A stretch of DNA of 55,579 nucleotides from Aquirufa aurantiipilula (lineage in GTDB: Bacteria; Bacteroidota; Bacteroidia; Cytophagales; Spirosomataceae), in NCBI RefSeq assembly GCF_019923745.1, contig NZ_JAANOG010000013.1:1-55579 (forward strand), given 5' to 3'. The position numbers were made by a program, and so were the translations under genes. This document shows, piece by piece, positions 1-55,579 of the stretch (its first letter is position 1; each line of letters begins with the position of its first letter). Below the pieces are notes generated by a model, which saw only the letters and a list, made by a program, of their open reading frames with translations, did not search any database and had not been told where the DNA came from.

Positions 1-67
1 TGACTTTGCTCTTACTATTAAAATAAGAATTGTCATTATCCTTGTCTTGAATGCTATTTCTTCTCTT

Positions 68-104
68 CATAACCATTTTAACTGGTTATGAACTTTTTCC
101 TTTT
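68..104 (+). terminator. Intrinsic terminator of an upstream plus-strand unit
   Basis: CATAACCA (68-75) and TGGTTATG (83-90) are perfectly complementary around a 7-base loop and are followed by AAC and a T-rich tract (94-104). No plus-strand gene precedes it in the window, so it should end a transcript that starts before position 1. Confidence 0.55.
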
Positions 105-251
105 ATCAACACGTCAAAGAACTCTTTTAAACTGGCTTTGCATTTTGAACTTCGTCGAAACTCTGTCCTTGTACTCGCTTCGTTTATTGCGCTTGCTCGT
201 TTAGCTAGCGATTGGGAGTGCAAAGATGCACGGTTTATTTATTTTGTGCAA

Positions 252-300
252 ATATTGGCGAAGAAATTTTTTACTTTTTTTTGAATTAATTCGCCAATAT
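252..300. repeat. 11-bp inverted repeat downstream of tyrS
   Basis: ATATTGGCGAA (252-262) and TTCGCCAATAT (290-300) form a perfect 11-bp stem around a 27-base A/T-rich loop, 8 bases past the tyrS stop codon. In the tyrS direction no clean U-run follows the stem. It may therefore be a 3'-end stabiliser or processing stem rather than a classical terminator. Confidence 0.6.
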
Positions 301-308
301 CGCAGCAA

Positions 309-1601
309 CTAGCTGATAGCCAGAATGTAATTTTTTTGTTTTCCGTTTCCAATTAATAAGTATTTATTACGCAATAACGGAAAATCAATATTTGCTTGTG
401 GATTATTTACTTTTACTTTATTCACACTAATCGCATTTCCTTGGATCGCTTTGCGCGCTTCTCCTTTGGAACTACAAATTAACTGATTACATCCCACACT
501 GATTAAATCTGTCAAATTTTGGCACTCCGCCATTGCCTCCGGACTCACATGATAAATCGGGAGCTGTTGGAATACACTCTCCGACGCCGCTTCCAATTGC
601 TCAATCGCATCCTTCGCAAATAGTATAGTAGATGCCTCCATTACTTCCTCACATACCTGAGCACCATGTACCCGCGTAGTAACCTCCTGGCCCAAGGCTT
701 TTTGCAACAAGCGTAAATGTGGAGCCTCCGCATGTTGTTTTTCCATGTTTTCAATCTCTTTTTGCGTAAACAAGGTAAACACACGCAATAACCTCGGCAC
801 ATCTGCATCTGCCGTATTTAACCAAAATTGATAAAACTCATAAGGACTTGTCTTGCTTGGATCTAACCATACATTGCCCGATTCCGATTTACCAAACTTA
901 GTTCCATCCGCTTTGGTTACCAATGGAGTAGTCAAAGCAAATGCGCGATCCGTTTCATCTTCTCCAGTACCTTCCTTCCGACGAATAATTTCCGTACCCG
1001 TAGTAATATTACCCCACTGGTCAGAACCACCCATTTGTAAACGGACATTCTTGGTTTTGTACAAATGATAAAAATCGTAACCTTGTAATAGCTGATAGGA
1101 GAATTCCGTAAAAGAGAGTCCCGTTTCCAAGCGGTTTTTTACTGAATCTTTCGACATCATGTAATTTACCGTTAAAAACTTACCTGCTTCGCGTAAAAAT
1201 CCCAAAAAACTAAATTCTTTGAACCAATCGTAATTATTTACTACTTCCGCCGAATTAGCTCCTGCATGGAAATCTAAAAACTTCTCTAATTGCTTTTGAA
1301 TCCCAACTTGATTCTCCCGCAAGGTATCCTCCGATAAAAATTCCCGCTCTGCATTTTTTCCAGATGGATCTCCAATCATACCGGTAGCACCGCCCACCAA
1401 AGCAATGGGCTTATGGCCAGCTAATTGGAAATGCTTTAACAACATAATGGCCGCTAAGTTTCCGATGTGCAAACTAGGTGCAGTTGGGTCAAAGCCAATA
1501 TAAGCCGTTGTCATTTCTTTGGCTAATTGCTCTTCTAAGCCGGGAATCATGTCGTGTAACATGCCTCTCCATCTCAATTCCTCGATAAAATTACCTTGCA
1601 T
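309..1601 (-). CDS. tyrS: Tyrosyl-tRNA synthetase
   Basis: This class I aminoacyl-tRNA synthetase charges tRNA-Tyr with tyrosine in the cytoplasm. The 430-residue protein has the usual bacterial TyrRS length. The HIGH-type signature reads HIGN near residue 46, with the following [13 protein letters not shown] segment typical of TyrRS. The KMSKS loop reads KFGKS in the stretch starting KADGT. The C-terminal 80 residues ([11 protein letters not shown] onward) form an S4 RNA-binding domain. The ATG start at 1601 matches the family N-terminus, which begins with about ten residues before the RG motif. It follows queA on the same strand after 59 bp and may be co-transcribed; a TATTTTTG -7-like box on the minus strand at 1632-1639 could also give it its own promoter. 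Confidence 0.98.
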
Positions 1602-1660
1602 TTTCTTGGGTTGTCATAAATAAAAGGGTTGCAAAAATAAGCATATTTGCTTGAATTCGT

Positions 1661-2884
1661 CTACTGTTTGAATAACAATGACGTATCTCCATAACTTAAA
1701 AAGCGATAGCCTTGATCTAGGGCCTCGGCATAGACCTCTTTCCAATGGTCGCCAATCAAGGCCGCAATCAATACCAATAAGGTTGATTTAGGCTGATGGA
1801 AATTGGTGATTAAGGCATCGCAAAGGTGTAATTCATAACCCGGCATGATCAATAATTCCGTTTCCGCAATCCATTGTTCTTGCCCATGGGCTCGTAAATA
1901 AGCGATGACTTTTTCCAAGGATTCTTTGGCCGTAAAAGATTTAGCTCTTGGTAGGTAGGCAAATTCTTTGGCTAAGACAAAACCCTCTGTTGGTATGTCT
2001 CTTTCTTCTAATAGATATATCCCTGACCAATATAAGCTTTCTAAGGCTCTCAAAGCCGTAGTACCTACGGGCACAATGGGACCTTCATGTTTCAGAATGG
2101 CTTCCATCATAGGAATGGAGAAAATCAACTGTTCCCGATGCATGGGATGGTTGGCCACGTTTTCTTCTTTAACGGGAAGAAAAGTACCTGCTCCGACATG
2201 CAATGTAATGAAGGTACTCTGGTGACCTTTGTTTGGAATTTGATCCAATAATGCTTGGGTGAAATGAAGACTAGCCGTAGGAGCCGCTACCGCACCTAAT
2301 TCTTTGGAAAATATGGTTTGATACCTTTCTTGGTCTTCTTCATCTAAATCTCTACCTAAATAGGGAGGTAGGGGGATTTGACCAAATGTATTTAATATCT
2401 CAGCAAATAAATGTGAACTGTTCCAGGTGATTTTTACCCAATTTTTTTCTCGGTCTATCCAATGTAGATCTATTTGAATATCTTCATCACCAATCCGAAG
2501 CCCTTGTTGCAGTATTTCTCCTTCCTTCCAGCGTTTTTTATTTCCTACCAAACATTCCCATTCCACTACATGCTGTGATTCCATAGTAAGTTGGGTAGCA
2601 ATTTGCGAAGCTAAAGGTTTTAATAAAAAGAGCTCAATGGTAGATCCAGTAGGTTTTTTGAGATGAATTCTAGCCGGAATTACGCGAGTATTATTAAAAA
2701 CAAGTAAACTGTTTTTGGGCAATACCTCTAAAATATCATAAAAATGATGATGCGAAATTTGGCCGTTTTTGGAAACCAATAGTCGGGAAGCATCTCTGCT
2801 TGGACTAGGATGTAAAGCGATGCTGGATTCAGGTAAATGATAATCAAATGCCTGAATCGATAAAGGGGCTAATTCAAGCTTCAT
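1661..2884 (-). CDS. queA: S-adenosylmethionine:tRNA ribosyltransferase-isomerase
   Basis: QueA transfers and isomerises the ribosyl group of SAM onto 7-aminomethyl-deazaguanine in tRNA, giving epoxyqueuosine. The protein is about 407 residues, slightly longer than the usual 345-360 because of insertions in the first half. Recognisable blocks are HPSPSRDASRLLV and FNNTRVIPARI near the N-terminus, GAVAAPTASLHFT in the middle, LHVGAGTFLPV, and the terminal LLVLIAALIG and RFLSYGD blocks. I chose the ATG at 2884 because the 19 codons upstream encode no family sequence and overlap the preceding gene. With this start, stop and start overlap as TAATG with the DUF1648-like gene, which suggests translational coupling. 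tyrS lies downstream. Confidence 0.95.
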   Translation of the reverse strand: MKLELAPLSIQAFDYHLPESSIALHPSPSRDASRLLVSKNGQISHHHFYDILEVLPKNSLLVFNNTRVIPARIHLKKPTGSTIELFLLKPLASQIATQLTMESQHVVEWECLVGNKKRWKEGEILQQGLRIGDEDIQIDLHWIDREKNWVKITWNSSHLFAEILNTFGQIPLPPYLGRDLDEEDQERYQTIFSKELGAVAAPTASLHFTQALLDQIPNKGHQSTFITLHVGAGTFLPVKEENVANHPMHREQLIFSIPMMEAILKHEGPIVPVGTTALRALESLYWSGIYLLEERDIPTEGFVLAKEFAYLPRAKSFTAKESLEKVIAYLRAHGQEQWIAETELLIMPGYELHLCDALITNFHQPKSTLLVLIAALIGDHWKEVYAEALDQGYRFLSYGDTSLLFKQ

Positions 2885-3390
2885 TATTCTTCCAAATAAT
2901 CCGAATAGGTTAATAAACGAACAGGTAGGTAGGCGATCCAAATAAGCAATGCGATGATGCCTATATAAGGATAGTAGGAGAAATCTTGGTTATATGTTCT
3001 TTCGTCGTTCAATAAAAGTAAAGCCCTTAATACCAAAATCATGTAGGTATTAATCAAAGCAGGTAACATGTGTAACCAATGCCCTAGTGTTTCTTTAATC
3101 TTAGTTCCACCTTTTTTCTTGAAGATTGAAAATAATAGGGTGAATTGAAAATCAGGTATTTTCTGGATGTTTTTGATCAAAAGTAAGGCAAGCATATTAA
3201 TCAAGGTCATGATGCCTGCCGTCAAATAAAATACTTCTTCTTTAGGTAGAAATCCATCGCCACGACCGGTCTCGCCAAAATGCACAGCCGTTGGATCCGG
3301 TAAGCCACGGTATATAAATAGGAGAGAGACCCCAAATCCAATGATGGATATGATGCGCCATACTCGGGAAAAGAAATGATCGATCGACAT
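2884..3390 (-). CDS. DUF1648-like integral membrane protein
   Basis: This is a 168-residue protein with about four hydrophobic segments. Residues 28-45 contain LPDPTAVHFGETGRGDGFLPK, cited here only as the P..V..HF...G.GDG...K pattern that marks the DUF1648 domain. That domain is found in small membrane proteins, some near immunity or SdpI-like functions. After it come membrane helices near residues 52-72, 108-126 and 141-156. The function is unknown. Its stop overlaps the queA start by one base (TAATG), so the two are probably co-translated, but I see no functional link with queuosine synthesis. A shadow frame on the same strand at 3222-3410 lacks any such pattern. Confidence 0.75.
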   Translation of the reverse strand: MSIDHFFSRVWRIISIIGFGVSLLFIYRGLPDPTAVHFGETGRGDGFLPKEEVFYLTAGIMTLINMLALLLIKNIQKIPDFQFTLLFSIFKKKGGTKIKETLGHWLHMLPALINTYMILVLRALLLLNDERTYNQDFSYYPYIGIIALLIWIAYLPVRLLTYSDYLEE

Positions 3391-3536
3391 ACGTTGATTA
3401 AAATGTCCACAAAATTAGGTCTGAAAATCTAACTGACCTAATCTTTGTTTTCTTTCCATCAGGAAAATGATAATTATGCCTCATTCTTGTTATTCAGGCT
3501 TGAAAAAAGTAGATTTGTACCTTATACTAAATAGCC

Positions 3537-4091
3537 ATGGCAATCTATACAAAAAACGGAGATAAGGGTTTTACTCGGCTTGCTGATGGGAATGGTGTAT
3601 CTAAATCGGATTTGCGAATTGATGCCATTGGGGATATCGACGAGTTAAATTCCTATTTAGGTTTATTGAATACACAGCTGTCAGATTCTTTGAATGCCAA
3701 AGTACTCGGTATTCAAACGAGTTTGTTTGTCCTCGGAGCCCATGTGGCTAGTGATTCTACCGAATTTTTAGGTAACATGAAGCTCATTGAACTACATGAC
3801 ATTGTGGCTCTGGAAGGTTTAATTGACGAGATGGATGAAGTTCTAATACCCATGCGAGTCTTTATTCTGCCCGGTGGTCACGAGACAATTGCCTTGGCAC
3901 AAGTTTGCCGCACTGTTTGCCGCCGTGCAGAACGCAGCCTAATCAGGTGGGTTCAAGCTGAAGAAAAAGAAGAAGCTTATCAAATATCCATCGCTTATTT
4001 AAATAGATTATCGGATTATTTATTCATGATGTGCCGCTATCTCCACCATTCATTAGGAATTCCTGAAATTCCTTGGAACTCGGGCAGATAG
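3537..4091 (+). CDS. Cob(I)alamin adenosyltransferase, PduO type
   Basis: This enzyme transfers the adenosyl group of ATP to cob(I)alamin, making adenosylcobalamin for B12-dependent mutases. The 184-residue length fits the PduO/MMAB family. The N-terminus IYTKNGDKGFTRLADG with the following DLRIDAIGDIDELNSYLG is the family signature and ATP-binding region. The RTVCRRAERSL helix near residue 125 carries the conserved Arg/Glu pair. Most relatives have T.TGDKG.T.L, so this copy is slightly divergent (N, F) but keeps the key residues. It is followed after 15 bp by ilvE on the same strand, so a two-gene unit is likely. No B12-dependent enzyme is visible in the window. Confidence 0.92.
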   Translation: MAIYTKNGDKGFTRLADGNGVSKSDLRIDAIGDIDELNSYLGLLNTQLSDSLNAKVLGIQTSLFVLGAHVASDSTEFLGNMKLIELHDIVALEGLIDEMDEVLIPMRVFILPGGHETIALAQVCRTVCRRAERSLIRWVQAEEKEEAYQISIAYLNRLSDYLFMMCRYLHHSLGIPEIPWNSGR

Positions 4092-4106
4092 CCAATACGA
4101 TTTAAT

Positions 4107-5162
4107 ATGATGCAAATAGAAATAAAACCCATAGCCCAATCTCGAATCAATGAGGTTGATTTTGATCACTTAGTTTTCGGTCGCAGTTTCGCAGACCACA
4201 TGTTAGTCGCGGATTATGCCGATGGCGCTTGGCAGAAAGTAAGCATTCAGCCTTACGGACCTTTGAGCTATCAGCCAGCCATGATGTCTTTGCATTATGG
4301 TCAAGCTATTTTTGAAGGAATGAAAGCTTATCGTTCGAAGCAGGATGATATTTTGGTTTTTCGTCCTGAGGAGAATTTCAAACGTTTCAATAAATCTGCC
4401 CTTCGGATGTGTATGCCGGAAGTCCCAGAAGAGATTTTTATGGGTGGTTTGAGACAGTTATTGCAATTGGATAAGGCTTGGGTCCCAGCCAAAGAAGGTT
4501 GTTCTCTATACATTCGTCCCTTCATGTTTTCTACGGATGAGTATGTGGGTGTATCTCCTTCCAATACCTATAAGTTTATTATTTTCCTTTGTCCAGTTGG
4601 TTCTTACTATGCTAAGCCATTGCGCGTGCGGGTGGAAACAGAATACATTCGTGCGGCCAAGGGGGGTGTAGGATTCTCTAAAAATGCAGGAAATTATGGT
4701 GGATCTTTATTTCCAACGCAAGAAGCAAATAAAGCAGGCTACGATCAAATCATTTGGACAGATGCCGCTACCCATCAATATGTAGAAGAAGCAGGAACCA
4801 TGAATTTGATGTTTGTGGTGAATGGCGCATTGGTTACTGCACCGACAGGTGATACTATCTTAGATGGTGTTACCAGGAAATCGGTTTTACAGATAGCCAA
4901 AGATTGGGGCATGAAAGTGGAAGAAAGACCCCTTTCAGTGAAGGAATTGGTTGAAGGTATTCAATCAGGTGCTGTAACTGAGGCCTTTGGTGCAGGAACA
5001 GCGGCCGTGATTGCCCCAATTCAAGTGATTGCTTTTGAAGGAAAGGATTACGAATTGCCTGCTAGAAAAGAAAGTGATTTCTCATCGAAAGTTTTTCATG
5101 AAATCAATCATATCCGTTTAGGTGAGGTAGCGGATACCCGCCATTGGATTTGGAAAGTCTAG
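4107..5162 (+). CDS. ilvE: Branched-chain amino acid aminotransferase
   Basis: This PLP-dependent fold-type IV transaminase catalyses the last step of valine, leucine and isoleucine synthesis and the first step of their breakdown. The 351 residues match the longer class-2 BCAT form. Visible signatures are LHYGQAIFEGMKAYR, the PLP lysine in FSKNAGNYG (Lys192 by my count), the EEAGTMNLMFV block and FGAGTAAVI near the end. The start MMQIEI leaves two possible Met codons, with 4107 taken. Its stop overlaps by 4 bases with the stop of the convergent lipoprotein gene, and I see no terminator between them. Confidence 0.96.
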   Translation: MMQIEIKPIAQSRINEVDFDHLVFGRSFADHMLVADYADGAWQKVSIQPYGPLSYQPAMMSLHYGQAIFEGMKAYRSKQDDILVFRPEENFKRFNKSALRMCMPEVPEEIFMGGLRQLLQLDKAWVPAKEGCSLYIRPFMFSTDEYVGVSPSNTYKFIIFLCPVGSYYAKPLRVRVETEYIRAAKGGVGFSKNAGNYGGSLFPTQEANKAGYDQIIWTDAATHQYVEEAGTMNLMFVVNGALVTAPTGDTILDGVTRKSVLQIAKDWGMKVEERPLSVKELVEGIQSGAVTEAFGAGTAAVIAPIQVIAFEGKDYELPARKESDFSSKVFHEINHIRLGEVADTRHWIWKV

Positions 5163-5740
5163 TTTATTTTAGAAAATACTAATTGAATACCTGGGTCTTT
5201 GGGTGTACCTACATCTTCCAAAATGACCTGGGTATTTTCATTTTTCCAAACTATCTTTTTGGCATTACCTCGGCCATTTCCGTATAAACTGCCCAAGTAT
5301 TCCTTAAAATTGGCCGTTAAGTCCAACACCTCATCTTGTTCTTCCAAAAAGATATTCAATATAATTCCTTTTACTTTATTGTTCTCATCGGGTAAATAGG
5401 TGATGTCCACAAAGTTTAAATCCGTATCATCAAAGAACTGAGTGTAGGATTTTCCTACGCTAGGCTGTGTTTCGGATAATTCCACTTTCTCAGCTATCGT
5501 CGACATATCTTGCCCCCAAGTAACATTTCTGATCACTCCTTCAGACCCCAAGGTGATTCGCTGAAGTAGGGGAGTGCTTGCATCCCATGCTTGTTGCTTA
5601 GCCTGCTTTTTTGGTTCTTGATTATTCGGATTGGCTTCTTGTTTGTCGGTAGTAGTTTGACATGCATTATTAATTATCAAGAAACTGATAATGAGTGCAA
5701 AGGCGAAAAACTTTTGTATTAAGCTTGTTTTAGGGTTCAT
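5159..5740 (-). CDS. Predicted lipoprotein of unknown function
   Basis: I do not recognise the family. The N-terminus from the ATG at 5740 (MNPKTSLIQKFFAFALIISFLIINNAC) is a clear lipoprotein signal: two lysines, a hydrophobic core and a cysteine followed by Q and T residues. An upstream TTG-proximal start at 5758 would add six residues and is less likely. The mature part starts with a Q/K/N-rich linker and then about 130 residues of mixed alpha/beta composition with a LDLTANFKEYLGSLYG segment. It probably sits on the periplasmic face of a membrane. It is transcribed convergently to ilvE. The 196-bp region upstream of its start contains the terminator of the preceding gene. Confidence 0.7.
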   Translation of the reverse strand: MNPKTSLIQKFFAFALIISFLIINNACQTTTDKQEANPNNQEPKKQAKQQAWDASTPLLQRITLGSEGVIRNVTWGQDMSTIAEKVELSETQPSVGKSYTQFFDDTDLNFVDITYLPDENNKVKGIILNIFLEEQDEVLDLTANFKEYLGSLYGNGRGNAKKIVWKNENTQVILEDVGTPKDPGIQLVFSKIN

Positions 5741-5900
5741 TTGAGTGAGAATCAGCAATGTGATGTATTTGAATTACTAAAATTAAAAAAATTCAAATTT
5801 GATATATTCTGTTTTTAGAAAAATAGTGTTATTTTTGTTCAACGATTTTTACGTTTGATTCGTCAAACTAACAATATTTAAGATTATTAGTGGTTAGGTA

Positions 5901-5938
5901 TTTTAAAAAGGAGCCGGTCTTTGACTGGCTTTTTTTTT
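5901..5938 (-). terminator. Intrinsic terminator after the POTRA/barrel gene
   Basis: The stem AGCCGGTC (5912-5919) and GACTGGCT (5923-5930), with one G-U pair and a 3-base loop, is followed on the minus strand by CCTTTTT. It directly overlaps the end of the outer-membrane protein gene. A T-run on the plus-strand side would allow it to work in both directions. Confidence 0.75.
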
Positions 5939-7343
5939 AGAATTCACGTCCTAATCCTACCACAAAGCCATATTTGCCCCCATTGTTAAAAGGGAGAGCC
6001 ATCTTCAAAACAAAGTTGTAATAAGTAACGATATCGAGTCCAACTCCATATCCAAATAACCATTTGTTGGCATAATGACTTTTCGTCTCCACCCGGTTTG
6101 CTTGATTTACATAGGCCAAATCCAAAAATGCAGTCGGGTAAATGGATAAAGGCATTTGGTTAAATTGCTTGTAAGGAATGAAAGGAAGAGGTATGATTTG
6201 TTTATACAATTGGTATTTCCAGGTGTTTCTCGACAAGAAATAATCGGTACCATCCACTACTTTTAATTCAAAACCACGTACCACTTCATTTCGATATCCT
6301 AATCCACGTTGGTTTGCATAAGGGACCGTAGCGCCCTCTTGGGTAATCTTTCCTTTGAATTGACTACTGAAATAAAACTTTTTACCTAAATCAAAATAGT
6401 AGGAAAGTCCTGCATTCATCTCCCAAAAGTTGATTTCATCTTGAGGCAATACTCCAAATTTTTGAAAACTGATGTCGATTTTTTTACCTACCAAAGGGTA
6501 AACCACATAATCACGGAAATCATAGGAGAAAGTATAGCCCAATTGCATGAAGTTTTGCTCATTGGATTTTCCTTGAAAATAGACAGGGTTAAGCTTGGTA
6601 ATCGTGTCTGCTACTAAATTATGGCTGTATTTGATTTCCAAGGTTTGAAAATCATAAAATCGAAATCGTTTCCTTAGCGTAATTCCTCCACTCCATTTTT
6701 CACGTAAAATATTCTCTGAGCCTAAATAGACCAGCGTATCTGCTTGTGTTTTGTAAGCGATATTTTTGCTTGTTAAGTAATCCAAATTAAATCCAACGCC
6801 CAAGGTTTTTTTGCGGTCTACATAAGGGTTGTTATACGAAAATTCCAATCGCTGAGAAAAACCTGTTTCTGCTTTTAACATGAGCTTTTCAGCTCTCCCT
6901 CGAAAGTTGGTATGCAACAAGTGTATCCCATAAATCGCTCGATCCAATGGATGACCACGGGCCCACCACTCATTTAAATTTCGGTCTGCTAATTGGAATA
7001 CAGGATAGGCTAAAAAATACCATTGTTCTAATACATCAAAATTGATTGCCAATTTCCCTGTCTTAGTTAAGTGATATTCAGAACGAACCCAAATGAATAA
7101 ATTGGTATTCATGAGTTTCCTCCGACTGAATTCCAGTTTTTTGTCTATTTCATTTAAATCCAGTAAATCACCTTCTTTGAAATCCAGCTCACGTCTAAGA
7201 ATACTTCTTTTGCTGCGTTCATTTCCTTTGAATTGAATGCTATCTACCTCCACCATTTGACCCCATAGACGGTTGGATAAACCTAGTCCGAGGCAAATAA
7301 TCATGCTGAAAATGAAAGCATTAGGCGGCAATAAACGTCTCAT
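5937..7343 (-). CDS. BamA/TamA-like outer-membrane protein (single POTRA plus barrel)
   Basis: This 468-residue protein has a signal peptide (residues 1-28, ending in LWGQ), then a POTRA domain (about 30-105) recognisable by VDSIQFKGNERSKRSILRRELDFKEGD and the NTNLFIWV strand, then a 16-strand-type beta-barrel. The C-terminal strand ends GFVVGLGREF, with the terminal Phe typical of BAM substrates. With one POTRA instead of five it is too short for BamA itself. It is more like the Omp85-superfamily accessory or patatin-less proteins of Bacteroidota. The substrate is unknown; membrane protein insertion or lipid handling is an inference from the superfamily. It ends in an intrinsic terminator and follows the acyl-CoA ligase after 49 bp. 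Confidence 0.8.
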   Translation of the reverse strand: MRRLLPPNAFIFSMIICLGLGLSNRLWGQMVEVDSIQFKGNERSKRSILRRELDFKEGDLLDLNEIDKKLEFSRRKLMNTNLFIWVRSEYHLTKTGKLAINFDVLEQWYFLAYPVFQLADRNLNEWWARGHPLDRAIYGIHLLHTNFRGRAEKLMLKAETGFSQRLEFSYNNPYVDRKKTLGVGFNLDYLTSKNIAYKTQADTLVYLGSENILREKWSGGITLRKRFRFYDFQTLEIKYSHNLVADTITKLNPVYFQGKSNEQNFMQLGYTFSYDFRDYVVYPLVGKKIDISFQKFGVLPQDEINFWEMNAGLSYYFDLGKKFYFSSQFKGKITQEGATVPYANQRGLGYRNEVVRGFELKVVDGTDYFLSRNTWKYQLYKQIIPLPFIPYKQFNQMPLSIYPTAFLDLAYVNQANRVETKSHYANKWLFGYGVGLDIVTYYNFVLKMALPFNNGGKYGFVVGLGREF

Positions 7344-7392
7344 GCAGCTAATTTAGTCAAAAAGCACAGCTATTATTTTACCTTGGAATGAA

Positions 7393-9054
7393 TTATTCAA
7401 AAAGAATGGAAGCTGGATGTTGATTCCATGCTTCTATTTGGTCTTGGAATTTTTTCTCAATCGCTTGCCTTCGGATTTTTAAAGTAGGAGTCATGCAATT
7501 GTTTTCAATGGTCCAATCTTCTCGCAAGACAACCATTTTTGACAAATGTTCGTACTTTTTAAAGTGCGGTTTTAAATTGGATTTGATGCCATCTAAAGCT
7601 ATTTCTAGTATGTCCTTGTCGACTTTTTTACCTTCTGCATTTAAGATGATCAAAGCGATGGGTTGAGGTAAGTTTGTTCCAACTACGCAAGCTTGTTCTA
7701 TCCATTCATGGGATAAAATCATGTTTTCGATTGGGGCGGGTGCTACGTATTGACCTTTACTGGTTTTAAAATTATCTTTTACTCGGCCAATGATGGAAAT
7801 GAATCCTTCGGAATCCAATTCGGCCATATCCCCTGTTTTTAGCCAAGGGCCATCAAAAAGTTCTTGCGTCAATGTGGGTTCTTTGTAATAACCGGAAGTC
7901 ATATATGCCGCTTTCATGAGTAACTCATGCGATTCAGGATCCAATTTAACTTCACAGGTCGGCCATGGTTTTCCTACCGTACCCAATCGAATTTGGTCTC
8001 GAGGCATCAGCGAGTTGAAACCCATGTTTTCTGTCATCCCATAGGCTTCTTGAATGCATAAGCCAATCTTTTGAAACCATTGCAATAATTCCGTGGGCAT
8101 AGGTGCTGCGCCGGTAACGTTCATTTTGGTTTGATCCAAACCTAAGCCTTTGACGATTTTCCTTTTGATGAAAGTACTTAGCAAAGGGATAGAAAGTAAG
8201 AGTTGCAAGCGTTTTTGCCCCCCAATTTTTTGTAAAATACCTTCTCTGAATTTTGCCCAAATTCGTGGTACAGCTAAGAAATGGGTAGGACGACAGGCCA
8301 CTAAATTATCTTTAAAACTATCCAAAGTTTCAACAAAGTAGATGGTTCCACCCGATGCTGTGCCCGCAAATTCAACGAAGTTACGCTCGGCAATATGGCT
8401 CAAAGGTAGATAGGAGATAAACCGATTATTAGGCTCTTGTAATAGAGCAGCTTCTTTGGCAATGTTGATTACTTGAATAATTCCTTGGTGATGCAACATG
8501 ACACCTTTGGGAGAGCCTGTAGTGCCCGATGTGTAAATGATGGTACAAAGTTCACTTGCATCAGCTTGATGAAAGGAATCGATGGGGTCATATTGAGCCT
8601 CAATGCTAGTCCAATGCGATTCGGAAAGAGGGCTGGAGTGCTCAGGAGTGAATATTAAAGTGATGTGTTCAGGTATACCAGCTCGAATACTTTCCCATTG
8701 ATCAAGTTTTCCCACAAAGAGTATTTGGCAGTCGGAATGCACCAAAACCTGATTCAATTGATCAGCAGTTAAAGTAGGATAAAATGGAACGGAAACAGCC
8801 CCTGCTGCTGCAATTGCCAAGTCAGCCATAATCCAATGCGCACAATTTTTGGATAATATACCAATGTGATTGGGGCGAGAATGATCTAAGTTTTGACGCA
8901 GGTAATTAGCTATTTTACTGATTTGAAAAGCGACCTCTTGGTAGGTATAATCTTTAAAATGGGTGCCAATAGGCTGCTTTAAGTAAACAGCCTCTGGACG
9001 ATGTTCTGCCCAATAAAGAAAATTATCCAGGTTACTGCGGTAATGGTCAATCAT
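7393..9054 (-). CDS. Long-chain acyl-CoA/AMP-dependent fatty acid ligase
   Basis: This ANL-superfamily adenylating enzyme activates a fatty acid with ATP and CoA. The ATP-binding P-loop reads IIYTSGTTGSPKGVM. Further motifs are YLPLSHIAE, EAYGMTE, the hinge TGDMAELD followed by IIGRVKDNFKTSKGQYVAP, and a C-terminal lysine in the PTLKIRR segment. At 553 residues it is of the bacterial FadD15/AasC-like length. I chose the ATG at 9054 because the frame upstream only adds a TTG two codons earlier. It is 21 bp downstream of birA on the same strand, so a birA-ligase transcript is likely. Biotin ligase (acetyl-CoA carboxylase maturation) and fatty-acid activation make a plausible lipid-metabolism pair. 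Confidence 0.93.
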   Translation of the reverse strand: MIDHYRSNLDNFLYWAEHRPEAVYLKQPIGTHFKDYTYQEVAFQISKIANYLRQNLDHSRPNHIGILSKNCAHWIMADLAIAAAGAVSVPFYPTLTADQLNQVLVHSDCQILFVGKLDQWESIRAGIPEHITLIFTPEHSSPLSESHWTSIEAQYDPIDSFHQADASELCTIIYTSGTTGSPKGVMLHHQGIIQVINIAKEAALLQEPNNRFISYLPLSHIAERNFVEFAGTASGGTIYFVETLDSFKDNLVACRPTHFLAVPRIWAKFREGILQKIGGQKRLQLLLSIPLLSTFIKRKIVKGLGLDQTKMNVTGAAPMPTELLQWFQKIGLCIQEAYGMTENMGFNSLMPRDQIRLGTVGKPWPTCEVKLDPESHELLMKAAYMTSGYYKEPTLTQELFDGPWLKTGDMAELDSEGFISIIGRVKDNFKTSKGQYVAPAPIENMILSHEWIEQACVVGTNLPQPIALIILNAEGKKVDKDILEIALDGIKSNLKPHFKKYEHLSKMVVLREDWTIENNCMTPTLKIRRQAIEKKFQDQIEAWNQHPASILFE

Positions 9055-9075
9055 GAGCAAGAGGTATTTCTAAGG

Positions 9076-9897
9076 TTAGTCCTTAAAAATAAAACTTAAT
9101 TCCTTTATTTCATATACTTGTTCGCCTATGTGTTTTTCCATGATTAAAAGGCCTTGAGCATTGACTCTTAGAATTTTACCAACAAATTCATGTTGAATAT
9201 CTTGATATGTGTGCCATTCTTGGAATCTGAATAATTTCTGATGATAGACTTCGTCTAGCAAATGGAATTTTTGCTCTAAAAAATGTAAATATTCTTGTTC
9301 AATGCCAGCTGAAATATGCTTGTAGATGTCAAGCAGGTCAAAGGATTGAGGTGACTTCATCCATGACTTTAAGGAGCATGCACGTAAATCTGCGAAGTTG
9401 GTTTGGTTGATATTTAGTCCAATTCCCACAATGGAAAAGGTCCATTGGCCTGATTGGAAATTATTTTCAATCAATATGCCACCTAATTTTTTACCATCTA
9501 GGTACAAGTCATTGGGCCATTTGATACTTAGTGGGAGCTTTTCTCCATAGTTTTCGATCGCCCAATTTTGTAGACCATGTAGGATACCTAGGGCTACAGC
9601 CTTACTGAGGTAAAATTGATTTTCGAGTAAAGCATGAGGTGGCTTGAGCAAATAAGACAGCAATAGGTTTTGATCTGGTTCTGCCTGCCAGGTATTTCCT
9701 CTTTGACCTCTACCCGCACTTTGATGACCTGCTACCCAAGCAAATCCTTCGGGAATATTGCTTTCTAATGACTCTTGAAAAGCCATGGAATTGGTGGAAG
9801 GGCAGCTGGGAATGTATTTCGCCAATTTGCCTATGAACCGGGTTGGTGCGTGGTAATTGTTCAAATTTATTTGTAATTTTAAGCTTGTGTAGAACAA
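9076..9897 (-). CDS. birA: Biotin--[acetyl-CoA carboxylase] ligase
   Basis: This protein attaches biotin to the carrier protein of biotin-dependent carboxylases. The hallmark blocks are STNSMA near residue 35, GHQSAGRGQRGNTW (biotinyl-AMP binding loop), and SIKWPNDLYLDGKKLGGILIE with the catalytic lysine, followed by VGIGLNINQT. There is no N-terminal DNA-binding domain, so this is a monofunctional (non-repressor) form, as usual in Bacteroidota. The start is uncertain: no ATG precedes the STN motif. The frame opens with TTG at 9897, and a second TTG at 9864 is equally possible, giving 273 or 262 residues. It is divergent from rsfS with 57 bp between them. Confidence 0.94.
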   Translation of the reverse strand: MFYTSLKLQINLNNYHAPTRFIGKLAKYIPSCPSTNSMAFQESLESNIPEGFAWVAGHQSAGRGQRGNTWQAEPDQNLLLSYLLKPPHALLENQFYLSKAVALGILHGLQNWAIENYGEKLPLSIKWPNDLYLDGKKLGGILIENNFQSGQWTFSIVGIGLNINQTNFADLRACSLKSWMKSPQSFDLLDIYKHISAGIEQEYLHFLEQKFHLLDEVYHQKLFRFQEWHTYQDIQHEFVGKILRVNAQGLLIMEKHIGEQVYEIKELSFIFKD

Positions 9898-9954
9898 ATT
9901 TAAATTTTTAATCGTTAAGATAGTTCTCTATAAACATTTAGATCAAAACAATAT

Positions 9955-10341
9955 ATGCGTAAAAGTTCCATTAAGTCCCCCAAAGAAGATATCTCGGAAG
10001 AAATTGTGAATTGGGTAGTCAAGGGGATGCAAGAAAAGAAGGCACAGGAAATCATGGTATTGGACTTACGCGGTGTACAAAATGCATTCACGGATTTTTT
10101 TGTGATTTGTTCCGGTACTTCAGATACTCAGATTGATGCTATTGCGGATTCTGTCGATAAAGAAATTTGGGAGGCAGGTAAATTACATGCCCATTCCATT
10201 GAAGGAAAGGCCAATCGTGAGTGGATTTTGATGGATTATTATGATGTCATCGTTCACGTATTTTTAAAGGAAAAAAGATCCTTTTTTAAATTAGAAGAAT
10301 TATGGGGAGATGCTAAATTCACCATCATTCCGGAATTATAA
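9955..10341 (+). CDS. rsfS: Ribosome silencing factor RsfS
   Basis: RsfS (YbeB/Iojap family) binds ribosomal protein uL14 and blocks subunit joining during starvation. The family core is seen as VLDLRGVQNAFTDFFVICSGTSDTQIDAIADSV, then the WEAGKLHAHSIEGKANREWILMDYYDVIVHVF region with the conserved E-G...W.L.D. The protein is 128 residues, with a slightly longer N-terminus than the E. coli protein. It is 78 bp upstream of ftsH in the same direction, a conserved order in Bacteroidota as far as I recall. Confidence 0.95.
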   Translation: MRKSSIKSPKEDISEEIVNWVVKGMQEKKAQEIMVLDLRGVQNAFTDFFVICSGTSDTQIDAIADSVDKEIWEAGKLHAHSIEGKANREWILMDYYDVIVHVFLKEKRSFFKLEELWGDAKFTIIPEL

Positions 10342-10419
10342 TCTGGATTTTGTAGAATTTTTTCTCGAAAAGAAACTTAATCACTCCGCTACATTGTTAC
10401 AAGCCCAAATAGATAACCA

Positions 10420-12555
10420 ATGGCAAAACAAGTAAACAATTCAAAGAATACTAAGAGGTCTGGAATTCCCCCTCGATTACCTAAAAAACCTGTTGGAGGC
10501 ATGCAAAGCTGGATGGTCATTGGTTTGATGATCGCTGTCGTGAGTATGTTCTTCTTTACTAAACAACGCACATTACAAGAGATTTCCCAAAAACAATTTG
10601 AGTCGATGTTGATTCAAAAAGAAGTGGAAGGAGTGACCATTGTCAATGATAAATTGGTAGAAGTTAATCTGAAACCAAATTTTGTTGCTAAGTATTTCAA
10701 AAACTCACCTCAAGGCCTTATTTCAGTAAAACAAGGTCCTCATTTTGAGTTTCAAATTATTTCCAAAGAAGGTTTTGAGCGTTTTTTAGAGGATAGACAA
10801 AAGGCCTTTCCTCGCAATGAGCAGATCATGGCCAAGCCAGAAACACGTACAGGACCTTTGGATTGGTTGGGTACTTGGGGTTTCTTTATCTTAATGGGCC
10901 TAAGTTTCTATTTCCTTTTCTTCCGCATGGGAGGAGGTGGCGGTGCCGGTGGACAAATCTTCAATATCGGTCGTAGTAAAGCTACCTTGATTGAAGGGGA
11001 GTCTAAAGTTCGCGTAACTTTCAACGATGTGGCTGGTTTAGATGAAGCCAAAGAAGAGATTCAGGAGATTGTAGAATTCTTAAAATTCCCTAAAAAATTC
11101 ACGGATTTAGGAGGTAAAATTCCCAAAGGTGCCTTATTAGTAGGCCCTCCGGGAACAGGTAAGACCTTGTTGGCAAAAGCCGTTGCAGGTGAAGCTGGTG
11201 TACCATTCTTCTCACTTTCAGGTTCTGATTTTGTGGAAATGTTTGTTGGGGTAGGAGCGGCTCGTGTACGTGATTTGTTTAAGCAAGCCAAAGAGAAAGC
11301 ACCTTGTATTATTTTCATTGATGAAATTGATGCAGTAGGCCGTTCTCGTGGACGAGGTTCTATGCCAGGTGCCAATGATGAAAGAGAAAATACGTTGAAC
11401 TCACTATTGGTGGAGATGGATGGTTTTGCTACGGATTCAGGAATTATCATCATGGCTGCAACTAACCGTCCTGATGTTTTGGATTCCGCCTTATTGCGCC
11501 CGGGTCGTTTTGATCGTACTATCAGTATCGACAAACCTGATATCATCGGTCGTGAGGCTATTTTTAAAGTACACATTAAGCCACTAAAATTGGCGAATGG
11601 AGTCGATGTGAAAGAGTTAGCGGCTCAAACTCCAGGTTTTGCTGGAGCGGAAATTGCCAATGTGTGTAATGAGGCTGCTTTGATAGCTGCACGTAGAAAT
11701 AAAGTAGCGGTGGAAATGACCGATTTCCAAGAGGCGATGGATCGTGTGATTGGAGGTTTAGAGAAGAAAAATAAATTGATTTCTCCAGAAGAGAAGAATA
11801 TTGTAGCTCACCATGAAGCTGGACATGCTATTGCGGGCTGGTTCTTGGAGCATGCAAACCCATTAGTGAAAGTGTCTATTGTTCCTCGTGGGGTGGCGGC
11901 ATTGGGTTATGCACAGTACTTGCCGAAAGAGCAATTCTTGTATCGTACCGAGCAATTGATGGATGAGATGTGCGTGACCTTAGGAGGTCGTGCAGCTGAA
12001 GAAATCATTTTTGGTAAAGTATCTACTGGAGCACAAAATGATTTAGAGCGAATCACCAAATTAGCTTATTCTATGGTGACGGTTTATGGTATGAATGATA
12101 AGTTGGGTAATATCTCTTATTACGATTCCAAAGGGACCGAATACCAATTCAATAAGCCATATTCAGAAACCACGGCTCGTGAAATTGATGAAGAGGTTCG
12201 CAAGATTATTGCAGAAGCCTACAAGAGAACATTAGCTTTATTGCGTTCTAAGAAAGCCAAATTGATTATTTTGGCAGAGCAATTGTTGAAAAAAGAGGTT
12301 TTGTTCCAAAGCGATTTAGAAGCTTTGGTGGGTCCTCGTCCATTTGAGCAATTAACTTCCTACCAAGAGTACATCAAAGGAGAGACAGAAAAGAAGCGTA
12401 AGGAAGCCAAAGATGAGCGTGATTTAGCTGAAAAGGCAGAATCTGCACCTCAAGTAGAAGAAGTCAAGAAAACGATTAGAAAGCCTAGAGCTAAAGCTGT
12501 AAAAAAGGAAGAAACCATAGCTTCCAATGACAATTCCAGCGAATCGGCCGTTTAA
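10420..12555 (+). CDS. ftsH: ATP-dependent zinc metalloprotease FtsH
   Basis: FtsH is a membrane-anchored AAA+ protease that degrades misfolded membrane proteins and regulatory proteins. Two transmembrane segments lie near residues 29-46 and 144-166 and bracket a periplasmic domain. A glycine-rich linker follows. The AAA module has Walker A GPPGTGKT (about 241-248), Walker B IIFIDEIDA and the SRH with NRPDVLD. The zinc site HEAGH is at 465-469, and the third zinc ligand lies in the TGAQNDLERIT region. The protein is 711 residues, with a lysine-rich C-terminal tail (about 655-711) that is longer than in E. coli. A strong terminator follows the stop directly. Confidence 0.98.
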   Translation: MAKQVNNSKNTKRSGIPPRLPKKPVGGMQSWMVIGLMIAVVSMFFFTKQRTLQEISQKQFESMLIQKEVEGVTIVNDKLVEVNLKPNFVAKYFKNSPQGLISVKQGPHFEFQIISKEGFERFLEDRQKAFPRNEQIMAKPETRTGPLDWLGTWGFFILMGLSFYFLFFRMGGGGGAGGQIFNIGRSKATLIEGESKVRVTFNDVAGLDEAKEEIQEIVEFLKFPKKFTDLGGKIPKGALLVGPPGTGKTLLAKAVAGEAGVPFFSLSGSDFVEMFVGVGAARVRDLFKQAKEKAPCIIFIDEIDAVGRSRGRGSMPGANDERENTLNSLLVEMDGFATDSGIIIMAATNRPDVLDSALLRPGRFDRTISIDKPDIIGREAIFKVHIKPLKLANGVDVKELAAQTPGFAGAEIANVCNEAALIAARRNKVAVEMTDFQEAMDRVIGGLEKKNKLISPEEKNIVAHHEAGHAIAGWFLEHANPLVKVSIVPRGVAALGYAQYLPKEQFLYRTEQLMDEMCVTLGGRAAEEIIFGKVSTGAQNDLERITKLAYSMVTVYGMNDKLGNISYYDSKGTEYQFNKPYSETTAREIDEEVRKIIAEAYKRTLALLRSKKAKLIILAEQLLKKEVLFQSDLEALVGPRPFEQLTSYQEYIKGETEKKRKEAKDERDLAEKAESAPQVEEVKKTIRKPRAKAVKKEETIASNDNSSESAV

Positions 12556-12563
12556 CGAATGTT

Positions 12564-12589
12564 GGGGTGGCTAAGCCACCCCTTTTTTT
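12564..12589 (+). terminator. Strong intrinsic terminator after ftsH
   Basis: GGGGTGGC (12564-12571), loop TAA, GCCACCCC (12575-12582) and seven T residues (12583-12589). The next gene, lpxH, begins with its ATG at 12590, with no gap. The terminator is therefore also the immediate leader of lpxH. Confidence 0.9.
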
Positions 12590-13402
12590 ATGAAACATAT
12601 TCAGGTAGCAGTTGGTAAAAAGGTCTATTTCGCCTCTGATTTTCATTTGGGTTTTCCGAATGAAAAGGAAAGTAGGGAGCGAGAAACTTATTTATTAAAC
12701 TGGCTAGATCAAGTCAAACCAGATGCCCAAGCTTTATTTTTGTTGGGCGACTTGTTTGATTTTTGGTTTGAATATCAAAAAGCCGTTCCCAAAGGATTTA
12801 TCCGTTTCTTAGGGAAGCTTGCTGAATTATCTGATTCAGGTATAGAACTACACATTTTTGTTGGGAATCATGATCTATGGATGTATGACTATTTTCAAGA
12901 AGAATTGGATGCTAAGATTTATCGTCGTCCTGAGCGTTTTCTCTTGACATTTAGCGATGGATCTAGCAAATCTATCTTGGTGGGCCATGGGGATGGTTTA
13001 GGGCCAGGAGATTATGGATATAAAGCCCTGAAGCATGTATTTACGAATAAGCTAGCTCAGTTTTTATTTCAATGGCTACATCCAGACTTAGGAATTCGAT
13101 TGGCACATGCCTGGTCCAATACCCGAAAGACCAATGCCATTACCCAGGGAGTTGTACCCTTTCATCCTGAAACCGATTATATTCTTCAATTTGTGCAGGA
13201 TCAATACCAACAAGACCTTATTCAACATCAAGTATCTTCCAGTTACATTTTTGGACATCGGCATCATCCCGTTGCATGGGAGCTAGGAACTGATGCCACA
13301 TATTATAACTTGGGGGATTGGTTTAGTCCAGCATTATGTAATGCTTACTTTTTACGTATTGACGCTCATGAAAATTCTTTCCAAAAGTATTCCGCTTCCT
13401 AG
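12590..13402 (+). CDS. lpxH: UDP-2,3-diacylglucosamine diphosphatase (LpxH-type)
   Basis: This calcineurin-like metallophosphoesterase cleaves UDP-2,3-diacylglucosamine to lipid X in lipid A synthesis. The metal-binding motifs appear in order: ASDFHLG, LGDLFDFW, VGNHDLW, GHGDGLG and GHRHHP. The 270 residues fit the Bacteroidota LpxH branch. No later Met codon precedes the first motif except the ATG at 12590, so the start abutting the ftsH terminator is likely real. A transcript made by read-through would carry the hairpin directly at the start codon. Its last 35 bp overlap the start of the GH32 gene. The lipid A role fits the waaA gene further along. Confidence 0.92.
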   Translation: MKHIQVAVGKKVYFASDFHLGFPNEKESRERETYLLNWLDQVKPDAQALFLLGDLFDFWFEYQKAVPKGFIRFLGKLAELSDSGIELHIFVGNHDLWMYDYFQEELDAKIYRRPERFLLTFSDGSSKSILVGHGDGLGPGDYGYKALKHVFTNKLAQFLFQWLHPDLGIRLAHAWSNTRKTNAITQGVVPFHPETDYILQFVQDQYQQDLIQHQVSSSYIFGHRHHPVAWELGTDATYYNLGDWFSPALCNAYFLRIDAHENSFQKYSAS

Positions 13403-14882
13403 CATACTAGTTAGCTTATTGATGCTCATTTCTTTGACTATTTCAGCTCAAAGCCCTACTGAACATTGGAGGCCATCCATTCACTTTTCTCCGAAAAAGA
13501 ACTGGATGAATGATCCCAACGGATTGATCTATTTTAAAGGATATTATCACTTGTTTTTTCAGCATAACCCCAAGGGAAATGACTGGGGGAACATGAGCTG
13601 GGGACATGCCCGAAGCAAAGATTTATGGCACTGGGAAGAGCTTCCTGTGGCTATTCCACACGGAGAAGAATTTATTTTTTCTGGTTGTGTGGTTTGGGAT
13701 AAAGACCATGTGTCGGGTCTGGGAGATGCTAGCAAAGATCTATTAGTTGCCATCTATACGGCCGATTATCCCAATAAAAAACAAGAACAACATCTCGCAT
13801 ATTCCAATGATGATGGTTTGACATGGAAGAAATACGATCAAAATCCGATTTTAGATATTCAATTATTGAATTTCCGAGACCCCAATATCATCTGGCATCA
13901 TTCTAGTAAGCAGTTTATTATGTCAGTGGCAAAACCCTTGGATCGTTCCGTTCAATTTTATGGATCTAAGAATTTATTGAAATGGGATTTACTTAGTGAA
14001 TTCAGTAATCAAGGGGAATTAGAAATGATATGGGAATGTCCTTCCTTGGTTGAATTACCCATTGAAGGCAGAGAAAAGGAGAGCAAATGGGTATTATTTA
14101 ACTCCTCTCAAGGTGTGCAAAAGGGTTTTGTGGGAATGCAATATTTTGTGGGAGAATTCAATGGTAAGACCTTTATCAATGAAAACACAAGTGATACCAA
14201 ATTATTTGTTGATTATGGTAAGGATTTTTATGCAGCTATTCCATTTTATAACACTGCCCCTAATGAAGTTATGTGGCTAGGATGGGCACTGAGTTGGCAA
14301 TATGCCAAAGAGCAACCAACTTTCCCTTGGAAAGGCCAGATGTCGTCGGTTAGAAAGTTGAGTTTGGTCGATACCCATGAAGGCTTGAGATTGAAACAAG
14401 ATTTTCAACCCGATTTTAGTTCACTTGAACCTACTTTTCAGGCAAAGGACATTTCTATTTCTAAGCCTAAAATCTTGAATGGGATGAAGATGTTACAAGG
14501 GAAATCTTATCTGATTGATTTAGAAATAGAGTCAACGAATGCCGATCGTTGGGGATTAAAGTGGCAATCAGTGGATAATCCGAAAGAGTATACGGTGGTC
14601 GCTTTTGATGAGAATAAAAAACAATGGTTCATCGATCGTTCTCATTCTGGGAAGATTCTAAGCCCTGGTTTTTTCAAATTGGATGCTGCCCCATGGGTTG
14701 AAGGGAAGGCAAAACATGTACGTGTATTGGTTGACCATTCAATGCTCGAGCTATTGGCTCAGGAGGGTACTGTGGCTATTTCTTCGCTTCGATTCCCTCA
14801 TTCTATCAAGGAAAATCTTTCTGTTTTTTCGGAGAAAGGTAAATTAGATTTAAAACAAATTACGATTTGGGAGGTGAAATAA
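13368..14882 (+). CDS. Glycoside hydrolase family 32 (fructan/levan hydrolase)
   Basis: GH32 enzymes hydrolyse beta-fructosidic bonds in sucrose, inulin or levan. The N-terminus (MKILSKSIPLPSILVSLLML through ISAQ, residues 1-28) is a signal peptide, so the enzyme is exported. The catalytic triad is visible: nucleophile Asp49 in WMNDPNG, stabiliser Asp171 in FRDPN, and acid/base Glu223 in WECPS. The C-terminal 150 residues form the beta-sandwich with DHSMLELLAQEG. It has 504 residues with the ATG at 13368; a longer frame from 13293 lies entirely within lpxH and lacks a signal peptide. It overlaps lpxH by 35 bp. No SusC/SusD or fructose transporter gene is nearby, so this is an isolated fructanase. 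Confidence 0.94.
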   Translation: MKILSKSIPLPSILVSLLMLISLTISAQSPTEHWRPSIHFSPKKNWMNDPNGLIYFKGYYHLFFQHNPKGNDWGNMSWGHARSKDLWHWEELPVAIPHGEEFIFSGCVVWDKDHVSGLGDASKDLLVAIYTADYPNKKQEQHLAYSNDDGLTWKKYDQNPILDIQLLNFRDPNIIWHHSSKQFIMSVAKPLDRSVQFYGSKNLLKWDLLSEFSNQGELEMIWECPSLVELPIEGREKESKWVLFNSSQGVQKGFVGMQYFVGEFNGKTFINENTSDTKLFVDYGKDFYAAIPFYNTAPNEVMWLGWALSWQYAKEQPTFPWKGQMSSVRKLSLVDTHEGLRLKQDFQPDFSSLEPTFQAKDISISKPKILNGMKMLQGKSYLIDLEIESTNADRWGLKWQSVDNPKEYTVVAFDENKKQWFIDRSHSGKILSPGFFKLDAAPWVEGKAKHVRVLVDHSMLELLAQEGTVAISSLRFPHSIKENLSVFSEKGKLDLKQITIWEVK

Positions 14883-14884
14883 GG

Positions 14885-14915
14885 TTCATTCGCACACTTT
14901 ATTTTCGTATCTTCG
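14885..14915 (+). promoter_or_regulatory. Possible promoter of the desaturase gene
   Basis: TATCTTCG at 14908-14915 resembles the Bacteroidota -7 element TAnnTTTG, with TTC at 14885-14887 as a weak -33 element 20 bases upstream. It lies 33 bp before the desaturase ATG. Confidence 0.35.
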
Positions 14916-14947
14916 TTTAATTTAATAATTCAAACTAAACACATCTC

Positions 14948-15928
14948 ATGTCTCAATTTGCTAATCGTGTGGAGGTCATGTCTGAACTTGCCAAAAACAT
15001 GGACGCTTATGTCCAGGAGTATTTGAATCCAATTGATTCCAATTGGCAGCCTTCTGATATGTTACCTGATTCAACGAAAGAAAACTTTTTGAATGAGGTG
15101 AAATTATTGCAAGAAGCAGCTAAGGAACTTCCTTATGATTATTGGGCGGTATTGATTGGAGATACGATTACAGAGGAAGCTTTGCCTACTTATGAATCGT
15201 GGTTAATGGCGATGGATTCTGTAAACCAAGTAGAGGACCAAGGTCAAGGTTGGGTACAATGGATTCGTAGCTGGACAGCCGAAGAGAACCGTCATGGTAA
15301 TTTATTAAGCACCTATTTATACCTTTCAGGTAAAGTAGATATGCGTGCTATGGCTGTTTCAACACAGTATTTAATTGCCGATGGTTTTGACATTGGAACA
15401 TCTTCAGATCCATATAGAAATTTTGTGTATACCTCTTTTCAGGAGATGGCGACCAATATTTCTCACCGTAGAACGGCTTCTTTGGCCAAGCAACATGGTA
15501 ATCCACAATTGTCACGTATGTGTGCTCAAATAGCCGCAGATGAATTACGCCATGCCAAAGCCTATCGTCGTTTTGTAAGTGAAATTTTCAAATTAGATCC
15601 TTCTGAAATGATGTTGGCATTTGCCGATATGATGAAAAAGAAAATTGTCATGCCTGCACATTTCTTGCGTGAAATCAATGGTCAGAAAAGTTCTTTATTT
15701 GAGCATTTTTCAGATGCCGCACAGCGCATAGGTGTGTATACTACCCAGGATTATGTCACCATCATGCAAGGTTTAATCCAAGATTGGGAAGTGGAAAAAA
15801 TCACGGGCTTGAATGATGCGGCAGAAAAAGCTAGAGATTATGTAGCTGCTTTGCCGGCTCGACTAGAGCGCTTGGCGGATCGTATCAAAATTCCTGAATT
15901 AGCTTATCCATTTACTTGGATTGCTTAA
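14948..15928 (+). CDS. Acyl-[acyl-carrier-protein] desaturase
   Basis: This soluble diiron desaturase introduces a cis double bond into acyl-ACP, adjusting membrane fluidity. It belongs to the ferritin-like type-2 desaturases (plant stearoyl-ACP desaturase family). The paired iron motifs ExxH are clear: EENRH (Glu113, His116) and DELRH (Glu199, His202). The first-helix glutamate in DTITEEALPTYE (about residues 76-87) supplies another ligand. Length is 326 residues, a little shorter than the plant enzymes, which have a transit peptide. A candidate promoter lies just upstream. The RNA methyltransferase gene follows after 16 bp and is probably co-transcribed. Confidence 0.93.
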   Translation: MSQFANRVEVMSELAKNMDAYVQEYLNPIDSNWQPSDMLPDSTKENFLNEVKLLQEAAKELPYDYWAVLIGDTITEEALPTYESWLMAMDSVNQVEDQGQGWVQWIRSWTAEENRHGNLLSTYLYLSGKVDMRAMAVSTQYLIADGFDIGTSSDPYRNFVYTSFQEMATNISHRRTASLAKQHGNPQLSRMCAQIAADELRHAKAYRRFVSEIFKLDPSEMMLAFADMMKKKIVMPAHFLREINGQKSSLFEHFSDAAQRIGVYTTQDYVTIMQGLIQDWEVEKITGLNDAAEKARDYVAALPARLERLADRIKIPELAYPFTWIA

Positions 15929-15944
15929 TTAATTCGTTTACTAC

Positions 15945-16481
15945 ATGTCAAAGAAGTTATCCATGGACGAGCTAAATCGGCTCGATGTTCCTGCTTTTAA
16001 AGCATTGGAAAAATTCCCCTATGTGCTTGTCATGGATGACATTCGTAGCATGAACAATATAGGCTCTGCTTTTCGAACAGCAGATGCTTTTCGATGTGAG
16101 AAAATATATTTGTGCGGCATCAGTGCGCAACCACCACATCGTGAAATCACTAAAACAGCTTTAGGTGCTGATGAATCCGTCGATTGGGAATATTGCGCTA
16201 CCTCATCAGATTGTATTGCTTTGTTACAAGCACAAGGTTTTAAAATCATCTCAGTAGAACAGGTTGAAGCATCTCAATCCTTGCAAAATTTCATGCCGGA
16301 AGAAGGGGTAAAGTATGCTTTTGTTTTTGGGAATGAAGTGTTTGGAGTTCAAGATGAATGGATAGCAGTGAGTGATACTTGCTTGGAAATTCCTCAATTT
16401 GGTACCAAACATTCGTTGAATGTATCTGTCAGTCTGGGAATTGTGGTTTGGGATTTTGTCTCAAAAAGCCAGTTTAAATAA
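15945..16481 (+). CDS. TrmH/SpoU-family RNA 2'-O-methyltransferase
   Basis: This SPOUT methyltransferase uses SAM to methylate a ribose 2'-hydroxyl in tRNA or rRNA. The three family motifs are seen: motif 1 DDIRSMNNIGSAFRTADAF (about residues 31-49), motif 2 YAFVFGNEVFGV, and motif 3 IPQFGTKHSLNVSVSLGIVVW. With 178 residues it is the minimal SPOUT core without the N-terminal substrate-binding extension of RlmB. The target nucleotide cannot be assigned from sequence. A weak stem-loop terminator follows. Confidence 0.9.
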   Translation: MSKKLSMDELNRLDVPAFKALEKFPYVLVMDDIRSMNNIGSAFRTADAFRCEKIYLCGISAQPPHREITKTALGADESVDWEYCATSSDCIALLQAQGFKIISVEQVEASQSLQNFMPEEGVKYAFVFGNEVFGVQDEWIAVSDTCLEIPQFGTKHSLNVSVSLGIVVWDFVSKSQFK

Positions 16482-16506
16482 GATTCATTCTTATTTAACT
16501 TTTTGT
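16474..16506 (+). terminator. A/T-rich stem-loop after the methyltransferase gene
   Basis: TTAAATAAGA (16474-16483) and TCTTATTTAA (16489-16498) form a perfect 10-bp stem with a 5-base loop, followed by CTTTTTG. The stem has only two G-C pairs, so efficiency is doubtful. Its left arm overlaps the stop codon of the gene. Confidence 0.45.
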
Positions 16507-16580
16507 TCAAAAACTTAACACAAATAAATTTTTATTCCTGTAAATCTTTTCTAGATTTAGGCCTATAGTAATAAACATGT

Positions 16581-16997
16581 ATGAGCAAAGCTGACAAATC
16601 ATTAATGGAACAACTAGCATTATCTATTTTGCCAAAATTAAGTGGCTTAAATGATAAAAATGCTAAAAAAATGGTCAATACGGCAGATAAGGCCATTGAA
16701 ACAATTGTTAAAAAATTCCAGAAATTAAAAGACCAACAAGTAAAAGCCTTGGCGGAATTGAAAGAGAAGGAAGCTAAGAGAGCGAAAAAACAATTGGAAA
16801 AAGAGGCTAAAAAGAAAGATAAATTAGCCAAGAAAGCTGCCAAAGACAAGCAAATTGCCTTGTTGACCAAAGGAACTAAAGTAGCCAATTCAGATGTAGT
16901 ATCTTCGGCACCAGTTAGTCCTAAAAAATCACCTGCAAAATCCAAAACTACAGCTGCTAGCCCAGCTAGAAAAAAGAGAACGGTAGTAGCTAAATAA
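16581..16997 (+). CDS. Lysine/alanine-rich coiled-coil protein with histone-like tail
   Basis: I do not recognise a family. The 138-residue protein begins with about 50 residues predicted as alpha-helix (SLMEQLALSILPKLSGLNDK). A strongly charged helix follows (about 50-95), dominated by Lys, Glu and Ala and likely coiled-coil. The tail has PKK, PAK and ARKK motifs (about 112-138) that recall histone H1/Hc1-like DNA-binding tails. Net charge is clearly positive, so nucleoid binding is a reasonable guess, but so is RNA binding. It stands alone with its own terminator (17025-17070). The opposite strand has an open frame of similar length that is only a shadow of the A/K-rich codons. Confidence 0.72.
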   Translation: MSKADKSLMEQLALSILPKLSGLNDKNAKKMVNTADKAIETIVKKFQKLKDQQVKALAELKEKEAKRAKKQLEKEAKKKDKLAKKAAKDKQIALLTKGTKVANSDVVSSAPVSPKKSPAKSKTTAASPARKKRTVVAK

Positions 16998-17024
16998 GGC
17001 TATTTCGTTTATCCCTATAATTTT

Positions 17025-17070
17025 GCGTTCATCCATTTTTAGACAAATAGGATGAGCGCATTTTTTATTT
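17025..17070 (+). terminator. Intrinsic terminator after the lysine-rich protein
   Basis: GCGTTCATCC (17025-17034) and GGATGAGCGC (17050-17059) pair with one G-U, around a 15-base loop, followed by ATTTTTTATTTT. It ends the 16581-16997 gene, 26 bp before the ABC ATPase start. Confidence 0.75.
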
Positions 17071-17095
17071 TAGGTGAAATTTAACATACCCTAAC

Positions 17096-18004
17096 ATGAT
17101 ATTATCTATACAAGACGTTGTCAAACGTTATTCTAGCCATGTGGCTTTAGATCGGGTAAGTCTCGAAATCCCCAAAGGAAAAATCTTTGGATTATTGGGG
17201 CCCAATGGAGCAGGAAAAACGTCTTTAATTCGCATCATTACTCAAATTACAGCTCCAGATGAAGGGCAGATTCTTTTCGATGGAGAAAAGCTTTCGTCCA
17301 AGCATGTCGAACAAATTGGTTATTTACCAGAAGAGCGCGGTTTATACAAGAAAATGAAGGTAGGAGAGCAATTGATTTATTTAGCTCAATTAAAAGGACT
17401 ATCCAGACAGGAAGCTGTAACTCGATTGAAGGATTGGTTTATTCGCTTGGACATCAAAGAATGGTGGGATAAGCAAGTAGATGATTTATCCAAAGGGATG
17501 CAGCAGAAAACGCAGTTTATTTCAACCGTGGTTCATGAGCCTAAGCTGTTGATTTTGGACGAGCCATTTTCCGGTTTTGACCCCATCAATGCAAACATGT
17601 TGAAAGATGAAATATTGGCCTTAAAAGACCGAGGAACCAGTATTTTATTTTCTACTCACCGTATGGAATCGGTAGAAGAATTGTGTGATTCCATTGCCTT
17701 GATCAATCATTCTAAGGTAGTATTAACCGGAGAAAAAGATGAAGTCCGAAATCGATTTAAGGCACATCAATTTGAAGTCTTGTTTGAAGGTGATTTGACG
17801 CAGGATTTAAACGGAGTGGACCTAATAAGTTTGGAGATGTTGGGTAATCAAAGTTCGAAGAAAGCGGTATTTAAATTGCAAGAAGCCGTCAATCCAAATC
17901 AATTGTTGGGTCAATTAATTCCTCAAGTTCAAATCCAAAAATTTCAGGAATTGATTCCTTCATTTAATGATATATTCATTCAAGTAGTCAACGAAACCAA
18001 TTAA
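17096..18004 (+). CDS. ABC transporter ATP-binding protein (NatA-like)
   Basis: This is the ATPase subunit of an ABC-2 type exporter. Visible motifs are Walker A LLGPNGAGKTS (about residues 33-43), the signature DLSKGMQQK, Walker B LLILDEPFSGFDP and the H-loop STHRME. The 302 residues include a C-terminal extension of about 80 residues typical of NatA/EcsA-like subunits. It is followed after 10 bp by the permease, so the pair forms one transporter. The NatA/NatB family is associated with sodium or drug export, but the substrate cannot be read from sequence. Confidence 0.93.
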   Translation: MILSIQDVVKRYSSHVALDRVSLEIPKGKIFGLLGPNGAGKTSLIRIITQITAPDEGQILFDGEKLSSKHVEQIGYLPEERGLYKKMKVGEQLIYLAQLKGLSRQEAVTRLKDWFIRLDIKEWWDKQVDDLSKGMQQKTQFISTVVHEPKLLILDEPFSGFDPINANMLKDEILALKDRGTSILFSTHRMESVEELCDSIALINHSKVVLTGEKDEVRNRFKAHQFEVLFEGDLTQDLNGVDLISLEMLGNQSSKKAVFKLQEAVNPNQLLGQLIPQVQIQKFQELIPSFNDIFIQVVNETN

Positions 18005-18014
18005 TTGAATCAAC

Positions 18015-19334
18015 ATGGACAAGATATTATTAGTTATAAAAAGGGAGTATTTAACTCGAGTGAGTAAGAAATCCTTTTGGATTGCCTCCTTGGTTGCACC
18101 ATTGTTACTAACAGCTATTTATGCAGTACCTATCTGGTTAGCTACCCGCGATAAAGAAGTGAAACAAGTGGCTATTTGGGATGGAAGTGGGCTTTTTGAG
18201 CAAAAAGACTTGGCAGATAAAGAAATCGCTTTTCAATTATTGAAAGGAGATGTTTCTCAGATAAAGAAGACTTTTGATAAACAAGGTTTTGATGCTTTTG
18301 CAGCTATTCCAGTAGATATTTTAAAGAATCCTCAAGGCTTGAAAATTTATTCAGAGAAGAACTTGAGCCTGTCTTTGAAGAATGATATTGAACGAATGGT
18401 ACAGGATAAAGTGCGAGAGATTTTATTGCGTAATGCGGGGATTTCAACGGTAAAATACAAGGAAACCCAAGTGGATATTTCCAGTGATACCATTACTGTT
18501 TCTAAACAAGGCGCAGAGACCACATCCAGTTCAGGAGGGGCCATGATATTGGCTGCAATCTTGGGATTTTTACTGTATTTGACCTTATTGCTATATGGCT
18601 CTCAAGTGATGAATGGGGTTATTGAAGAAAAGAGTAGTCGGATAATTGAAGTAATTATTTCTTCCATAAAACCTTATCAGTTAATGTTAGGGAAGATTTT
18701 AGGCGTAGGTATGGTGGGATTGACCCAGTTTTTGCTTTGGATTGTATTGACTGTGGGTTTATCTACAGCAACAAGTAAATTGTATAAAGCTCCATCAAGG
18801 ATGGCTACAATCGCTAATACGAGTAATTCTGAAGAATTGAAGCAAAGTGTTGCCAAGGCAGAATCCAGTGCACAGCCGATGGAAGAGTTAAATAAGGTGA
18901 TAGAAAGTACTAATATTCCTTTAATTTTAGGTTCATTCTTCTTTTACTTTTTGTTTGGTTATCTGCTTTATAGCTCACTTTTTGCGGCTATTGGTTCGGC
19001 AGTGGAAAGTGCGGCTGAAGCTCAGCAATTTACTTTTCCGGTGATGATACCCATCATATTGGCATTCATTTTGGCTCAGTTTACCATGCAAGATCCTGAT
19101 AGTAATATTGCATTTTGGGCATCCATCATACCTTTTACATCTCCCATTAATATGATGGTGCGCTTGCCATATGGAGTACCAGCTTGGGAGATTATCCTAT
19201 CCATGGTATTGCTAGTAGGAGGATTCTTGGCTTGCAGCTGGTTGTCTTCCCGTATTTACCGTGTGGGTATTTTGATGTATGGTAAGAAAATGACCTGGAA
19301 AGAGATCAGTAAATGGGTGTTTTATAAGGGATAG
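18015..19334 (+). CDS. ABC-2 type permease (NatB-like)
   Basis: This is the membrane partner of the preceding ATPase. The N-terminus VIKREYLTRVSKKSFWI leads into transmembrane helix 1 (about 22-42). A large extracytoplasmic domain (about 45-175) follows, then five or so helices between residues 180 and 415, with the conserved GVIEEKSSRIIEVIISS segment of ABC2_membrane_3/NatB proteins. Length is 439 residues. An insertion of polar residues between helices 3 and 4 (about 255-295) is a little longer than usual. A terminator at 19408-19440 ends the two-gene operon. Confidence 0.9.
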   Translation: MDKILLVIKREYLTRVSKKSFWIASLVAPLLLTAIYAVPIWLATRDKEVKQVAIWDGSGLFEQKDLADKEIAFQLLKGDVSQIKKTFDKQGFDAFAAIPVDILKNPQGLKIYSEKNLSLSLKNDIERMVQDKVREILLRNAGISTVKYKETQVDISSDTITVSKQGAETTSSSGGAMILAAILGFLLYLTLLLYGSQVMNGVIEEKSSRIIEVIISSIKPYQLMLGKILGVGMVGLTQFLLWIVLTVGLSTATSKLYKAPSRMATIANTSNSEELKQSVAKAESSAQPMEELNKVIESTNIPLILGSFFFYFLFGYLLYSSLFAAIGSAVESAAEAQQFTFPVMIPIILAFILAQFTMQDPDSNIAFWASIIPFTSPINMMVRLPYGVPAWEIILSMVLLVGGFLACSWLSSRIYRVGILMYGKKMTWKEISKWVFYKG

Positions 19335-19721
19335 TTAATTATTTAGACAATTATTTAAATAAATAATTGATATTCATTCTATTTCAAAAATATTTGACTC
19401 AATGGTTAAAAAGAGCTTAGGGATTCCTTAGCTCTTTTTTGTGTTCATGAATTCAGAAATTTATCTAACGGTCGAGGTGAAAACATCAGTTTAGGGGCTC
19501 TTGGGCTATTTTTTCAATAAAATTATTAATGATTTCTTATCGGTGTTAATAAGCTCTTGTTTAAATAGTAAAAGAGTCCTACCTTTTGTGTGTAATGTCT
19601 TGTTTTTGAGATAGATATGTTAATTTTTTCAACTAAGTATTAGCGTATGTAAAGTCAAAAAGATATTACCGGGTATGCTGAAAACCGTTTCGAGTAGGCG
19701 ACATGTTCTATAATAATTACT
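19335..19721. other. Gene-free interval (387 bp)
   Basis: This interval holds an A/T-rich inverted repeat CAATTATT/AATAATTG (19348-19369), then the exporter terminator (19408-19440). About 280 bp follow, up to the DUF4242 gene, without a supported frame, tRNA-like fold or clear promoter box. I see nothing further that I can defend. Confidence 0.6.
19408..19440 (+). terminator. Intrinsic terminator of the ABC exporter operon
   Basis: GAGCTTAGG (19413-19421) and CCTTAGCTC (19426-19434) pair with one T-T mismatch and are followed by TTTTTTG. The A-run before the stem makes it potentially bidirectional. Confidence 0.75.
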
Positions 19722-19994
19722 ATGCCAACTTACCTAATAGAAAGAGAGATTCCTGGAGCAGGAAGTCTGTCTGATGATCAATTGAAATCCATTTCCCAAA
19801 CTTCTTGTAGTGTATTGAAGAACATGGGACCTGCCATCCAATGGCTACAGAGTTATGTAACCAATGATAAAATTTATTGCGTGTATAAAGCTCCCAATCC
19901 TGAAATGATTTTGGAACATGCCCGACTAGGCGGATTTCCCGCGAATTTGGTAAGTGAGGTGTTTACCATCATCGACCCAACCACCGCAGATTAA
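19722..19994 (+). CDS. DUF4242 domain protein (SCO4226-like)
   Basis: This 90-residue protein covers the whole DUF4242 domain: TYLIEREIPGAGSLSDDQL at the start, LQSYVTNDKIYCVYKAPN in the middle, and the final EHARLGGFPANLVSEVFTIIDPTTAD. The domain is a ferredoxin-like fold dimer. A Streptomyces member, SCO4226, was described as a nickel-binding protein, but the metal role is not general. His66 in EHARLGG is the best metal-ligand candidate here. It is a single-gene unit, with no metal transporter alongside. The exact function is unknown. Confidence 0.88.
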   Translation: MPTYLIEREIPGAGSLSDDQLKSISQTSCSVLKNMGPAIQWLQSYVTNDKIYCVYKAPNPEMILEHARLGGFPANLVSEVFTIIDPTTAD

Positions 19995-20132
19995 GTTACT
20001 GAATGACTGTTTTATTCAGCCCAGGGCAGAATCTCTGCTTTTGGTATGAATTTATGTGCCTGAGTTGTCGTTATTTTACCTGAATCCTATGTAATTTGAC
20101 ACTTCTTTAGCACATCAATTAATTGTCATCCC

Positions 20133-20762
20133 TTGGAAAATTATTTTACCATTCTGATTGATTTCATCGGAACATTCGCATTTGCTATCAGTGGGATTCG
20201 TTTGGCATCTGGGAAACAAATAGACTGGTTCGGCGCCTACATCATTGGACTCGTTACCGCCATAGGAGGCGGTACAGTCCGTGATTTATTGTTGGGAATT
20301 CGACCTTTTTGGATGCTGGATGGACGCTATTTTTTAACAACAGGTATAGCATTAATTGCCATGCTTTTGTTGAAAGAGCGCCTTGTTAAATGGTGGAACA
20401 TGTTGTTTCTATTTGATGCTATTGGTTTAGGCCTCGTTACCATTGTAGGTATTAGCAAATCCATGGATGCACAATTACCGTTTTGGGTGTGTATTGTTAT
20501 GGGAACCATCACAGGTTCAGTAGGAGGTTTATTACGCGATGTTTTATTGAACGAAGTCCCTCTTTTATTGCGAAAAGATATATATGCCTTGGCTTGCGTT
20601 GCTGGAGGCTTGGTGTATTTCGCATGCCAGTATGGACAATTATCCACCACATGGACAGAGCTTATTGCTGCTTCGGTGGTGATATCAGTTAGAATTTTGG
20701 CATTTCGATTCCATCTTCATTTACCAGTCTTACATTCCATACCTCCTAAGTCGGATAATTAA
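20133..20762 (+). CDS. Trimeric intracellular cation (TRIC) channel family protein
   Basis: The 209-residue protein consists almost wholly of seven hydrophobic helices built as an inverted duplication. Two glycine-rich motifs mark the family: IGGGTVRDLLLG near residue 48 and TGSVGGLLRDVLLNEVPL near residue 128. Bacterial TRIC (UPF0126/YicG) proteins form trimeric potassium-permeable channels. The start codon is TTG at 20133: the next in-frame stop upstream is at 20097-20099, and no ATG or GTG lies between. The gene is convergent with the ArsC-like gene (35 bp apart) without a clear terminator. Confidence 0.9.
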   Translation: MENYFTILIDFIGTFAFAISGIRLASGKQIDWFGAYIIGLVTAIGGGTVRDLLLGIRPFWMLDGRYFLTTGIALIAMLLLKERLVKWWNMLFLFDAIGLGLVTIVGISKSMDAQLPFWVCIVMGTITGSVGGLLRDVLLNEVPLLLRKDIYALACVAGGLVYFACQYGQLSTTWTELIAASVVISVRILAFRFHLHLPVLHSIPPKSDN

Positions 20763-20796
20763 ATTTAGGCAACTTATCACCTCTAGGGATGCTTTT

Positions 20797-21147
20797 TTAA
20801 GATTTTAACCATGCTTCTAGTTTTACCTCATCCAAACCAGCGATGATTTTATCTCCATCGACTAAAATGGGTCTTTTGATAGCAGAAGTTTTTTGTTGAA
20901 GAAATTCAAATAAGCACTCTGGACTTTCTAATCTTTTTTTAGTGTCATCATCTAATTGCTTATAGGTGCTACCATTTTTGTTTAATACTGTGGTAGGTCC
21001 TAATTTTTCCAAGAATAAGCTGAGTGTATCAGGGCTAATTCCTTTCTTTTTGTAATCGTGAAATTCGTAAGTAATGCCTTGATTTTTCAAGTATTCAAAG
21101 GCTTTTTTCATGGTATTGCAGGCAGGTATTCCGTAAATGACAATCAT
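20797..21147 (-). CDS. ArsC/Spx-family thioredoxin-fold protein (YffB-like)
   Basis: The 116-residue protein has the ArsC-family fold: [16 protein letters not shown] with the single catalytic Cys10, then a helical insertion ending [17 protein letters not shown], and [18 protein letters not shown] near the end (the cis-Pro region RPILV). This pattern fits the YffB/ArsC-like reductases, which use glutathione or another thiol, better than true arsenate reductases. Spx is excluded by the lack of a CxxC. There is no ars operon next to it. It is divergent from fumC, with 89 bp between their start codons. Confidence 0.88.
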
Positions 21148-21236
21148 GTTGGCTATTTATTTTAAAAAGGTGTGCGACTTGTTTGTTTTGGTGGTATTTT
21201 TGTTTTTTCCTTACAAATTTAACACAAAGCTACCTT

Positions 21237-22640
21237 ATGGAGTACAGAATAGAAAAAGATACGATGGGTCAGGTGAAAGTACCTGCACACGTGTATTGGG
21301 GTGCACAAACCCAACGTTCCATTGAGAATTTTCCCATTGCTCAGGACATCAACAAAATGCCTAAAGAGATTATTCGGGCCTTTGCTTTCTTGAAAAAAGC
21401 AGCTGCCATCACAAACTTTGAAGCAGGCGTATTGGATGAATCCAAAAAAGAGCTTATTTCAAAAGTGTGTGATGAAATTTTAGCGGGTCAATGGGCAGAT
21501 CAATTCCCTTTGGTAGTATGGCAAACGGGTTCAGGTACCCAGTCCAACATGAATTGCAATGAGGTAATCGCTTACCGTGCACATGTTTTGCAAGGTGGAA
21601 ATTTAATGGATGAAAAGAAAGTAGTGCATCCTAACGACGATGTGAATAAATCTCAGTCGTCTAATGATACTTTCCCTACGGCTATGCACATTGCTGCCTA
21701 TCAAATTTTGATGGAAACGACGATACCTGGCATTACCAAATTACGTGATACTTTGGCTGCCAAGGCGAAGGCATTTAAGGATGTGGTGAAGATTGGTCGT
21801 ACCCACTTTATGGACGCTACTCCATTGACTTTGGGACAAGAATTTTCTGGTTATGTATCTCAATTGAATCATGGTTTAAAGGCCATTAATAATACATTAG
21901 ACCACTTAAGCGAATTAGCTTTGGGTGGAACAGCTGTTGGAACGGGAATTAATACGCCTGCGGGCTATTCTGAGAATGTGGCCAAACACATTGCTACATT
22001 GACAGGATTGCCATTTAGAACGGCTGAAAACAAGTTTGAAGCCTTGGCTTCACACGATGCTATTGTCGAAGCTCACGGAGCTTTAAAAACAGTAGCGGTT
22101 AGTTTAATGAAGATTGGTAATGATGTGCGTATGTTATCTTCGGGTCCACGTTCAGGAATTGGGGAAATTTATATCCCGGATAATGAACCAGGTTCATCGA
22201 TCATGCCAGGTAAAGTAAATCCTACCCAATGTGAAGCCATGACCATGGTTGCAGCACAAGTATTAGGTAATGATGTCGCTATCAATATAGGTGGTGCTTC
22301 AGGCCATTTTGAACTGAACGTGTTTAAGCCGGTGATGATTTATAATTTCTTACATTCGGCTCGATTGATAGGAGATGTTTGTGTGGCATTCAATGATAAG
22401 TGTGCGGTAGGTATCGAACCTTTGAAGGAGAACATTCAAAAGCACGTAAATAACTCTTTGATGTTAGTTACCGCATTGAATACGAAGATTGGATATTACA
22501 AAGCAGCTGAAATAGCTCAAACAGCCCATAAAAATGGCTCTACCTTGAAGGAAACAGCGATTTCCTTGGGTTATTTAAGTGCTGAAGAGTTTGATGCTTG
22601 GGTTCGCCCTGAGAATATGGTAGGAGAAATTAATCTGTAA
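21237..22640 (+). CDS. fumC: Fumarate hydratase class II
   Basis: This oxygen-stable fumarase interconverts fumarate and malate in the TCA cycle. The family motif [15 protein letters not shown] (about residues 318-332) contains the catalytic Ser loop. [10 protein letters not shown] and [20 protein letters not shown] are the other conserved regions. The length of 467 residues from the ATG at 21237 is typical; the 18 codons upstream (from 21183) encode an aromatic-rich sequence foreign to the family. It ends in a strong bidirectional terminator shared with the YCII-like gene. Confidence 0.97.
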
Positions 22641-22677
22641 ATAGCTCCTAAATACGCGATTCTCAGCGATTTATATG

Positions 22678-22713
22678 AAAAATGCCCTATACGATTCGTA
22701 TAGGGCATTTTTT
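22678..22713. terminator. Bidirectional terminator between fumC and the YCII gene
   Basis: AAAAATGCCCTATACGA (22678-22694) and TCGTATAGGGCATTTTT pair over 17 bp with almost no loop. T-runs lie at both outer ends, so it can stop transcripts from both sides. Confidence 0.92.
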
Positions 22714-22719
22714 GTGTTA

Positions 22720-23055
22720 TTATGCCATTTCGCGCAATTCAATGCTGTAAAATGGGTTAACAAAAGGAAAGGTAGCTGCAATTCTCTGGGCTTCTTCCCA
22801 GTCGGATAAAATGAGGGTAACAATCTGGGAAATTTCTCCACCGTCAATTTGATTAATCAATTTGGAGTCTAGATTTCCTGAGGCAGTTAAGTGCAATTGC
22901 TGACCTGAAAATTTCTGATACAACATGTCTTCATAGCTGGATTTTAAACCCTTTAGCCAGGTTCTAATTTGCTCCAATTCTTCTTCTGTGGCCATGGAAT
23001 TTTCACCCGAAATTCCGGCTACTGGTCCCCGAATGATGATGACAAATCGTTTCAT
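22720..23055 (-). CDS. YCII/DGPF-like small protein
   Basis: The 111-residue protein starts MKRFVIIIRGP and ends VNPFYSIELREMA, both typical of the YCII-related (DGPF) ferredoxin-like fold. The middle holds an EELEQIRTWLKGL helix and ATFPFVNP. Family members are often small dimeric proteins of unknown role, sometimes next to ECF sigma factors. Here the gene lies 21 bp downstream of an ArsR-type regulator and is probably controlled by it. Sequence similarity is judged by eye, so the assignment is moderate. Confidence 0.6.
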   Translation of the reverse strand: MKRFVIIIRGPVAGISGENSMATEEELEQIRTWLKGLKSSYEDMLYQKFSGQQLHLTASGNLDSKLINQIDGGEISQIVTLILSDWEEAQRIAATFPFVNPFYSIELREMA

Positions 23056-23076
23056 TAAATTAGTATTATTCTAAGA

Positions 23077-23436
23077 TTAAAATTCGCTTTGAAATTTTTC
23101 AAAGGGATTTGATTCTGTTTTAATTTTTGGTTTTTGACTTCGTTCTCTTGGAGCGGATTTGGGCTTTTCCAAAGGTGTGCCTAGGAGAGGAGCTAACCAG
23201 TTTTGTAGCACTTGTAATGCTTCCTTTTCTAAGGAATAGTAAATGAATACTCCATTCCTTCGGGTACTCACTAAACCAGCTTCTTTTAATACGGATAGGT
23301 GCCTGGATATCGTAGGCGCAGCATAGTTAAATTGCTCAAAAATGGTACTAGCAGGTAGTTCACCATCTTTCAAAAGCTCCACTATCTTTCGCCTCGATTC
23401 ATCACCTAATGCTTTGGCTATAGACTCAACTTGCAT
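23077..23436 (-). CDS. ArsR-family winged-helix regulator (SdpR-like)
   Basis: The 119-residue transcription regulator has a winged helix-turn-helix over residues 1-85: SIAKALGDESRRKIVELLKDGEL, then the recognition helix region NYAAPTISRHLSVLKEAGLV and the wing RRNGVFIYYSL. I see no metal-binding cysteines of the ArsR/SmtB alpha-3 type, so it is nearer to the SdpR-like metal-independent branch. A basic tail (about 92-119) follows. The upstream region has repeated AGCTAATT motifs that could be operators, including one 18 bp from the start codon, which suggests autoregulation. The YCII-like gene is downstream. Confidence 0.88.
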   Translation of the reverse strand: MQVESIAKALGDESRRKIVELLKDGELPASTIFEQFNYAAPTISRHLSVLKEAGLVSTRRNGVFIYYSLEKEALQVLQNWLAPLLGTPLEKPKSAPRERSQKPKIKTESNPFEKFQSEF

Positions 23437-23453
23437 ATTAAAATTATCTATTT

Positions 23454-23580
23454 AGCTAATTTAGTATAATTCGTTGTATTATCCAAAATCTATGTTTTGG
23501 AGGAATTGGAATAGCTTATTTAGCTTGATAAACAAATAATTACCTATATAGCTAATTATAATTTGCCATAAAGCTAATTA
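23454..23580. promoter_or_regulatory. Repeated AGCTAATT motifs, candidate ArsR operators
   Basis: AGCTAATT occurs at 23454-23461, 23550-23557 and 23572-23579. The last two are in direct orientation 22 bp apart, which is two helical turns. Two variants, AGCTTATTT and AGCTTGAT, sit in tandem from 23513. The first copy lies 18 bp upstream of the ArsR start codon on the promoter side. AT-rich chance matches cannot be excluded. Confidence 0.4.
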
Positions 23581-23736
23581 ATTAGTTGCATGAATAATTA
23601 TTATTAGTATTTTGGCTAAATATTATTGATCCGTTCTTTTGTGGCTGTTCTTTCACCTTTTTGCTGATTACCTATATTATGTGACAGATTTGATTTTTAT
23701 ATGAGTAATCTAAAGTCCAGAAATCAACTGATTGGA

Positions 23737-23773
23737 CAAAAAAAAATTACCCCAGAATTTCTTCTGAGGTAAT
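23737..23773 (-). terminator. Intrinsic terminator after murF-alr
   Basis: On the minus strand, ATTACCTCAGAA pairs with TTCTGGGGTAAT around a short loop with one mismatch, followed by nine T residues (plus-strand A-run 23737-23746). It is 52 bp past the murF-alr stop. Confidence 0.85.
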
Positions 23774-23824
23774 GTTAATGGGTTCTAAAATGTAATCTTA
23801 TTTTATATATAAAATGATTGCTTT

Positions 23825-26281
23825 TTAATTTTTCACATAGACTCTTTTTACCCGCTCACTGATGTTAGTCATGAGTTCATATGGGATAGTTTTTGCTTGA
23901 TGAGCCAAATCTGTTAATTGTATTTTTCCGCCAAAGGCAATAGCTTCATCACCTTCCTTAACTACTGGTAAATGTGTGATATCTACCATGCACATATCCA
24001 TACAAATGGCTCCTACTGTAGGGCATAAATAGCCATTAATTTCGAACATACCTTTGCCCATTCCTAAGCTTCTTGAATAGCCATCAGCGTAGCCTAATGC
24101 AAGGGTAGCTATGCGTCCGCTCGACTTTAATTTTCCTTTTCTACCATAGCCAATGGTTTCATTTTTCTTGATGTCTTTGATTTGTGAAATGTAGGTTTTT
24201 AAGGTTAATACATTTTCTAGTGATTTCATTTCAGTTTTATTCTCTGAAATACCATATAAACTGATACCTAATCGTACCATTTCATAGCGAGCATTGGGGT
24301 AGTTTTTGATGGCAGCTGAGTTGGCAATATGTCTCAAAGGTGTATATCCTAAGGTACGGATGATTTTTTGTGTCATTTTTTCAAATAAATTCATCTGTTT
24401 TTCAGTGAATTTTTGATGTTTGGGTGATTCGGATGCCACCAAATGGCTCAATATGCTAGCCACCCATACTTGTGGCATACTAGCTATTTTCTCGGTTAAT
24501 TCTTTGCATTGTTCTAAGCTAAAACCTAGTCGTTTCATACCAGTATCTAACTTGATATGAATTTTGATGCTTTTATTGTGTGCATGGCTATATTCATCGA
24601 TAGCTTCTAGCATGGACATGGAATATACTTCGGGTTCTAAAGCAAAATTGCTTAAGGTATCTAATTCTCCAATCTGTGGATTCATGACCATGATGGGACA
24701 ATAAATTCCGTTCTTACGTAATTGAACACCTTCATCGGTATAGGCTACTGTCAGGTAATCAATGCCCTGTTGCTGTAGTACCTGAGCAATTTCTACAGCA
24801 CCTGCTCCGTAAGCAAATGCTTTGACCATAACCATGAGTTTGGTTTCGGGACCTATAGTTTCTTTAAAATAAGTTAAATTGTTCTGTAAGGCGTCTAAAT
24901 TGACCTCTAGTTTGGTGCAGTGTGTCTTTGTTTCTAATATTTGGGTGATTTGTTCAAAATTGAACTTACGTGCTCCTTTTAATAAGATAATTGCATCACT
25001 AATTTGATTTAAAATTCCACTATTGATGAGATCTTCTGTATTGTAAAAGACTTCTATTTCTTTGAAAGAATCTTGGTATTTGATCAATTGATCTCCGACA
25101 CCAATCAGTTGATCTATTTTTTGTGATTGAAGTAAGGCGGCAATTTTAGGATATAATTCTGGTGCGGCTATGCCTGCCTCAATGAAATCGCTGATGATTA
25201 ATACGCGTTTTTTATGCTCGTATTTTTTAAGTAGGGGTAATGCTAATTGCAATCCATCTAAATCATTATTGTAGGAATCGTCTATGATTTGGTTATTTCT
25301 TAGTCCCTCCTTAATCTCCAAACGCATGGAAATCGGTCTTATCCATTTGGTTCTGGTTTGTATTTCTTCTACGCTTAAACCAGCTACATGGGCCATAATG
25401 AGGCAATGGCAAAGATTTTCTAAATAGGCCTCATCGGTTAGTTCCGTTTTTACATCTAGAAATGCTTCACTTTGAGCGGGTTTTTTGATACGAATATGCG
25501 TTTCTTTAGGACTTATTTTCCAATATACATAAAGGCAATTAGCTACATCTTCTGTACTCCAAGCAATGAGTTCTGCTGCTGGATTAATGGATTGCATCTC
25601 AGCATTGATGGTATCCTGATCCGTATTTTTCCGACGATATACTAATTTTTCAACATGTGTAAATAGCTGTAGTTTCTCCTGTAGTTTTTGTTGGTCTGAC
25701 TCAAAATTCTGACCATGTGCTTCGCCAAAATGCGTGAAAATCCCCCAGGTTGGTTGAATGATTTTTTCAATTCGTTGCATTTCACCTACACGTGATATTC
25801 CAGCTTCAAAAATGGCAATTTGGTGTTGGGCTTTTAAACCCCATACAGATAAGGGGACGCCGATTTGTGAATTAAAGCTTTTGGGGCTTTTGACGATTGA
25901 AAATTTACTTTGTAATAAGGTTGCTAACCATTCTTTACAAGTGGTTTTTCCATTAGAACCAGTAATCCCAATGACAGGAATCGAGAAGCTTTTACGATGA
26001 ATGCTCGCTATTTCTTGCAGGCAATTGATACTGCTATCTACCACCCAAAAATCTGCCTGAGTCCATTTTTTAGCTTTTTCTGCTAATAAGCCTGACCAAG
26101 CAGCACTTTCTACAATGAATTCTCGGATACCTAAATGGTACAAAGGCTCAATGTATTGATGTCCATCATGATGTACCCCTCTAACCGCAAAAAAGGCCGT
26201 TTGTTGGGGTAAATATATCTGACGACTATCAAGGCTTAAGATGCTTGATTTTAATTGTATGGGCGATGAAAAATGAATCAT
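23825..26281 (-). CDS. MurF-Alr fusion: UDP-MurNAc-tripeptide D-Ala-D-Ala ligase / alanine racemase
   Basis: This is one 818-residue protein with two peptidoglycan enzymes. Residues 1-445 form MurF, which joins D-Ala-D-Ala to the UDP-MurNAc-tripeptide; its ATP loop is GITGSNGKTT (about 105-114), with the NSQIGVPLSVWGL and DDSYNNDLDG blocks. Residues 452-818 form the PLP alanine racemase that makes D-Ala; the PLP lysine is Lys487 in MVKAFAYGAG, followed by HLKLDTGM-like (IHIKLDTGMKRLG), ETIGYGRKG and GAICMDMCMVD. The fusion is known from many Bacteroidota and couples D-Ala supply with its use. It is preceded by pgk (with a terminator between) and ends in its own terminator. Confidence 0.95.
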   Translation of the reverse strand: MIHFSSPIQLKSSILSLDSRQIYLPQQTAFFAVRGVHHDGHQYIEPLYHLGIREFIVESAAWSGLLAEKAKKWTQADFWVVDSSINCLQEIASIHRKSFSIPVIGITGSNGKTTCKEWLATLLQSKFSIVKSPKSFNSQIGVPLSVWGLKAQHQIAIFEAGISRVGEMQRIEKIIQPTWGIFTHFGEAHGQNFESDQQKLQEKLQLFTHVEKLVYRRKNTDQDTINAEMQSINPAAELIAWSTEDVANCLYVYWKISPKETHIRIKKPAQSEAFLDVKTELTDEAYLENLCHCLIMAHVAGLSVEEIQTRTKWIRPISMRLEIKEGLRNNQIIDDSYNNDLDGLQLALPLLKKYEHKKRVLIISDFIEAGIAAPELYPKIAALLQSQKIDQLIGVGDQLIKYQDSFKEIEVFYNTEDLINSGILNQISDAIILLKGARKFNFEQITQILETKTHCTKLEVNLDALQNNLTYFKETIGPETKLMVMVKAFAYGAGAVEIAQVLQQQGIDYLTVAYTDEGVQLRKNGIYCPIMVMNPQIGELDTLSNFALEPEVYSMSMLEAIDEYSHAHNKSIKIHIKLDTGMKRLGFSLEQCKELTEKIASMPQVWVASILSHLVASESPKHQKFTEKQMNLFEKMTQKIIRTLGYTPLRHIANSAAIKNYPNARYEMVRLGISLYGISENKTEMKSLENVLTLKTYISQIKDIKKNETIGYGRKGKLKSSGRIATLALGYADGYSRSLGMGKGMFEINGYLCPTVGAICMDMCMVDITHLPVVKEGDEAIAFGGKIQLTDLAHQAKTIPYELMTNISERVKRVYVKN

Positions 26282-26315
26282 GTATGCAGATCAAATTGGC
26301 AATTAGCTAAAATAC

Positions 26316-26345
26316 AAAAAGGCGAGGAATACTTCCCTCGCCTTT
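26316..26345 (-). terminator. Intrinsic terminator after pgk
   Basis: AAAGGCGAGG (26318-26327) and CCTCGCCTTT (26336-26345) form a 10-bp stem, and on the minus strand TTTTT follows. It separates pgk from the murF-alr gene. Confidence 0.88.
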
Positions 26346-26373
26346 AACGCTATTTTCAATAATTATATTGGTA

Positions 26374-27564
26374 TTATGCTTCTAATGCTGCAACTCCAGG
26401 TAAAACTTTACCTTCCATGTATTCCAATAAGGCACCACCACCAGTAGAGACGTAACTTACACGGTCTCCATAACCTGCATTATTAATGGCAGATGCGGAA
26501 TCTCCACCTCCGATTAATGAGAATGCCCCATTTTCTTCGGTCGCTTTTACTACGGCATCAGCGATGGCATTGGTTCCTTTAGCGAAATTTGGGAATTCAA
26601 ATACTCCCATAGGTCCATTCCAAAGAATAGTTTTAGATTCAGAAACAACTTTCGTGAATAGCTCAATGGTCTTAGGACCAATGTCTAAACCTTCCCAGCC
26701 ATCAGGAATTTCACCTCTATTGACTGTTTGTCTGTTCGCAGTATTACTAAAATCATCCGCTACTACATTGTCCACAGGCATGTATAAATTAACCCCTTTT
26801 GCCTTTGCTTTTTCTAACAAACTTTTTGCTAAATCCACTTTATCAGGCTCTGAGATGGATTTTCCGATTTTTCCGCCTTCTGCCAAGGAGAAGGTATAGG
26901 TCATTCCACCACCGATGATTAAATTATCAACCTTATCTAATAGTTGTTCAATAATTAAGATCTTATCTGAGATTTTAGAACCTCCCATGATAGCTGTAAA
27001 TGGTCTATCCGCAAATTCTAGGATTTTCTTAGCATTGTCAATTTCTGCTTGCATCACATATCCACTCACGCGATCTTGTAGAAATTTACCCATAACAGCT
27101 GTTGAGGCATGAGCACGGTGAGCAGTACCAAAAGCATCATTTACCCATACATTGCCTAAACTAGCTAATTTCTTAGCAAATTCCTCATCACCTTTTTCTT
27201 CTTCTTTGTAAAAACGAAGATTTTCTAATAATAAGATTTCACCTGCTTGTAATTCGCTAGCTAATTTTACCGCTTCTTCACCAATGCAATCGGGTGCAAA
27301 TTTTACTTTGATACCAAAAACGATGGAAAGGGGAGTCACTAAGTGTTTCAAAGAATACTTTTCTGTTGGACCATCTTTTGGTCTTCCTAAGTGGGACATC
27401 AGAATAACCGAACCTCCATCTTTCAGAATTTTCTGAATGGTAGGGATCGTGGCTTTTATACGCGTATCGTCAGTGATTTCGTACCTTTCGTTCAAAGGAA
27501 CATTAAAATCAACACGAACTAAGGCTTTTTTACCAGAAAAATTGAAATTGGCGACTGTTTGCAT
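26374..27564 (-). CDS. pgk: Phosphoglycerate kinase
   Basis: This glycolytic enzyme transfers phosphate between 1,3-bisphosphoglycerate and ADP. Family blocks are [13 protein letters not shown] at the start, [46 protein letters not shown], the ATP-binding WNGPMGVFE, and the C-terminal [15 protein letters not shown] with [10 protein letters not shown]. The 396 residues are standard. A minus-strand TATATTTG box 53 bp upstream of the start may be part of its promoter. Confidence 0.98.
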
Positions 27565-27616
27565 ACTATTTTTGTTTCAAATTGTAAGTGGATACGTATG
27601 CCTCAGATAAGGCAGG

Positions 27617-27624
27617 CAAATATA
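27617..27624 (-). promoter_or_regulatory. Possible -7 element of the pgk promoter
   Basis: On the minus strand the sequence reads TATATTTG, an exact TAnnTTTG match. No convincing TTG element is found 19-20 bases further upstream, so only half of the promoter is supported. Confidence 0.35.
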
Positions 27625-27726
27625 CCCAAGTTTTGTTAATTGTTGAAAAAATCTAATTTTCTGTTGAAAATCTCGAAATTAATAGTCGAATAGTACAATT
27701 TTTACCCTTTGAAGGTTTCTCCGTAT

Positions 27727-29403
27727 ATGGATAACAGTCCAATTCCTAATTTATCACCCACCTATTATTGGGATTATTTCCAATATGTATTGCGTTATGT
27801 AACAAAGCATTATGCCGAACTTTTGGATGAAAATGAAAGGACTTTTATTCATGATTTTGAAACTTCATCCTTTGCTGCACAATGTTTGTATTTACGCTTA
27901 GCATCTCGGAGAACCATTTGGTTTCAAGAAGACTTGCTACAATACCCTGAAATTCCATCTTTAGAAGATGCCAAAAGAGAGTTATTCCATTTGAATCTGT
28001 TGGAAAGAATAGGTCAAACCGAGGGACAGTCTGCCTATGCATGTTTGGCTAATTTGAATAAAGCTATTTGTTTCGATTTGATTCAAATACCTGGGCAAAA
28101 AAGTCCAGTACCGAAATCCGTTTCAAAACCAGTTTTGCTTCAATATATACTTGAAAACCTCAGGGAAGAAGAGCTGCTTTTACGTTTAGAACAGCTCCAT
28201 ATCAGTCTAATTCGACCTTTACAGACAACCTATTTTCATTTCATTCAATTCTTATTTTTTGGTAGTCGCAATCATGATTTAACGGATTTTGTAGTTCGAG
28301 ATTTGGGTCATCGTCAATTTATTGATATTGATGAGGCAGATTTAGTGCCTTATTTTTCCAATCGCGAGGAAGCCATTCAGAAATGGCGTATCAGTATTTG
28401 GCGGGAATGGTTTTTTGAAAAGTCAAAGGAAGAGAATGCCGTAGAAGAAGTCATGGCGAGTTGGCAAGCGAATATGTGGCCTTTGGTACCGGAATTATTG
28501 GAATTATGTATAGGTAGTTTTGAAAGGACCTTATTTCATGTAGCGCGTTGGTTGGAACGCCAAGGTGAATTGGAAATGGCACTATCCTTGTATGAAGAAA
28601 GTTTAGCGGGAGCCTCTTTGGAACGGCGAGTCCGACTATTGCTTAAGCTAAAGCGAATCGATGAGGCCATGATGTGGGCTAGAACAGGTTTGGAATTGAT
28701 TTCAAATCCCAAGGAAAGGCATTTTTTTGAGGATTTCTTATTGAAACAAGCCTCTAAAAAGCAGATAAAACAAGTTACTGCAAGTTTGAAAGAGGCGGAA
28801 AAATTGGCCATATCGATGGAATGGAAAGACCAAGTAGAGGAAGGTGTGGTGGATTATTTTAGAAATCAAGGCTATTATGCCGCATTTACGGAAAATCGAG
28901 TTTGGAAGAATTTGATGGGACTTTGGTTTTGGGAATTGATATTTCAACAAAATAAGTCGGGATTTCATCATCCATTTCAATATGCTCCAAGTCATTATGC
29001 CCGAGAAAATTTTGCCATAGATTTAGCTGATGAGTTTAGGACATATTTGAATCTCATCGAAGATGAAGGAAGTTGGTGGGAATTAATGAAGCAAAATGCG
29101 GAGAAAAATCAAGGGAAAATGAACCCCTTGGTGGATTGGCAAAATCTAGATTTTGATCTCCTTCAACGTCTGGTACACGTTATTCCTAAATCATCTTTAT
29201 TGGAAGTAGTATCCTATATGTGGCATCATTTGGCGACTCATTCCAAAGGTTTTCCTGATTTATTCATCCAAAAAGGGGAGGAATATGCTTTTATAGAAGT
29301 TAAATCGCCCAATGATCATCTATCAGCCATACAGTATTTTTGGCATGACTTTTTCAGGCAGCAGGAAATAGCCATTCGCCTCATCCGAGTGGAATGGGTG
29401 TAG
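27727..29403 (+). CDS. FAN1-like nuclease with VRR-NUC domain
   Basis: The 558-residue protein ends in a VRR-NUC nuclease domain (about 445-558), recognisable by GFPDLFIQKGE, FIEVKSPNDHLSAIQYFWH and the PD-(D/E)xK-type residues within them. The upstream parts match the architecture of bacterial FAN1 homologues: an N-terminal winged-helix-like region with RLASRRTIWF and LLERIG, a helical solvent-exposed part with ERRVRLLLKLKRIDEAM (TPR-like, about 285-350), and the HPFQYAPSHYARENFAI stretch. FAN1 cleaves flap and crosslink structures in DNA repair. The ATG at 27727 is preferred over an upstream TTG at 27709. It is a single gene, divergent from pgk. No UBZ finger is present, as expected in bacteria. 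Confidence 0.88.
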   Translation: MDNSPIPNLSPTYYWDYFQYVLRYVTKHYAELLDENERTFIHDFETSSFAAQCLYLRLASRRTIWFQEDLLQYPEIPSLEDAKRELFHLNLLERIGQTEGQSAYACLANLNKAICFDLIQIPGQKSPVPKSVSKPVLLQYILENLREEELLLRLEQLHISLIRPLQTTYFHFIQFLFFGSRNHDLTDFVVRDLGHRQFIDIDEADLVPYFSNREEAIQKWRISIWREWFFEKSKEENAVEEVMASWQANMWPLVPELLELCIGSFERTLFHVARWLERQGELEMALSLYEESLAGASLERRVRLLLKLKRIDEAMMWARTGLELISNPKERHFFEDFLLKQASKKQIKQVTASLKEAEKLAISMEWKDQVEEGVVDYFRNQGYYAAFTENRVWKNLMGLWFWELIFQQNKSGFHHPFQYAPSHYARENFAIDLADEFRTYLNLIEDEGSWWELMKQNAEKNQGKMNPLVDWQNLDFDLLQRLVHVIPKSSLLEVVSYMWHHLATHSKGFPDLFIQKGEEYAFIEVKSPNDHLSAIQYFWHDFFRQQEIAIRLIRVEWV

Positions 29404-29465
29404 TCTAGTATTTTTTTATAGATTGTTGGCCGTTTAAGATAATTGTAAAATTATTCTTGAAATGC

Positions 29466-29496
29466 TTGACATCGTTTTGAAAATATTCTACATTTC
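29466..29496 (+). promoter_or_regulatory. Candidate promoter of hpf
   Basis: TTG at 29466-29468 and TACATTTC at 29489-29496, with a 20-base spacer, resemble the Bacteroidota -33/-7 pair. It lies 80 bp upstream of the hpf start. Confidence 0.4.
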
Positions 29497-29575
29497 TGAT
29501 GAATCTAGAACGTTCTTTATGTTGTAGGCTTTGTCGGATTCCCAAAGCATTATTTCACCTTTAAATTTCAAGCTT

Positions 29576-29911
29576 ATGAAAGTGCAAGTTCATGCCATCC
29601 ACTTTACAGCGGATCGTAAATTAGTCGAGAGTATCCAAGCTAAGTTGAACAAATTAGAAACCTTTTATGATCGAATAACCAGCGGAGAGGTATTTCTTAA
29701 ATTAGAACAAGGGGAGGGGAAAGTCAAAGAAAAGTTACTTGAAATTAAAATTGCTGTACCTGGTGCTATTTTGTTTGTCAAAGAGAAAGCCAGGTCCTTT
29801 GAAGAAGCCTTAGATTTGGCATTGAATGCCATCGCCGAACAGATTAAACGCTTTAAGGCTAAAATAACGCAAGTAAAAGCTGCAAAAACGGCTCTTGATA
29901 TACCAGAGTAG
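29576..29911 (+). CDS. hpf: Ribosome hibernation promoting factor, short form
   Basis: HPF/RaiA proteins bind the 30S decoding site and inactivate ribosomes in stationary phase. The ATG at 29576 gives 111 residues: MKVQVHAIHFTADRKLVESIQAKL, then the EVFLKLEQGEG strand and the EEALDLALNAIAEQIKRFKAK helix. There is no C-terminal dimerisation domain, so it is a short HPF. The frame extends upstream to a TTG at 29531, but those 15 residues are not family-like. It converges on metK with a shared terminator. rsfS in the same window is another starvation factor. Confidence 0.9.
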   Translation: MKVQVHAIHFTADRKLVESIQAKLNKLETFYDRITSGEVFLKLEQGEGKVKEKLLEIKIAVPGAILFVKEKARSFEEALDLALNAIAEQIKRFKAKITQVKAAKTALDIPE

Positions 29912-29926
29912 TTTTATTAGGTAATG

Positions 29927-29956
29927 AAAAAGGGGACAATTTGTCCCCTTTTTTTA
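29927..29956. terminator. Shared terminator of hpf and metK
   Basis: GGGGACAA (29932-29939) and TTGTCCCC (29941-29948) pair nearly without a loop, with an A-run on the left and T-run on the right. It serves both convergent genes. Confidence 0.9.
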
Positions 29957-29973
29957 TGCTCTAAAATGGTTTA

Positions 29974-31230
29974 TTAGATTTGAAAAGCAGCTTTTACCGC
30001 ATCTACATAATCTAATTTTTCCCAAGTGAATAATTCTACTTCTTGGCTGATTTTTTGTCCATTGGGTCCAACGAAAGTCTTGTTAACTACTTCGTTTTTA
30101 CGTCCCATGTGTCCATAAGCAGCTGTTTCAGAGTACATTGGGTTTCTTAATTTCAAACGTTGTTCGATGAAATATGGACGCATATCAAAAATCGCTTCTA
30201 CTTTTTTAGCGATTTCGCCATCTGTCATGTTCACTTTAGCTGTTCCATAGGTATCGATGAATAAACCGCATGGTTTAGCCACACCAATGGCATAAGAAAC
30301 TTGAACTAAAACCTGATCACATAAACCAGCAGCAACTAAGTTTTTAGCAATATGACGCGTAGCATAAGCAGCAGAACGGTCAACTTTGGAAGGATCTTTT
30401 CCTGAAAATGCACCACCACCGTGAGCACCTTTTCCACCGTATGTATCAACAATAATCTTACGACCTGTTAGACCTGTATCTCCGTGAGGACCACCAATCA
30501 CAAATTTACCTGTTGGGTTGATGTGGTAGGTAATCGCATCATTGAATAATGCCTGTAATTCAGGTTTTAGATTAGCTTTAACACGTGGAATAACGATTTC
30601 AACAATATCTTTCTTGATTTTAGCTAACATTTCTGGTTCAGCAGCAAAATCATCATGCTGGGTTGAAACTACAATGGTATCAATACGTTGAGGTACATGA
30701 TCATCAGAGTATTCAATCGTTACTTGAGATTTAGCATCTGGACGTAAATAACCAATTAATCCAGACTCGTTATTACGAATGTAAGATAGTTCCTGAAGAA
30801 TTTTATGAGCTAAATCCAATGCCAAAGGCATGTAATTATCGGTTTCTTTCGTGGCAAAACCAAACATCATCCCTTGGTCTCCTGCACCTTGCTCTTCTGG
30901 CTTAGCACGTTCTACACCTTGGTTGATATCCGCCGATTGTTCATGAATGGCAGATAAAATACCACATGAATTGGCTTCAAACATGTATTCTGATTTAGTA
31001 TAACCAATTTTACGAATAACCTCACGTGTAATAGCTTGTACATCTAGGTAGGTATTCGTTTTAACTTCTCCAGCTAAAATCACTTGACCTGTGGTAACTA
31101 GTGTTTCACAAGCAACTTTTGAAGTTGGATCAAAAGCCATAAAGTGGTCAATAAGTGCATCTGAGATTTGATCGGCTACCTTGTCTGGATGTCCTTCAGA
31201 TACCGATTCAGACGTGAATAAATATGCCAT
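29974..31230 (-). CDS. metK: S-adenosylmethionine synthetase
   Basis: The enzyme makes SAM from methionine and ATP. Motifs are [20 protein letters not shown] at the start, [12 protein letters not shown], the P-loop-like [14 protein letters not shown], and [20 protein letters not shown]. The 418 residues are standard, with a lineage-typical longer C-terminus ending [13 protein letters not shown]. It lies 92 bp downstream of crtY on the same strand but has its own very good promoter match. SAM is used by queA, the SPOUT methyltransferase and lipA in this window. No SAM riboswitch is visible in the short leader. Confidence 0.97.
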
Positions 31231-31268
31231 TGGCGAAACAGTTTATATGTTTGATGTGATAATTCTGA

Positions 31269-31300
31269 CAAAAATACAATTTATCTTACGAAGCTACAAA
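31269..31300 (-). promoter_or_regulatory. Promoter of metK (Bacteroidota type)
   Basis: On the minus strand TTTG (plus coordinates 31297-31300), a 20-base spacer and TATTTTTG (31269-31276) match TTTG-N19/20-TAnnTTTG exactly. The leader to the metK ATG would be about 30 bases. Confidence 0.6.
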
Positions 31301-31322
31301 TGCTAATGCAGCTTTTAAATAC

Positions 31323-32504
31323 TTATTTTGAGCGATTTATCAAGTGGTATACAGCTCGTATAAAAGGAAGGGAGGGAACAGTGGTCATCAAGCTGAGATC
31401 TTCCCAGAAGCTGGTTTTCTCATCCAAAAAACGCAGCATTTTGCTTCCAGTGTTTTTCTGAAACAATGATTCAAATACCTCACTTCCTGCAATGGATTGT
31501 TCTAAAAGTACTTGTATGAAGACATTGTCTAGCCAGGTTTTAAATGCATTTTGAGGCAGCACATAAGCTTGAGAATGCTCCTTTTCTAGCTCTTTAACTA
31601 GTGCTTGATTGATGCGCTGAGTACGCAAAAAACTATAGCCAGTAGATGCTTTCACATAAGCCCCAGAAGTGCCAATGCGTAGGATTTTTTCAGAGACCAT
31701 TTGACTATCCCTTGGATCTAAACACATCGGAATAATCCCTTTTTCTTCTTCTTTAATCAAGTAGTCTTCTTCACCCAAGCCATAAAATGCTTGTAAGTAA
31801 GATTTAATCTTATCTCGGTAAAAAGAAGCATCTCTCACTTGAGCTGAGAAAAAGGTATATTCAAATAATGCTTTTGTGGAGGAGGTAGGCAAAATGTACA
31901 TGAATTCACTTTCTTTACCTTGAGCCACTCTGAAATCAAATAAATGAACCGCTTCCGCTTTGAAAATTGGGAAATGGCACTCAATCTCCCAACCCAAAAA
32001 ATGTTGTTTTAGATGAAGTGGATTGTCGATTTCACATGGAAATGCCGAATAAGAATCAAATACTTTATCTGTGGCATGAAAATCACCAAGGGAAGTTTTG
32101 ACTTGGGTAGTTTCTTCTTCTATTTTGATTTCGGAGACTTCGGCTTGTAAAAATTCGATATTGGGGAATTGACTCAGCTCCTTTTTGATGTAGGTATACC
32201 AATCTATACTTCGGATTTTATGGTATTGAAATGGAGCAATATCTACTGCAATACTTTTTCCTGTGGGTCCATGAAACCATAAGTTTTTCCAGCTTTTTTG
32301 TGCCAAAGAATCAAAAACTTCCGGCTTATCTGACCAATAGCACCAGATTTTATCATTGACTGTTTTGTTCGATGGGTCAATGATTAACATGGGCTCATGG
32401 GCCCTTTTACTTTGACTTAAGAAATAAACCAAAGATAGGGCAGACATACCCCCTCCAGCGAAAATGTATCGATAGGTTTTACTGGAAGGGTAAGCTATAG
32501 TCAT
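31323..32504 (-). CDS. crtY: Lycopene beta-cyclase family protein
   Basis: This flavoprotein cyclises lycopene ends to beta-rings in carotenoid synthesis. The N-terminus has the FAD-binding YIFAGGGMSALSLVYFL. Then come DKIWCYWSD, the FMYILPTSSTKALFEYTFFS block and GTSGAYVKASTGYSFLRTQ, all seen in CrtY. It has 393 residues. No other carotenoid gene (crtB, crtI, crtZ) is nearby, so the cyclase is separate from the main cluster. It is 6 bp downstream of lipA and likely co-transcribed with it. Confidence 0.92.
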   Translation of the reverse strand: MTIAYPSSKTYRYIFAGGGMSALSLVYFLSQSKRAHEPMLIIDPSNKTVNDKIWCYWSDKPEVFDSLAQKSWKNLWFHGPTGKSIAVDIAPFQYHKIRSIDWYTYIKKELSQFPNIEFLQAEVSEIKIEEETTQVKTSLGDFHATDKVFDSYSAFPCEIDNPLHLKQHFLGWEIECHFPIFKAEAVHLFDFRVAQGKESEFMYILPTSSTKALFEYTFFSAQVRDASFYRDKIKSYLQAFYGLGEEDYLIKEEEKGIIPMCLDPRDSQMVSEKILRIGTSGAYVKASTGYSFLRTQRINQALVKELEKEHSQAYVLPQNAFKTWLDNVFIQVLLEQSIAGSEVFESLFQKNTGSKMLRFLDEKTSFWEDLSLMTTVPSLPFIRAVYHLINRSK

Positions 32505-32510
32505 GAGGCA

Positions 32511-33380
32511 TTAAATATGGCGTTCTGCATGATAACTGGAACGAACCAATGCCCCAGATTCTACATAAGCTAAGCCTCTTTTTAATCCCTCTTCTTTATA
32601 CATGGCAAAAGTGTCAGGATGAATCCATTCAATCACTTCATGATGCATTTTAGTTGGTTGAAGGTATTGACCTAAGGTTAACACATCCAATCCGTGAGCC
32701 ACTAAATCATCCATTGCCTTGAATACTTCATCTTGTTTTTCTCCTAAACCTAACATGATGCCTGATTTTGTTCTTTTACCAAAGTCTTTTGTTCGTTGGA
32801 TTTGCTCCAAACTACGTTCGTATTTAGCCTGTGGACGTACATAGCGGTATAAGCTTGCCACGGTTTCCATGTTGTGTGAAACAACTTCTTGTCCCGCTTC
32901 TATCATGCGAATCAAGGCATCCCAATTTCCTTTGGTATCAGGAATTAAGGTTTCAATGGTCGTTTGTGGTGTGCTTTCTTTCACTGCACGAACCGTTTGG
33001 TACCAAATTTCAGCTCCTTTGTCTTTCAGTTCATCTCGATTAACAGATGTAATGACCGCGTGCTTCACTTGCATAAGTCGAATGGCTTCAGCCACACGCC
33101 TAGGTTCATCCTCGTCATACTCAGGTGGTCTACCTGTTGCAACAGCACAGAATGTACAAGAACGCGTGCAAACATTTCCTAATATCATGAAGGTAGCTGT
33201 TCCTTCACCCCAGCATTCTCCCATGTTTGGGCAATTGCCTGATTGACAAATGGTATGCAATTTATATTCATCCACAATCTTCCGAACATTCGTGTATTTC
33301 TCACCAATGGGAAGTTTAACACGAAGCCAATCGGGTTTACGTGTGTTTGCTGCGGGATTTATCTGGGGTAATTCAATCAT
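32511..33380 (-). CDS. lipA: Lipoyl synthase
   Basis: This radical SAM enzyme inserts two sulfurs into octanoyl groups to form lipoate. Both iron-sulfur sites are seen: the auxiliary cluster in [13 protein letters not shown] (C-x4-C-x5-C) and the radical [11 protein letters not shown] (C-x3-C-x2-C). The C-terminal serine ligand is in [10 protein letters not shown]. The 289 residues are typical. It sits between the porin-like gene (6 bp upstream) and crtY (6 bp downstream). Confidence 0.97.
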
Positions 33381-33386
33381 CTTATA

Positions 33387-34223
33387 TCAATATGTTCTTC
33401 CGAAGAAAAAAGTTAAGTAACCAGTTGTGTAAACTGATCTAGGAGCCGTTTGGTTAAGGATTTCAACAGGATTTTGGAAAACATCCACAATAAAGCCTAC
33501 TTCCAAACTTAAATAATTGTGCTTAATCGTATTTAATTCAATGTCAAAACCGGATTTCAAATGCCAACCCGGGACCATTTTAGAATCACCACTGCCAGCA
33601 AAATAACCACCTTCACCGATAATCACTGAACGGCCCGTGGTATTGGTCATGGATTCGGTATAAGGAATTGACTTGATAATGGTTCTTCCCGTATTGGGGT
33701 CCAAATATGACACATCTACATAGTAGGGGATTTTAAATCCTAGGCTAGGTCCTGTTGCTAATATGCCTTTTAATGCGGCACCTCCTTCACTGGATTTTTT
33801 AAACAACATCCATTGCATCCCAAATTCAGGTCGCACAATCAATAAGTTGTTTATTTTGCCCTCTATGTAACTTCGTCCATTATAGGAAAAAGGGGAGGTG
33901 AACTCTCGGTAATCTTTTAAATTGACAATATCTAGGCCTATGATGGGTTGTCGACTTGTATTTTTATTCCAAGATTTTCTCAAGTTGATGCCTCCAAAAA
34001 TACCGGAATTGGTCGTAGTCGTTAGACCGATAGCCCAGGTTCCTCGTTCTGCCAAGGTACTATTTGCAGCTGTATTGCTACCTGATTTAACCGAAGTGCT
34101 ATTGGCTTTACTGTTGGTTTGATTGGGACTAGTCGTCGTGTTGGAAGTACCACTACGTTGAGCCCAGGCTAATCCAGGCATCAATAAAAGCGCCAAAATA
34201 TACTTAGGTAAAGCCTGCTTCAT
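33387..34223 (-). CDS. Exported beta-barrel-like protein of unknown function
   Basis: I do not recognise the family. Residues 1-21 (MKQALPKYILALLLMPGLAWA) are a signal peptide. A Ser/Thr/Asn-rich linker follows (about 25-60) with repeated TSN/NST patterns. Then come alternating polar and hydrophobic strands (GTWAIGLTTTTNSGIFGGINL, cited only as a pattern) typical of small outer-membrane barrels, and the protein ends YLTFFFGRTY with an aromatic terminus. It has 278 residues. It starts one base after the ytxJ stop and lies 6 bp upstream of lipA, so it is part of the tight minus-strand operon. Function is unknown; PorT-like and OmpW-like folds are alternatives. Confidence 0.7.
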   Translation of the reverse strand: MKQALPKYILALLLMPGLAWAQRSGTSNTTTSPNQTNSKANSTSVKSGSNTAANSTLAERGTWAIGLTTTTNSGIFGGINLRKSWNKNTSRQPIIGLDIVNLKDYREFTSPFSYNGRSYIEGKINNLLIVRPEFGMQWMLFKKSSEGGAALKGILATGPSLGFKIPYYVDVSYLDPNTGRTIIKSIPYTESMTNTTGRSVIIGEGGYFAGSGDSKMVPGWHLKSGFDIELNTIKHNYLSLEVGFIVDVFQNPVEILNQTAPRSVYTTGYLTFFFGRTY

Positions 34224-34224
34224 A

Positions 34225-34557
34225 TTAACGGCTAGTATATGGTTTCAAATCTTCATTGGATATGTCCCAATGAGAGGCATGATAAGTACATTGACCTCCA
34301 TCTATCACTAAAATTTGTGGAGATTGATGCTCTACTTGAAATGTTTCAGCAATTTGATTAGAAATAGGGCGAAAAGCAATTAAATCTAGTAAATATGCTG
34401 GGGTTTCATCTTGATCCCAAGCTCTTTCCAATCTATTTAAGGAGGTTGCAGAGATGGAACAACGGGTGCTATGTTTAAAAATGACAACAGGTTGTTTTTG
34501 AGAATCTTCTAAGATGTTTGCTATTTGTTGAGCGTCGTTCAGTGTATTCCAGTTCAT
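34225..34557 (-). CDS. ytxJ: YtxJ-family thioredoxin-fold protein (bacillithiol system)
   Basis: The 110-residue protein matches YtxJ: VVIFKHSTRCSISATSL near residue 30 with the redox cysteine, then DLIAFRPISNQIAETFQVEHQSPQILVIDGG and the terminal CTYHASHWDIS. YtxJ is proposed to act as a bacilliredoxin-like protein in species that use bacillithiol instead of glutathione. The second cysteine (QCTYHASH, where relatives have VWHASH) is an extra. I chose the ATG at 34557; the frame upstream to 34668 overlaps the divergent waaA gene and is not family-like. It is the first gene of the ytxJ-porin-lipA-crtY unit. Confidence 0.88.
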   Translation of the reverse strand: MNWNTLNDAQQIANILEDSQKQPVVIFKHSTRCSISATSLNRLERAWDQDETPAYLLDLIAFRPISNQIAETFQVEHQSPQILVIDGGQCTYHASHWDISNEDLKPYTSR

Positions 34558-34623
34558 AAGAATGATGCAGGTTTTCTGCTTATTTCGTAATTTTAAAGAT
34601 TCACCTTCAAATTTAAGAAAAAC

Positions 34624-35874
34624 TTGAGAGTTTGGCTGTATTCTTTTGCCTTGTTTTTGTATCGTCAAACCCTGAGAGGCTTGTCAAAGTTCCATCCCAA
34701 GGCGAAACTTTGGCATCAAGGGCAACAGGAAGTTTGGGCAGGTTTGGAAAAAGCGTTTGCTCATCAACATCAACCAGTGGCCTGGTTTCATACGGCTTCC
34801 TTGGGTGAATTTGAACAAGGAAGGCCAATCATGGAGGCCTATAAAAAGCAGTTCCCTGATCATTTTATTTTAGTCACTTTCTTTTCCCCATCAGGCTATG
34901 AGGTTAGAAAGAATTTCGCAGGAGTGGATTTTGTGTCTTATTTACCTTTCGATGGCGCTAGTTCAAGCATGCGTTTTTTGGAATTAGTTAAACCCCAATT
35001 AGCCATATTTGTTAAATATGAATTTTGGCATTTTTACTTAACTGGATTAGCCGAGCGGCAAATCCCTTTATTGTTAGTTTCTGCCATATTTCGGCCCAAA
35101 CAGGTTTTTTTCGCTTGGTATGGGGGATTTTATCGCAACTTATTGAAGCAATTCAATCATTTGTTTGTTCAAGATCAAACTTCCAAAGATTTATTACATA
35201 GTATTGGAATTGAACATGTTCATGTGGCTGGAGATACCCGCTTTGATCGGGTTTTAGCACAGTCTAAACAAGTAAGCTCTTGGGATATATTGGAGGATTT
35301 TCTACAAGGACAAGCCTTTGCCGTGTTGGGATCTGTTTGGCAAGCCGACATGGATCGAATTATACCTTTGATCAATAAACAATCTTTGCCGATTAAATGG
35401 GTCATTGCTCCTCATGAAATTAAGGATGCTGAGTTGGAGCAATGGAAAAACGCAATACAATTATCCTCTGTATATTCTCGTGGAAATTCCAAAGTAAACT
35501 GGGCCGAACATCAAGTGTTATTCGTAAATGAAGTAGGTCGCTTATCTTCTATTTATCAGGGAGCAGATTTTGCTTTTATTGGCGGGGCCTATGGAGATGG
35601 ATTACATAATACTTTGGAAGCAGCGGTATTTGGTCCTGCGATTGCATTTGGAGATGTGAACTACCTAAAATTTAGAGAGGCTTGTGCCTTAATAGAAGAA
35701 GGCATTGCTCGGACTATTTCCACGACAGACGAATTAGAAAAATATTGGTTAGACTTGTGGAATAATCCTAATCAAAGAACCTTAATAAAGGCTAAATCGG
35801 AAGCTTTCATTGCTAAAAATACAGGGGCAACCGATGCCATTATGCACATTTTAAAGAATAATCAACATGACTGA
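34624..35874 (+). CDS. waaA: 3-deoxy-D-manno-octulosonic acid transferase
   Basis: WaaA adds Kdo to the lipid A precursor. Family blocks: WFHTASLGEFEQGRPIMEAYK, TFFSPSGYEVRKNF, FVKYEFWHFYL, LLLVSAIFRPKQVFFAWYG, AGDTRFDRV and the C-terminal FIGGAYGDGLHNTLEAAVFGPAIAFG, with the acceptor-binding glutamate. The 416 residues are typical. It starts with TTG at 34624: MRVWLYSFALFLY fits the family N-terminus, and no ATG lies nearby. It overlaps rsgA by 8 bp. It is divergent from ytxJ by 66 bp and belongs, with lpxH, to the LPS pathway. Confidence 0.94.
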   Translation: MRVWLYSFALFLYRQTLRGLSKFHPKAKLWHQGQQEVWAGLEKAFAHQHQPVAWFHTASLGEFEQGRPIMEAYKKQFPDHFILVTFFSPSGYEVRKNFAGVDFVSYLPFDGASSSMRFLELVKPQLAIFVKYEFWHFYLTGLAERQIPLLLVSAIFRPKQVFFAWYGGFYRNLLKQFNHLFVQDQTSKDLLHSIGIEHVHVAGDTRFDRVLAQSKQVSSWDILEDFLQGQAFAVLGSVWQADMDRIIPLINKQSLPIKWVIAPHEIKDAELEQWKNAIQLSSVYSRGNSKVNWAEHQVLFVNEVGRLSSIYQGADFAFIGGAYGDGLHNTLEAAVFGPAIAFGDVNYLKFREACALIEEGIARTISTTDELEKYWLDLWNNPNQRTLIKAKSEAFIAKNTGATDAIMHILKNNQHD

Positions 35875-36805
35875 GCCAAAGAAAAAAGGATTGATTGTTC
35901 GCTCCACGGGCTCCTGGTATGAGATTCGTTCGGAAGAAGGAAAGGTGTATAATGGACGTTTGAAAGGGAAATTTAAATTAAAAGGTCCTCAGACCTCTAA
36001 TCCCATTGCCGTGGGGGATTGGGTCATTTACGAAATGGAAGATGAAGTACATCAAACTGTTTTGATAGTGGAGATTTTACCTCGACAAAACTATTTGATT
36101 CGAAAGTCTGTCCATAAAACGGGTCAAGGGCAATTGTTAGCCGCCAATATTGATCAAGCCATTTTCATCATGACGTATAAAATGCCTAAAACATCTTTGG
36201 GCTTTTTGGATCGATTTTTAGTGACCGCAGAGGCATTTCGCATCCCGGTACAAATTGTATTCAATAAAATGGATTTGCTAAATGAAGAGGAGCAAGATCA
36301 GGTTTTTGAATGGGCTGGTTTATATCAATCCTTAGGATATGGAATATTGTTTACTTCCATACCCAAAGAACAAGGCATAGATGAGTTTAAAGACATGTTT
36401 CAAGGTAAGGTATCCTTGATGTCGGGTCATTCTGGTGTAGGGAAATCCAGTTTGATGAACATCGTTGCCCCCGATTTACATATCAAAACGAAGGAGGTTT
36501 CTGATTTTGCTCAAAAAGGAGTACACACTACTACCTATGCCACCATGTGGGAGCTAGGGGAAAATACCTATTTGATTGATAGCCCAGGAATAAAGGAATT
36601 GGGAATTTTAGAAATTGAAAAAGAAGAATTGGCGCATTATTTTCCCGAAATGCGTGAACTTCTAGGCAAATGTAAGTTTAATAATTGCATGCATTTGTCG
36701 GAACCTGGCTGTGTAGTGCGAGAGGCATTAGAAGAGGGTGAAATAGCAGAGTCGAGGTATTTTAGTTATTTGAGTATGCTTGAAAATAATGATAATAGAC
36801 GCTAA
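35867..36805 (+). CDS. rsgA: Ribosome small subunit-dependent GTPase A
   Basis: RsgA (YjeQ) is a circularly permuted GTPase that checks the 30S decoding centre late in assembly. Order of motifs: an OB domain (about 1-75), G4 NKMDLL, G1 GHSGVGKSSLMN, switch G2 GVHTTTY, G3 DSPGIKELG, and the C-terminal zinc knuckle CKFNNCMHLSEPGC (Cys, Cys, His, Cys). It is 312 residues, start ATG at 35867 inside the end of waaA. It is the third ribosome-state factor in the window, with rsfS and hpf. Confidence 0.96.
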   Translation: MTEPKKKGLIVRSTGSWYEIRSEEGKVYNGRLKGKFKLKGPQTSNPIAVGDWVIYEMEDEVHQTVLIVEILPRQNYLIRKSVHKTGQGQLLAANIDQAIFIMTYKMPKTSLGFLDRFLVTAEAFRIPVQIVFNKMDLLNEEEQDQVFEWAGLYQSLGYGILFTSIPKEQGIDEFKDMFQGKVSLMSGHSGVGKSSLMNIVAPDLHIKTKEVSDFAQKGVHTTTYATMWELGENTYLIDSPGIKELGILEIEKEELAHYFPEMRELLGKCKFNNCMHLSEPGCVVREALEEGEIAESRYFSYLSMLENNDNRR

Positions 36806-36818
36806 ACCTAAAAAAACG

Positions 36819-37736
36819 ATGAACAAAGAATTATTATGGGGGATTGATTTGGGGGGGACAAAGATTGAATGTGCGGTTTTGGATAAACAGAATCCAAGTC
36901 AAGTAGTTGTAAGAGAACGCATTGATACTGAATCAGCTAAGGGATATGATCATATCATTGCACAAATTAAGGTTTTGGTTGACCGAGTAACGGGTATCAT
37001 TGGAGAAAAACCTAAGGCCATAGGATTTGCTACACCCGGTGTGTTAAATCCATTGACCAATACCATGAAAAATTGTAATACGGTATGTTTGAATGGACAA
37101 GCTTTAGCCACAGATTTAGCTAATACCTTAGGCTGTGAAGTTAAGCTAGCCAATGATGCCAATTGCTTTGCTTTAGCAGAAACTTTGTTAGGTGCCGTGC
37201 AAGATGTTAATCCAAATGCAGAAGTCGCTTTTGGGGTTATTATGGGAACGGGAGTAGGAGGAGGCTTAGTGGTTCATGGTAAAATAATCAATGGCTTACA
37301 TGGCATTGGTGGCGAATGGGGACATAATATTTTGGAAGATGATGGCGATGCTTGTTATTGTGGTAAATCGGGTTGTGTGGAAACGGTCATTTCAGGACCT
37401 GCTTTGGAGAAATATTATGAAAAGCATTCGGGTAAAAAAATGAAGTTAAAGGAGATTTTGCAGGCTGCCAAGGACCATTCGGATGCAGACGCCGAAGCGA
37501 CGGTCGAGCGAATGGTGGATTATTTTGGAAGGGCTATTTCTACCTTAATCAATGTGCTCGATCCAGATGTTATTGTGATTGGCGGTGGTGTCGGTAATGT
37601 TGATTTATTGTATTCAGAGGGCTACGAGCGCATTAAAAAGTATATTTTTAATTCTAGAGAGGTGCATACACCTGTGGTTAAACCCAAATTGGGGGATAGT
37701 GCAGGGGTGTTTGGAGCGGCGATGTTGTATAGCTAA
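36819..37736 (+). CDS. ROK-family sugar kinase (glucokinase-like)
   Basis: The 305-residue kinase phosphorylates a hexose, most likely glucose. The phosphate loop is WGIDLGGTKIE at the N-terminus, followed by GFATPGVLNP, NDANCFALAE, GVIMGTGVGGGLV, the ROK signature and the zinc motif CYCGKSGCVE. The ExGH part of the sugar-binding site appears as GGEWGHNIL. The ATG at 36819 (MNKELLWG) gives the normal start; an upstream ATG at 36780 would overlap rsgA. It ends in a bidirectional terminator shared with the acyltransferase gene. Confidence 0.93.
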   Translation: MNKELLWGIDLGGTKIECAVLDKQNPSQVVVRERIDTESAKGYDHIIAQIKVLVDRVTGIIGEKPKAIGFATPGVLNPLTNTMKNCNTVCLNGQALATDLANTLGCEVKLANDANCFALAETLLGAVQDVNPNAEVAFGVIMGTGVGGGLVVHGKIINGLHGIGGEWGHNILEDDGDACYCGKSGCVETVISGPALEKYYEKHSGKKMKLKEILQAAKDHSDADAEATVERMVDYFGRAISTLINVLDPDVIVIGGGVGNVDLLYSEGYERIKKYIFNSREVHTPVVKPKLGDSAGVFGAAMLYS

Positions 37737-37753
37737 TTAATATACCCGTTAAT

Positions 37754-37789
37754 AAAAAAGCTCATTAGAATCACTAATGAGCTTTTTTT
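37754..37789. terminator. Bidirectional terminator between the ROK kinase and the membrane acyltransferase
   Basis: AAAAAAGCTCATTAG (37754-37768), loop AATCA, CTAATGAGC and seven T residues. Outer A/T runs let it act on both strands. Confidence 0.92.
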
Positions 37790-37808
37790 ATGACTGGTAA
37801 ATCTAGTT

Positions 37809-38915
37809 CTACACTTTTAAGAACCATTTTTTGCGGTAGAATACATAACAAATTATCCAGCAAAGCATTACAAAACTGATGGCATAAGCCAAAGAACCAT
37901 TGTACTTACCTAGGACAGGTTCAAATAGGTGCCAATACATCCAATTACTAGCCGAGGTAGTACCATCTCCTTCCGCAATTTGCCATTTGTTTAATTGAAT
38001 GGCCAAGAGCTCTGAAATACCATAGGCTAAAATAGAATTGGTACCAAAGACCAAGAAAAAGGTATTAGCAAATTTCCTTTCTTTGATTTCAATCCACCAA
38101 TAGATCAAGGCAATTAAGATAAAGTCAATGCCTGCACATAGGAGGACAAAAGAGCTAGACCACAGTTTTTTGTTGATAGGAAAGGCTAAATCCCAAATCA
38201 AAGCCAAGACAATAAGACCTGCTCCTGCACTTACTAGCGGGAATGTGACTTCTTTTCCATCGGCTTTTCTTTTTTCTAAAAAGAGGCTTACTTGATAACC
38301 AAACAAACAGGTAGAAAAGGCAGGTAAAGTACTTAATAAGCCTTCTGGATCAAAGGCGATACCGTCGCCATGATATAAATGTGAAGGACCAAATAAGAAT
38401 AAATCAAGCTTACGAACAGCATTGGTACCCAAATCAAAAGCAGCACCTTGATCTCCGAAAACAAGCATTAAAATCCAATAAAGCAATAAAATGGCCACAT
38501 TGACTCCCGTAAGCCATTTTTCCTCAATGAGTAAAACAATAAATGATATGGCACAGTATGACAGCGCTATCCTAGGCAATACGTTGAGAAAACGCATATT
38601 TTCTAAGGAAAAATCGAGGAATGGAAAGTAAAAAATAAGGTAATTGATGAGAAATAATAAGACTGTTCTTTTTAAAATCTTATTCCTCAATGTAGGTGTC
38701 AATTGAAATTGAAATGACTTAAAGGCAAAGCGCATGGCTACCCCCACCATGAACAAGAAAGAAGGAAAGACTAAGTCAGTTGGAGTAAATCCATGCCAAC
38801 TAGCATGTTTTAAAGGAGCATAGGTAAACTCTCCATTTCCAGAGGTATTGACCAAAATCATCATGGCTAAGGTGATACCCCGAAAAATGTCTAGGGAAAG
38901 AAAGCGTGTTTTCAT
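37809..38915 (-). CDS. HGSNAT-like multipass membrane acyltransferase (NagX/DUF5009-type)
   Basis: The 368-residue protein has about ten transmembrane helices. The N-terminal RFLSLDIFRGITLAMMILVN and the following GFTPTDLVFPSFLFMVGVAM block are diagnostic for the heparan-alpha-glucosaminide N-acetyltransferase/NagX family. Members acetylate or otherwise modify amino sugars across the membrane; the substrate here is unknown. It lies 6 bp downstream of the T9SS protease and next to a sugar kinase on the opposite strand. A role in cell-wall or chitin sugar turnover is possible but only an inference. Confidence 0.88.
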   Translation of the reverse strand: MKTRFLSLDIFRGITLAMMILVNTSGNGEFTYAPLKHASWHGFTPTDLVFPSFLFMVGVAMRFAFKSFQFQLTPTLRNKILKRTVLLFLINYLIFYFPFLDFSLENMRFLNVLPRIALSYCAISFIVLLIEEKWLTGVNVAILLLYWILMLVFGDQGAAFDLGTNAVRKLDLFLFGPSHLYHGDGIAFDPEGLLSTLPAFSTCLFGYQVSLFLEKRKADGKEVTFPLVSAGAGLIVLALIWDLAFPINKKLWSSSFVLLCAGIDFILIALIYWWIEIKERKFANTFFLVFGTNSILAYGISELLAIQLNKWQIAEGDGTTSASNWMYWHLFEPVLGKYNGSLAYAISFVMLCWIICYVFYRKKWFLKV

Positions 38916-38921
38916 GTAGGT

Positions 38922-40583
38922 TTAGTTTGAAAAATAAAAAGGAATCACTTGTTGGGTGATTTTATCCGTAAATCTAAAATAATATTTACCAGAAACGAGG
39001 GGAGGAGGGTAAAAATCTTGTTGGGAATTGGTCCAAGTAAATTCATGAATAATAGCCCCCCAATTGCTAATTAGCTCCACTTTGATCTCTGTAGATAGCT
39101 CTCGATCTAAATGAATAGCTTCTCCTAAGGACACCACATTGGGGTAGATTTGAATCTTTGGCTTTTCCAAAGCTGCTGTACTTAGAATAGGATTTAGCAG
39201 TTTATCTATTCGGTTAAAGTTCGGAACTCCGTATCCTAAGGAATTATCTGGATTATTACTTTGATGGCCTGATTGCCGAATGGCATTCATGATTTGCCAA
39301 GGTGATTTTGTGGGGTTTGCTTGCAAAGTACCTGCCACTAATCCAGCAATGAGGGGTGCTGCAAAGGAAGTTCCATTGGAAGATGTATATGTCCCCAAAT
39401 AGGTGCCAATAACGGTAGCCTGCCCCATCGCCGCCACATCGGGTTTGATTCGCCCATCAGAACTAGGTCCCCAAGAGCTAAAACTGGCACGAAGTAGGGA
39501 TTTATCCACGGCCGCTACGGCAAGTATGGAGTCTGCATCGGCTGGGGATGCAATGTATTTCCAAGCAGCTGCTCCATCATTTCCCGCAGAAATAGTACAA
39601 ATGATACCTCTTTGTGCAGCCCAAGCCGCAGCTTTACTACTTAAGGCTGTTTTGCCATTCATTTCCGCATAGGTATGATTACTTGATTTTACATCAAATA
39701 CGGTATAGCCCAGCGAAGAGCTAATAACATCGGTACCTAAACTATCTGCCCATTCAGCGCCCCGTAGCCAATTAACTTCTTCCACTATTTTTTCGGTACT
39801 TCCTTCTTCTGTTTGAGCTAATGCCAATTGTGCTTGATAGGCTGTTCCAATGAGTTTGCCGGGAGTATAGCCAGCTATGGTACTTAAAACATGCGTCCCA
39901 TGTGAACCCTGGCTATATACGTCAGTCAAACCCGGTGTTGTAGTCAGGGTGGAAATGATTCTTTTTTCGGAAAAAGCCTTTTGTAGATAGGGCGTATTAT
40001 TGGCATTTAGGAAGCCCTCATCCAATAAGCTAATCAGTATGCCCTCTCCATGGAAACCTTTGATATGCATACTGTTAACGCCCAATTGACTGATTTGTAT
40101 GCTGGAGTTTCCATAATCTAAACTATCAGCTAAGGTGATGGATGCTTGGGCTAATTCAGTTAGTTTGGGTTTTTTCTTTAAAATTTGAAAACTGGAACTG
40201 GAATCAATGGGGTAAGCATAATATAAACCTTTGACACCTGCCTGATTTAAGGTCTTGGCTAAATCTTTTGGTTTTTGTTGAATCAAGGCTCCATTAATCC
40301 ATTTCAAAGGAAAAAGTATTTTAGCTCCGCTTTTTTGAACATTTAATAAATATTCTGGGTTTACAGGTAAGTCTTGTTCTTTCAGACTAATCTTATGTTT
40401 TTTCCTGCGTTCTATCGATCGAGCACTAAGAAACTTATCAGGTTGGGAAATAGAATAAGGAGAGTTGGCTTTATCTTTAAATAAAATGAGGTATCGGTAG
40501 CTGTCATTCTGAGCCCAAGTATGGCTACAGCTTAACAGTAAACTGATAAAAAAAAGGAGATAAAGTGGTTTAATGAAAGACAT
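38922..40583 (-). CDS. Subtilisin-like serine protease with T9SS sorting tail
   Basis: The S8-family catalytic triad is visible: Asp in ISLLDEGF (near residue 190), His in SQGSHGTHVLS and Ser in NGTSFAAPLIAG. Residues 1-24 (up to HTWAQ) are a signal peptide, and residues about 25-150 an inhibitor-like pro-region. The last 75 residues (IQIYPNVVSLGEAIHL to PFYFSN) match the type A C-terminal sorting domain used by the type IX secretion system, with the SGKYYFRF strand. The protein should be exported and surface-bound or released. It has 553 residues. It starts 53 bp from the divergent metal operon. Confidence 0.9.
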   Translation of the reverse strand: MSFIKPLYLLFFISLLLSCSHTWAQNDSYRYLILFKDKANSPYSISQPDKFLSARSIERRKKHKISLKEQDLPVNPEYLLNVQKSGAKILFPLKWINGALIQQKPKDLAKTLNQAGVKGLYYAYPIDSSSSFQILKKKPKLTELAQASITLADSLDYGNSSIQISQLGVNSMHIKGFHGEGILISLLDEGFLNANNTPYLQKAFSEKRIISTLTTTPGLTDVYSQGSHGTHVLSTIAGYTPGKLIGTAYQAQLALAQTEEGSTEKIVEEVNWLRGAEWADSLGTDVISSSLGYTVFDVKSSNHTYAEMNGKTALSSKAAAWAAQRGIICTISAGNDGAAAWKYIASPADADSILAVAAVDKSLLRASFSSWGPSSDGRIKPDVAAMGQATVIGTYLGTYTSSNGTSFAAPLIAGLVAGTLQANPTKSPWQIMNAIRQSGHQSNNPDNSLGYGVPNFNRIDKLLNPILSTAALEKPKIQIYPNVVSLGEAIHLDRELSTEIKVELISNWGAIIHEFTWTNSQQDFYPPPLVSGKYYFRFTDKITQQVIPFYFSN

Positions 40584-40636
40584 TAAGCTAATATATTTAA
40601 TTAATGTGTAAATTTGATTGTTTCAAACATATTTTG

Positions 40637-41047
40637 ATGAAAAGCGCTATCCAACGTTTTTTCTTGGTGTTCTTGTCAGCATGGCTACTAATGGGTCATG
40701 TAGGCTTTGCTTATCGTATATCGGATTGTTTGGTTACAGGAAAAAAGAAGATTAGCTGGACTGCCCTCAATGCTCCGCAATCCCCTTCTTCAACCAAAGA
40801 AACAAGCATTTCTCGGGCAGCATGTTATGATTATGCCCACATTCAGGTCAAATTTGGTTTTGATCAACAGGTAAAAAAGGTACAAAATTCCCTTGAACAG
40901 ACACAGTTGTGTTCTGAAGTGTTTGTTCCAAGGTTTTCTAATACAGCTTCTTTCGTTGTCATTGATTCGGAAGAACCAATTCAAGCATCCTCTTATTTAA
41001 AGCCATTGCATGAGCGACTGGCATTTATACAGCGTTACAATATTTGA
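40637..41047 (+). CDS. Small exported protein, degenerate HYC_CC_PP-like, first gene of the metal operon
   Basis: The 136-residue product has a signal peptide (MKSAIQRFFLVFLSAWLLMG). Downstream of it the Bacteroidota HYC_CC_PP family would have an NVG....HYC motif and later a CC.D motif. Here the aligned places read HVGFAYRISDC and AACYDYAHI, so the histidine and one cysteine are lost. Length, position before the TonB receptor and the hydrophobic end match that family. The role is unknown; metal sensing or shuttling in the periplasm is inferred from context. I prefer the ATG at 40637; an upstream ATG at 40604 would add CKFDCFKHIL and spoil the signal peptide. A stem-loop at 41046-41078 follows directly. 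Confidence 0.6.
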   Translation: MKSAIQRFFLVFLSAWLLMGHVGFAYRISDCLVTGKKKISWTALNAPQSPSSTKETSISRAACYDYAHIQVKFGFDQQVKKVQNSLEQTQLCSEVFVPRFSNTASFVVIDSEEPIQASSYLKPLHERLAFIQRYNI

Positions 41048-41078
41048 GAAACATCGATTCTATTTAGAATGATTTCTC
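41046..41078 (+). promoter_or_regulatory. Stem-loop between the HYC_CC_PP-like gene and the receptor gene
   Basis: GAGAAA (41046-41051) and TTTCTC (41073-41078) plus an inner ATTCT/AGAAT pair form an interrupted hairpin, followed by ATCTTTTATTG. It could be a weak attenuator before the TonB receptor. The stem begins inside the stop codon of the upstream gene. Confidence 0.35.
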
Positions 41079-41096
41079 ATCTTTTATTGTAATCAT

Positions 41097-43331
41097 ATGT
41101 CAATTCACCGAATTATATTGTTGGGATTGCTTTTTACCTTCTCGGTAGCATTACCCTATAGCTTTGGACAAGTGGTCCAAGGTCGAGTTATGAGCTTAGA
41201 CGCTCAAGGAAACATGGAAGACCTTGTCGGCGCTTCTGTTTATTTCAAACCCATCAAAAAGGGAACTTTAACCGACGTTAAAGGAGCTTTTTCTTTGGAT
41301 GTACAAGGTAAAACAGGTTGGATGATTTTCAGCTCAACTGGCTTTATCAACGACTCTATTTTTGTCGATAAGAATCAATTTTTGCATGTTCATTTAAAGC
41401 CAGCGAACAAAGAGTTGAGCGAAGTACGTGTTGTAGCTGCGCCAGGTAATCATGATGATGTGGCCACACTTCATACGGAAATCTTAACGATGAAGACCTT
41501 GGCTAAAGCGGCCTGCTGTAATTTGTCGGAAAGCTTTGAAACCAATGCCTCGGTATCCGTAAGCTTTGCAGATGCGGTGACAGGAGCCAAGCAGATTCAA
41601 TTGTTAGGTTTATCGGGTACTTACGTGCAAACCAATGTAGAAAATATTCCCTCCATTCGCGGATTAAAAACCACTTATGGCTTAAATTATTTACCTGGAA
41701 CTTGGATTAAATCCATTGATTTGGCAAAAGGTCAAAGCTCTGTAGTCAATGGTTATGAGTCGATTACCGGAGGAATTAACGTAGAGCTAGCCAAACCAGA
41801 TACCTCTGAAAAGTATTTTTTGAATGTGTATACGAATTCCCAAGGTCGATTTGAAATCAATCAACAAGGGGCTCATAAATTCAACTCAAGATTATCCACT
41901 GGGATTTTCACGCATTATTCCAAGCAAGCAGCTCGTTTAGATGGGAATGGAGATGGGTTCATGGATTTACCGCTTTTCGATTTATGGAATGTCCTGAATC
42001 GCTGGAAGTATGCTACGGATCGTTGGATGGTTCAATGGGGCGCATCGTACCTGTATGAAAATCGTTTGGCAGGTCAAAATAAATTTGATGAAAATACGTC
42101 TAACCGCTTTTTGGTGTATGGATTTGGAAGTAGGACATCTCGATTTGAAACCTTTGCCAAGATTGCAAGATTGTTTCCTGATAAGCCTTATCAAGGTTTG
42201 GGCTTAATTTTGAATACAGCACAGCATCAAAATGACTCCTATTTTGCATTTAAAAACTATATGGGCAGGGAGCAAAGCATGTACGCCAATTTGATTTATC
42301 AATCCATCTTTGACAATACCAATCATAGCTGGAAAGCAGGTGCCAGTTTTTTATATGATTCCTACCAAGAGCGATATATTGATTCAACTTTTGCTCGGAC
42401 GGAATTAGTACCTGGGACATTTTTTGAATATACTTGGACTGTACCCAATCACTTAACCATGGTGTTAGGGAATCGCATGGATTGGCATAATCAATTTGGA
42501 GCGCAGTGGGTACCTAGATGGCATTTGAAGTGGGATGCAGCGGAGGATTGGATTGTGCGCTTATCAGCTGGAAAAGGTTGGCGACGAGTAAATCCTTTGG
42601 CAGAAAATATGGGATTCTTGGCTAATGGAAGAAGATTGGTGCTTTTAGGTGATTTGAATCCCATGGAAAAAGCCTGGAATTTCGGGGCTACTTTGACAAA
42701 GAATTTCCAAATTGGTACTAGAAAAGGAAGTCTAGTATTGGATGCTTTCCGTACTGATTTTGAAAAGCAATGGATAGTAGATATGGAAAATGGAGGTGAG
42801 ATTCGTATGTATAGTAATCCTGGGGTTTCCTTTGCAAACAGCTGGCAAGCAGAATTAAATTATAGTCCAGCGAAACGATTGGAGCTGAAAGCTGCTTATC
42901 GTTATCAAGATGTGCAAGCTGATTATTTGACAATGAAGGGGACAATAAATCGCCTATCCAAGGCCTATTTAAATAAGGATCGGGTATTGGTGAATATCGC
43001 CTATTCCACACCTTATGAAAAGTGGAAATATGACTTAACTTGGCAATGGAATGGCAGTAGGAGAATTCCTAACGGAAGTATAACACATGTGCATGACGTG
43101 GGTAGTCCAACTTTGTCAGCCACCGCATTTTCTACGGTATATGCGCAGGTAACTCGTCAATTCAAAAAGTGGGAAATATATGTAGGTGCTGAAAATCTGT
43201 TTAATTTTACTCAAACTAATCCAATCATGTCTGCCAAAGATCCGTTCAGTCGGGGATTTGATGCTACCATGGTATGGGGGCCTATTGTAGGTCGAATGGT
43301 TTATACTGGAATGCGTTATAAAATTCAATAA
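41097..43331 (+). CDS. TonB-dependent receptor of the metal-handling type
   Basis: This 744-residue outer-membrane receptor has a signal peptide (residues 1-25), a CarboxypepD_reg-like domain (about 27-105: VVQGRV...LVGASVYFKP..GTLTDVKGAFSL), a plug (about 110-225) and a 22-strand-type barrel up to the C-terminus. The plug contains KAACCNLSESFETN, where the CC pair is common in receptors linked with copper operons; NGYESITGGINVEL ends the plug. The substrate is likely a metal complex, judged from the neighbours. It is followed after 11 bp by the heavy-metal-binding-domain gene. Confidence 0.9.
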   Translation: MSIHRIILLGLLFTFSVALPYSFGQVVQGRVMSLDAQGNMEDLVGASVYFKPIKKGTLTDVKGAFSLDVQGKTGWMIFSSTGFINDSIFVDKNQFLHVHLKPANKELSEVRVVAAPGNHDDVATLHTEILTMKTLAKAACCNLSESFETNASVSVSFADAVTGAKQIQLLGLSGTYVQTNVENIPSIRGLKTTYGLNYLPGTWIKSIDLAKGQSSVVNGYESITGGINVELAKPDTSEKYFLNVYTNSQGRFEINQQGAHKFNSRLSTGIFTHYSKQAARLDGNGDGFMDLPLFDLWNVLNRWKYATDRWMVQWGASYLYENRLAGQNKFDENTSNRFLVYGFGSRTSRFETFAKIARLFPDKPYQGLGLILNTAQHQNDSYFAFKNYMGREQSMYANLIYQSIFDNTNHSWKAGASFLYDSYQERYIDSTFARTELVPGTFFEYTWTVPNHLTMVLGNRMDWHNQFGAQWVPRWHLKWDAAEDWIVRLSAGKGWRRVNPLAENMGFLANGRRLVLLGDLNPMEKAWNFGATLTKNFQIGTRKGSLVLDAFRTDFEKQWIVDMENGGEIRMYSNPGVSFANSWQAELNYSPAKRLELKAAYRYQDVQADYLTMKGTINRLSKAYLNKDRVLVNIAYSTPYEKWKYDLTWQWNGSRRIPNGSITHVHDVGSPTLSATAFSTVYAQVTRQFKKWEIYVGAENLFNFTQTNPIMSAKDPFSRGFDATMVWGPIVGRMVYTGMRYKIQ

Positions 43332-43342
43332 ATAGAAAAACA

Positions 43343-43561
43343 ATGAAAAATGTAATCATGATGGCAGGTCTTATGTTGGGAACATATGGCTTGATGGCAC
43401 AAGAAAAGCAAGAGCATAAGCACGACACCAGCAAAGCAGGTGCGGATAAAAAAGAAGTTTATCAATGTCCGATGAAATGCGAGGGAAATAAGACCTATGC
43501 TAAAAAAGGGAAGTGTCCAGCTTGCACGATGGAATTAAAAGCAGTTAAAAAAGCAGCCTAA
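43343..43561 (+). CDS. Small exported heavy metal-binding domain protein
   Basis: The 72-residue protein has a signal peptide (about 1-19, ending LMAQ), a His-rich stretch (EHKHD) and one heavy-metal-binding domain: CPMKC at 42-46 and KGKCPACTMEL with Cys58 and Cys61. The usual domain has CPMHP in place of CPMKC, so this one has a fifth cysteine instead of histidine-proline. Such domains are found in copper efflux and CusB-type proteins. The stop overlaps the next start as TAATG, so translation is coupled. Confidence 0.88.
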   Translation: MKNVIMMAGLMLGTYGLMAQEKQEHKHDTSKAGADKKEVYQCPMKCEGNKTYAKKGKCPACTMELKAVKKAA

Positions 43562-43899
43562 TGAAAAAGTTAATTTTAGCAGCCTTATTGGCTTTGCCTT
43601 TTGTTACATTGGCGGGGCCTAAACAAACGGTTAAAATCAAGACCTCAGCTATTTGTGAAATGTGCAAAGAGCGCATTGAGAAGAATTTAGCATTGAGCAA
43701 AGTGATTTCTAAATCAGACTTGGATTTGAAAGACAAGACCATTTCGGTAGAATACAACCCTAAAAAGACAGATGTGGCGGCTATCAAGCGTGCCATTGCT
43801 GAAGTGGGATATGATGCTGATGAAGTTGTAGCAGATAGCAAAAGCTATGAAAAATTACCTTCTTGTTGCAAGAAAGGTGCTGCTGCATCAGCTCATTAA
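43561..43899 (+). CDS. Exported HMA-domain metal-binding protein
   Basis: The 112-residue protein has a signal peptide (about 1-18) and a heavy-metal-associated domain: SAICEMCKERIEKNL with Cys32 and Cys35, then ISVEYNPKKTDVAAIKRAIAEVGYDADEV as the beta-alpha-beta remainder. The tail carries LPSCCKKG (Cys102-Cys103) and ends in His112, possible extra metal ligands. With export it resembles periplasmic copper chaperones or MerP. It is the last gene of the operon; a large palindrome follows. Confidence 0.9.
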   Translation: MKKLILAALLALPFVTLAGPKQTVKIKTSAICEMCKERIEKNLALSKVISKSDLDLKDKTISVEYNPKKTDVAAIKRAIAEVGYDADEVVADSKSYEKLPSCCKKGAAASAH

Positions 43900-43920
43900 T
43901 TCGAGTAAAAAACTCAACAT

Positions 43921-43985
43921 CAACGCTCTTTTTCTAACGCTGGCAAGGTTCCAAACCTTGACAGCGTTGAGCGTTGTAACGTTTT
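43921..43985. repeat. Double palindrome, REP-like, possible terminator
   Basis: An inner hairpin is made of AACGCTG-G-CAAGGTT (43936-43950), loop CCA, and AACCTTG-A-CAGCGTT (43954-43968), with one mismatch. Outer arms CAACGCTC (43921-43928) and GAGCGTTG (43969-43976) pair as well, with a 7-base bulge. TAACGTTTTTC follows. The core CAAGGTT..AACCTTG reminds me of dispersed palindromes in Cytophagales genomes. It separates the metal operon from the convergent tex gene. Confidence 0.75.
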
Positions 43986-44025
43986 TCAAATCAATTTTGT
44001 TGTCCAATAACTTGATAATGTTGGA

Positions 44026-46152
44026 TTAACGAGCTTTCATGCTCAAGGCAATTCGCTTACGCGCTTCGTCTACTTCGGTAACAGTGACCATTACTTTTTG
44101 TTGAACTTTCACCACCTCATTGGGATCTTTCACGAATTTGTCAGCCAGTTGACTCACATGTACCAAACCATCTTGGTGTACTCCAATGTCCACAAAAGCA
44201 CCAAAATTGGTAATGTTGGTCACAATACCTGCAAGCTTCATTCCCACGCGTAAGTCCTTGATGGAGTTGACTCCCTCCGTAAATTCAAAAGCCTCAAACT
44301 GCTCCCTAGGGTCACGTCCGGGTTTCGCCAATTCCTGAACGATGTCGGTCAGGGTAGGGATTCCGACTTCCGAACTTACGTATTTACTAATTTGTATTTC
44401 CTTTCTTAATGCTTCATTTTGAAGAAGATCGGACACTTTGCATTGTAAATCCTTCGCCATTTGCTCCACAATGGGATAGCGTTCCGGGTGAACAGCACTC
44501 GCATCCAAAGGATTACTCGCTTTTCGAATACGTAAAAATGCGGCAGCTTGCTCAAAGGCTTTTTCCCCTAATCGAGGGACTTTTTTTAAATCGGATCGAC
44601 GTAAAAATGGGCCATTTTTTTGTCGGTAATCAATGATATTTTGTGCCAACTGCGGTCCTAAACCTGAAATGTAGGATAGGATTTGTTTGGAAGCGGTATT
44701 CAATTCAACACCCACTGAGTTAACACACGAAATAACGGTATCATCCAAAGATGCTTGTAGTTTCTTTTGATCTACATCATGCTGATATTGCCCTACGCCA
44801 ATCGACTTAGGGTCAATCTTCACTAATTCGGCTAAAGGATCCATGAGTCGGCGACCGATGGACACTGCTCCACGAACGGTGATGTCTTTATCAGGAAACT
44901 CTTCTCTGGCTACTTCGGAAGCGGAATAAATGGAAGCTCCACTTTCATTGACCATGATGATACTGATGCCATCTAGTCGTAGGTTTTTCACAAAGCTTTC
45001 ACTCTCTCTACCTGCTGTACCATTACCAATGGCGATGGCCTCAATTTGATATTTCTTAACCCAAGAACGTAGCGTTTGTTCGGCTTCTTGAGCCTGCCCA
45101 GGGCCAGTATGTGGGTAAATGGTGGTATTCTCTATCAAGTTACCTTGTTCATCTAAATAGACCAATTTACAACCTGTTCTAAAGCCTGGGTCTAAGGAAA
45201 GAATACGCTTTTGTCCCAAGGGAGCAGCCAATAGTAATTGACGTACATTCTCAGCAAATACCCGAATCGCTTCTTCGTCGGCTCGTTTTTTAGCCTCTGC
45301 TCGCATTTCCGTTTCCATGGCAGGTTGCAGGAGTCTTTTATATCCATCTTGTATGGCTAATTCCACCTGATCGGCACAGGCATTACGACCCGTTAGGAAT
45401 CGCCGTTCCAATCGGTCTACTACATCATGGTCAGGTCCTTCCAAAGATAGCGTCAAAATACCCTCATTTTCTCCGCGAAATAAAGCTAATATCCGATGAG
45501 AAGGAGCTTGAGCCAAGGATTCGGACCAATCAAAATAATCTTTGTATTTAATGCCAGCTTCTTGTTTGCCTTTGCTGACTTTGGATTTCACTTGGGTTTT
45601 ACGAGCAAAAAGCTGACGCGCATCTTCTCGGGCTTCTGCTTTTTCCATCATTTCTTCCGCCAAAATATCCCGCGCACCTGCAAGAGCCATATCCAAAGAG
45701 AGGACACCTTTTTCTTCATCTAAAAATTTCTCGGCTAAATCCTCTGGCGAAAGATTTCTTTGCTGAAATAGGGTATTGGCTAATTCCTGTAAACCTTTTT
45801 CTCGAGCAGCCATGGCGCGGGTCTTACGTTTAGGTTTATACGGCAGGTATAGGTCCTCTAGCTTCGCCAAGGTTTCGGCTGCACGAACAGCTCTTTCTAG
45901 TTCTGGACTAAGTTTATCCAGTTCTTTCAACGACTTTAAAATGGCTTCTCGGCGTTTTTCTAGTTCGATGGAAAGCTCCATGGCATCCCGAATGTCGCGG
46001 ATTTGAACTTCATCCAAACTACCTGTCATCTCTTTTCGATAACGGGCAATGAAAGGGATGGTAGCGCCTTCTTCTAATAGGGCAATGGTTTTACGAACGG
46101 CATTTTCGCTCAGCTGTAAGCTAGCGGCTATTTTTTGAAAAGGAATGGACAT
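44026..46152 (-). CDS. tex: Tex-family S1 RNA-binding protein
   Basis: Tex is a nucleic-acid-binding factor linked to transcription and stress tolerance. Order of domains: an N-terminal helix-turn-helix bundle with GATIPFIARYRKEMTGSLDE, a YqgF/RNase H-like fold (KRILSLDPGFRTGCKLVYLD, near residue 320), helix-hairpin-helix repeats (SYISGLGPQLAQNI and KKVPRLGEKAFEQAA), and a C-terminal S1 domain (AGIVTNITNFGAFVDIGVHQDGLVH). It has 708 residues, slightly shorter than E. coli YhgF because it lacks a basic tail after S1. It begins 26 bp after the S24 repressor on the same strand, so it may belong to the repressor transcript. Confidence 0.95.
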   Translation of the reverse strand: MSIPFQKIAASLQLSENAVRKTIALLEEGATIPFIARYRKEMTGSLDEVQIRDIRDAMELSIELEKRREAILKSLKELDKLSPELERAVRAAETLAKLEDLYLPYKPKRKTRAMAAREKGLQELANTLFQQRNLSPEDLAEKFLDEEKGVLSLDMALAGARDILAEEMMEKAEAREDARQLFARKTQVKSKVSKGKQEAGIKYKDYFDWSESLAQAPSHRILALFRGENEGILTLSLEGPDHDVVDRLERRFLTGRNACADQVELAIQDGYKRLLQPAMETEMRAEAKKRADEEAIRVFAENVRQLLLAAPLGQKRILSLDPGFRTGCKLVYLDEQGNLIENTTIYPHTGPGQAQEAEQTLRSWVKKYQIEAIAIGNGTAGRESESFVKNLRLDGISIIMVNESGASIYSASEVAREEFPDKDITVRGAVSIGRRLMDPLAELVKIDPKSIGVGQYQHDVDQKKLQASLDDTVISCVNSVGVELNTASKQILSYISGLGPQLAQNIIDYRQKNGPFLRRSDLKKVPRLGEKAFEQAAAFLRIRKASNPLDASAVHPERYPIVEQMAKDLQCKVSDLLQNEALRKEIQISKYVSSEVGIPTLTDIVQELAKPGRDPREQFEAFEFTEGVNSIKDLRVGMKLAGIVTNITNFGAFVDIGVHQDGLVHVSQLADKFVKDPNEVVKVQQKVMVTVTEVDEARKRIALSMKAR

Positions 46153-46178
46153 AAATGAAATAAGAGAAAGGCCTTAAT

Positions 46179-46883
46179 TTATTCGTTAGTTTCAGGGAAT
46201 TCATTGTAGAAATACCCTGCGAATTTCCAGATTTCTTGGATTTCAGTGCCTAGGATAGGATAGGGGTCGTATAGTTTGTTGGTCGACTTCAGAATCAATA
46301 CATTTTTCTCTTGTAAGTGGTTGATGACTTTTTTCAAAACCACCCCGTCTTCGCGGGTCACGACAATACAGATGGTGCCATCTTTGATGTCTTTCCAATC
46401 TTCTACATATTCGGCAAATACCAAAGAGCCGGATTGTAAGGGCAACATAGAATCTCCTTTGATGGGGAATACACGGTATTTACGGTCTTTGGTTAAAAAT
46501 GGAACTTGAAAAGTCGGTAATTCTTTGATAAAATCCAGGTCGTCATAAGAGGTGGTATATCCTGCCAAAGCCTTCACCGGTACCATCTCAATGTTCTCTT
46601 CATTATCGTCGTTAACCGTGGTGGCTAAAATACGTAGCTTAGGTTTATTGGATAGGCCAGGGATTCTTTTGGATAAATCTTCCTTGAGTAATTCGTCTAC
46701 TTCCACCTCGAAAAAGTTGGCCAATAAGATCAAATCCGCATATTTGGGTTCTGCTCTTCCCGACTCATAAGAGCCCAAAGTAGGTTTTTTTATTTGTAAG
46801 ATTTCAGCCAGTTTTTCTTGGGAAGTTTTCTCCGACATTTTGCTGCGTAAGAATCGTAAATTCTGGCTAAAAAAAGTGCTCAT
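46179..46883 (-). CDS. S24 (LexA/CI-like) self-cleaving repressor with XRE domain
   Basis: The 234-residue regulator has an XRE-type helix-turn-helix (about 1-66: SQEKLAEILQIKKPTLGSYESGRAEP) and a C-terminal S24 peptidase domain. The expected autoproteolysis site Ala107-Gly108 occurs in KALAGY, the nucleophile is Ser145 in IKGDSMLPL and the general base is Lys184 in GVVLKKV. All three elements are intact, so cleavage after RecA activation is likely. It is divergent from a Y-family polymerase and DnaE-type polymerase, with palindromes between. It is therefore the probable SOS-like repressor of that cassette. The DNA-binding part is of the CI type and not LexA. Confidence 0.92.
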   Translation of the reverse strand: MSTFFSQNLRFLRSKMSEKTSQEKLAEILQIKKPTLGSYESGRAEPKYADLILLANFFEVEVDELLKEDLSKRIPGLSNKPKLRILATTVNDDNEENIEMVPVKALAGYTTSYDDLDFIKELPTFQVPFLTKDRKYRVFPIKGDSMLPLQSGSLVFAEYVEDWKDIKDGTICIVVTREDGVVLKKVINHLQEKNVLILKSTNKLYDPYPILGTEIQEIWKFAGYFYNEFPETNE

Positions 46884-46918
46884 GTATGTTGCTTATTAAT
46901 GTAAAATGAATAAAATTC

Positions 46919-46936
46919 GTATCCATTTATGGATAC
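46919..46936. promoter_or_regulatory. Operator 1: perfect 18-bp palindrome
   Basis: GTATCCATTTATGGATAC is a perfect inverted repeat with two central bases. It lies 36 bp from the repressor start and 56 bp before the polymerase start (46992). It shares the half-site GTATYC with operator 2. Confidence 0.8.
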
Positions 46937-46938
46937 CA

Positions 46939-46957
46939 TTTGTATCGAAATTACAAA
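46939..46957. promoter_or_regulatory. Operator-like inverted repeat between the two palindromes
   Basis: TTTGTA (46939-46944) and TACAAA (46952-46957), spacer 7. It contains the partial half-site GTATCG. The centres of the three sites are about 20 and 18 bp apart, two helical turns, which would suit cooperative dimers. Confidence 0.4.
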
Positions 46958-46958
46958 A

Positions 46959-46973
46959 GGTATTCAGAATACC
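46959..46973. promoter_or_regulatory. Operator 2: perfect 15-bp palindrome
   Basis: GGTATTCAGAATACC has 7-bp arms around one base. The half-site GTATTC matches GTATCC of operator 1. It lies 18 bp before the polymerase ATG. Confidence 0.75.
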
Positions 46974-46991
46974 CAAATATCTATCAATTTT

Positions 46992-48179
46992 ATGCAAGAG
47001 CGTGCCATTGTTCACATGGATTTGGACAGTTTCTTTGTCTCTGTCGAAAGACTACGAGATAGTGCTTTGGTGGGTAAGCCTGTCATTGTTGGGGGCTTAT
47101 CTGATCGAGGTGTCGTGGCGGCCTGCAGTTATGAAACTCGTGCTTTTGGGGTAAGATCTGCTATGCCCATGCGGATGGCCATGCGGCTTTGTCCGGATGC
47201 TATTGTGCTACGAGGCGATCTTGAAGCCTATTCTCAATATTCAGAAGCGGTAACATCTTTGATTATGGAGCGTGCGCCTTTGGTAGAAAAGGCTTCCATT
47301 GATGAGTTTTATTTGGATATGACGGGTATGGAGCGCTTTTTTGGGGCTTATCGTTTTGCCACCGATTTACGTGAACGAATTCAAAAACAAACAGGCTTGC
47401 AGATTTCCTTTGGTTTGTCGGTCAATAAGACCGTATCTAAAGTAGCCACGAATCATGTCAAACCTGCGGGTCAATACCAGGTGTTGGCGGGAGAGGAAAA
47501 GGCTTTTTTGGCACCTATGCCGGTGGGTAAAATCCCGATGATTGGCTCGGTGACGGCTCAGACATTACGGAATATGGGAATTGTTCATGTAGGAACTTTG
47601 AGTCAAATGCCCCTGAAAGTCCTGGAGCGTAGTTTTGGTAAGTCGGGCGTGATGCTTTGGGAGCGCGCTAATGGAATTGATTTACGCCCTGTGGTGCCTT
47701 ATTCAGAACAAAAGTCTTTGTCGAAGGAAATGACTTTTGATCAAGATAGTACGGATGTGGTTTTGTTGAGACGGATATTAGGTTCATTGACGGAGCAGTT
47801 GACCTATGATTTACGGACTTTGGGACAATGTACTTCTTGTGTTACGGTGAAGTTGCGCTATTCCAATTTTGATACGCATACCCGTCAAATCACCTTGCCT
47901 GCTACGGCGAGTGATCATCGCTTGATTCCAGCGGTGGTGGACTTATTTGAAAAGCTCTATGATCGCCGTTTGTTGATACGTTTGATTGGCGTGCGTTTCT
48001 CAAAATTATTACAAGGGCAGGAGCAGTTGAATCTATTTGATGATGGTGCTCGTTTGGCACCTCTCTACCATGCCATGGATGGCTTGAAAAATAGATTTGG
48101 AGAATTCTCTATTGTACGTGCTAGTGGTTTAATGGGTCGCCATGAACGTCGAAATATCTTACCTAAATCAGAAGATTAA
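46992..48179 (+). CDS. dinB: Y-family DNA polymerase (DinB/Pol IV-like)
   Basis: This translesion polymerase has intact catalytic residues: HMDLDSFFVSVE near the start and ASIDEFYLDMT with the Asp-Glu pair. It is therefore an active enzyme, unlike ImuB proteins, which lack them. Helix-hairpin-helix PMIGSVTAQTLRNMGI and a little-finger domain follow. A canonical clamp-binding motif QLNLF occurs at about residues 345-349. Length is 395 residues with ATG 46992; a longer frame from 46929 would translate the operators and encodes no family sequence. The stop overlaps the dnaE-like start (TAATG). Confidence 0.94.
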   Translation: MQERAIVHMDLDSFFVSVERLRDSALVGKPVIVGGLSDRGVVAACSYETRAFGVRSAMPMRMAMRLCPDAIVLRGDLEAYSQYSEAVTSLIMERAPLVEKASIDEFYLDMTGMERFFGAYRFATDLRERIQKQTGLQISFGLSVNKTVSKVATNHVKPAGQYQVLAGEEKAFLAPMPVGKIPMIGSVTAQTLRNMGIVHVGTLSQMPLKVLERSFGKSGVMLWERANGIDLRPVVPYSEQKSLSKEMTFDQDSTDVVLLRRILGSLTEQLTYDLRTLGQCTSCVTVKLRYSNFDTHTRQITLPATASDHRLIPAVVDLFEKLYDRRLLIRLIGVRFSKLLQGQEQLNLFDDGARLAPLYHAMDGLKNRFGEFSIVRASGLMGRHERRNILPKSED

Positions 48180-51097
48180 TGTATCTCAACTGTCATTCCT
48201 ATTATAGCTTACGTTACGGAACGCTGTCGCCAGAGGCTCTGGTGGAGGCTGCTGCTGCGCAGGGTATTAAGGCCTTGGCATTGACTGACATACACCGCAT
48301 ATCGGGAATCTATGATTTTTTTCAGGCTTGTCGAGTGGCCAACATTAAGCCGGTGGTGGGTATGGAGTTTCGGCAGGGAGATGCTTGTTATTATATTTGT
48401 TTGGCTAAAAATGCCTCAGGATTGGCTCAAATCAATGCTTTTGCGAGTCAATATCTATTGTCTTCTGCCCCTTGGCCAGAGAGGCCGCCTAGTTCACCAG
48501 ATGTATGGACCATCTTTCCTTTGGCACGTCGAGAACAAATAAAAAGTTTAGGTCCTCAGGAGCGCTGGGGAGTCAGAGCCAGTGACCGAAACAAATTGTG
48601 GAAAGAGCAGGACTGGGCTTCTTTGGTTTGGTGTCACCCTGTTACTTTTTTGGATAAAAGGGCATTCTCCATGCACCGTTTGTTGCGGGCTATTGACCAC
48701 AATGTCTTATTGAGTAAGTTGCCATTGGAGGCACAAGCCCAGGACGACGAACGTTTGTATAGTCCAGCGGAATTAACGGATTTTTGTGCGGACTTCCCGA
48801 GCTTGCTGGAAGAAGCAGACCGTATCTTGGAGAGTTGTGAATTCTCTTTTGAGTTTAGGTCCTCCAAAAACCGCAAATTATTTAGTGCTAGTCCGGAAGA
48901 CGATCAGGCTTTACTGGCTAAATTGGCCTATGAGGGGATGCTTTATCGTTATCCCCATTCCTCTAGAGAGGCGAAAGAGCGGATCAAAAAAGAACTTCAG
49001 GTGATTCATGACCTTTCTTTTGAGTCCTATTTTTTGATTACTTGGGACATCATTCGCTATGCGCGGTCGAGGGGGTATTTCCATGTAGGGAGGGGAAGTG
49101 GGGCCAATTCCATTGTGGCTTATTGTTTGGGTATTACGGATGTGGATCCCATTGAGCTGGATTTGTATTTTGAGCGTTTCATTAACCCCCACCGAACGAG
49201 TCCTCCTGATTTTGACATTGATTTTTCTTGGGATGAGCGTGATGAGATTATTGATTATATCTTCAAACGATATGGGGCGCAATACGTTTGCCTATTGGCG
49301 ACTTATGTGACTTTTCGGGATCGCTCAATTTACCGAGAACTGGCGAAGGTCTTTGGTTTACCCAAGGCAGAGATTGATGCGTGGATAGCCCCAACGGCCG
49401 AATTGCGGCAGTCGAATTCCCAAATTCATCAATGGATCATTAAATACGGAAATCTATTGATTGATTTCCCCAATTACCTGAGCATTCATGCAGGGGGAAT
49501 ATTGATTTCGGATAGACCATTGTCGGAATATACCGCCTTAGAACCTATGCCCAAGGGTTTTCCTATTTGTCAATTTGATATGTATGTAGCCGAGGAAATC
49601 GGTTTTGCGAAGTTTGATATTTTATCTCAACGAGGTTTGGGGCATATCAAAGAGGCCGTGGAGATTATTCGTCAAAACCGTGGGGTCGACATCGATATAC
49701 ATCGGGTGGCGGATTTTAAGCGGGATGAGCGAATCAAAATCCAGCTAGAAAGTCATGAAACTATGGGCTGTTTTTATGTAGAATCTCCGGCCATGCAGCA
49801 GTTAATCAAGAAGTTACATTGTTCGGATTACCTGACTTTAGTAGCGGCAAGTTCCATCATTCGCCCAGGTGTGGCTAGTTCGGGCATGATGAAGGCCTAC
49901 ATCGAAAGGCATCATGCGCCTCATTCGTATCAGCCTGTCCATCCATTGATGGGGGAGTTGATGCAGGAGACTTATGGCGTGATGGTGTATCAAGAAGATG
50001 TGATTAAAGTGGCACATTATTTTGCTGGTTTGAGCTTGGCGGAGGCGGATGTCTTACGTCGAGGGATGTCGGGTAAATACCGTTCACGAGGAGAGTTTGA
50101 GCGCATTAGGGAGCAGTTTTTTCTGAATTGTGCTGAAAAAGGCTATGAGGAGGCGGTGGCGAAGGAGGTATGGCGACAAATGGAGAGTTTCAGTGGGTAT
50201 TCATTCAGCAAGGCGCATTCGGCTAGTTTTGCGGTAGAGAGCTATCAAAGTTTGTATTTGAAGGCCTATTTTCCTTTGGAATTCATGGTGGCAGTGATTA
50301 ATAATTTTGGTGGTTTTTATCGGACGGAGTTTTATGTGCATGAGGCGCGTAGGTCGGGAGGATGGATAGAGGCGCCTGAGATTAATGAAAGCGAGTATTT
50401 GACACGCTTAGATGGTCAAGTGGTGTATTTGGGTTGGGTACATGTCAAAGGTCTGGAGAAAGGATTGATACGGGAATTGTTGGAAGCCAGAAAGCAGGGC
50501 CCTTTTGTATCTTGGGAGGATTTTGGTCGGCGGGTGAGTTTAGGTTTGGAACAAGCCATCATTCTGATTCGCGTGGGAGCTTTTCGGCGATTAGGAACAG
50601 GAAAAAAGAATTTGATGTGGGAGGCTCATGCTCGTTTTCAGGGGAAAGTGTCCGAGGTGGTGGCTATGGAAATGTTTGAGGATAGTACGGAGATTGGTGT
50701 TTTACCCACCCTGGTACATGAGCCGCTAGAAGATGCTTTTGATGAGTGGGAAATCTTGGGTTTTCCGCTTTGTTCGCCTTTCGACTTATTGGAAGAATGG
50801 CCTGTTACGAGTTTGAATGCACACTTGTTGGCCGATCGAGGCGATATTTTAGGTTATCTGGTAACCTTAAAACCTACCTGGACGAAAAAAGGTGAGCGGA
50901 TGTATTTTGGCTATTTTTTGGATGCGCAAGGTGCCTTTTTTGATACGGTACATTTTCCTTCGGATTTAAAGAAATATACTTTTAAGGGCGGAGGCGTTTA
51001 CTGGATGCAGGGGCAAGTTATGGAGGAATTTGGTCACCGCTCTTTGCGGGTTTTACAGATGCGCAAGCTGGGTTGGAAAGCGGATCCACGGTATTAG
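48179..51097 (+). CDS. dnaE2: Error-prone DnaE-type DNA polymerase III alpha (short, DnaE2/ImuC-like)
   Basis: The 972-residue protein is a C-family polymerase shorter than E. coli DnaE (about 1160). The N-terminal PHP domain is degenerate: NCHSYYSL replaces HxHSxYSL and TDIHRISG replaces TDHG.L.G, so metal-dependent exonuclease activity is doubtful. The palm has GRGSGANSIVAYCLGITDVDP and the catalytic aspartates in PDFDIDFSWDERDE (about residue 343). The fingers have GVMVYQEDVI and VLRRGMSGK, with SFSKAHSASFA. Little follows the helix-hairpin-helix: a short OB-like region remains. Translational coupling with dinB, the SOS-type repressor next to it and size all suggest an inducible mutagenic polymerase. 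The gene is more G-rich than its neighbours by eye. Confidence 0.93.
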   Translation: MYLNCHSYYSLRYGTLSPEALVEAAAAQGIKALALTDIHRISGIYDFFQACRVANIKPVVGMEFRQGDACYYICLAKNASGLAQINAFASQYLLSSAPWPERPPSSPDVWTIFPLARREQIKSLGPQERWGVRASDRNKLWKEQDWASLVWCHPVTFLDKRAFSMHRLLRAIDHNVLLSKLPLEAQAQDDERLYSPAELTDFCADFPSLLEEADRILESCEFSFEFRSSKNRKLFSASPEDDQALLAKLAYEGMLYRYPHSSREAKERIKKELQVIHDLSFESYFLITWDIIRYARSRGYFHVGRGSGANSIVAYCLGITDVDPIELDLYFERFINPHRTSPPDFDIDFSWDERDEIIDYIFKRYGAQYVCLLATYVTFRDRSIYRELAKVFGLPKAEIDAWIAPTAELRQSNSQIHQWIIKYGNLLIDFPNYLSIHAGGILISDRPLSEYTALEPMPKGFPICQFDMYVAEEIGFAKFDILSQRGLGHIKEAVEIIRQNRGVDIDIHRVADFKRDERIKIQLESHETMGCFYVESPAMQQLIKKLHCSDYLTLVAASSIIRPGVASSGMMKAYIERHHAPHSYQPVHPLMGELMQETYGVMVYQEDVIKVAHYFAGLSLAEADVLRRGMSGKYRSRGEFERIREQFFLNCAEKGYEEAVAKEVWRQMESFSGYSFSKAHSASFAVESYQSLYLKAYFPLEFMVAVINNFGGFYRTEFYVHEARRSGGWIEAPEINESEYLTRLDGQVVYLGWVHVKGLEKGLIRELLEARKQGPFVSWEDFGRRVSLGLEQAIILIRVGAFRRLGTGKKNLMWEAHARFQGKVSEVVAMEMFEDSTEIGVLPTLVHEPLEDAFDEWEILGFPLCSPFDLLEEWPVTSLNAHLLADRGDILGYLVTLKPTWTKKGERMYFGYFLDAQGAFFDTVHFPSDLKKYTFKGGGVYWMQGQVMEEFGHRSLRVLQMRKLGWKADPRY

Positions 51098-51146
51098 TTA
51101 GTTATTAGGGATTAGTTATTAGAGTTTAGTTATTAGAGTTTAGGGT
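51098..51146 (+). repeat. Heptamer array A: seven TTAGNNN units after dnaE2
   Basis: TTAG recurs at 51098, 51105, 51112, 51119, 51126, 51133 and 51140, an exact 7-bp period. Units are TTAGTTA, TTAGGGA, TTAGTTA, TTAGAGT, TTAGTTA, TTAGAGT and TTAGGGT. It starts on the base after the dnaE2 stop codon. Confidence 0.9.
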
Positions 51147-51313
51147 ACAAATCGCAAAGTTAGATATATACTCAGAGGCAAAATAGAATGGACCCAATGA
51201 CAAATATGAAATAAAGACATCAATACACTTGACTGAGATCCAAGCATTTTCATTCACTATTCGACATAGCATATGTCAAACAGCGGGGATATTTTCAATT
51301 GCCCTCTAACCCC
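51147..51313. other. Spacer between heptamer arrays A and B
   Basis: These 167 bp hold no frame or tRNA that I can support. The only structured element is a small palindrome GACATA-GCA-TATGTC at 51263-51277. The interval separates two convergent genes with the inverted arrays. Confidence 0.5.
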
Positions 51314-51369
51314 CTAACTCCTAATAACTAATCCCTAAACCCTAATAACTAAACCCTAACTCCTAATAA
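51314..51369 (-). repeat. Heptamer array B: eight inverted TTAGNNN-type units after the SMP-30 gene
   Basis: On the plus strand CTAA recurs every 7 bp from 51314 to 51363 (eight times). Read on the minus strand it gives TTAG-containing heptamers such as TTAGGAG, TTAGGGT and TTAGTTA, starting next to the stop codon of the SMP-30-like gene. Its orientation is opposite to array A, so the two can pair. Confidence 0.9.
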
Positions 51370-51371
51370 CT

Positions 51372-52184
51372 CTACCTCAACCTATACGCCACAATCGACT
51401 TTTTGAAAAAAGTAGGGACGTAGACCATGCGCTGCTCTGGGTTATAGCCAATGTCTGCCGTATTGTATTTTTTTTCACGCGTATCCAGCATGGTGGTTAA
51501 TTTCCCTGCTTGGTCCATGTAGTAAATTAAGCCTGGCCAGCAAGAAACCACAAAATCTCCATTGCCAATTGGCTCAATGCCATCTCCACCAATTTCTGTC
51601 GTAGCAACAGGCACCAGTTTTTTATCTACACCAGCTTTGAACACCACATTGGCAGTCAACATGTACAAATCATCACCAACCGCTTTAAGTCCATTAACCC
51701 CTTTGAGGTCACTTAAATAAAGTGCTGCTTTGCCATTTTCAATGCGATGAACCTTGCCTAATTTGGAATCAGAAACATAAACAATTCCTTGCTTGTCAAT
51801 GGTGATATCGTTCAAGCCAGTTGCCCCTTCCACGGCAATTTTAGCTGTTATTTTTCCAGTAGCCAATTGGACAACGACTACTTCAGAAACATCCGCTACA
51901 TATAATTGTTGCTTCCAAATACCCATTCCCTTAGGTGCATTTAAGCCTGTGACCCAAGAGGCATTCAGAATTTTACCATTTTTATCTAGTTTGGCAATTT
52001 CTCCTTTGCCATCCACATCCCAAGGTTGTCCATCAATTAGGGCGACATAAAGTCCACCTTGGTGGTATAAAACCGACTCCGGTACAGCGAGTGTCGTATC
52101 ACTTTCCCAAACTTTTTCTAAGGTATGTTGCGCTTGAGCAGTCCAAGAAAGTAATCCCAATAGAGCAATTAGTAATTTTTTCAT
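51372..52184 (-). CDS. SMP-30/gluconolactonase-like exported beta-propeller protein
   Basis: The 270-residue protein has a signal peptide (MKKLLIALLGLLSWTAQAQ) and then a six-blade propeller pattern: VPESVLYHQGGLYVALIDG, ASWVTGLNAPKGMGIWKQQLYVAD, EGATGLNDITIDKQGIVYVSDS, GVNGLKAVGDDLYMLT and YNTADIGYNPEQRMVYVP. These blade motifs match the SMP-30/gluconolactonase and NHL-like groups. The calcium-site acidic residues are partly present, but a reaction cannot be assigned. ATG 52184 or 52190 may be used. It is flanked by TTAG heptamers at both ends. Confidence 0.8.
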   Translation of the reverse strand: MKKLLIALLGLLSWTAQAQHTLEKVWESDTTLAVPESVLYHQGGLYVALIDGQPWDVDGKGEIAKLDKNGKILNASWVTGLNAPKGMGIWKQQLYVADVSEVVVVQLATGKITAKIAVEGATGLNDITIDKQGIVYVSDSKLGKVHRIENGKAALYLSDLKGVNGLKAVGDDLYMLTANVVFKAGVDKKLVPVATTEIGGDGIEPIGNGDFVVSCWPGLIYYMDQAGKLTTMLDTREKKYNTADIGYNPEQRMVYVPTFFKKSIVAYRLR

Positions 52185-52189
52185 CGTCA

Positions 52190-52203
52190 TTAGTTATTAG
52201 AAT
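52190..52203 (+). repeat. Two TTAGNNN heptamers upstream of the SMP-30 gene
   Basis: TTAGTTA and TTAGAAT (52190-52203) lie directly before the start codon of the SMP-30-like gene. They match array A units but only two copies are found. Confidence 0.55.
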
Positions 52204-52273
52204 AGTTCCTATTTTTTTAATGGAGTTAATTTACAAAAAAATAGCATGTCATCAGCTTGATCGATTCCATCGC

Positions 52274-52630
52274 CTACATCGCTTCCCCAAATGTCAGCAA
52301 ATTGTGATCCGGGTCAAGCAAAGAAAACTCTTTTTGCCCCCAAGGTTTTAATTCTAAAGACCCATTGGGATGAATTTTTACTTGATTATCCAATAAAGAT
52401 TGATAAAAACCGCTAATATCCTGAGTTCGGATGTATACCTGTCCATAATTTTCCAGAGGATTCAAGTCTTTGAACTCGAAAAAATGGAGTTGAATTCGAT
52501 CTTTTTGTATCATCAAATATCCCTCATAATCAACTTGCCCCACTTCTTGAAAGCCTAGCTGAAGAATATAATAATCCCTGGTAGCCTTTTTACTTCTCAT
52601 GGGTAATTTAGGATGGATATCGGTAAGCAT
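52274..52630 (-). CDS. VOC/glyoxalase-fold small protein
   Basis: The 118-residue protein shows the paired beta-alpha-beta-beta-beta pattern of the vicinal oxygen chelate fold: TRDYYILQLGFQEVGQVDYEGYLMIQKDRIQLHFFEF in the first half and VYIRTQDISGFYQSLLDN with PWGQKEFSLLDPDHNLLTFGE in the second, as patterns. The terminal D-P-D-x-N-L-L-x-F-x-E is typical of bleomycin-resistance-like VOC proteins. The natural ligand is unknown. ATG 52630 is preferred; a frame to 52729 overlaps the HMCES gene and does not look like the family. It lies 73 bp downstream of the HMCES gene. Confidence 0.82.
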   Translation of the reverse strand: MLTDIHPKLPMRSKKATRDYYILQLGFQEVGQVDYEGYLMIQKDRIQLHFFEFKDLNPLENYGQVYIRTQDISGFYQSLLDNQVKIHPNGSLELKPWGQKEFSLLDPDHNLLTFGEAM

Positions 52631-52703
52631 AAGATGAAGTTTAAAGGATTTTACAATGGCAAAATTGTGTGAATGAAGACGTGTTGGAGGAAAATGCGAA
52701 ATT

Positions 52704-53369
52704 TTATGCGAAAAGTTGAGTTTGCTCACCTAAATTTTTCACCTTTTGAGCCTGCATACTAGCGCTGTCAAAAGGCTTGAAAAAGGTTTTAATCTCCTCG
52801 CTAGACATAGGTGCTAACCAATTTCTTTCTTGATCAGCGGAAAGAATTAAGGGCATTCGTTTTTTTGTATTGTGTATCGTTTCCATTAGGTCATTGGCGG
52901 GAGTGGTAATGATGGAAAATGAAGGTTCTAGGTTTTTTGTTCTGGGATTATGCCAAATTGCATAGATTCCAGCCAAAGCGAATGGACCTTTTGTTTTTAG
53001 ATGAATGTGGTATTCAATTTTTTCTTTACCCACATGTTGCCATTCGTAGAATCCATCCACAAGCACGAGACAGCGTTGTTTTAAAATGGATGGTTCAAAG
53101 GATGCTTTCTCAAAAATACTTTCTGATTTAGCGTTTAAGGTATTTTTAGGTAATTCTTTGGCTTGCTCTTCATTGGCCCAGGCTGGAATCAGGCCCCAAG
53201 GAAATAATTGGATGAGTTCTGGTTTGGCTTGTGTAATGATGGGCAAGCCAGCTCGTGTGAAGCCTGATATTTTGCCCTTTTTTGCCAATGATTCTTCGTA
53301 TTTAGCTTGTGCTTTGAACCTAATTTCCAAGGCCTTATTGGAGCTGGTTTGGTCGGTGTAGTAGCACAT
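52704..53369 (-). CDS. HMCES/YedK-family SOS response-associated peptidase
   Basis: SRAP proteins crosslink to abasic sites in single-stranded DNA through Cys2 and protect them. The N-terminus MCYYT leaves Cys2 free after Met removal. Further conserved residues are in FYEWQ (catalytic Glu) and HNTKKRMPLIL (His of the active site), with IIPAWANE and TLNAKSESIFEKASF in between. The protein has 221 residues, standard for bacterial YedK. It lies near the SOS-like cassette, a sensible location for DNA damage tolerance. Heptamer repeats lie upstream of its start. Confidence 0.95.
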   Translation of the reverse strand: MCYYTDQTSSNKALEIRFKAQAKYEESLAKKGKISGFTRAGLPIITQAKPELIQLFPWGLIPAWANEEQAKELPKNTLNAKSESIFEKASFEPSILKQRCLVLVDGFYEWQHVGKEKIEYHIHLKTKGPFALAGIYAIWHNPRTKNLEPSFSIITTPANDLMETIHNTKKRMPLILSADQERNWLAPMSSEEIKTFFKPFDSASMQAQKVKNLGEQTQLFA

Positions 53370-53376
53370 TTGAGCA

Positions 53377-53410
53377 AATTATAAAGGATAAATGATGAAT
53401 GATAAATTGT
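53377..53410 (-). repeat. Heptamer array C upstream of the HMCES gene
   Basis: On the plus strand AAT recurs at 53377, 53391, 53398 and 53405 (degenerate AAG at 53384), giving a 7-bp period. The 23 bases 53388-53410 are complementary, with one mismatch, to 54831-54853 across the IS. Confidence 0.75.
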
Positions 53411-53439
53411 TTTTCAATTTAGTATCTTTTAGTTGTTAA

Positions 53440-53447
53440 TTCCAATT
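53440..53447. repeat. Target-site duplication of the IS256 element, left copy
   Basis: TTCCAATT, repeated directly at 54739-54746 beyond the right end of the element. An 8-bp duplication is normal for the IS256 family. Confidence 0.8.
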
Positions 53448-53455
53448 GGGAGTGC

Positions 53456-54682
53456 TCAATGAACTGTGTCATTGTTTAATAATCTATCTGCGAAGTAAAT
53501 ATTTAATTCGTTTCTAACCGTATTCCAACCAAACATTTTTCCTGACCATTTGGTATTAGCATTGATGGTAGCTAGGTAAATCTGTTTGATAATGGCATCC
53601 TCATTGGAAAATGCCCCCTTAGTTTTGGTTACTTTTCTTACCATCCGATGAAAGCTTTCAATGGGATTTGTCGTGTAGATAATCTTTTTGAGTGTGGCTG
53701 GATACTTGTAAAAATTCGATAGCCTATCCCAGTTATTTCGCCAACTTCGAAAGATTACGGGGTATTTTGCTCCCCATTTTTCTTCTGCTTGATTCAAATA
53801 ATGTAATCCAAGGTCTAATGAATTGGCTTGATATATTTTCTTTAAATCGGCAGTTAGCGCTCTTTGATCCTTCCAGCTCATGTATTTTAAACTATTGCGC
53901 ATTTGATGAACGATACAAAGCTGAACATCCGTATTGGGAAACATATCTTCAATAGCATCTCCAAAACCTTTCAGGTTATCAATACAAGCCACACAGATAT
54001 CATGCACACCTCTAGATTGAAGTTCGTTCAATATTTGACGCCAAAAGGCTGAACTTTCACTATCACCAAAATAGATACCGATCACTTCCTTTTGACCCTC
54101 TAAAGATACAGCAAGTATGGAGTAAATGGTTTTGGTCTTAACTATCCCGTTTTCCCTGACTTTAAAATACATCGCATCCAGCCAGATGACTGGATAAACA
54201 TTCTCTAAAGGCCTATTTTGCCACTCTTTGATCTCGGGGATGATTAGATTTGTAATCGCTGTTAAGGTGCCATCAGAGATGTCTACACCATACATATCAG
54301 ACAAATGTTTCTGTATATCTGAGTAGCTATTGCCCATACCAAACAAGCTGATAATTTGTTTGTCGATATCACTACTAATACTGGTCTGACGCTTTTCTAC
54401 CGTAAGAGGCTCGAAAGTGGCATTTCGGTCTCGTGGTGAGAAGATTTCAAAACCTCCTAAACTACTTTGAACGTTCTTCGAGATACGACCATTTCTACGA
54501 TTCTTTTCGGGTTTACGCGTTTGTTCAAGATGAGAATCTAGCTCTCCCTCAAGGGCGGCTTCTAGAATTTTTTTGATCAAAGGTGTGAATACCCCATCCT
54601 TGCCCGTGAAAGGCTTTTTTTGTTTTAATTGTTCTGCGGCTTGCTTGACAAAGGCCTCAAAATCAAATTTCTCTTTTTCCAT
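53456..54682 (-). CDS. IS256-family (Mutator-type) transposase
   Basis: The 408-residue DDE transposase contains the family landmarks: VIWLDAMYFKVRENG with the first Asp, GVHDICVACIDNLKGFGDAI with the second Asp, LCIVHQMRNSLKY (the C/D-x-H region), and TTNPIESFHRMVRKVTKTKGAFSNEDA with the final Glu. The ATG at 54682 gives MEKEKFDFEAF; an in-frame TTG at 54694 is also possible. The last codons (DTVH) run through the left terminal repeat, and the stop TGA at 53456-53458 lies 8 bp from the element's end. An internal copy of the repeat overlaps its promoter region. Confidence 0.97.
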   Translation of the reverse strand: MEKEKFDFEAFVKQAAEQLKQKKPFTGKDGVFTPLIKKILEAALEGELDSHLEQTRKPEKNRRNGRISKNVQSSLGGFEIFSPRDRNATFEPLTVEKRQTSISSDIDKQIISLFGMGNSYSDIQKHLSDMYGVDISDGTLTAITNLIIPEIKEWQNRPLENVYPVIWLDAMYFKVRENGIVKTKTIYSILAVSLEGQKEVIGIYFGDSESSAFWRQILNELQSRGVHDICVACIDNLKGFGDAIEDMFPNTDVQLCIVHQMRNSLKYMSWKDQRALTADLKKIYQANSLDLGLHYLNQAEEKWGAKYPVIFRSWRNNWDRLSNFYKYPATLKKIIYTTNPIESFHRMVRKVTKTKGAFSNEDAIIKQIYLATINANTKWSGKMFGWNTVRNELNIYFADRLLNNDTVH

Positions 54683-54686
54683 GGAT

Positions 54687-54721
54687 TGTGTCAATTATTA
54701 ATTAAGTTAGTAATTGACACA
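54687..54721. promoter_or_regulatory. Inverted repeat at the transposase start (internal TIR copy)
   Basis: TGTGTCAATTA (54687-54697) and TAATTGACACA (54711-54721) are perfect arms, 13 bp apart. The outer arm belongs to the right terminal repeat; the inner arm overlaps the start of the transposase gene. Transposase binding here could repress its own synthesis. Confidence 0.6.
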
Positions 54722-54738
54722 GTTTATTAAGCAGACTC

Positions 54739-54746
54739 TTCCAATT
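54739..54746. repeat. Target-site duplication of the IS256 element, right copy
   Basis: TTCCAATT, identical to 53440-53447. Confidence 0.8.
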
Positions 54747-54812
54747 GAAATATATCACTCTTTATTCTTTCATTTTTTAATGTTTCTTTCTATTCATATT
54801 TTTTATTTCACA

Positions 54813-54868
54813 ATTCACCATTAATCATTTACAATTTATCATTCAGCATTTATCATTTGCCATTCTTC
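54813..54868 (+). repeat. Heptamer array D upstream of msrB
   Basis: ATT recurs at 54813, 54820, 54827, 54834, 54841, 54848, 54855 and 54862, an exact 7-bp period over eight units (for example ATTTATC, ATTCAGC, ATTTGCC). It points toward msrB. Array C has the same sense relative to the HMCES gene. Confidence 0.85.
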
Positions 54869-54936
54869 AAAGACTACTTTGTCAGTATAATTGAAACAAT
54901 CTTCTTTTTTTCTCGTTATTTGTAAAAAAAACATTT

Positions 54937-55422
54937 ATGAAATCTCTATTTATTTCTTGCATCGTTTTTTTATGTTTTCAAGCTTGTGGTCAAAGACCCA
55001 AGGATGCTGCTCAAGCGAATATACCTATGAAAGATCTACCTCATTCAGAGGCCGAATGGAAGGCCAAATTAACTCCAGACGAATATTATATTTTACGTCA
55101 AAAAGGTACAGAGAGGCCTTTTACTGGGAAGTTTTTGATGCACAGCGAAAAAGGAGTGTATACCTGTAGAGGTTGTGGCGCTCATTTATTCTCTTCCAAT
55201 TCAAAATTTGATGCGCACTGTGGTTGGCCTAGTTTTGACAAAGAAATCAAAGCTGGAGTAATTAAAGAGACCGTGGATAATTCCTTAGGCATGCGTCGCA
55301 TAGAAATAACCTGTGGAAAATGTGGAGGGCATTTAGGGCACGTTTTCGACGATGGCCCCACCGAAACTGGTTTACGTTATTGTGTCAATTCGGTTTCTTT
55401 GAGCTTTGAAGCAAGCAAGTAG
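54937..55422 (+). CDS. msrB: Peptide-methionine (R)-S-oxide reductase, lipoprotein form
   Basis: MsrB reduces methionine-R-sulfoxide in damaged proteins. Catalytic Cys149 is in RYCVNS. The zinc site is formed by CRGCG and CGKCGGH. The 161-residue length includes an N-terminal lipoprotein-type signal (MKSLFISCIVFLCFQAC, cysteine at 17), so the enzyme should be attached to a membrane on the periplasmic side and repair exported proteins. The FQAC lipobox is slightly unusual, but relatives with a lipid anchor are known in Bacteroidota. A heptamer array starts 3 bp after its stop. The IS and array D are upstream. Confidence 0.94.
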   Translation: MKSLFISCIVFLCFQACGQRPKDAAQANIPMKDLPHSEAEWKAKLTPDEYYILRQKGTERPFTGKFLMHSEKGVYTCRGCGAHLFSSNSKFDAHCGWPSFDKEIKAGVIKETVDNSLGMRRIEITCGKCGGHLGHVFDDGPTETGLRYCVNSVSLSFEASK

Positions 55423-55425
55423 AGA

Positions 55426-55453
55426 ATTATAGATTATAGGTTATAGATTATAA
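55426..55453 (+). repeat. Heptamer array E after msrB
   Basis: TTATAG recurs at 55427, 55434 and 55441 with TTATAA at 55448, a 7-bp period in four units (ATTATAG, ATTATAG, GTTATAG, ATTATAA). It begins 3 bp after the msrB stop codon. Confidence 0.85.
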
Positions 55454-55455
55454 TT

Positions 55456-55579
55456 TGTCAATGCCTGAAATAGGTTGACCGTTTAAAAGTAAAATTTTAA
55501 ACTTAAAATCTATTAATTATGGCCAACAAAAAGTTGTATCTTCAAAGTGTGTCACAAAGACGTCTTCGTCATTTTAGTG
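55456..55579 (+). mobile_element. Probable left end of an IS3-like element, cut by window edge
   Basis: TGTCAATGCCTGAAATAGG starts at 55456 with the TG terminus usual in IS3-family elements and is followed by a palindrome GTTTAAAA/TTTTAAAC (55481-55502) and a reading frame at 55519. I recall similar ends (AATAGGTTGACCG) from Bacteroidota IS3 elements, but this is memory and not a search. The rest is outside the window. Confidence 0.45.
55519..55579 (+). CDS. Partial reading frame, perhaps IS3 OrfA
   Basis: The ATG at 55519 opens 20 codons (MANKKLYLQSVSQRRLRHFS) to the window end without a stop. The basic composition and the terminal HFS, which would fit an HFSEAFK-type start of a helix-turn-helix, point to an IS3-type OrfA. 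Only 20 residues are seen, so the assignment is a guess supported by the upstream end-like sequence. Confidence 0.4.
   Translation, partial: MANKKLYLQSVSQRRLRHFS

Follow-up and report, generated by a model that had tools for sequence, protein, structure and literature searches.

What does it mean that a phage-type repressor stands back to back with an operon of two DNA polymerases in Aquirufa aurantiipilula? The initial annotation had read the locus as a LexA-independent SOS mutagenesis cassette that resembles, and departs from, the ImuA-ImuB-DnaE2 mutasome. We analysed the window (the whole stretch of 55,579 nucleotides) together with related loci in the genus and the phylum. The genes and the region between them were as follows.

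46179 to 46883, minus strand: repressor of 234 aa with a CI-type HTH and an S24 autoprotease domain, of the non-canonical LexA type (Pfam, residues, alignment, AF2, Foldseek).
46884 to 46991, no strand assigned: divergent promoter region of 108 bp, of identical length in 28/28 genus loci.
46992 to 48179, plus strand: active-type Y-family polymerase (DinB/PolY) of 395 aa (Pfam/NCBIfam, residues; start by genus conservation).
48179 to 51097, plus strand: short DnaE of 972 aa, classed as Bacteroidota DnaE2 under the published scheme (Pfam, NCBIfam, alignment, tree).

Pfam searches identified HTH_3 (E 4.9e-10) and Peptidase_S24 (E 1.7e-6) in the repressor, and this agrees with the earlier claim that a CI-type protein, not a LexA winged-helix one, stands over the polymerase operon. 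All the self-cleavage residues were found where that claim had placed them (AG at 107-108, S at 145 and K at 184). Across 29 aligned repressor homologues, Ser145 and Lys184 were invariant, Ala107 was kept in at least 90% and Gly108 in less than 90%, while HTH_3 was detected in all 29 and Peptidase_S24 in 28. The AF2 model (mean pLDDT 77.4) showed five N-terminal helices, and its top Foldseek matches were LexA and the lambda-186 hybrid repressor; the predicted structure has a CI-like domain of five helices followed by a C-terminal fold like that of LexA/CI. A phmmer search of solved structures with the repressor matched no S24 chain, and the best 60 of the 114 profile matches to solved structures covered HTH stretches only, so that support for the S24 fold comes from Foldseek.

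A search of the source genome with the repressor itself returned no second copy. The PF00717 search of the same genome overlooked the repressor, its sole listed match being an S24 domain in a helicase-like protein, so its negatives mean little. The separate lexA whose existence the annotation had raised was not found, as the LexA DNA-binding domain (PF01726) had no match in any of 59 genomes, the source genome included. The repressor itself is not a canonical LexA, the PF01726 winged helix being absent.

Two short motifs lie near the end of the Y-family polymerase.

48024 to 48038, plus strand: QLNLF clamp-binding motif (sequence motif).
48072 to 48122, plus strand: RecA-NT-like motif AMDGLKNRFGEFSIVRA (local alignment with the N-terminus of the genome's own RecA).

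The polymerase, the only Y-family gene in the genome, matched IMS (E 1.6e-46) and IMS_C (E 2.6e-26) in Pfam and was named DNA polymerase IV by NCBIfam (292.5 bits, cut-off 256). Numbered from the start at 46992, it carries HMDLDSFF at 8, SIDEF at 102 and QEQLNLF at 343; with DxD and SIDE kept, the enzyme appears catalytically intact, as had been proposed. The first ATG of the open frame (46929) was not kept in genus alignments, unlike the ATG at 46992, which is most likely the true start and gives the 108-bp promoter. QLNLF-type motifs bind the sliding clamp, and a Q..[LMI]F-type pattern was present in 81/81 related polymerases. The RecA-NT-like motif aligned with the genome's own RecA N-terminus with a local score of 29, reached in 35 of 5000 shuffles, and its form recurred in 77/81 related polymerases.

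The Y-polymerase and DnaE genes overlap in the TAATG of the junction GATTAATGTATC, as the annotation had noted. Pfam showed Pol3 alpha, finger and HHH_6 domains in DnaE and a PHP match over residues 3-90 only, which bears out the description of a short DnaE with a degenerate PHP domain. In an alignment read by eye, D344, D346 and D480 lined up with D401, D403 and D555 of E. coli DnaE, which we take to be the catalytic residues, and by this alignment the polymerase aspartates are intact and the PHP domain reduced. Among the NCBIfam models, TIGR00594, at superfamily level, was the one whose cut-off DnaE exceeded (517.2 bits vs 434.35); it fell below every narrower cut-off listed, including that of the error-prone model (499.1 vs 939). 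A quick, unrooted tree, with the scheme authors' DnaE references left out and a window row of deviating letter make-up, placed it in a 10-row Bacteroidota-only clade (SH-aLRT 100) apart from DnaE1 and other DnaE2; outside lay four rows of the other DnaE2 type, two of them adjoining ImuA. Since the narrow models failed and the tree position is separate, we use the name DnaE2 on the strength of the published scheme.

In all 28 genus loci that reach the repressor, it and the polymerase diverge with 108 bp between them, so the pairing within the genus is more than chance, and DnaE followed downstream in 6/6 named genus-level loci (L114-L119). Over 81 PolY loci (80 from genome contigs plus L040), a divergent upstream repressor was present at 34, within 400 bp at 20 and in a full adjacent set at 15, and was not seen at 47 within the DNA covered. 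Nine of the 15 full sets lie outside the genus, and homologous three-gene sets of the kind the annotation had suggested seeking exist. Its statement that ImuA is missing agrees with 0/59 genomes matched by a Dyadobacter ImuA query, a weak test run with no positive control.

Most of these properties have published counterparts. According to the available text of Sanchez-Osuna et al. (2021, PMC8565304), the SOS response of Bacteroidetes is regulated by CI-type HTH/S24 repressors, termed 'non-canonical LexA', and for relatives both operator binding and mitomycin C induction of the related repressors' genes were demonstrated. The class is described there as confined to Bacteroidota, with a dyad-spacer palindromic operator in the repressor's own promoter and control over several SOS genes. 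The present repressor is like them in its penta-helical HTH (PF01381) with S24, Ala-Gly and Ser-Lys and in having no LexA winged helix. It is divergent from an error-prone polymerase as in the Elizabethkingia case, and a dinB-dnaE operon is among the targets given in that text, as at the present locus. The locus is thus no LexA-independent alternative to the SOS response of the phylum, the repressor class being itself its regulator.

The same holds for the polymerases, as the available parts of PMC6511836 (2019) and PMC12926913 (2026) name a module of active PolY and DnaE2 without ImuA that is thought to use RecA ('Bacteroidetes PolY2' with DnaE2 in the former, DnaE2B-PolY-RecA in the latter). 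Both combine within an operon two polymerases that appear active, both have a RecA-NT-like motif, a clamp motif and a single Y-family gene, and a reduced PHP domain is common to both (PMC3919608, available part). The Y-polymerase here is active-type with a RecA-NT motif, and its DnaE partner is in a clade distinct from DnaE1/DnaE2A; no difference from the module as described in the available text was detected in a comparison that did not reproduce the authors' own trees. As the arrangement has already been described in Bacteroidota, the cassette is essentially ordinary and not the oddity it had seemed.

Plasmids carry close relatives. All six matched plasmid records are from Bacteroidota, among which we count Persicobacter. 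Emticicia oligotrophica pEMTOL01 (NC_018742.1) and a Chryseobacterium plasmid hold annotated cassette copies with the repressor named 'LexA family transcriptional regulator'. The pEMTOL01 copy has the same order, repressor divergent from dinB-dnaE, the two polymerase genes sharing one base (TGATG there), and identities of 61% for DnaE, 60% for PolY and 37% for the repressor; it differs in that the plasmid is typed conjugative, a SRAP gene adjoins the repressor and the intergenic sequence is another. A SRAP gene is also present in the window. No polymerase was listed near the repressor of a Runella plasmid, and a Dyadobacter plasmid has a repressor of this type divergent from genes for ImuA, for a Y-family protein and for an error-prone DnaE.

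Within the divergent promoter, three elements were distinguished.

46946 to 46977, minus strand: possible repressor promoter, with TTTG (46977-46974), a 20-nt spacer with the palindrome inside and TAATTTCG (46953-46946), read from sequence.
46951 to 46963, plus strand: TTAC-N5-GTAT element, candidate operator half-sites, in 28/28 genus loci.
46959 to 46973, no strand assigned: perfect palindrome GGTATTC-A-GAATACC, candidate operator.

The possible repressor promoter was read with a Bacteroidetes consensus that we presume to apply. GTAT-N5-(A/T)TAC was found in 26/28 genus promoters, and GTATTNNNAATAC of the palindrome site in 21/28. In this AT-rich DNA, arms of at least 7 arose in 150 of 1000 shuffles, and by itself the palindrome does not exceed chance expectation; the operator argument is carried by conservation. 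Another palindrome of 18 bp (GTATCCATTTATGGATAC, 46919-46936) is perfect at the locus and not conserved across the genus, and was rejected as operator. An early pattern (GTATNCNNNGNATAC) was dropped near control level (3 sites vs 2). Rfam gave no match in the window at gathering scores.

Unlike the non-canonical LexA targets in the available text of PMC8565304, the genus promoters contained neither published operator, CTAA-N5-TTAG and GGA-N5-TCC each scoring 0/28, as did TTAC-N5-GTAA. The same text reports diverged operators and unassignable Cytophagaceae homologues, and since operator letters vary within the family, missing consensus forms do not exclude membership. Across 35 repressor upstream regions, exact CTAA-N5-TTAG occurred in six (two copies in each of four Chitinophaga loci, one in L120 and one by a second repressor of L183), Sinomicrobium L161 had GGA-N5-TCC four times, and 27 had no exact published motif. 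The conserved TTAC-N5-GTAT / GTAT-N5-(A/T)TAC block is possibly a new operator sequence, and would be the only fresh detail of the cassette.

The target set also looks limited to the repressor's own promoter. Just one perfect copy of the palindrome exists in the 3.08-Mb genome. One-mismatch palindromes of that genome (9 of 27 viewed) and six one-mismatch 15-mer loci all fell within long open frames. Of two further exact 15-mer sites, one (G015 C69) is a second cassette-promoter copy at a contig end, with a repressor 86.6% identical, and the other (G032 C56) matches neither repressor nor polymerase and appears to lie in coding sequence. Upstream of recA, 23 genus loci showed none of the candidate sites and one GGA-N5-TCC match (L076), so no SOS regulon of the usual breadth was found. 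Together, the single palindrome and its absence upstream of recA tentatively suggest a regulon contracted to one promoter.

With high probability, the locus is a translesion cassette induced by DNA damage, of a kind already known from Bacteroidota. As long as the DNA is undamaged, a repressor dimer on the palindromic block of the 108-bp promoter would silence both its own gene and dinB-dnaE2. After damage, RecA filaments would promote self-cleavage of the repressor at Ala107-Gly108 by its S24 domain (Ser145/Lys184), and both divergent transcripts would increase. The Y-polymerase would then bind the sliding clamp through QLNLF and RecA through its RecA-NT-like tail, and form with the short DnaE a mutagenic bypass complex without ImuA. 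The cassette had been called self-contained, and this is half right, as repressor cleavage and, by the tail, polymerase function should need host RecA, which is encoded elsewhere.

Other origins and signals were weighed against this translesion reading. The repressor might respond to something other than RecA filaments, with its S24 residues kept for another reason. DdrO, which its HTH resembles among solved structures, is cut by a separate protease, and the lack of candidate sites upstream of genus recA would fit such a signal; the preserved scissile Ala-Gly and Ser-Lys dyad and the mitomycin C induction seen for the genes of related repressors (PMC8565304, available text) make this improbable. 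The locus could instead belong with ImuA-ImuB-DnaE2-type cassettes, where a Y-family protein and a DnaE likewise form a damage-controlled operon, and the Dyadobacter plasmid puts the same repressor type beside just such genes. However, the Y-polymerase is active-type, of the DinB kind, in contrast to dead ImuB, no ImuA was found in the search run with no control, and DnaE lies in the Bacteroidota-only clade of the quick unrooted tree, apart from the four other-type rows, so that we consider this connection very improbable.

Slimmer still is the chance that the repressor is part of a degraded prophage, or of some other mobile element, and lies beside the polymerase genes by accident. Its CI-type DNA-binding domain, four matches in phage records (none covering 80% of the query) and a transposase-like ORF at 53456-54694, named by eye, would suit that origin, but an accident is at odds with the synteny and exact spacer throughout the genus loci, with the same pairing at 34/81 loci of the phylum and with flanking genes that, where scanned, were Tex and SRAP.

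For the translesion cassette itself, the plasmid copies mean that mobile DNA can carry the regulator and the polymerases side by side. We propose, as a tentative extension that we hold rather less likely than not, that the SOS regulon of this Cytophagaceae genus has contracted to one bidirectional promoter, which has a diverged operator of its own (TTAC-N5-GTAT overlapping GTAT-N5-(A/T)TAC) and controls only the repressor and two mutagenic polymerases, and that the cassette may be a mobile mutagenesis unit that brings its own regulation along, a possibility raised by its near relatives on plasmids. The block offers a candidate operator for records titled Cytophagaceae, whose repressors the available text of PMC8565304 leaves in neither operator class. 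A one-promoter regulon, if true, would be a clear example of an SOS response reduced to its mutagenic core.

The three genes that the initial annotation had assigned to the cassette at 46179-51097 were all found where it had described them, and an SRAP (SOS-response-associated peptidase) gene lay beyond them:
46179-46883, minus strand, S24 repressor gene
46992-48179, plus strand, Y-polymerase gene
48179-51097, plus strand, short dnaE (dnaE2) gene
52704-53369, SRAP gene, 1.6 kb past dnaE2

The most likely start of the Y-polymerase is the ATG at 46992, which was kept through the genus, unlike the ATG at 46929. The repressor showed the residues proposed for autoproteolysis, with the A107-G108 bond and the S145/K184 dyad in place. 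In an alignment of 29 homologues S145 and K184 were invariant and A107 was present in at least 90% of rows; the cleavage bond read A-S in seven Algoriphagus-type rows (L122, L124, L128, L130, L131, L137, and L144) and M-G in the repressor of L150. The Y-polymerase was intact as claimed, keeping DxD, SIDE and the QLNLF clamp motif, and its tail resembled the RecA N-terminus. The window DnaE retained the aspartates at the alignment columns of E. coli D401, D403, and D555. The canonical residue at one position of the first PHP motif is His; this position was Asn4 in the window DnaE and Arg in E. coli. The Pfam PHP match spanned residues 3-90 only.

A repressor structure model built from a 27-row alignment had a mean pLDDT of 77.4 and a pTM of 0.58, with the stretch 104-112 around the cleavage bond below 50. 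The N-terminal part formed five helices and the C-terminal part was beta-rich. The top Foldseek matches were LexA and a lambda-186 hybrid repressor, and sequence matches of the N-terminal part were ImmR, PezA, SinR, P22 c2, and DdrO. Resolution in the repressor tree was poor, with 9 of its 32 inner branches starred. A quick tree, unrooted and built from 26 DnaE proteins, grouped the window DnaE with nine further short DnaE proteins from Bacteroidota (support 100), nearest to an Emticicia plasmid copy (62% identity). This clade stood apart from 11 DnaE1 rows, one long-branched Streptomyces row, and four rows annotated as error-prone DnaE, of which those from Agrobacterium and Dyadobacter lay beside ImuA.

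To follow the cassette across the phylum, we fetched as loci the best 80 of at least 577 stretches confirmed in a polymerase-alignment search of named records, and scored these together with L040 (81 loci). Positive counts are lower bounds because some loci end close to the gene. A divergent upstream repressor was present at no fewer than 34 of the 81 PolY loci (within 400 bp in at least 20), and none was seen upstream at the other 47. DnaE2 lay downstream of PolY in at least 47 loci and upstream in at least seven. Homologous three-gene sets do occur in Bacteroidota, with the full adjacent set in at least 15 of the 81 loci. Six of these 15 (L114-L119) had polymerases 86-87% identical to that of the window and are therefore from its genus or very near; the remaining nine came from elsewhere, such as Larkinella soli and Sinomicrobium. 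All 81 polymerases carried SxDE and the clamp pattern, 77 had a RecA-NT-like form, and 64 matched DxD by pattern, the other 17 reading DLDTFY when inspected by eye.

Within a sample of 59 genomes, 37 of them from the genus (the window's included), Y-polymerase matches were found in 46, including 31 of the genus; the six genus genomes without a match were 73-86% complete. The repressor was divergent at 108 bp in all 28 genus loci that reach it (30 loci, L008-L037, with L032 and L035 ending before it), and DnaE was downstream of the polymerase in 6/6 of the named genus-level loci L114-L119, where this was scored. The window's own genome had one RecA match, one Y-family gene, two DnaE genes, and the repressor in a single copy. 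The separate lexA that might have controlled the cassette did not appear: a LexA DNA-binding domain was matched in 0 of the 59 genomes, the window's included, by a search that matched 10 of 14 controls (four archaea, where matches may be spurious). The only S24 match listed in the own-genome search was a domain C-terminal on a helicase/ATPase-like protein, named by eye (L002, positions 250-1929, from contig C44). In two relatives from the order (L041 and L043) the Y-polymerase gene was broken, with one internal stop in genome G050 and two pieces in genome G058.

As a control, we sought the two published operator motifs in 35 regions of 220 bp upstream of homologous repressors. Six of the regions contained exact CTAA-N5-TTAG: the four from Chitinophaga (L155, L176, L177, and L189) had two copies apiece, while L120 and the region beside a second repressor of L183 had one. 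Sinomicrobium L161 had four copies of GGA-N5-TCC, and a further match in L116 fell inside the polymerase gene. Neither exact motif was present in the other 27 regions. These upstream motifs tie the homologous set to the published family but do not fix each member's operator.

In the 28 genus cassette promoters CTAA-N5-TTAG, GGA-N5-TCC, and TTAC-N5-GTAA were each absent, TTAC-N5-GTAT was present in all, GTAT-N5-(A/T)TAC in 26, and a perfect GTATTNNNAATAC palindrome in 21. Palindromes of this size are not rare by chance in such AT-rich DNA: arms of at least 7 arose in 150 of 1000 shuffles and of at least 8 in 47. The case for the candidate operator is its conservation, though much of the promoter region is conserved in the genus. 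GGTATTNNNAATACC occurred once in the own genome, with 27 further one-mismatch sites compared with 7 for the reversed control pattern, and all nine examined of the 27 were within open frames. The 15-mer TTACRAAAGGTATTC, at zero mismatches, was found once in the own genome, once in G032 in apparently coding DNA, and twice in genome G015, each time at a cassette promoter. These two promoters were on separate contigs (C69, which is L247, and C19), one with a repressor match at the contig end, and reflect either duplication or an artefact of assembly. For recA, the upstream DNA of 23 loci of the genus was scanned on both strands over the 330 bases ending at the conserved YGKG codons (196 bases for L079); the only candidate or published site there was one GGA-N5-TCC in L076. 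Neither a palindrome with at most two mismatches nor TTAC-N5-GTA(A/T) occurred just upstream of the SRAP gene.

On the Emticicia oligotrophica plasmid pEMTOL01, typed conjugative, SRAP, repressor, dinB, and dnaE were consecutive; SRAP adjoins the repressor there and is near the cassette in the window. A Chryseobacterium shandongense plasmid had a 'LexA family transcriptional regulator' divergent from dnaE-dinB; on a Dyadobacter plasmid the genes divergent from this repressor type were those for ImuA, for a Y-family protein and for an error-prone DnaE; and a Runella plasmid had the repressor with no polymerase among the genes listed nearby. The regulator therefore pairs with either mutasome, or with none. 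Directly past dnaE2 in the window (51098-51371), arrays of an approximately 7/14-nt unit, TTAGTTATTAG... and the inverse CCCTAATAACTAA..., formed inverted arms flanking a 175-bp stretch; CCCTAATAACTAA-like copies numbered five, where 0.08 would be expected. An array of similar period at 54805-54865 adjoined a transposase-like ORF.

The main text of PMC8565304 describes Bacteroidetes CI-type S24 repressors that bind palindromes, control SOS genes and are inducible by mitomycin C, including one in Elizabethkingia divergent from an error-prone polymerase and with a diverged operator; there, no assignment was possible for Cytophagaceae homologues. Bacteroidetes PolY2 and DnaE2, both apparently active, have been described with a RecA-NT motif and without ImuA (PMC6511836), as have a DnaE2B-PolY-RecA module (PMC12926913) and the reduced PHP and thumb of Bacteroidetes DnaE2 (PMC3919608). 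The candidate operator of the genus was not found in the main texts of the literature searched. The anatomy proposed at the outset stood, and the cassette is one more member of a kind of system already described (PMC8565304, PMC6511836, and PMC12926913).
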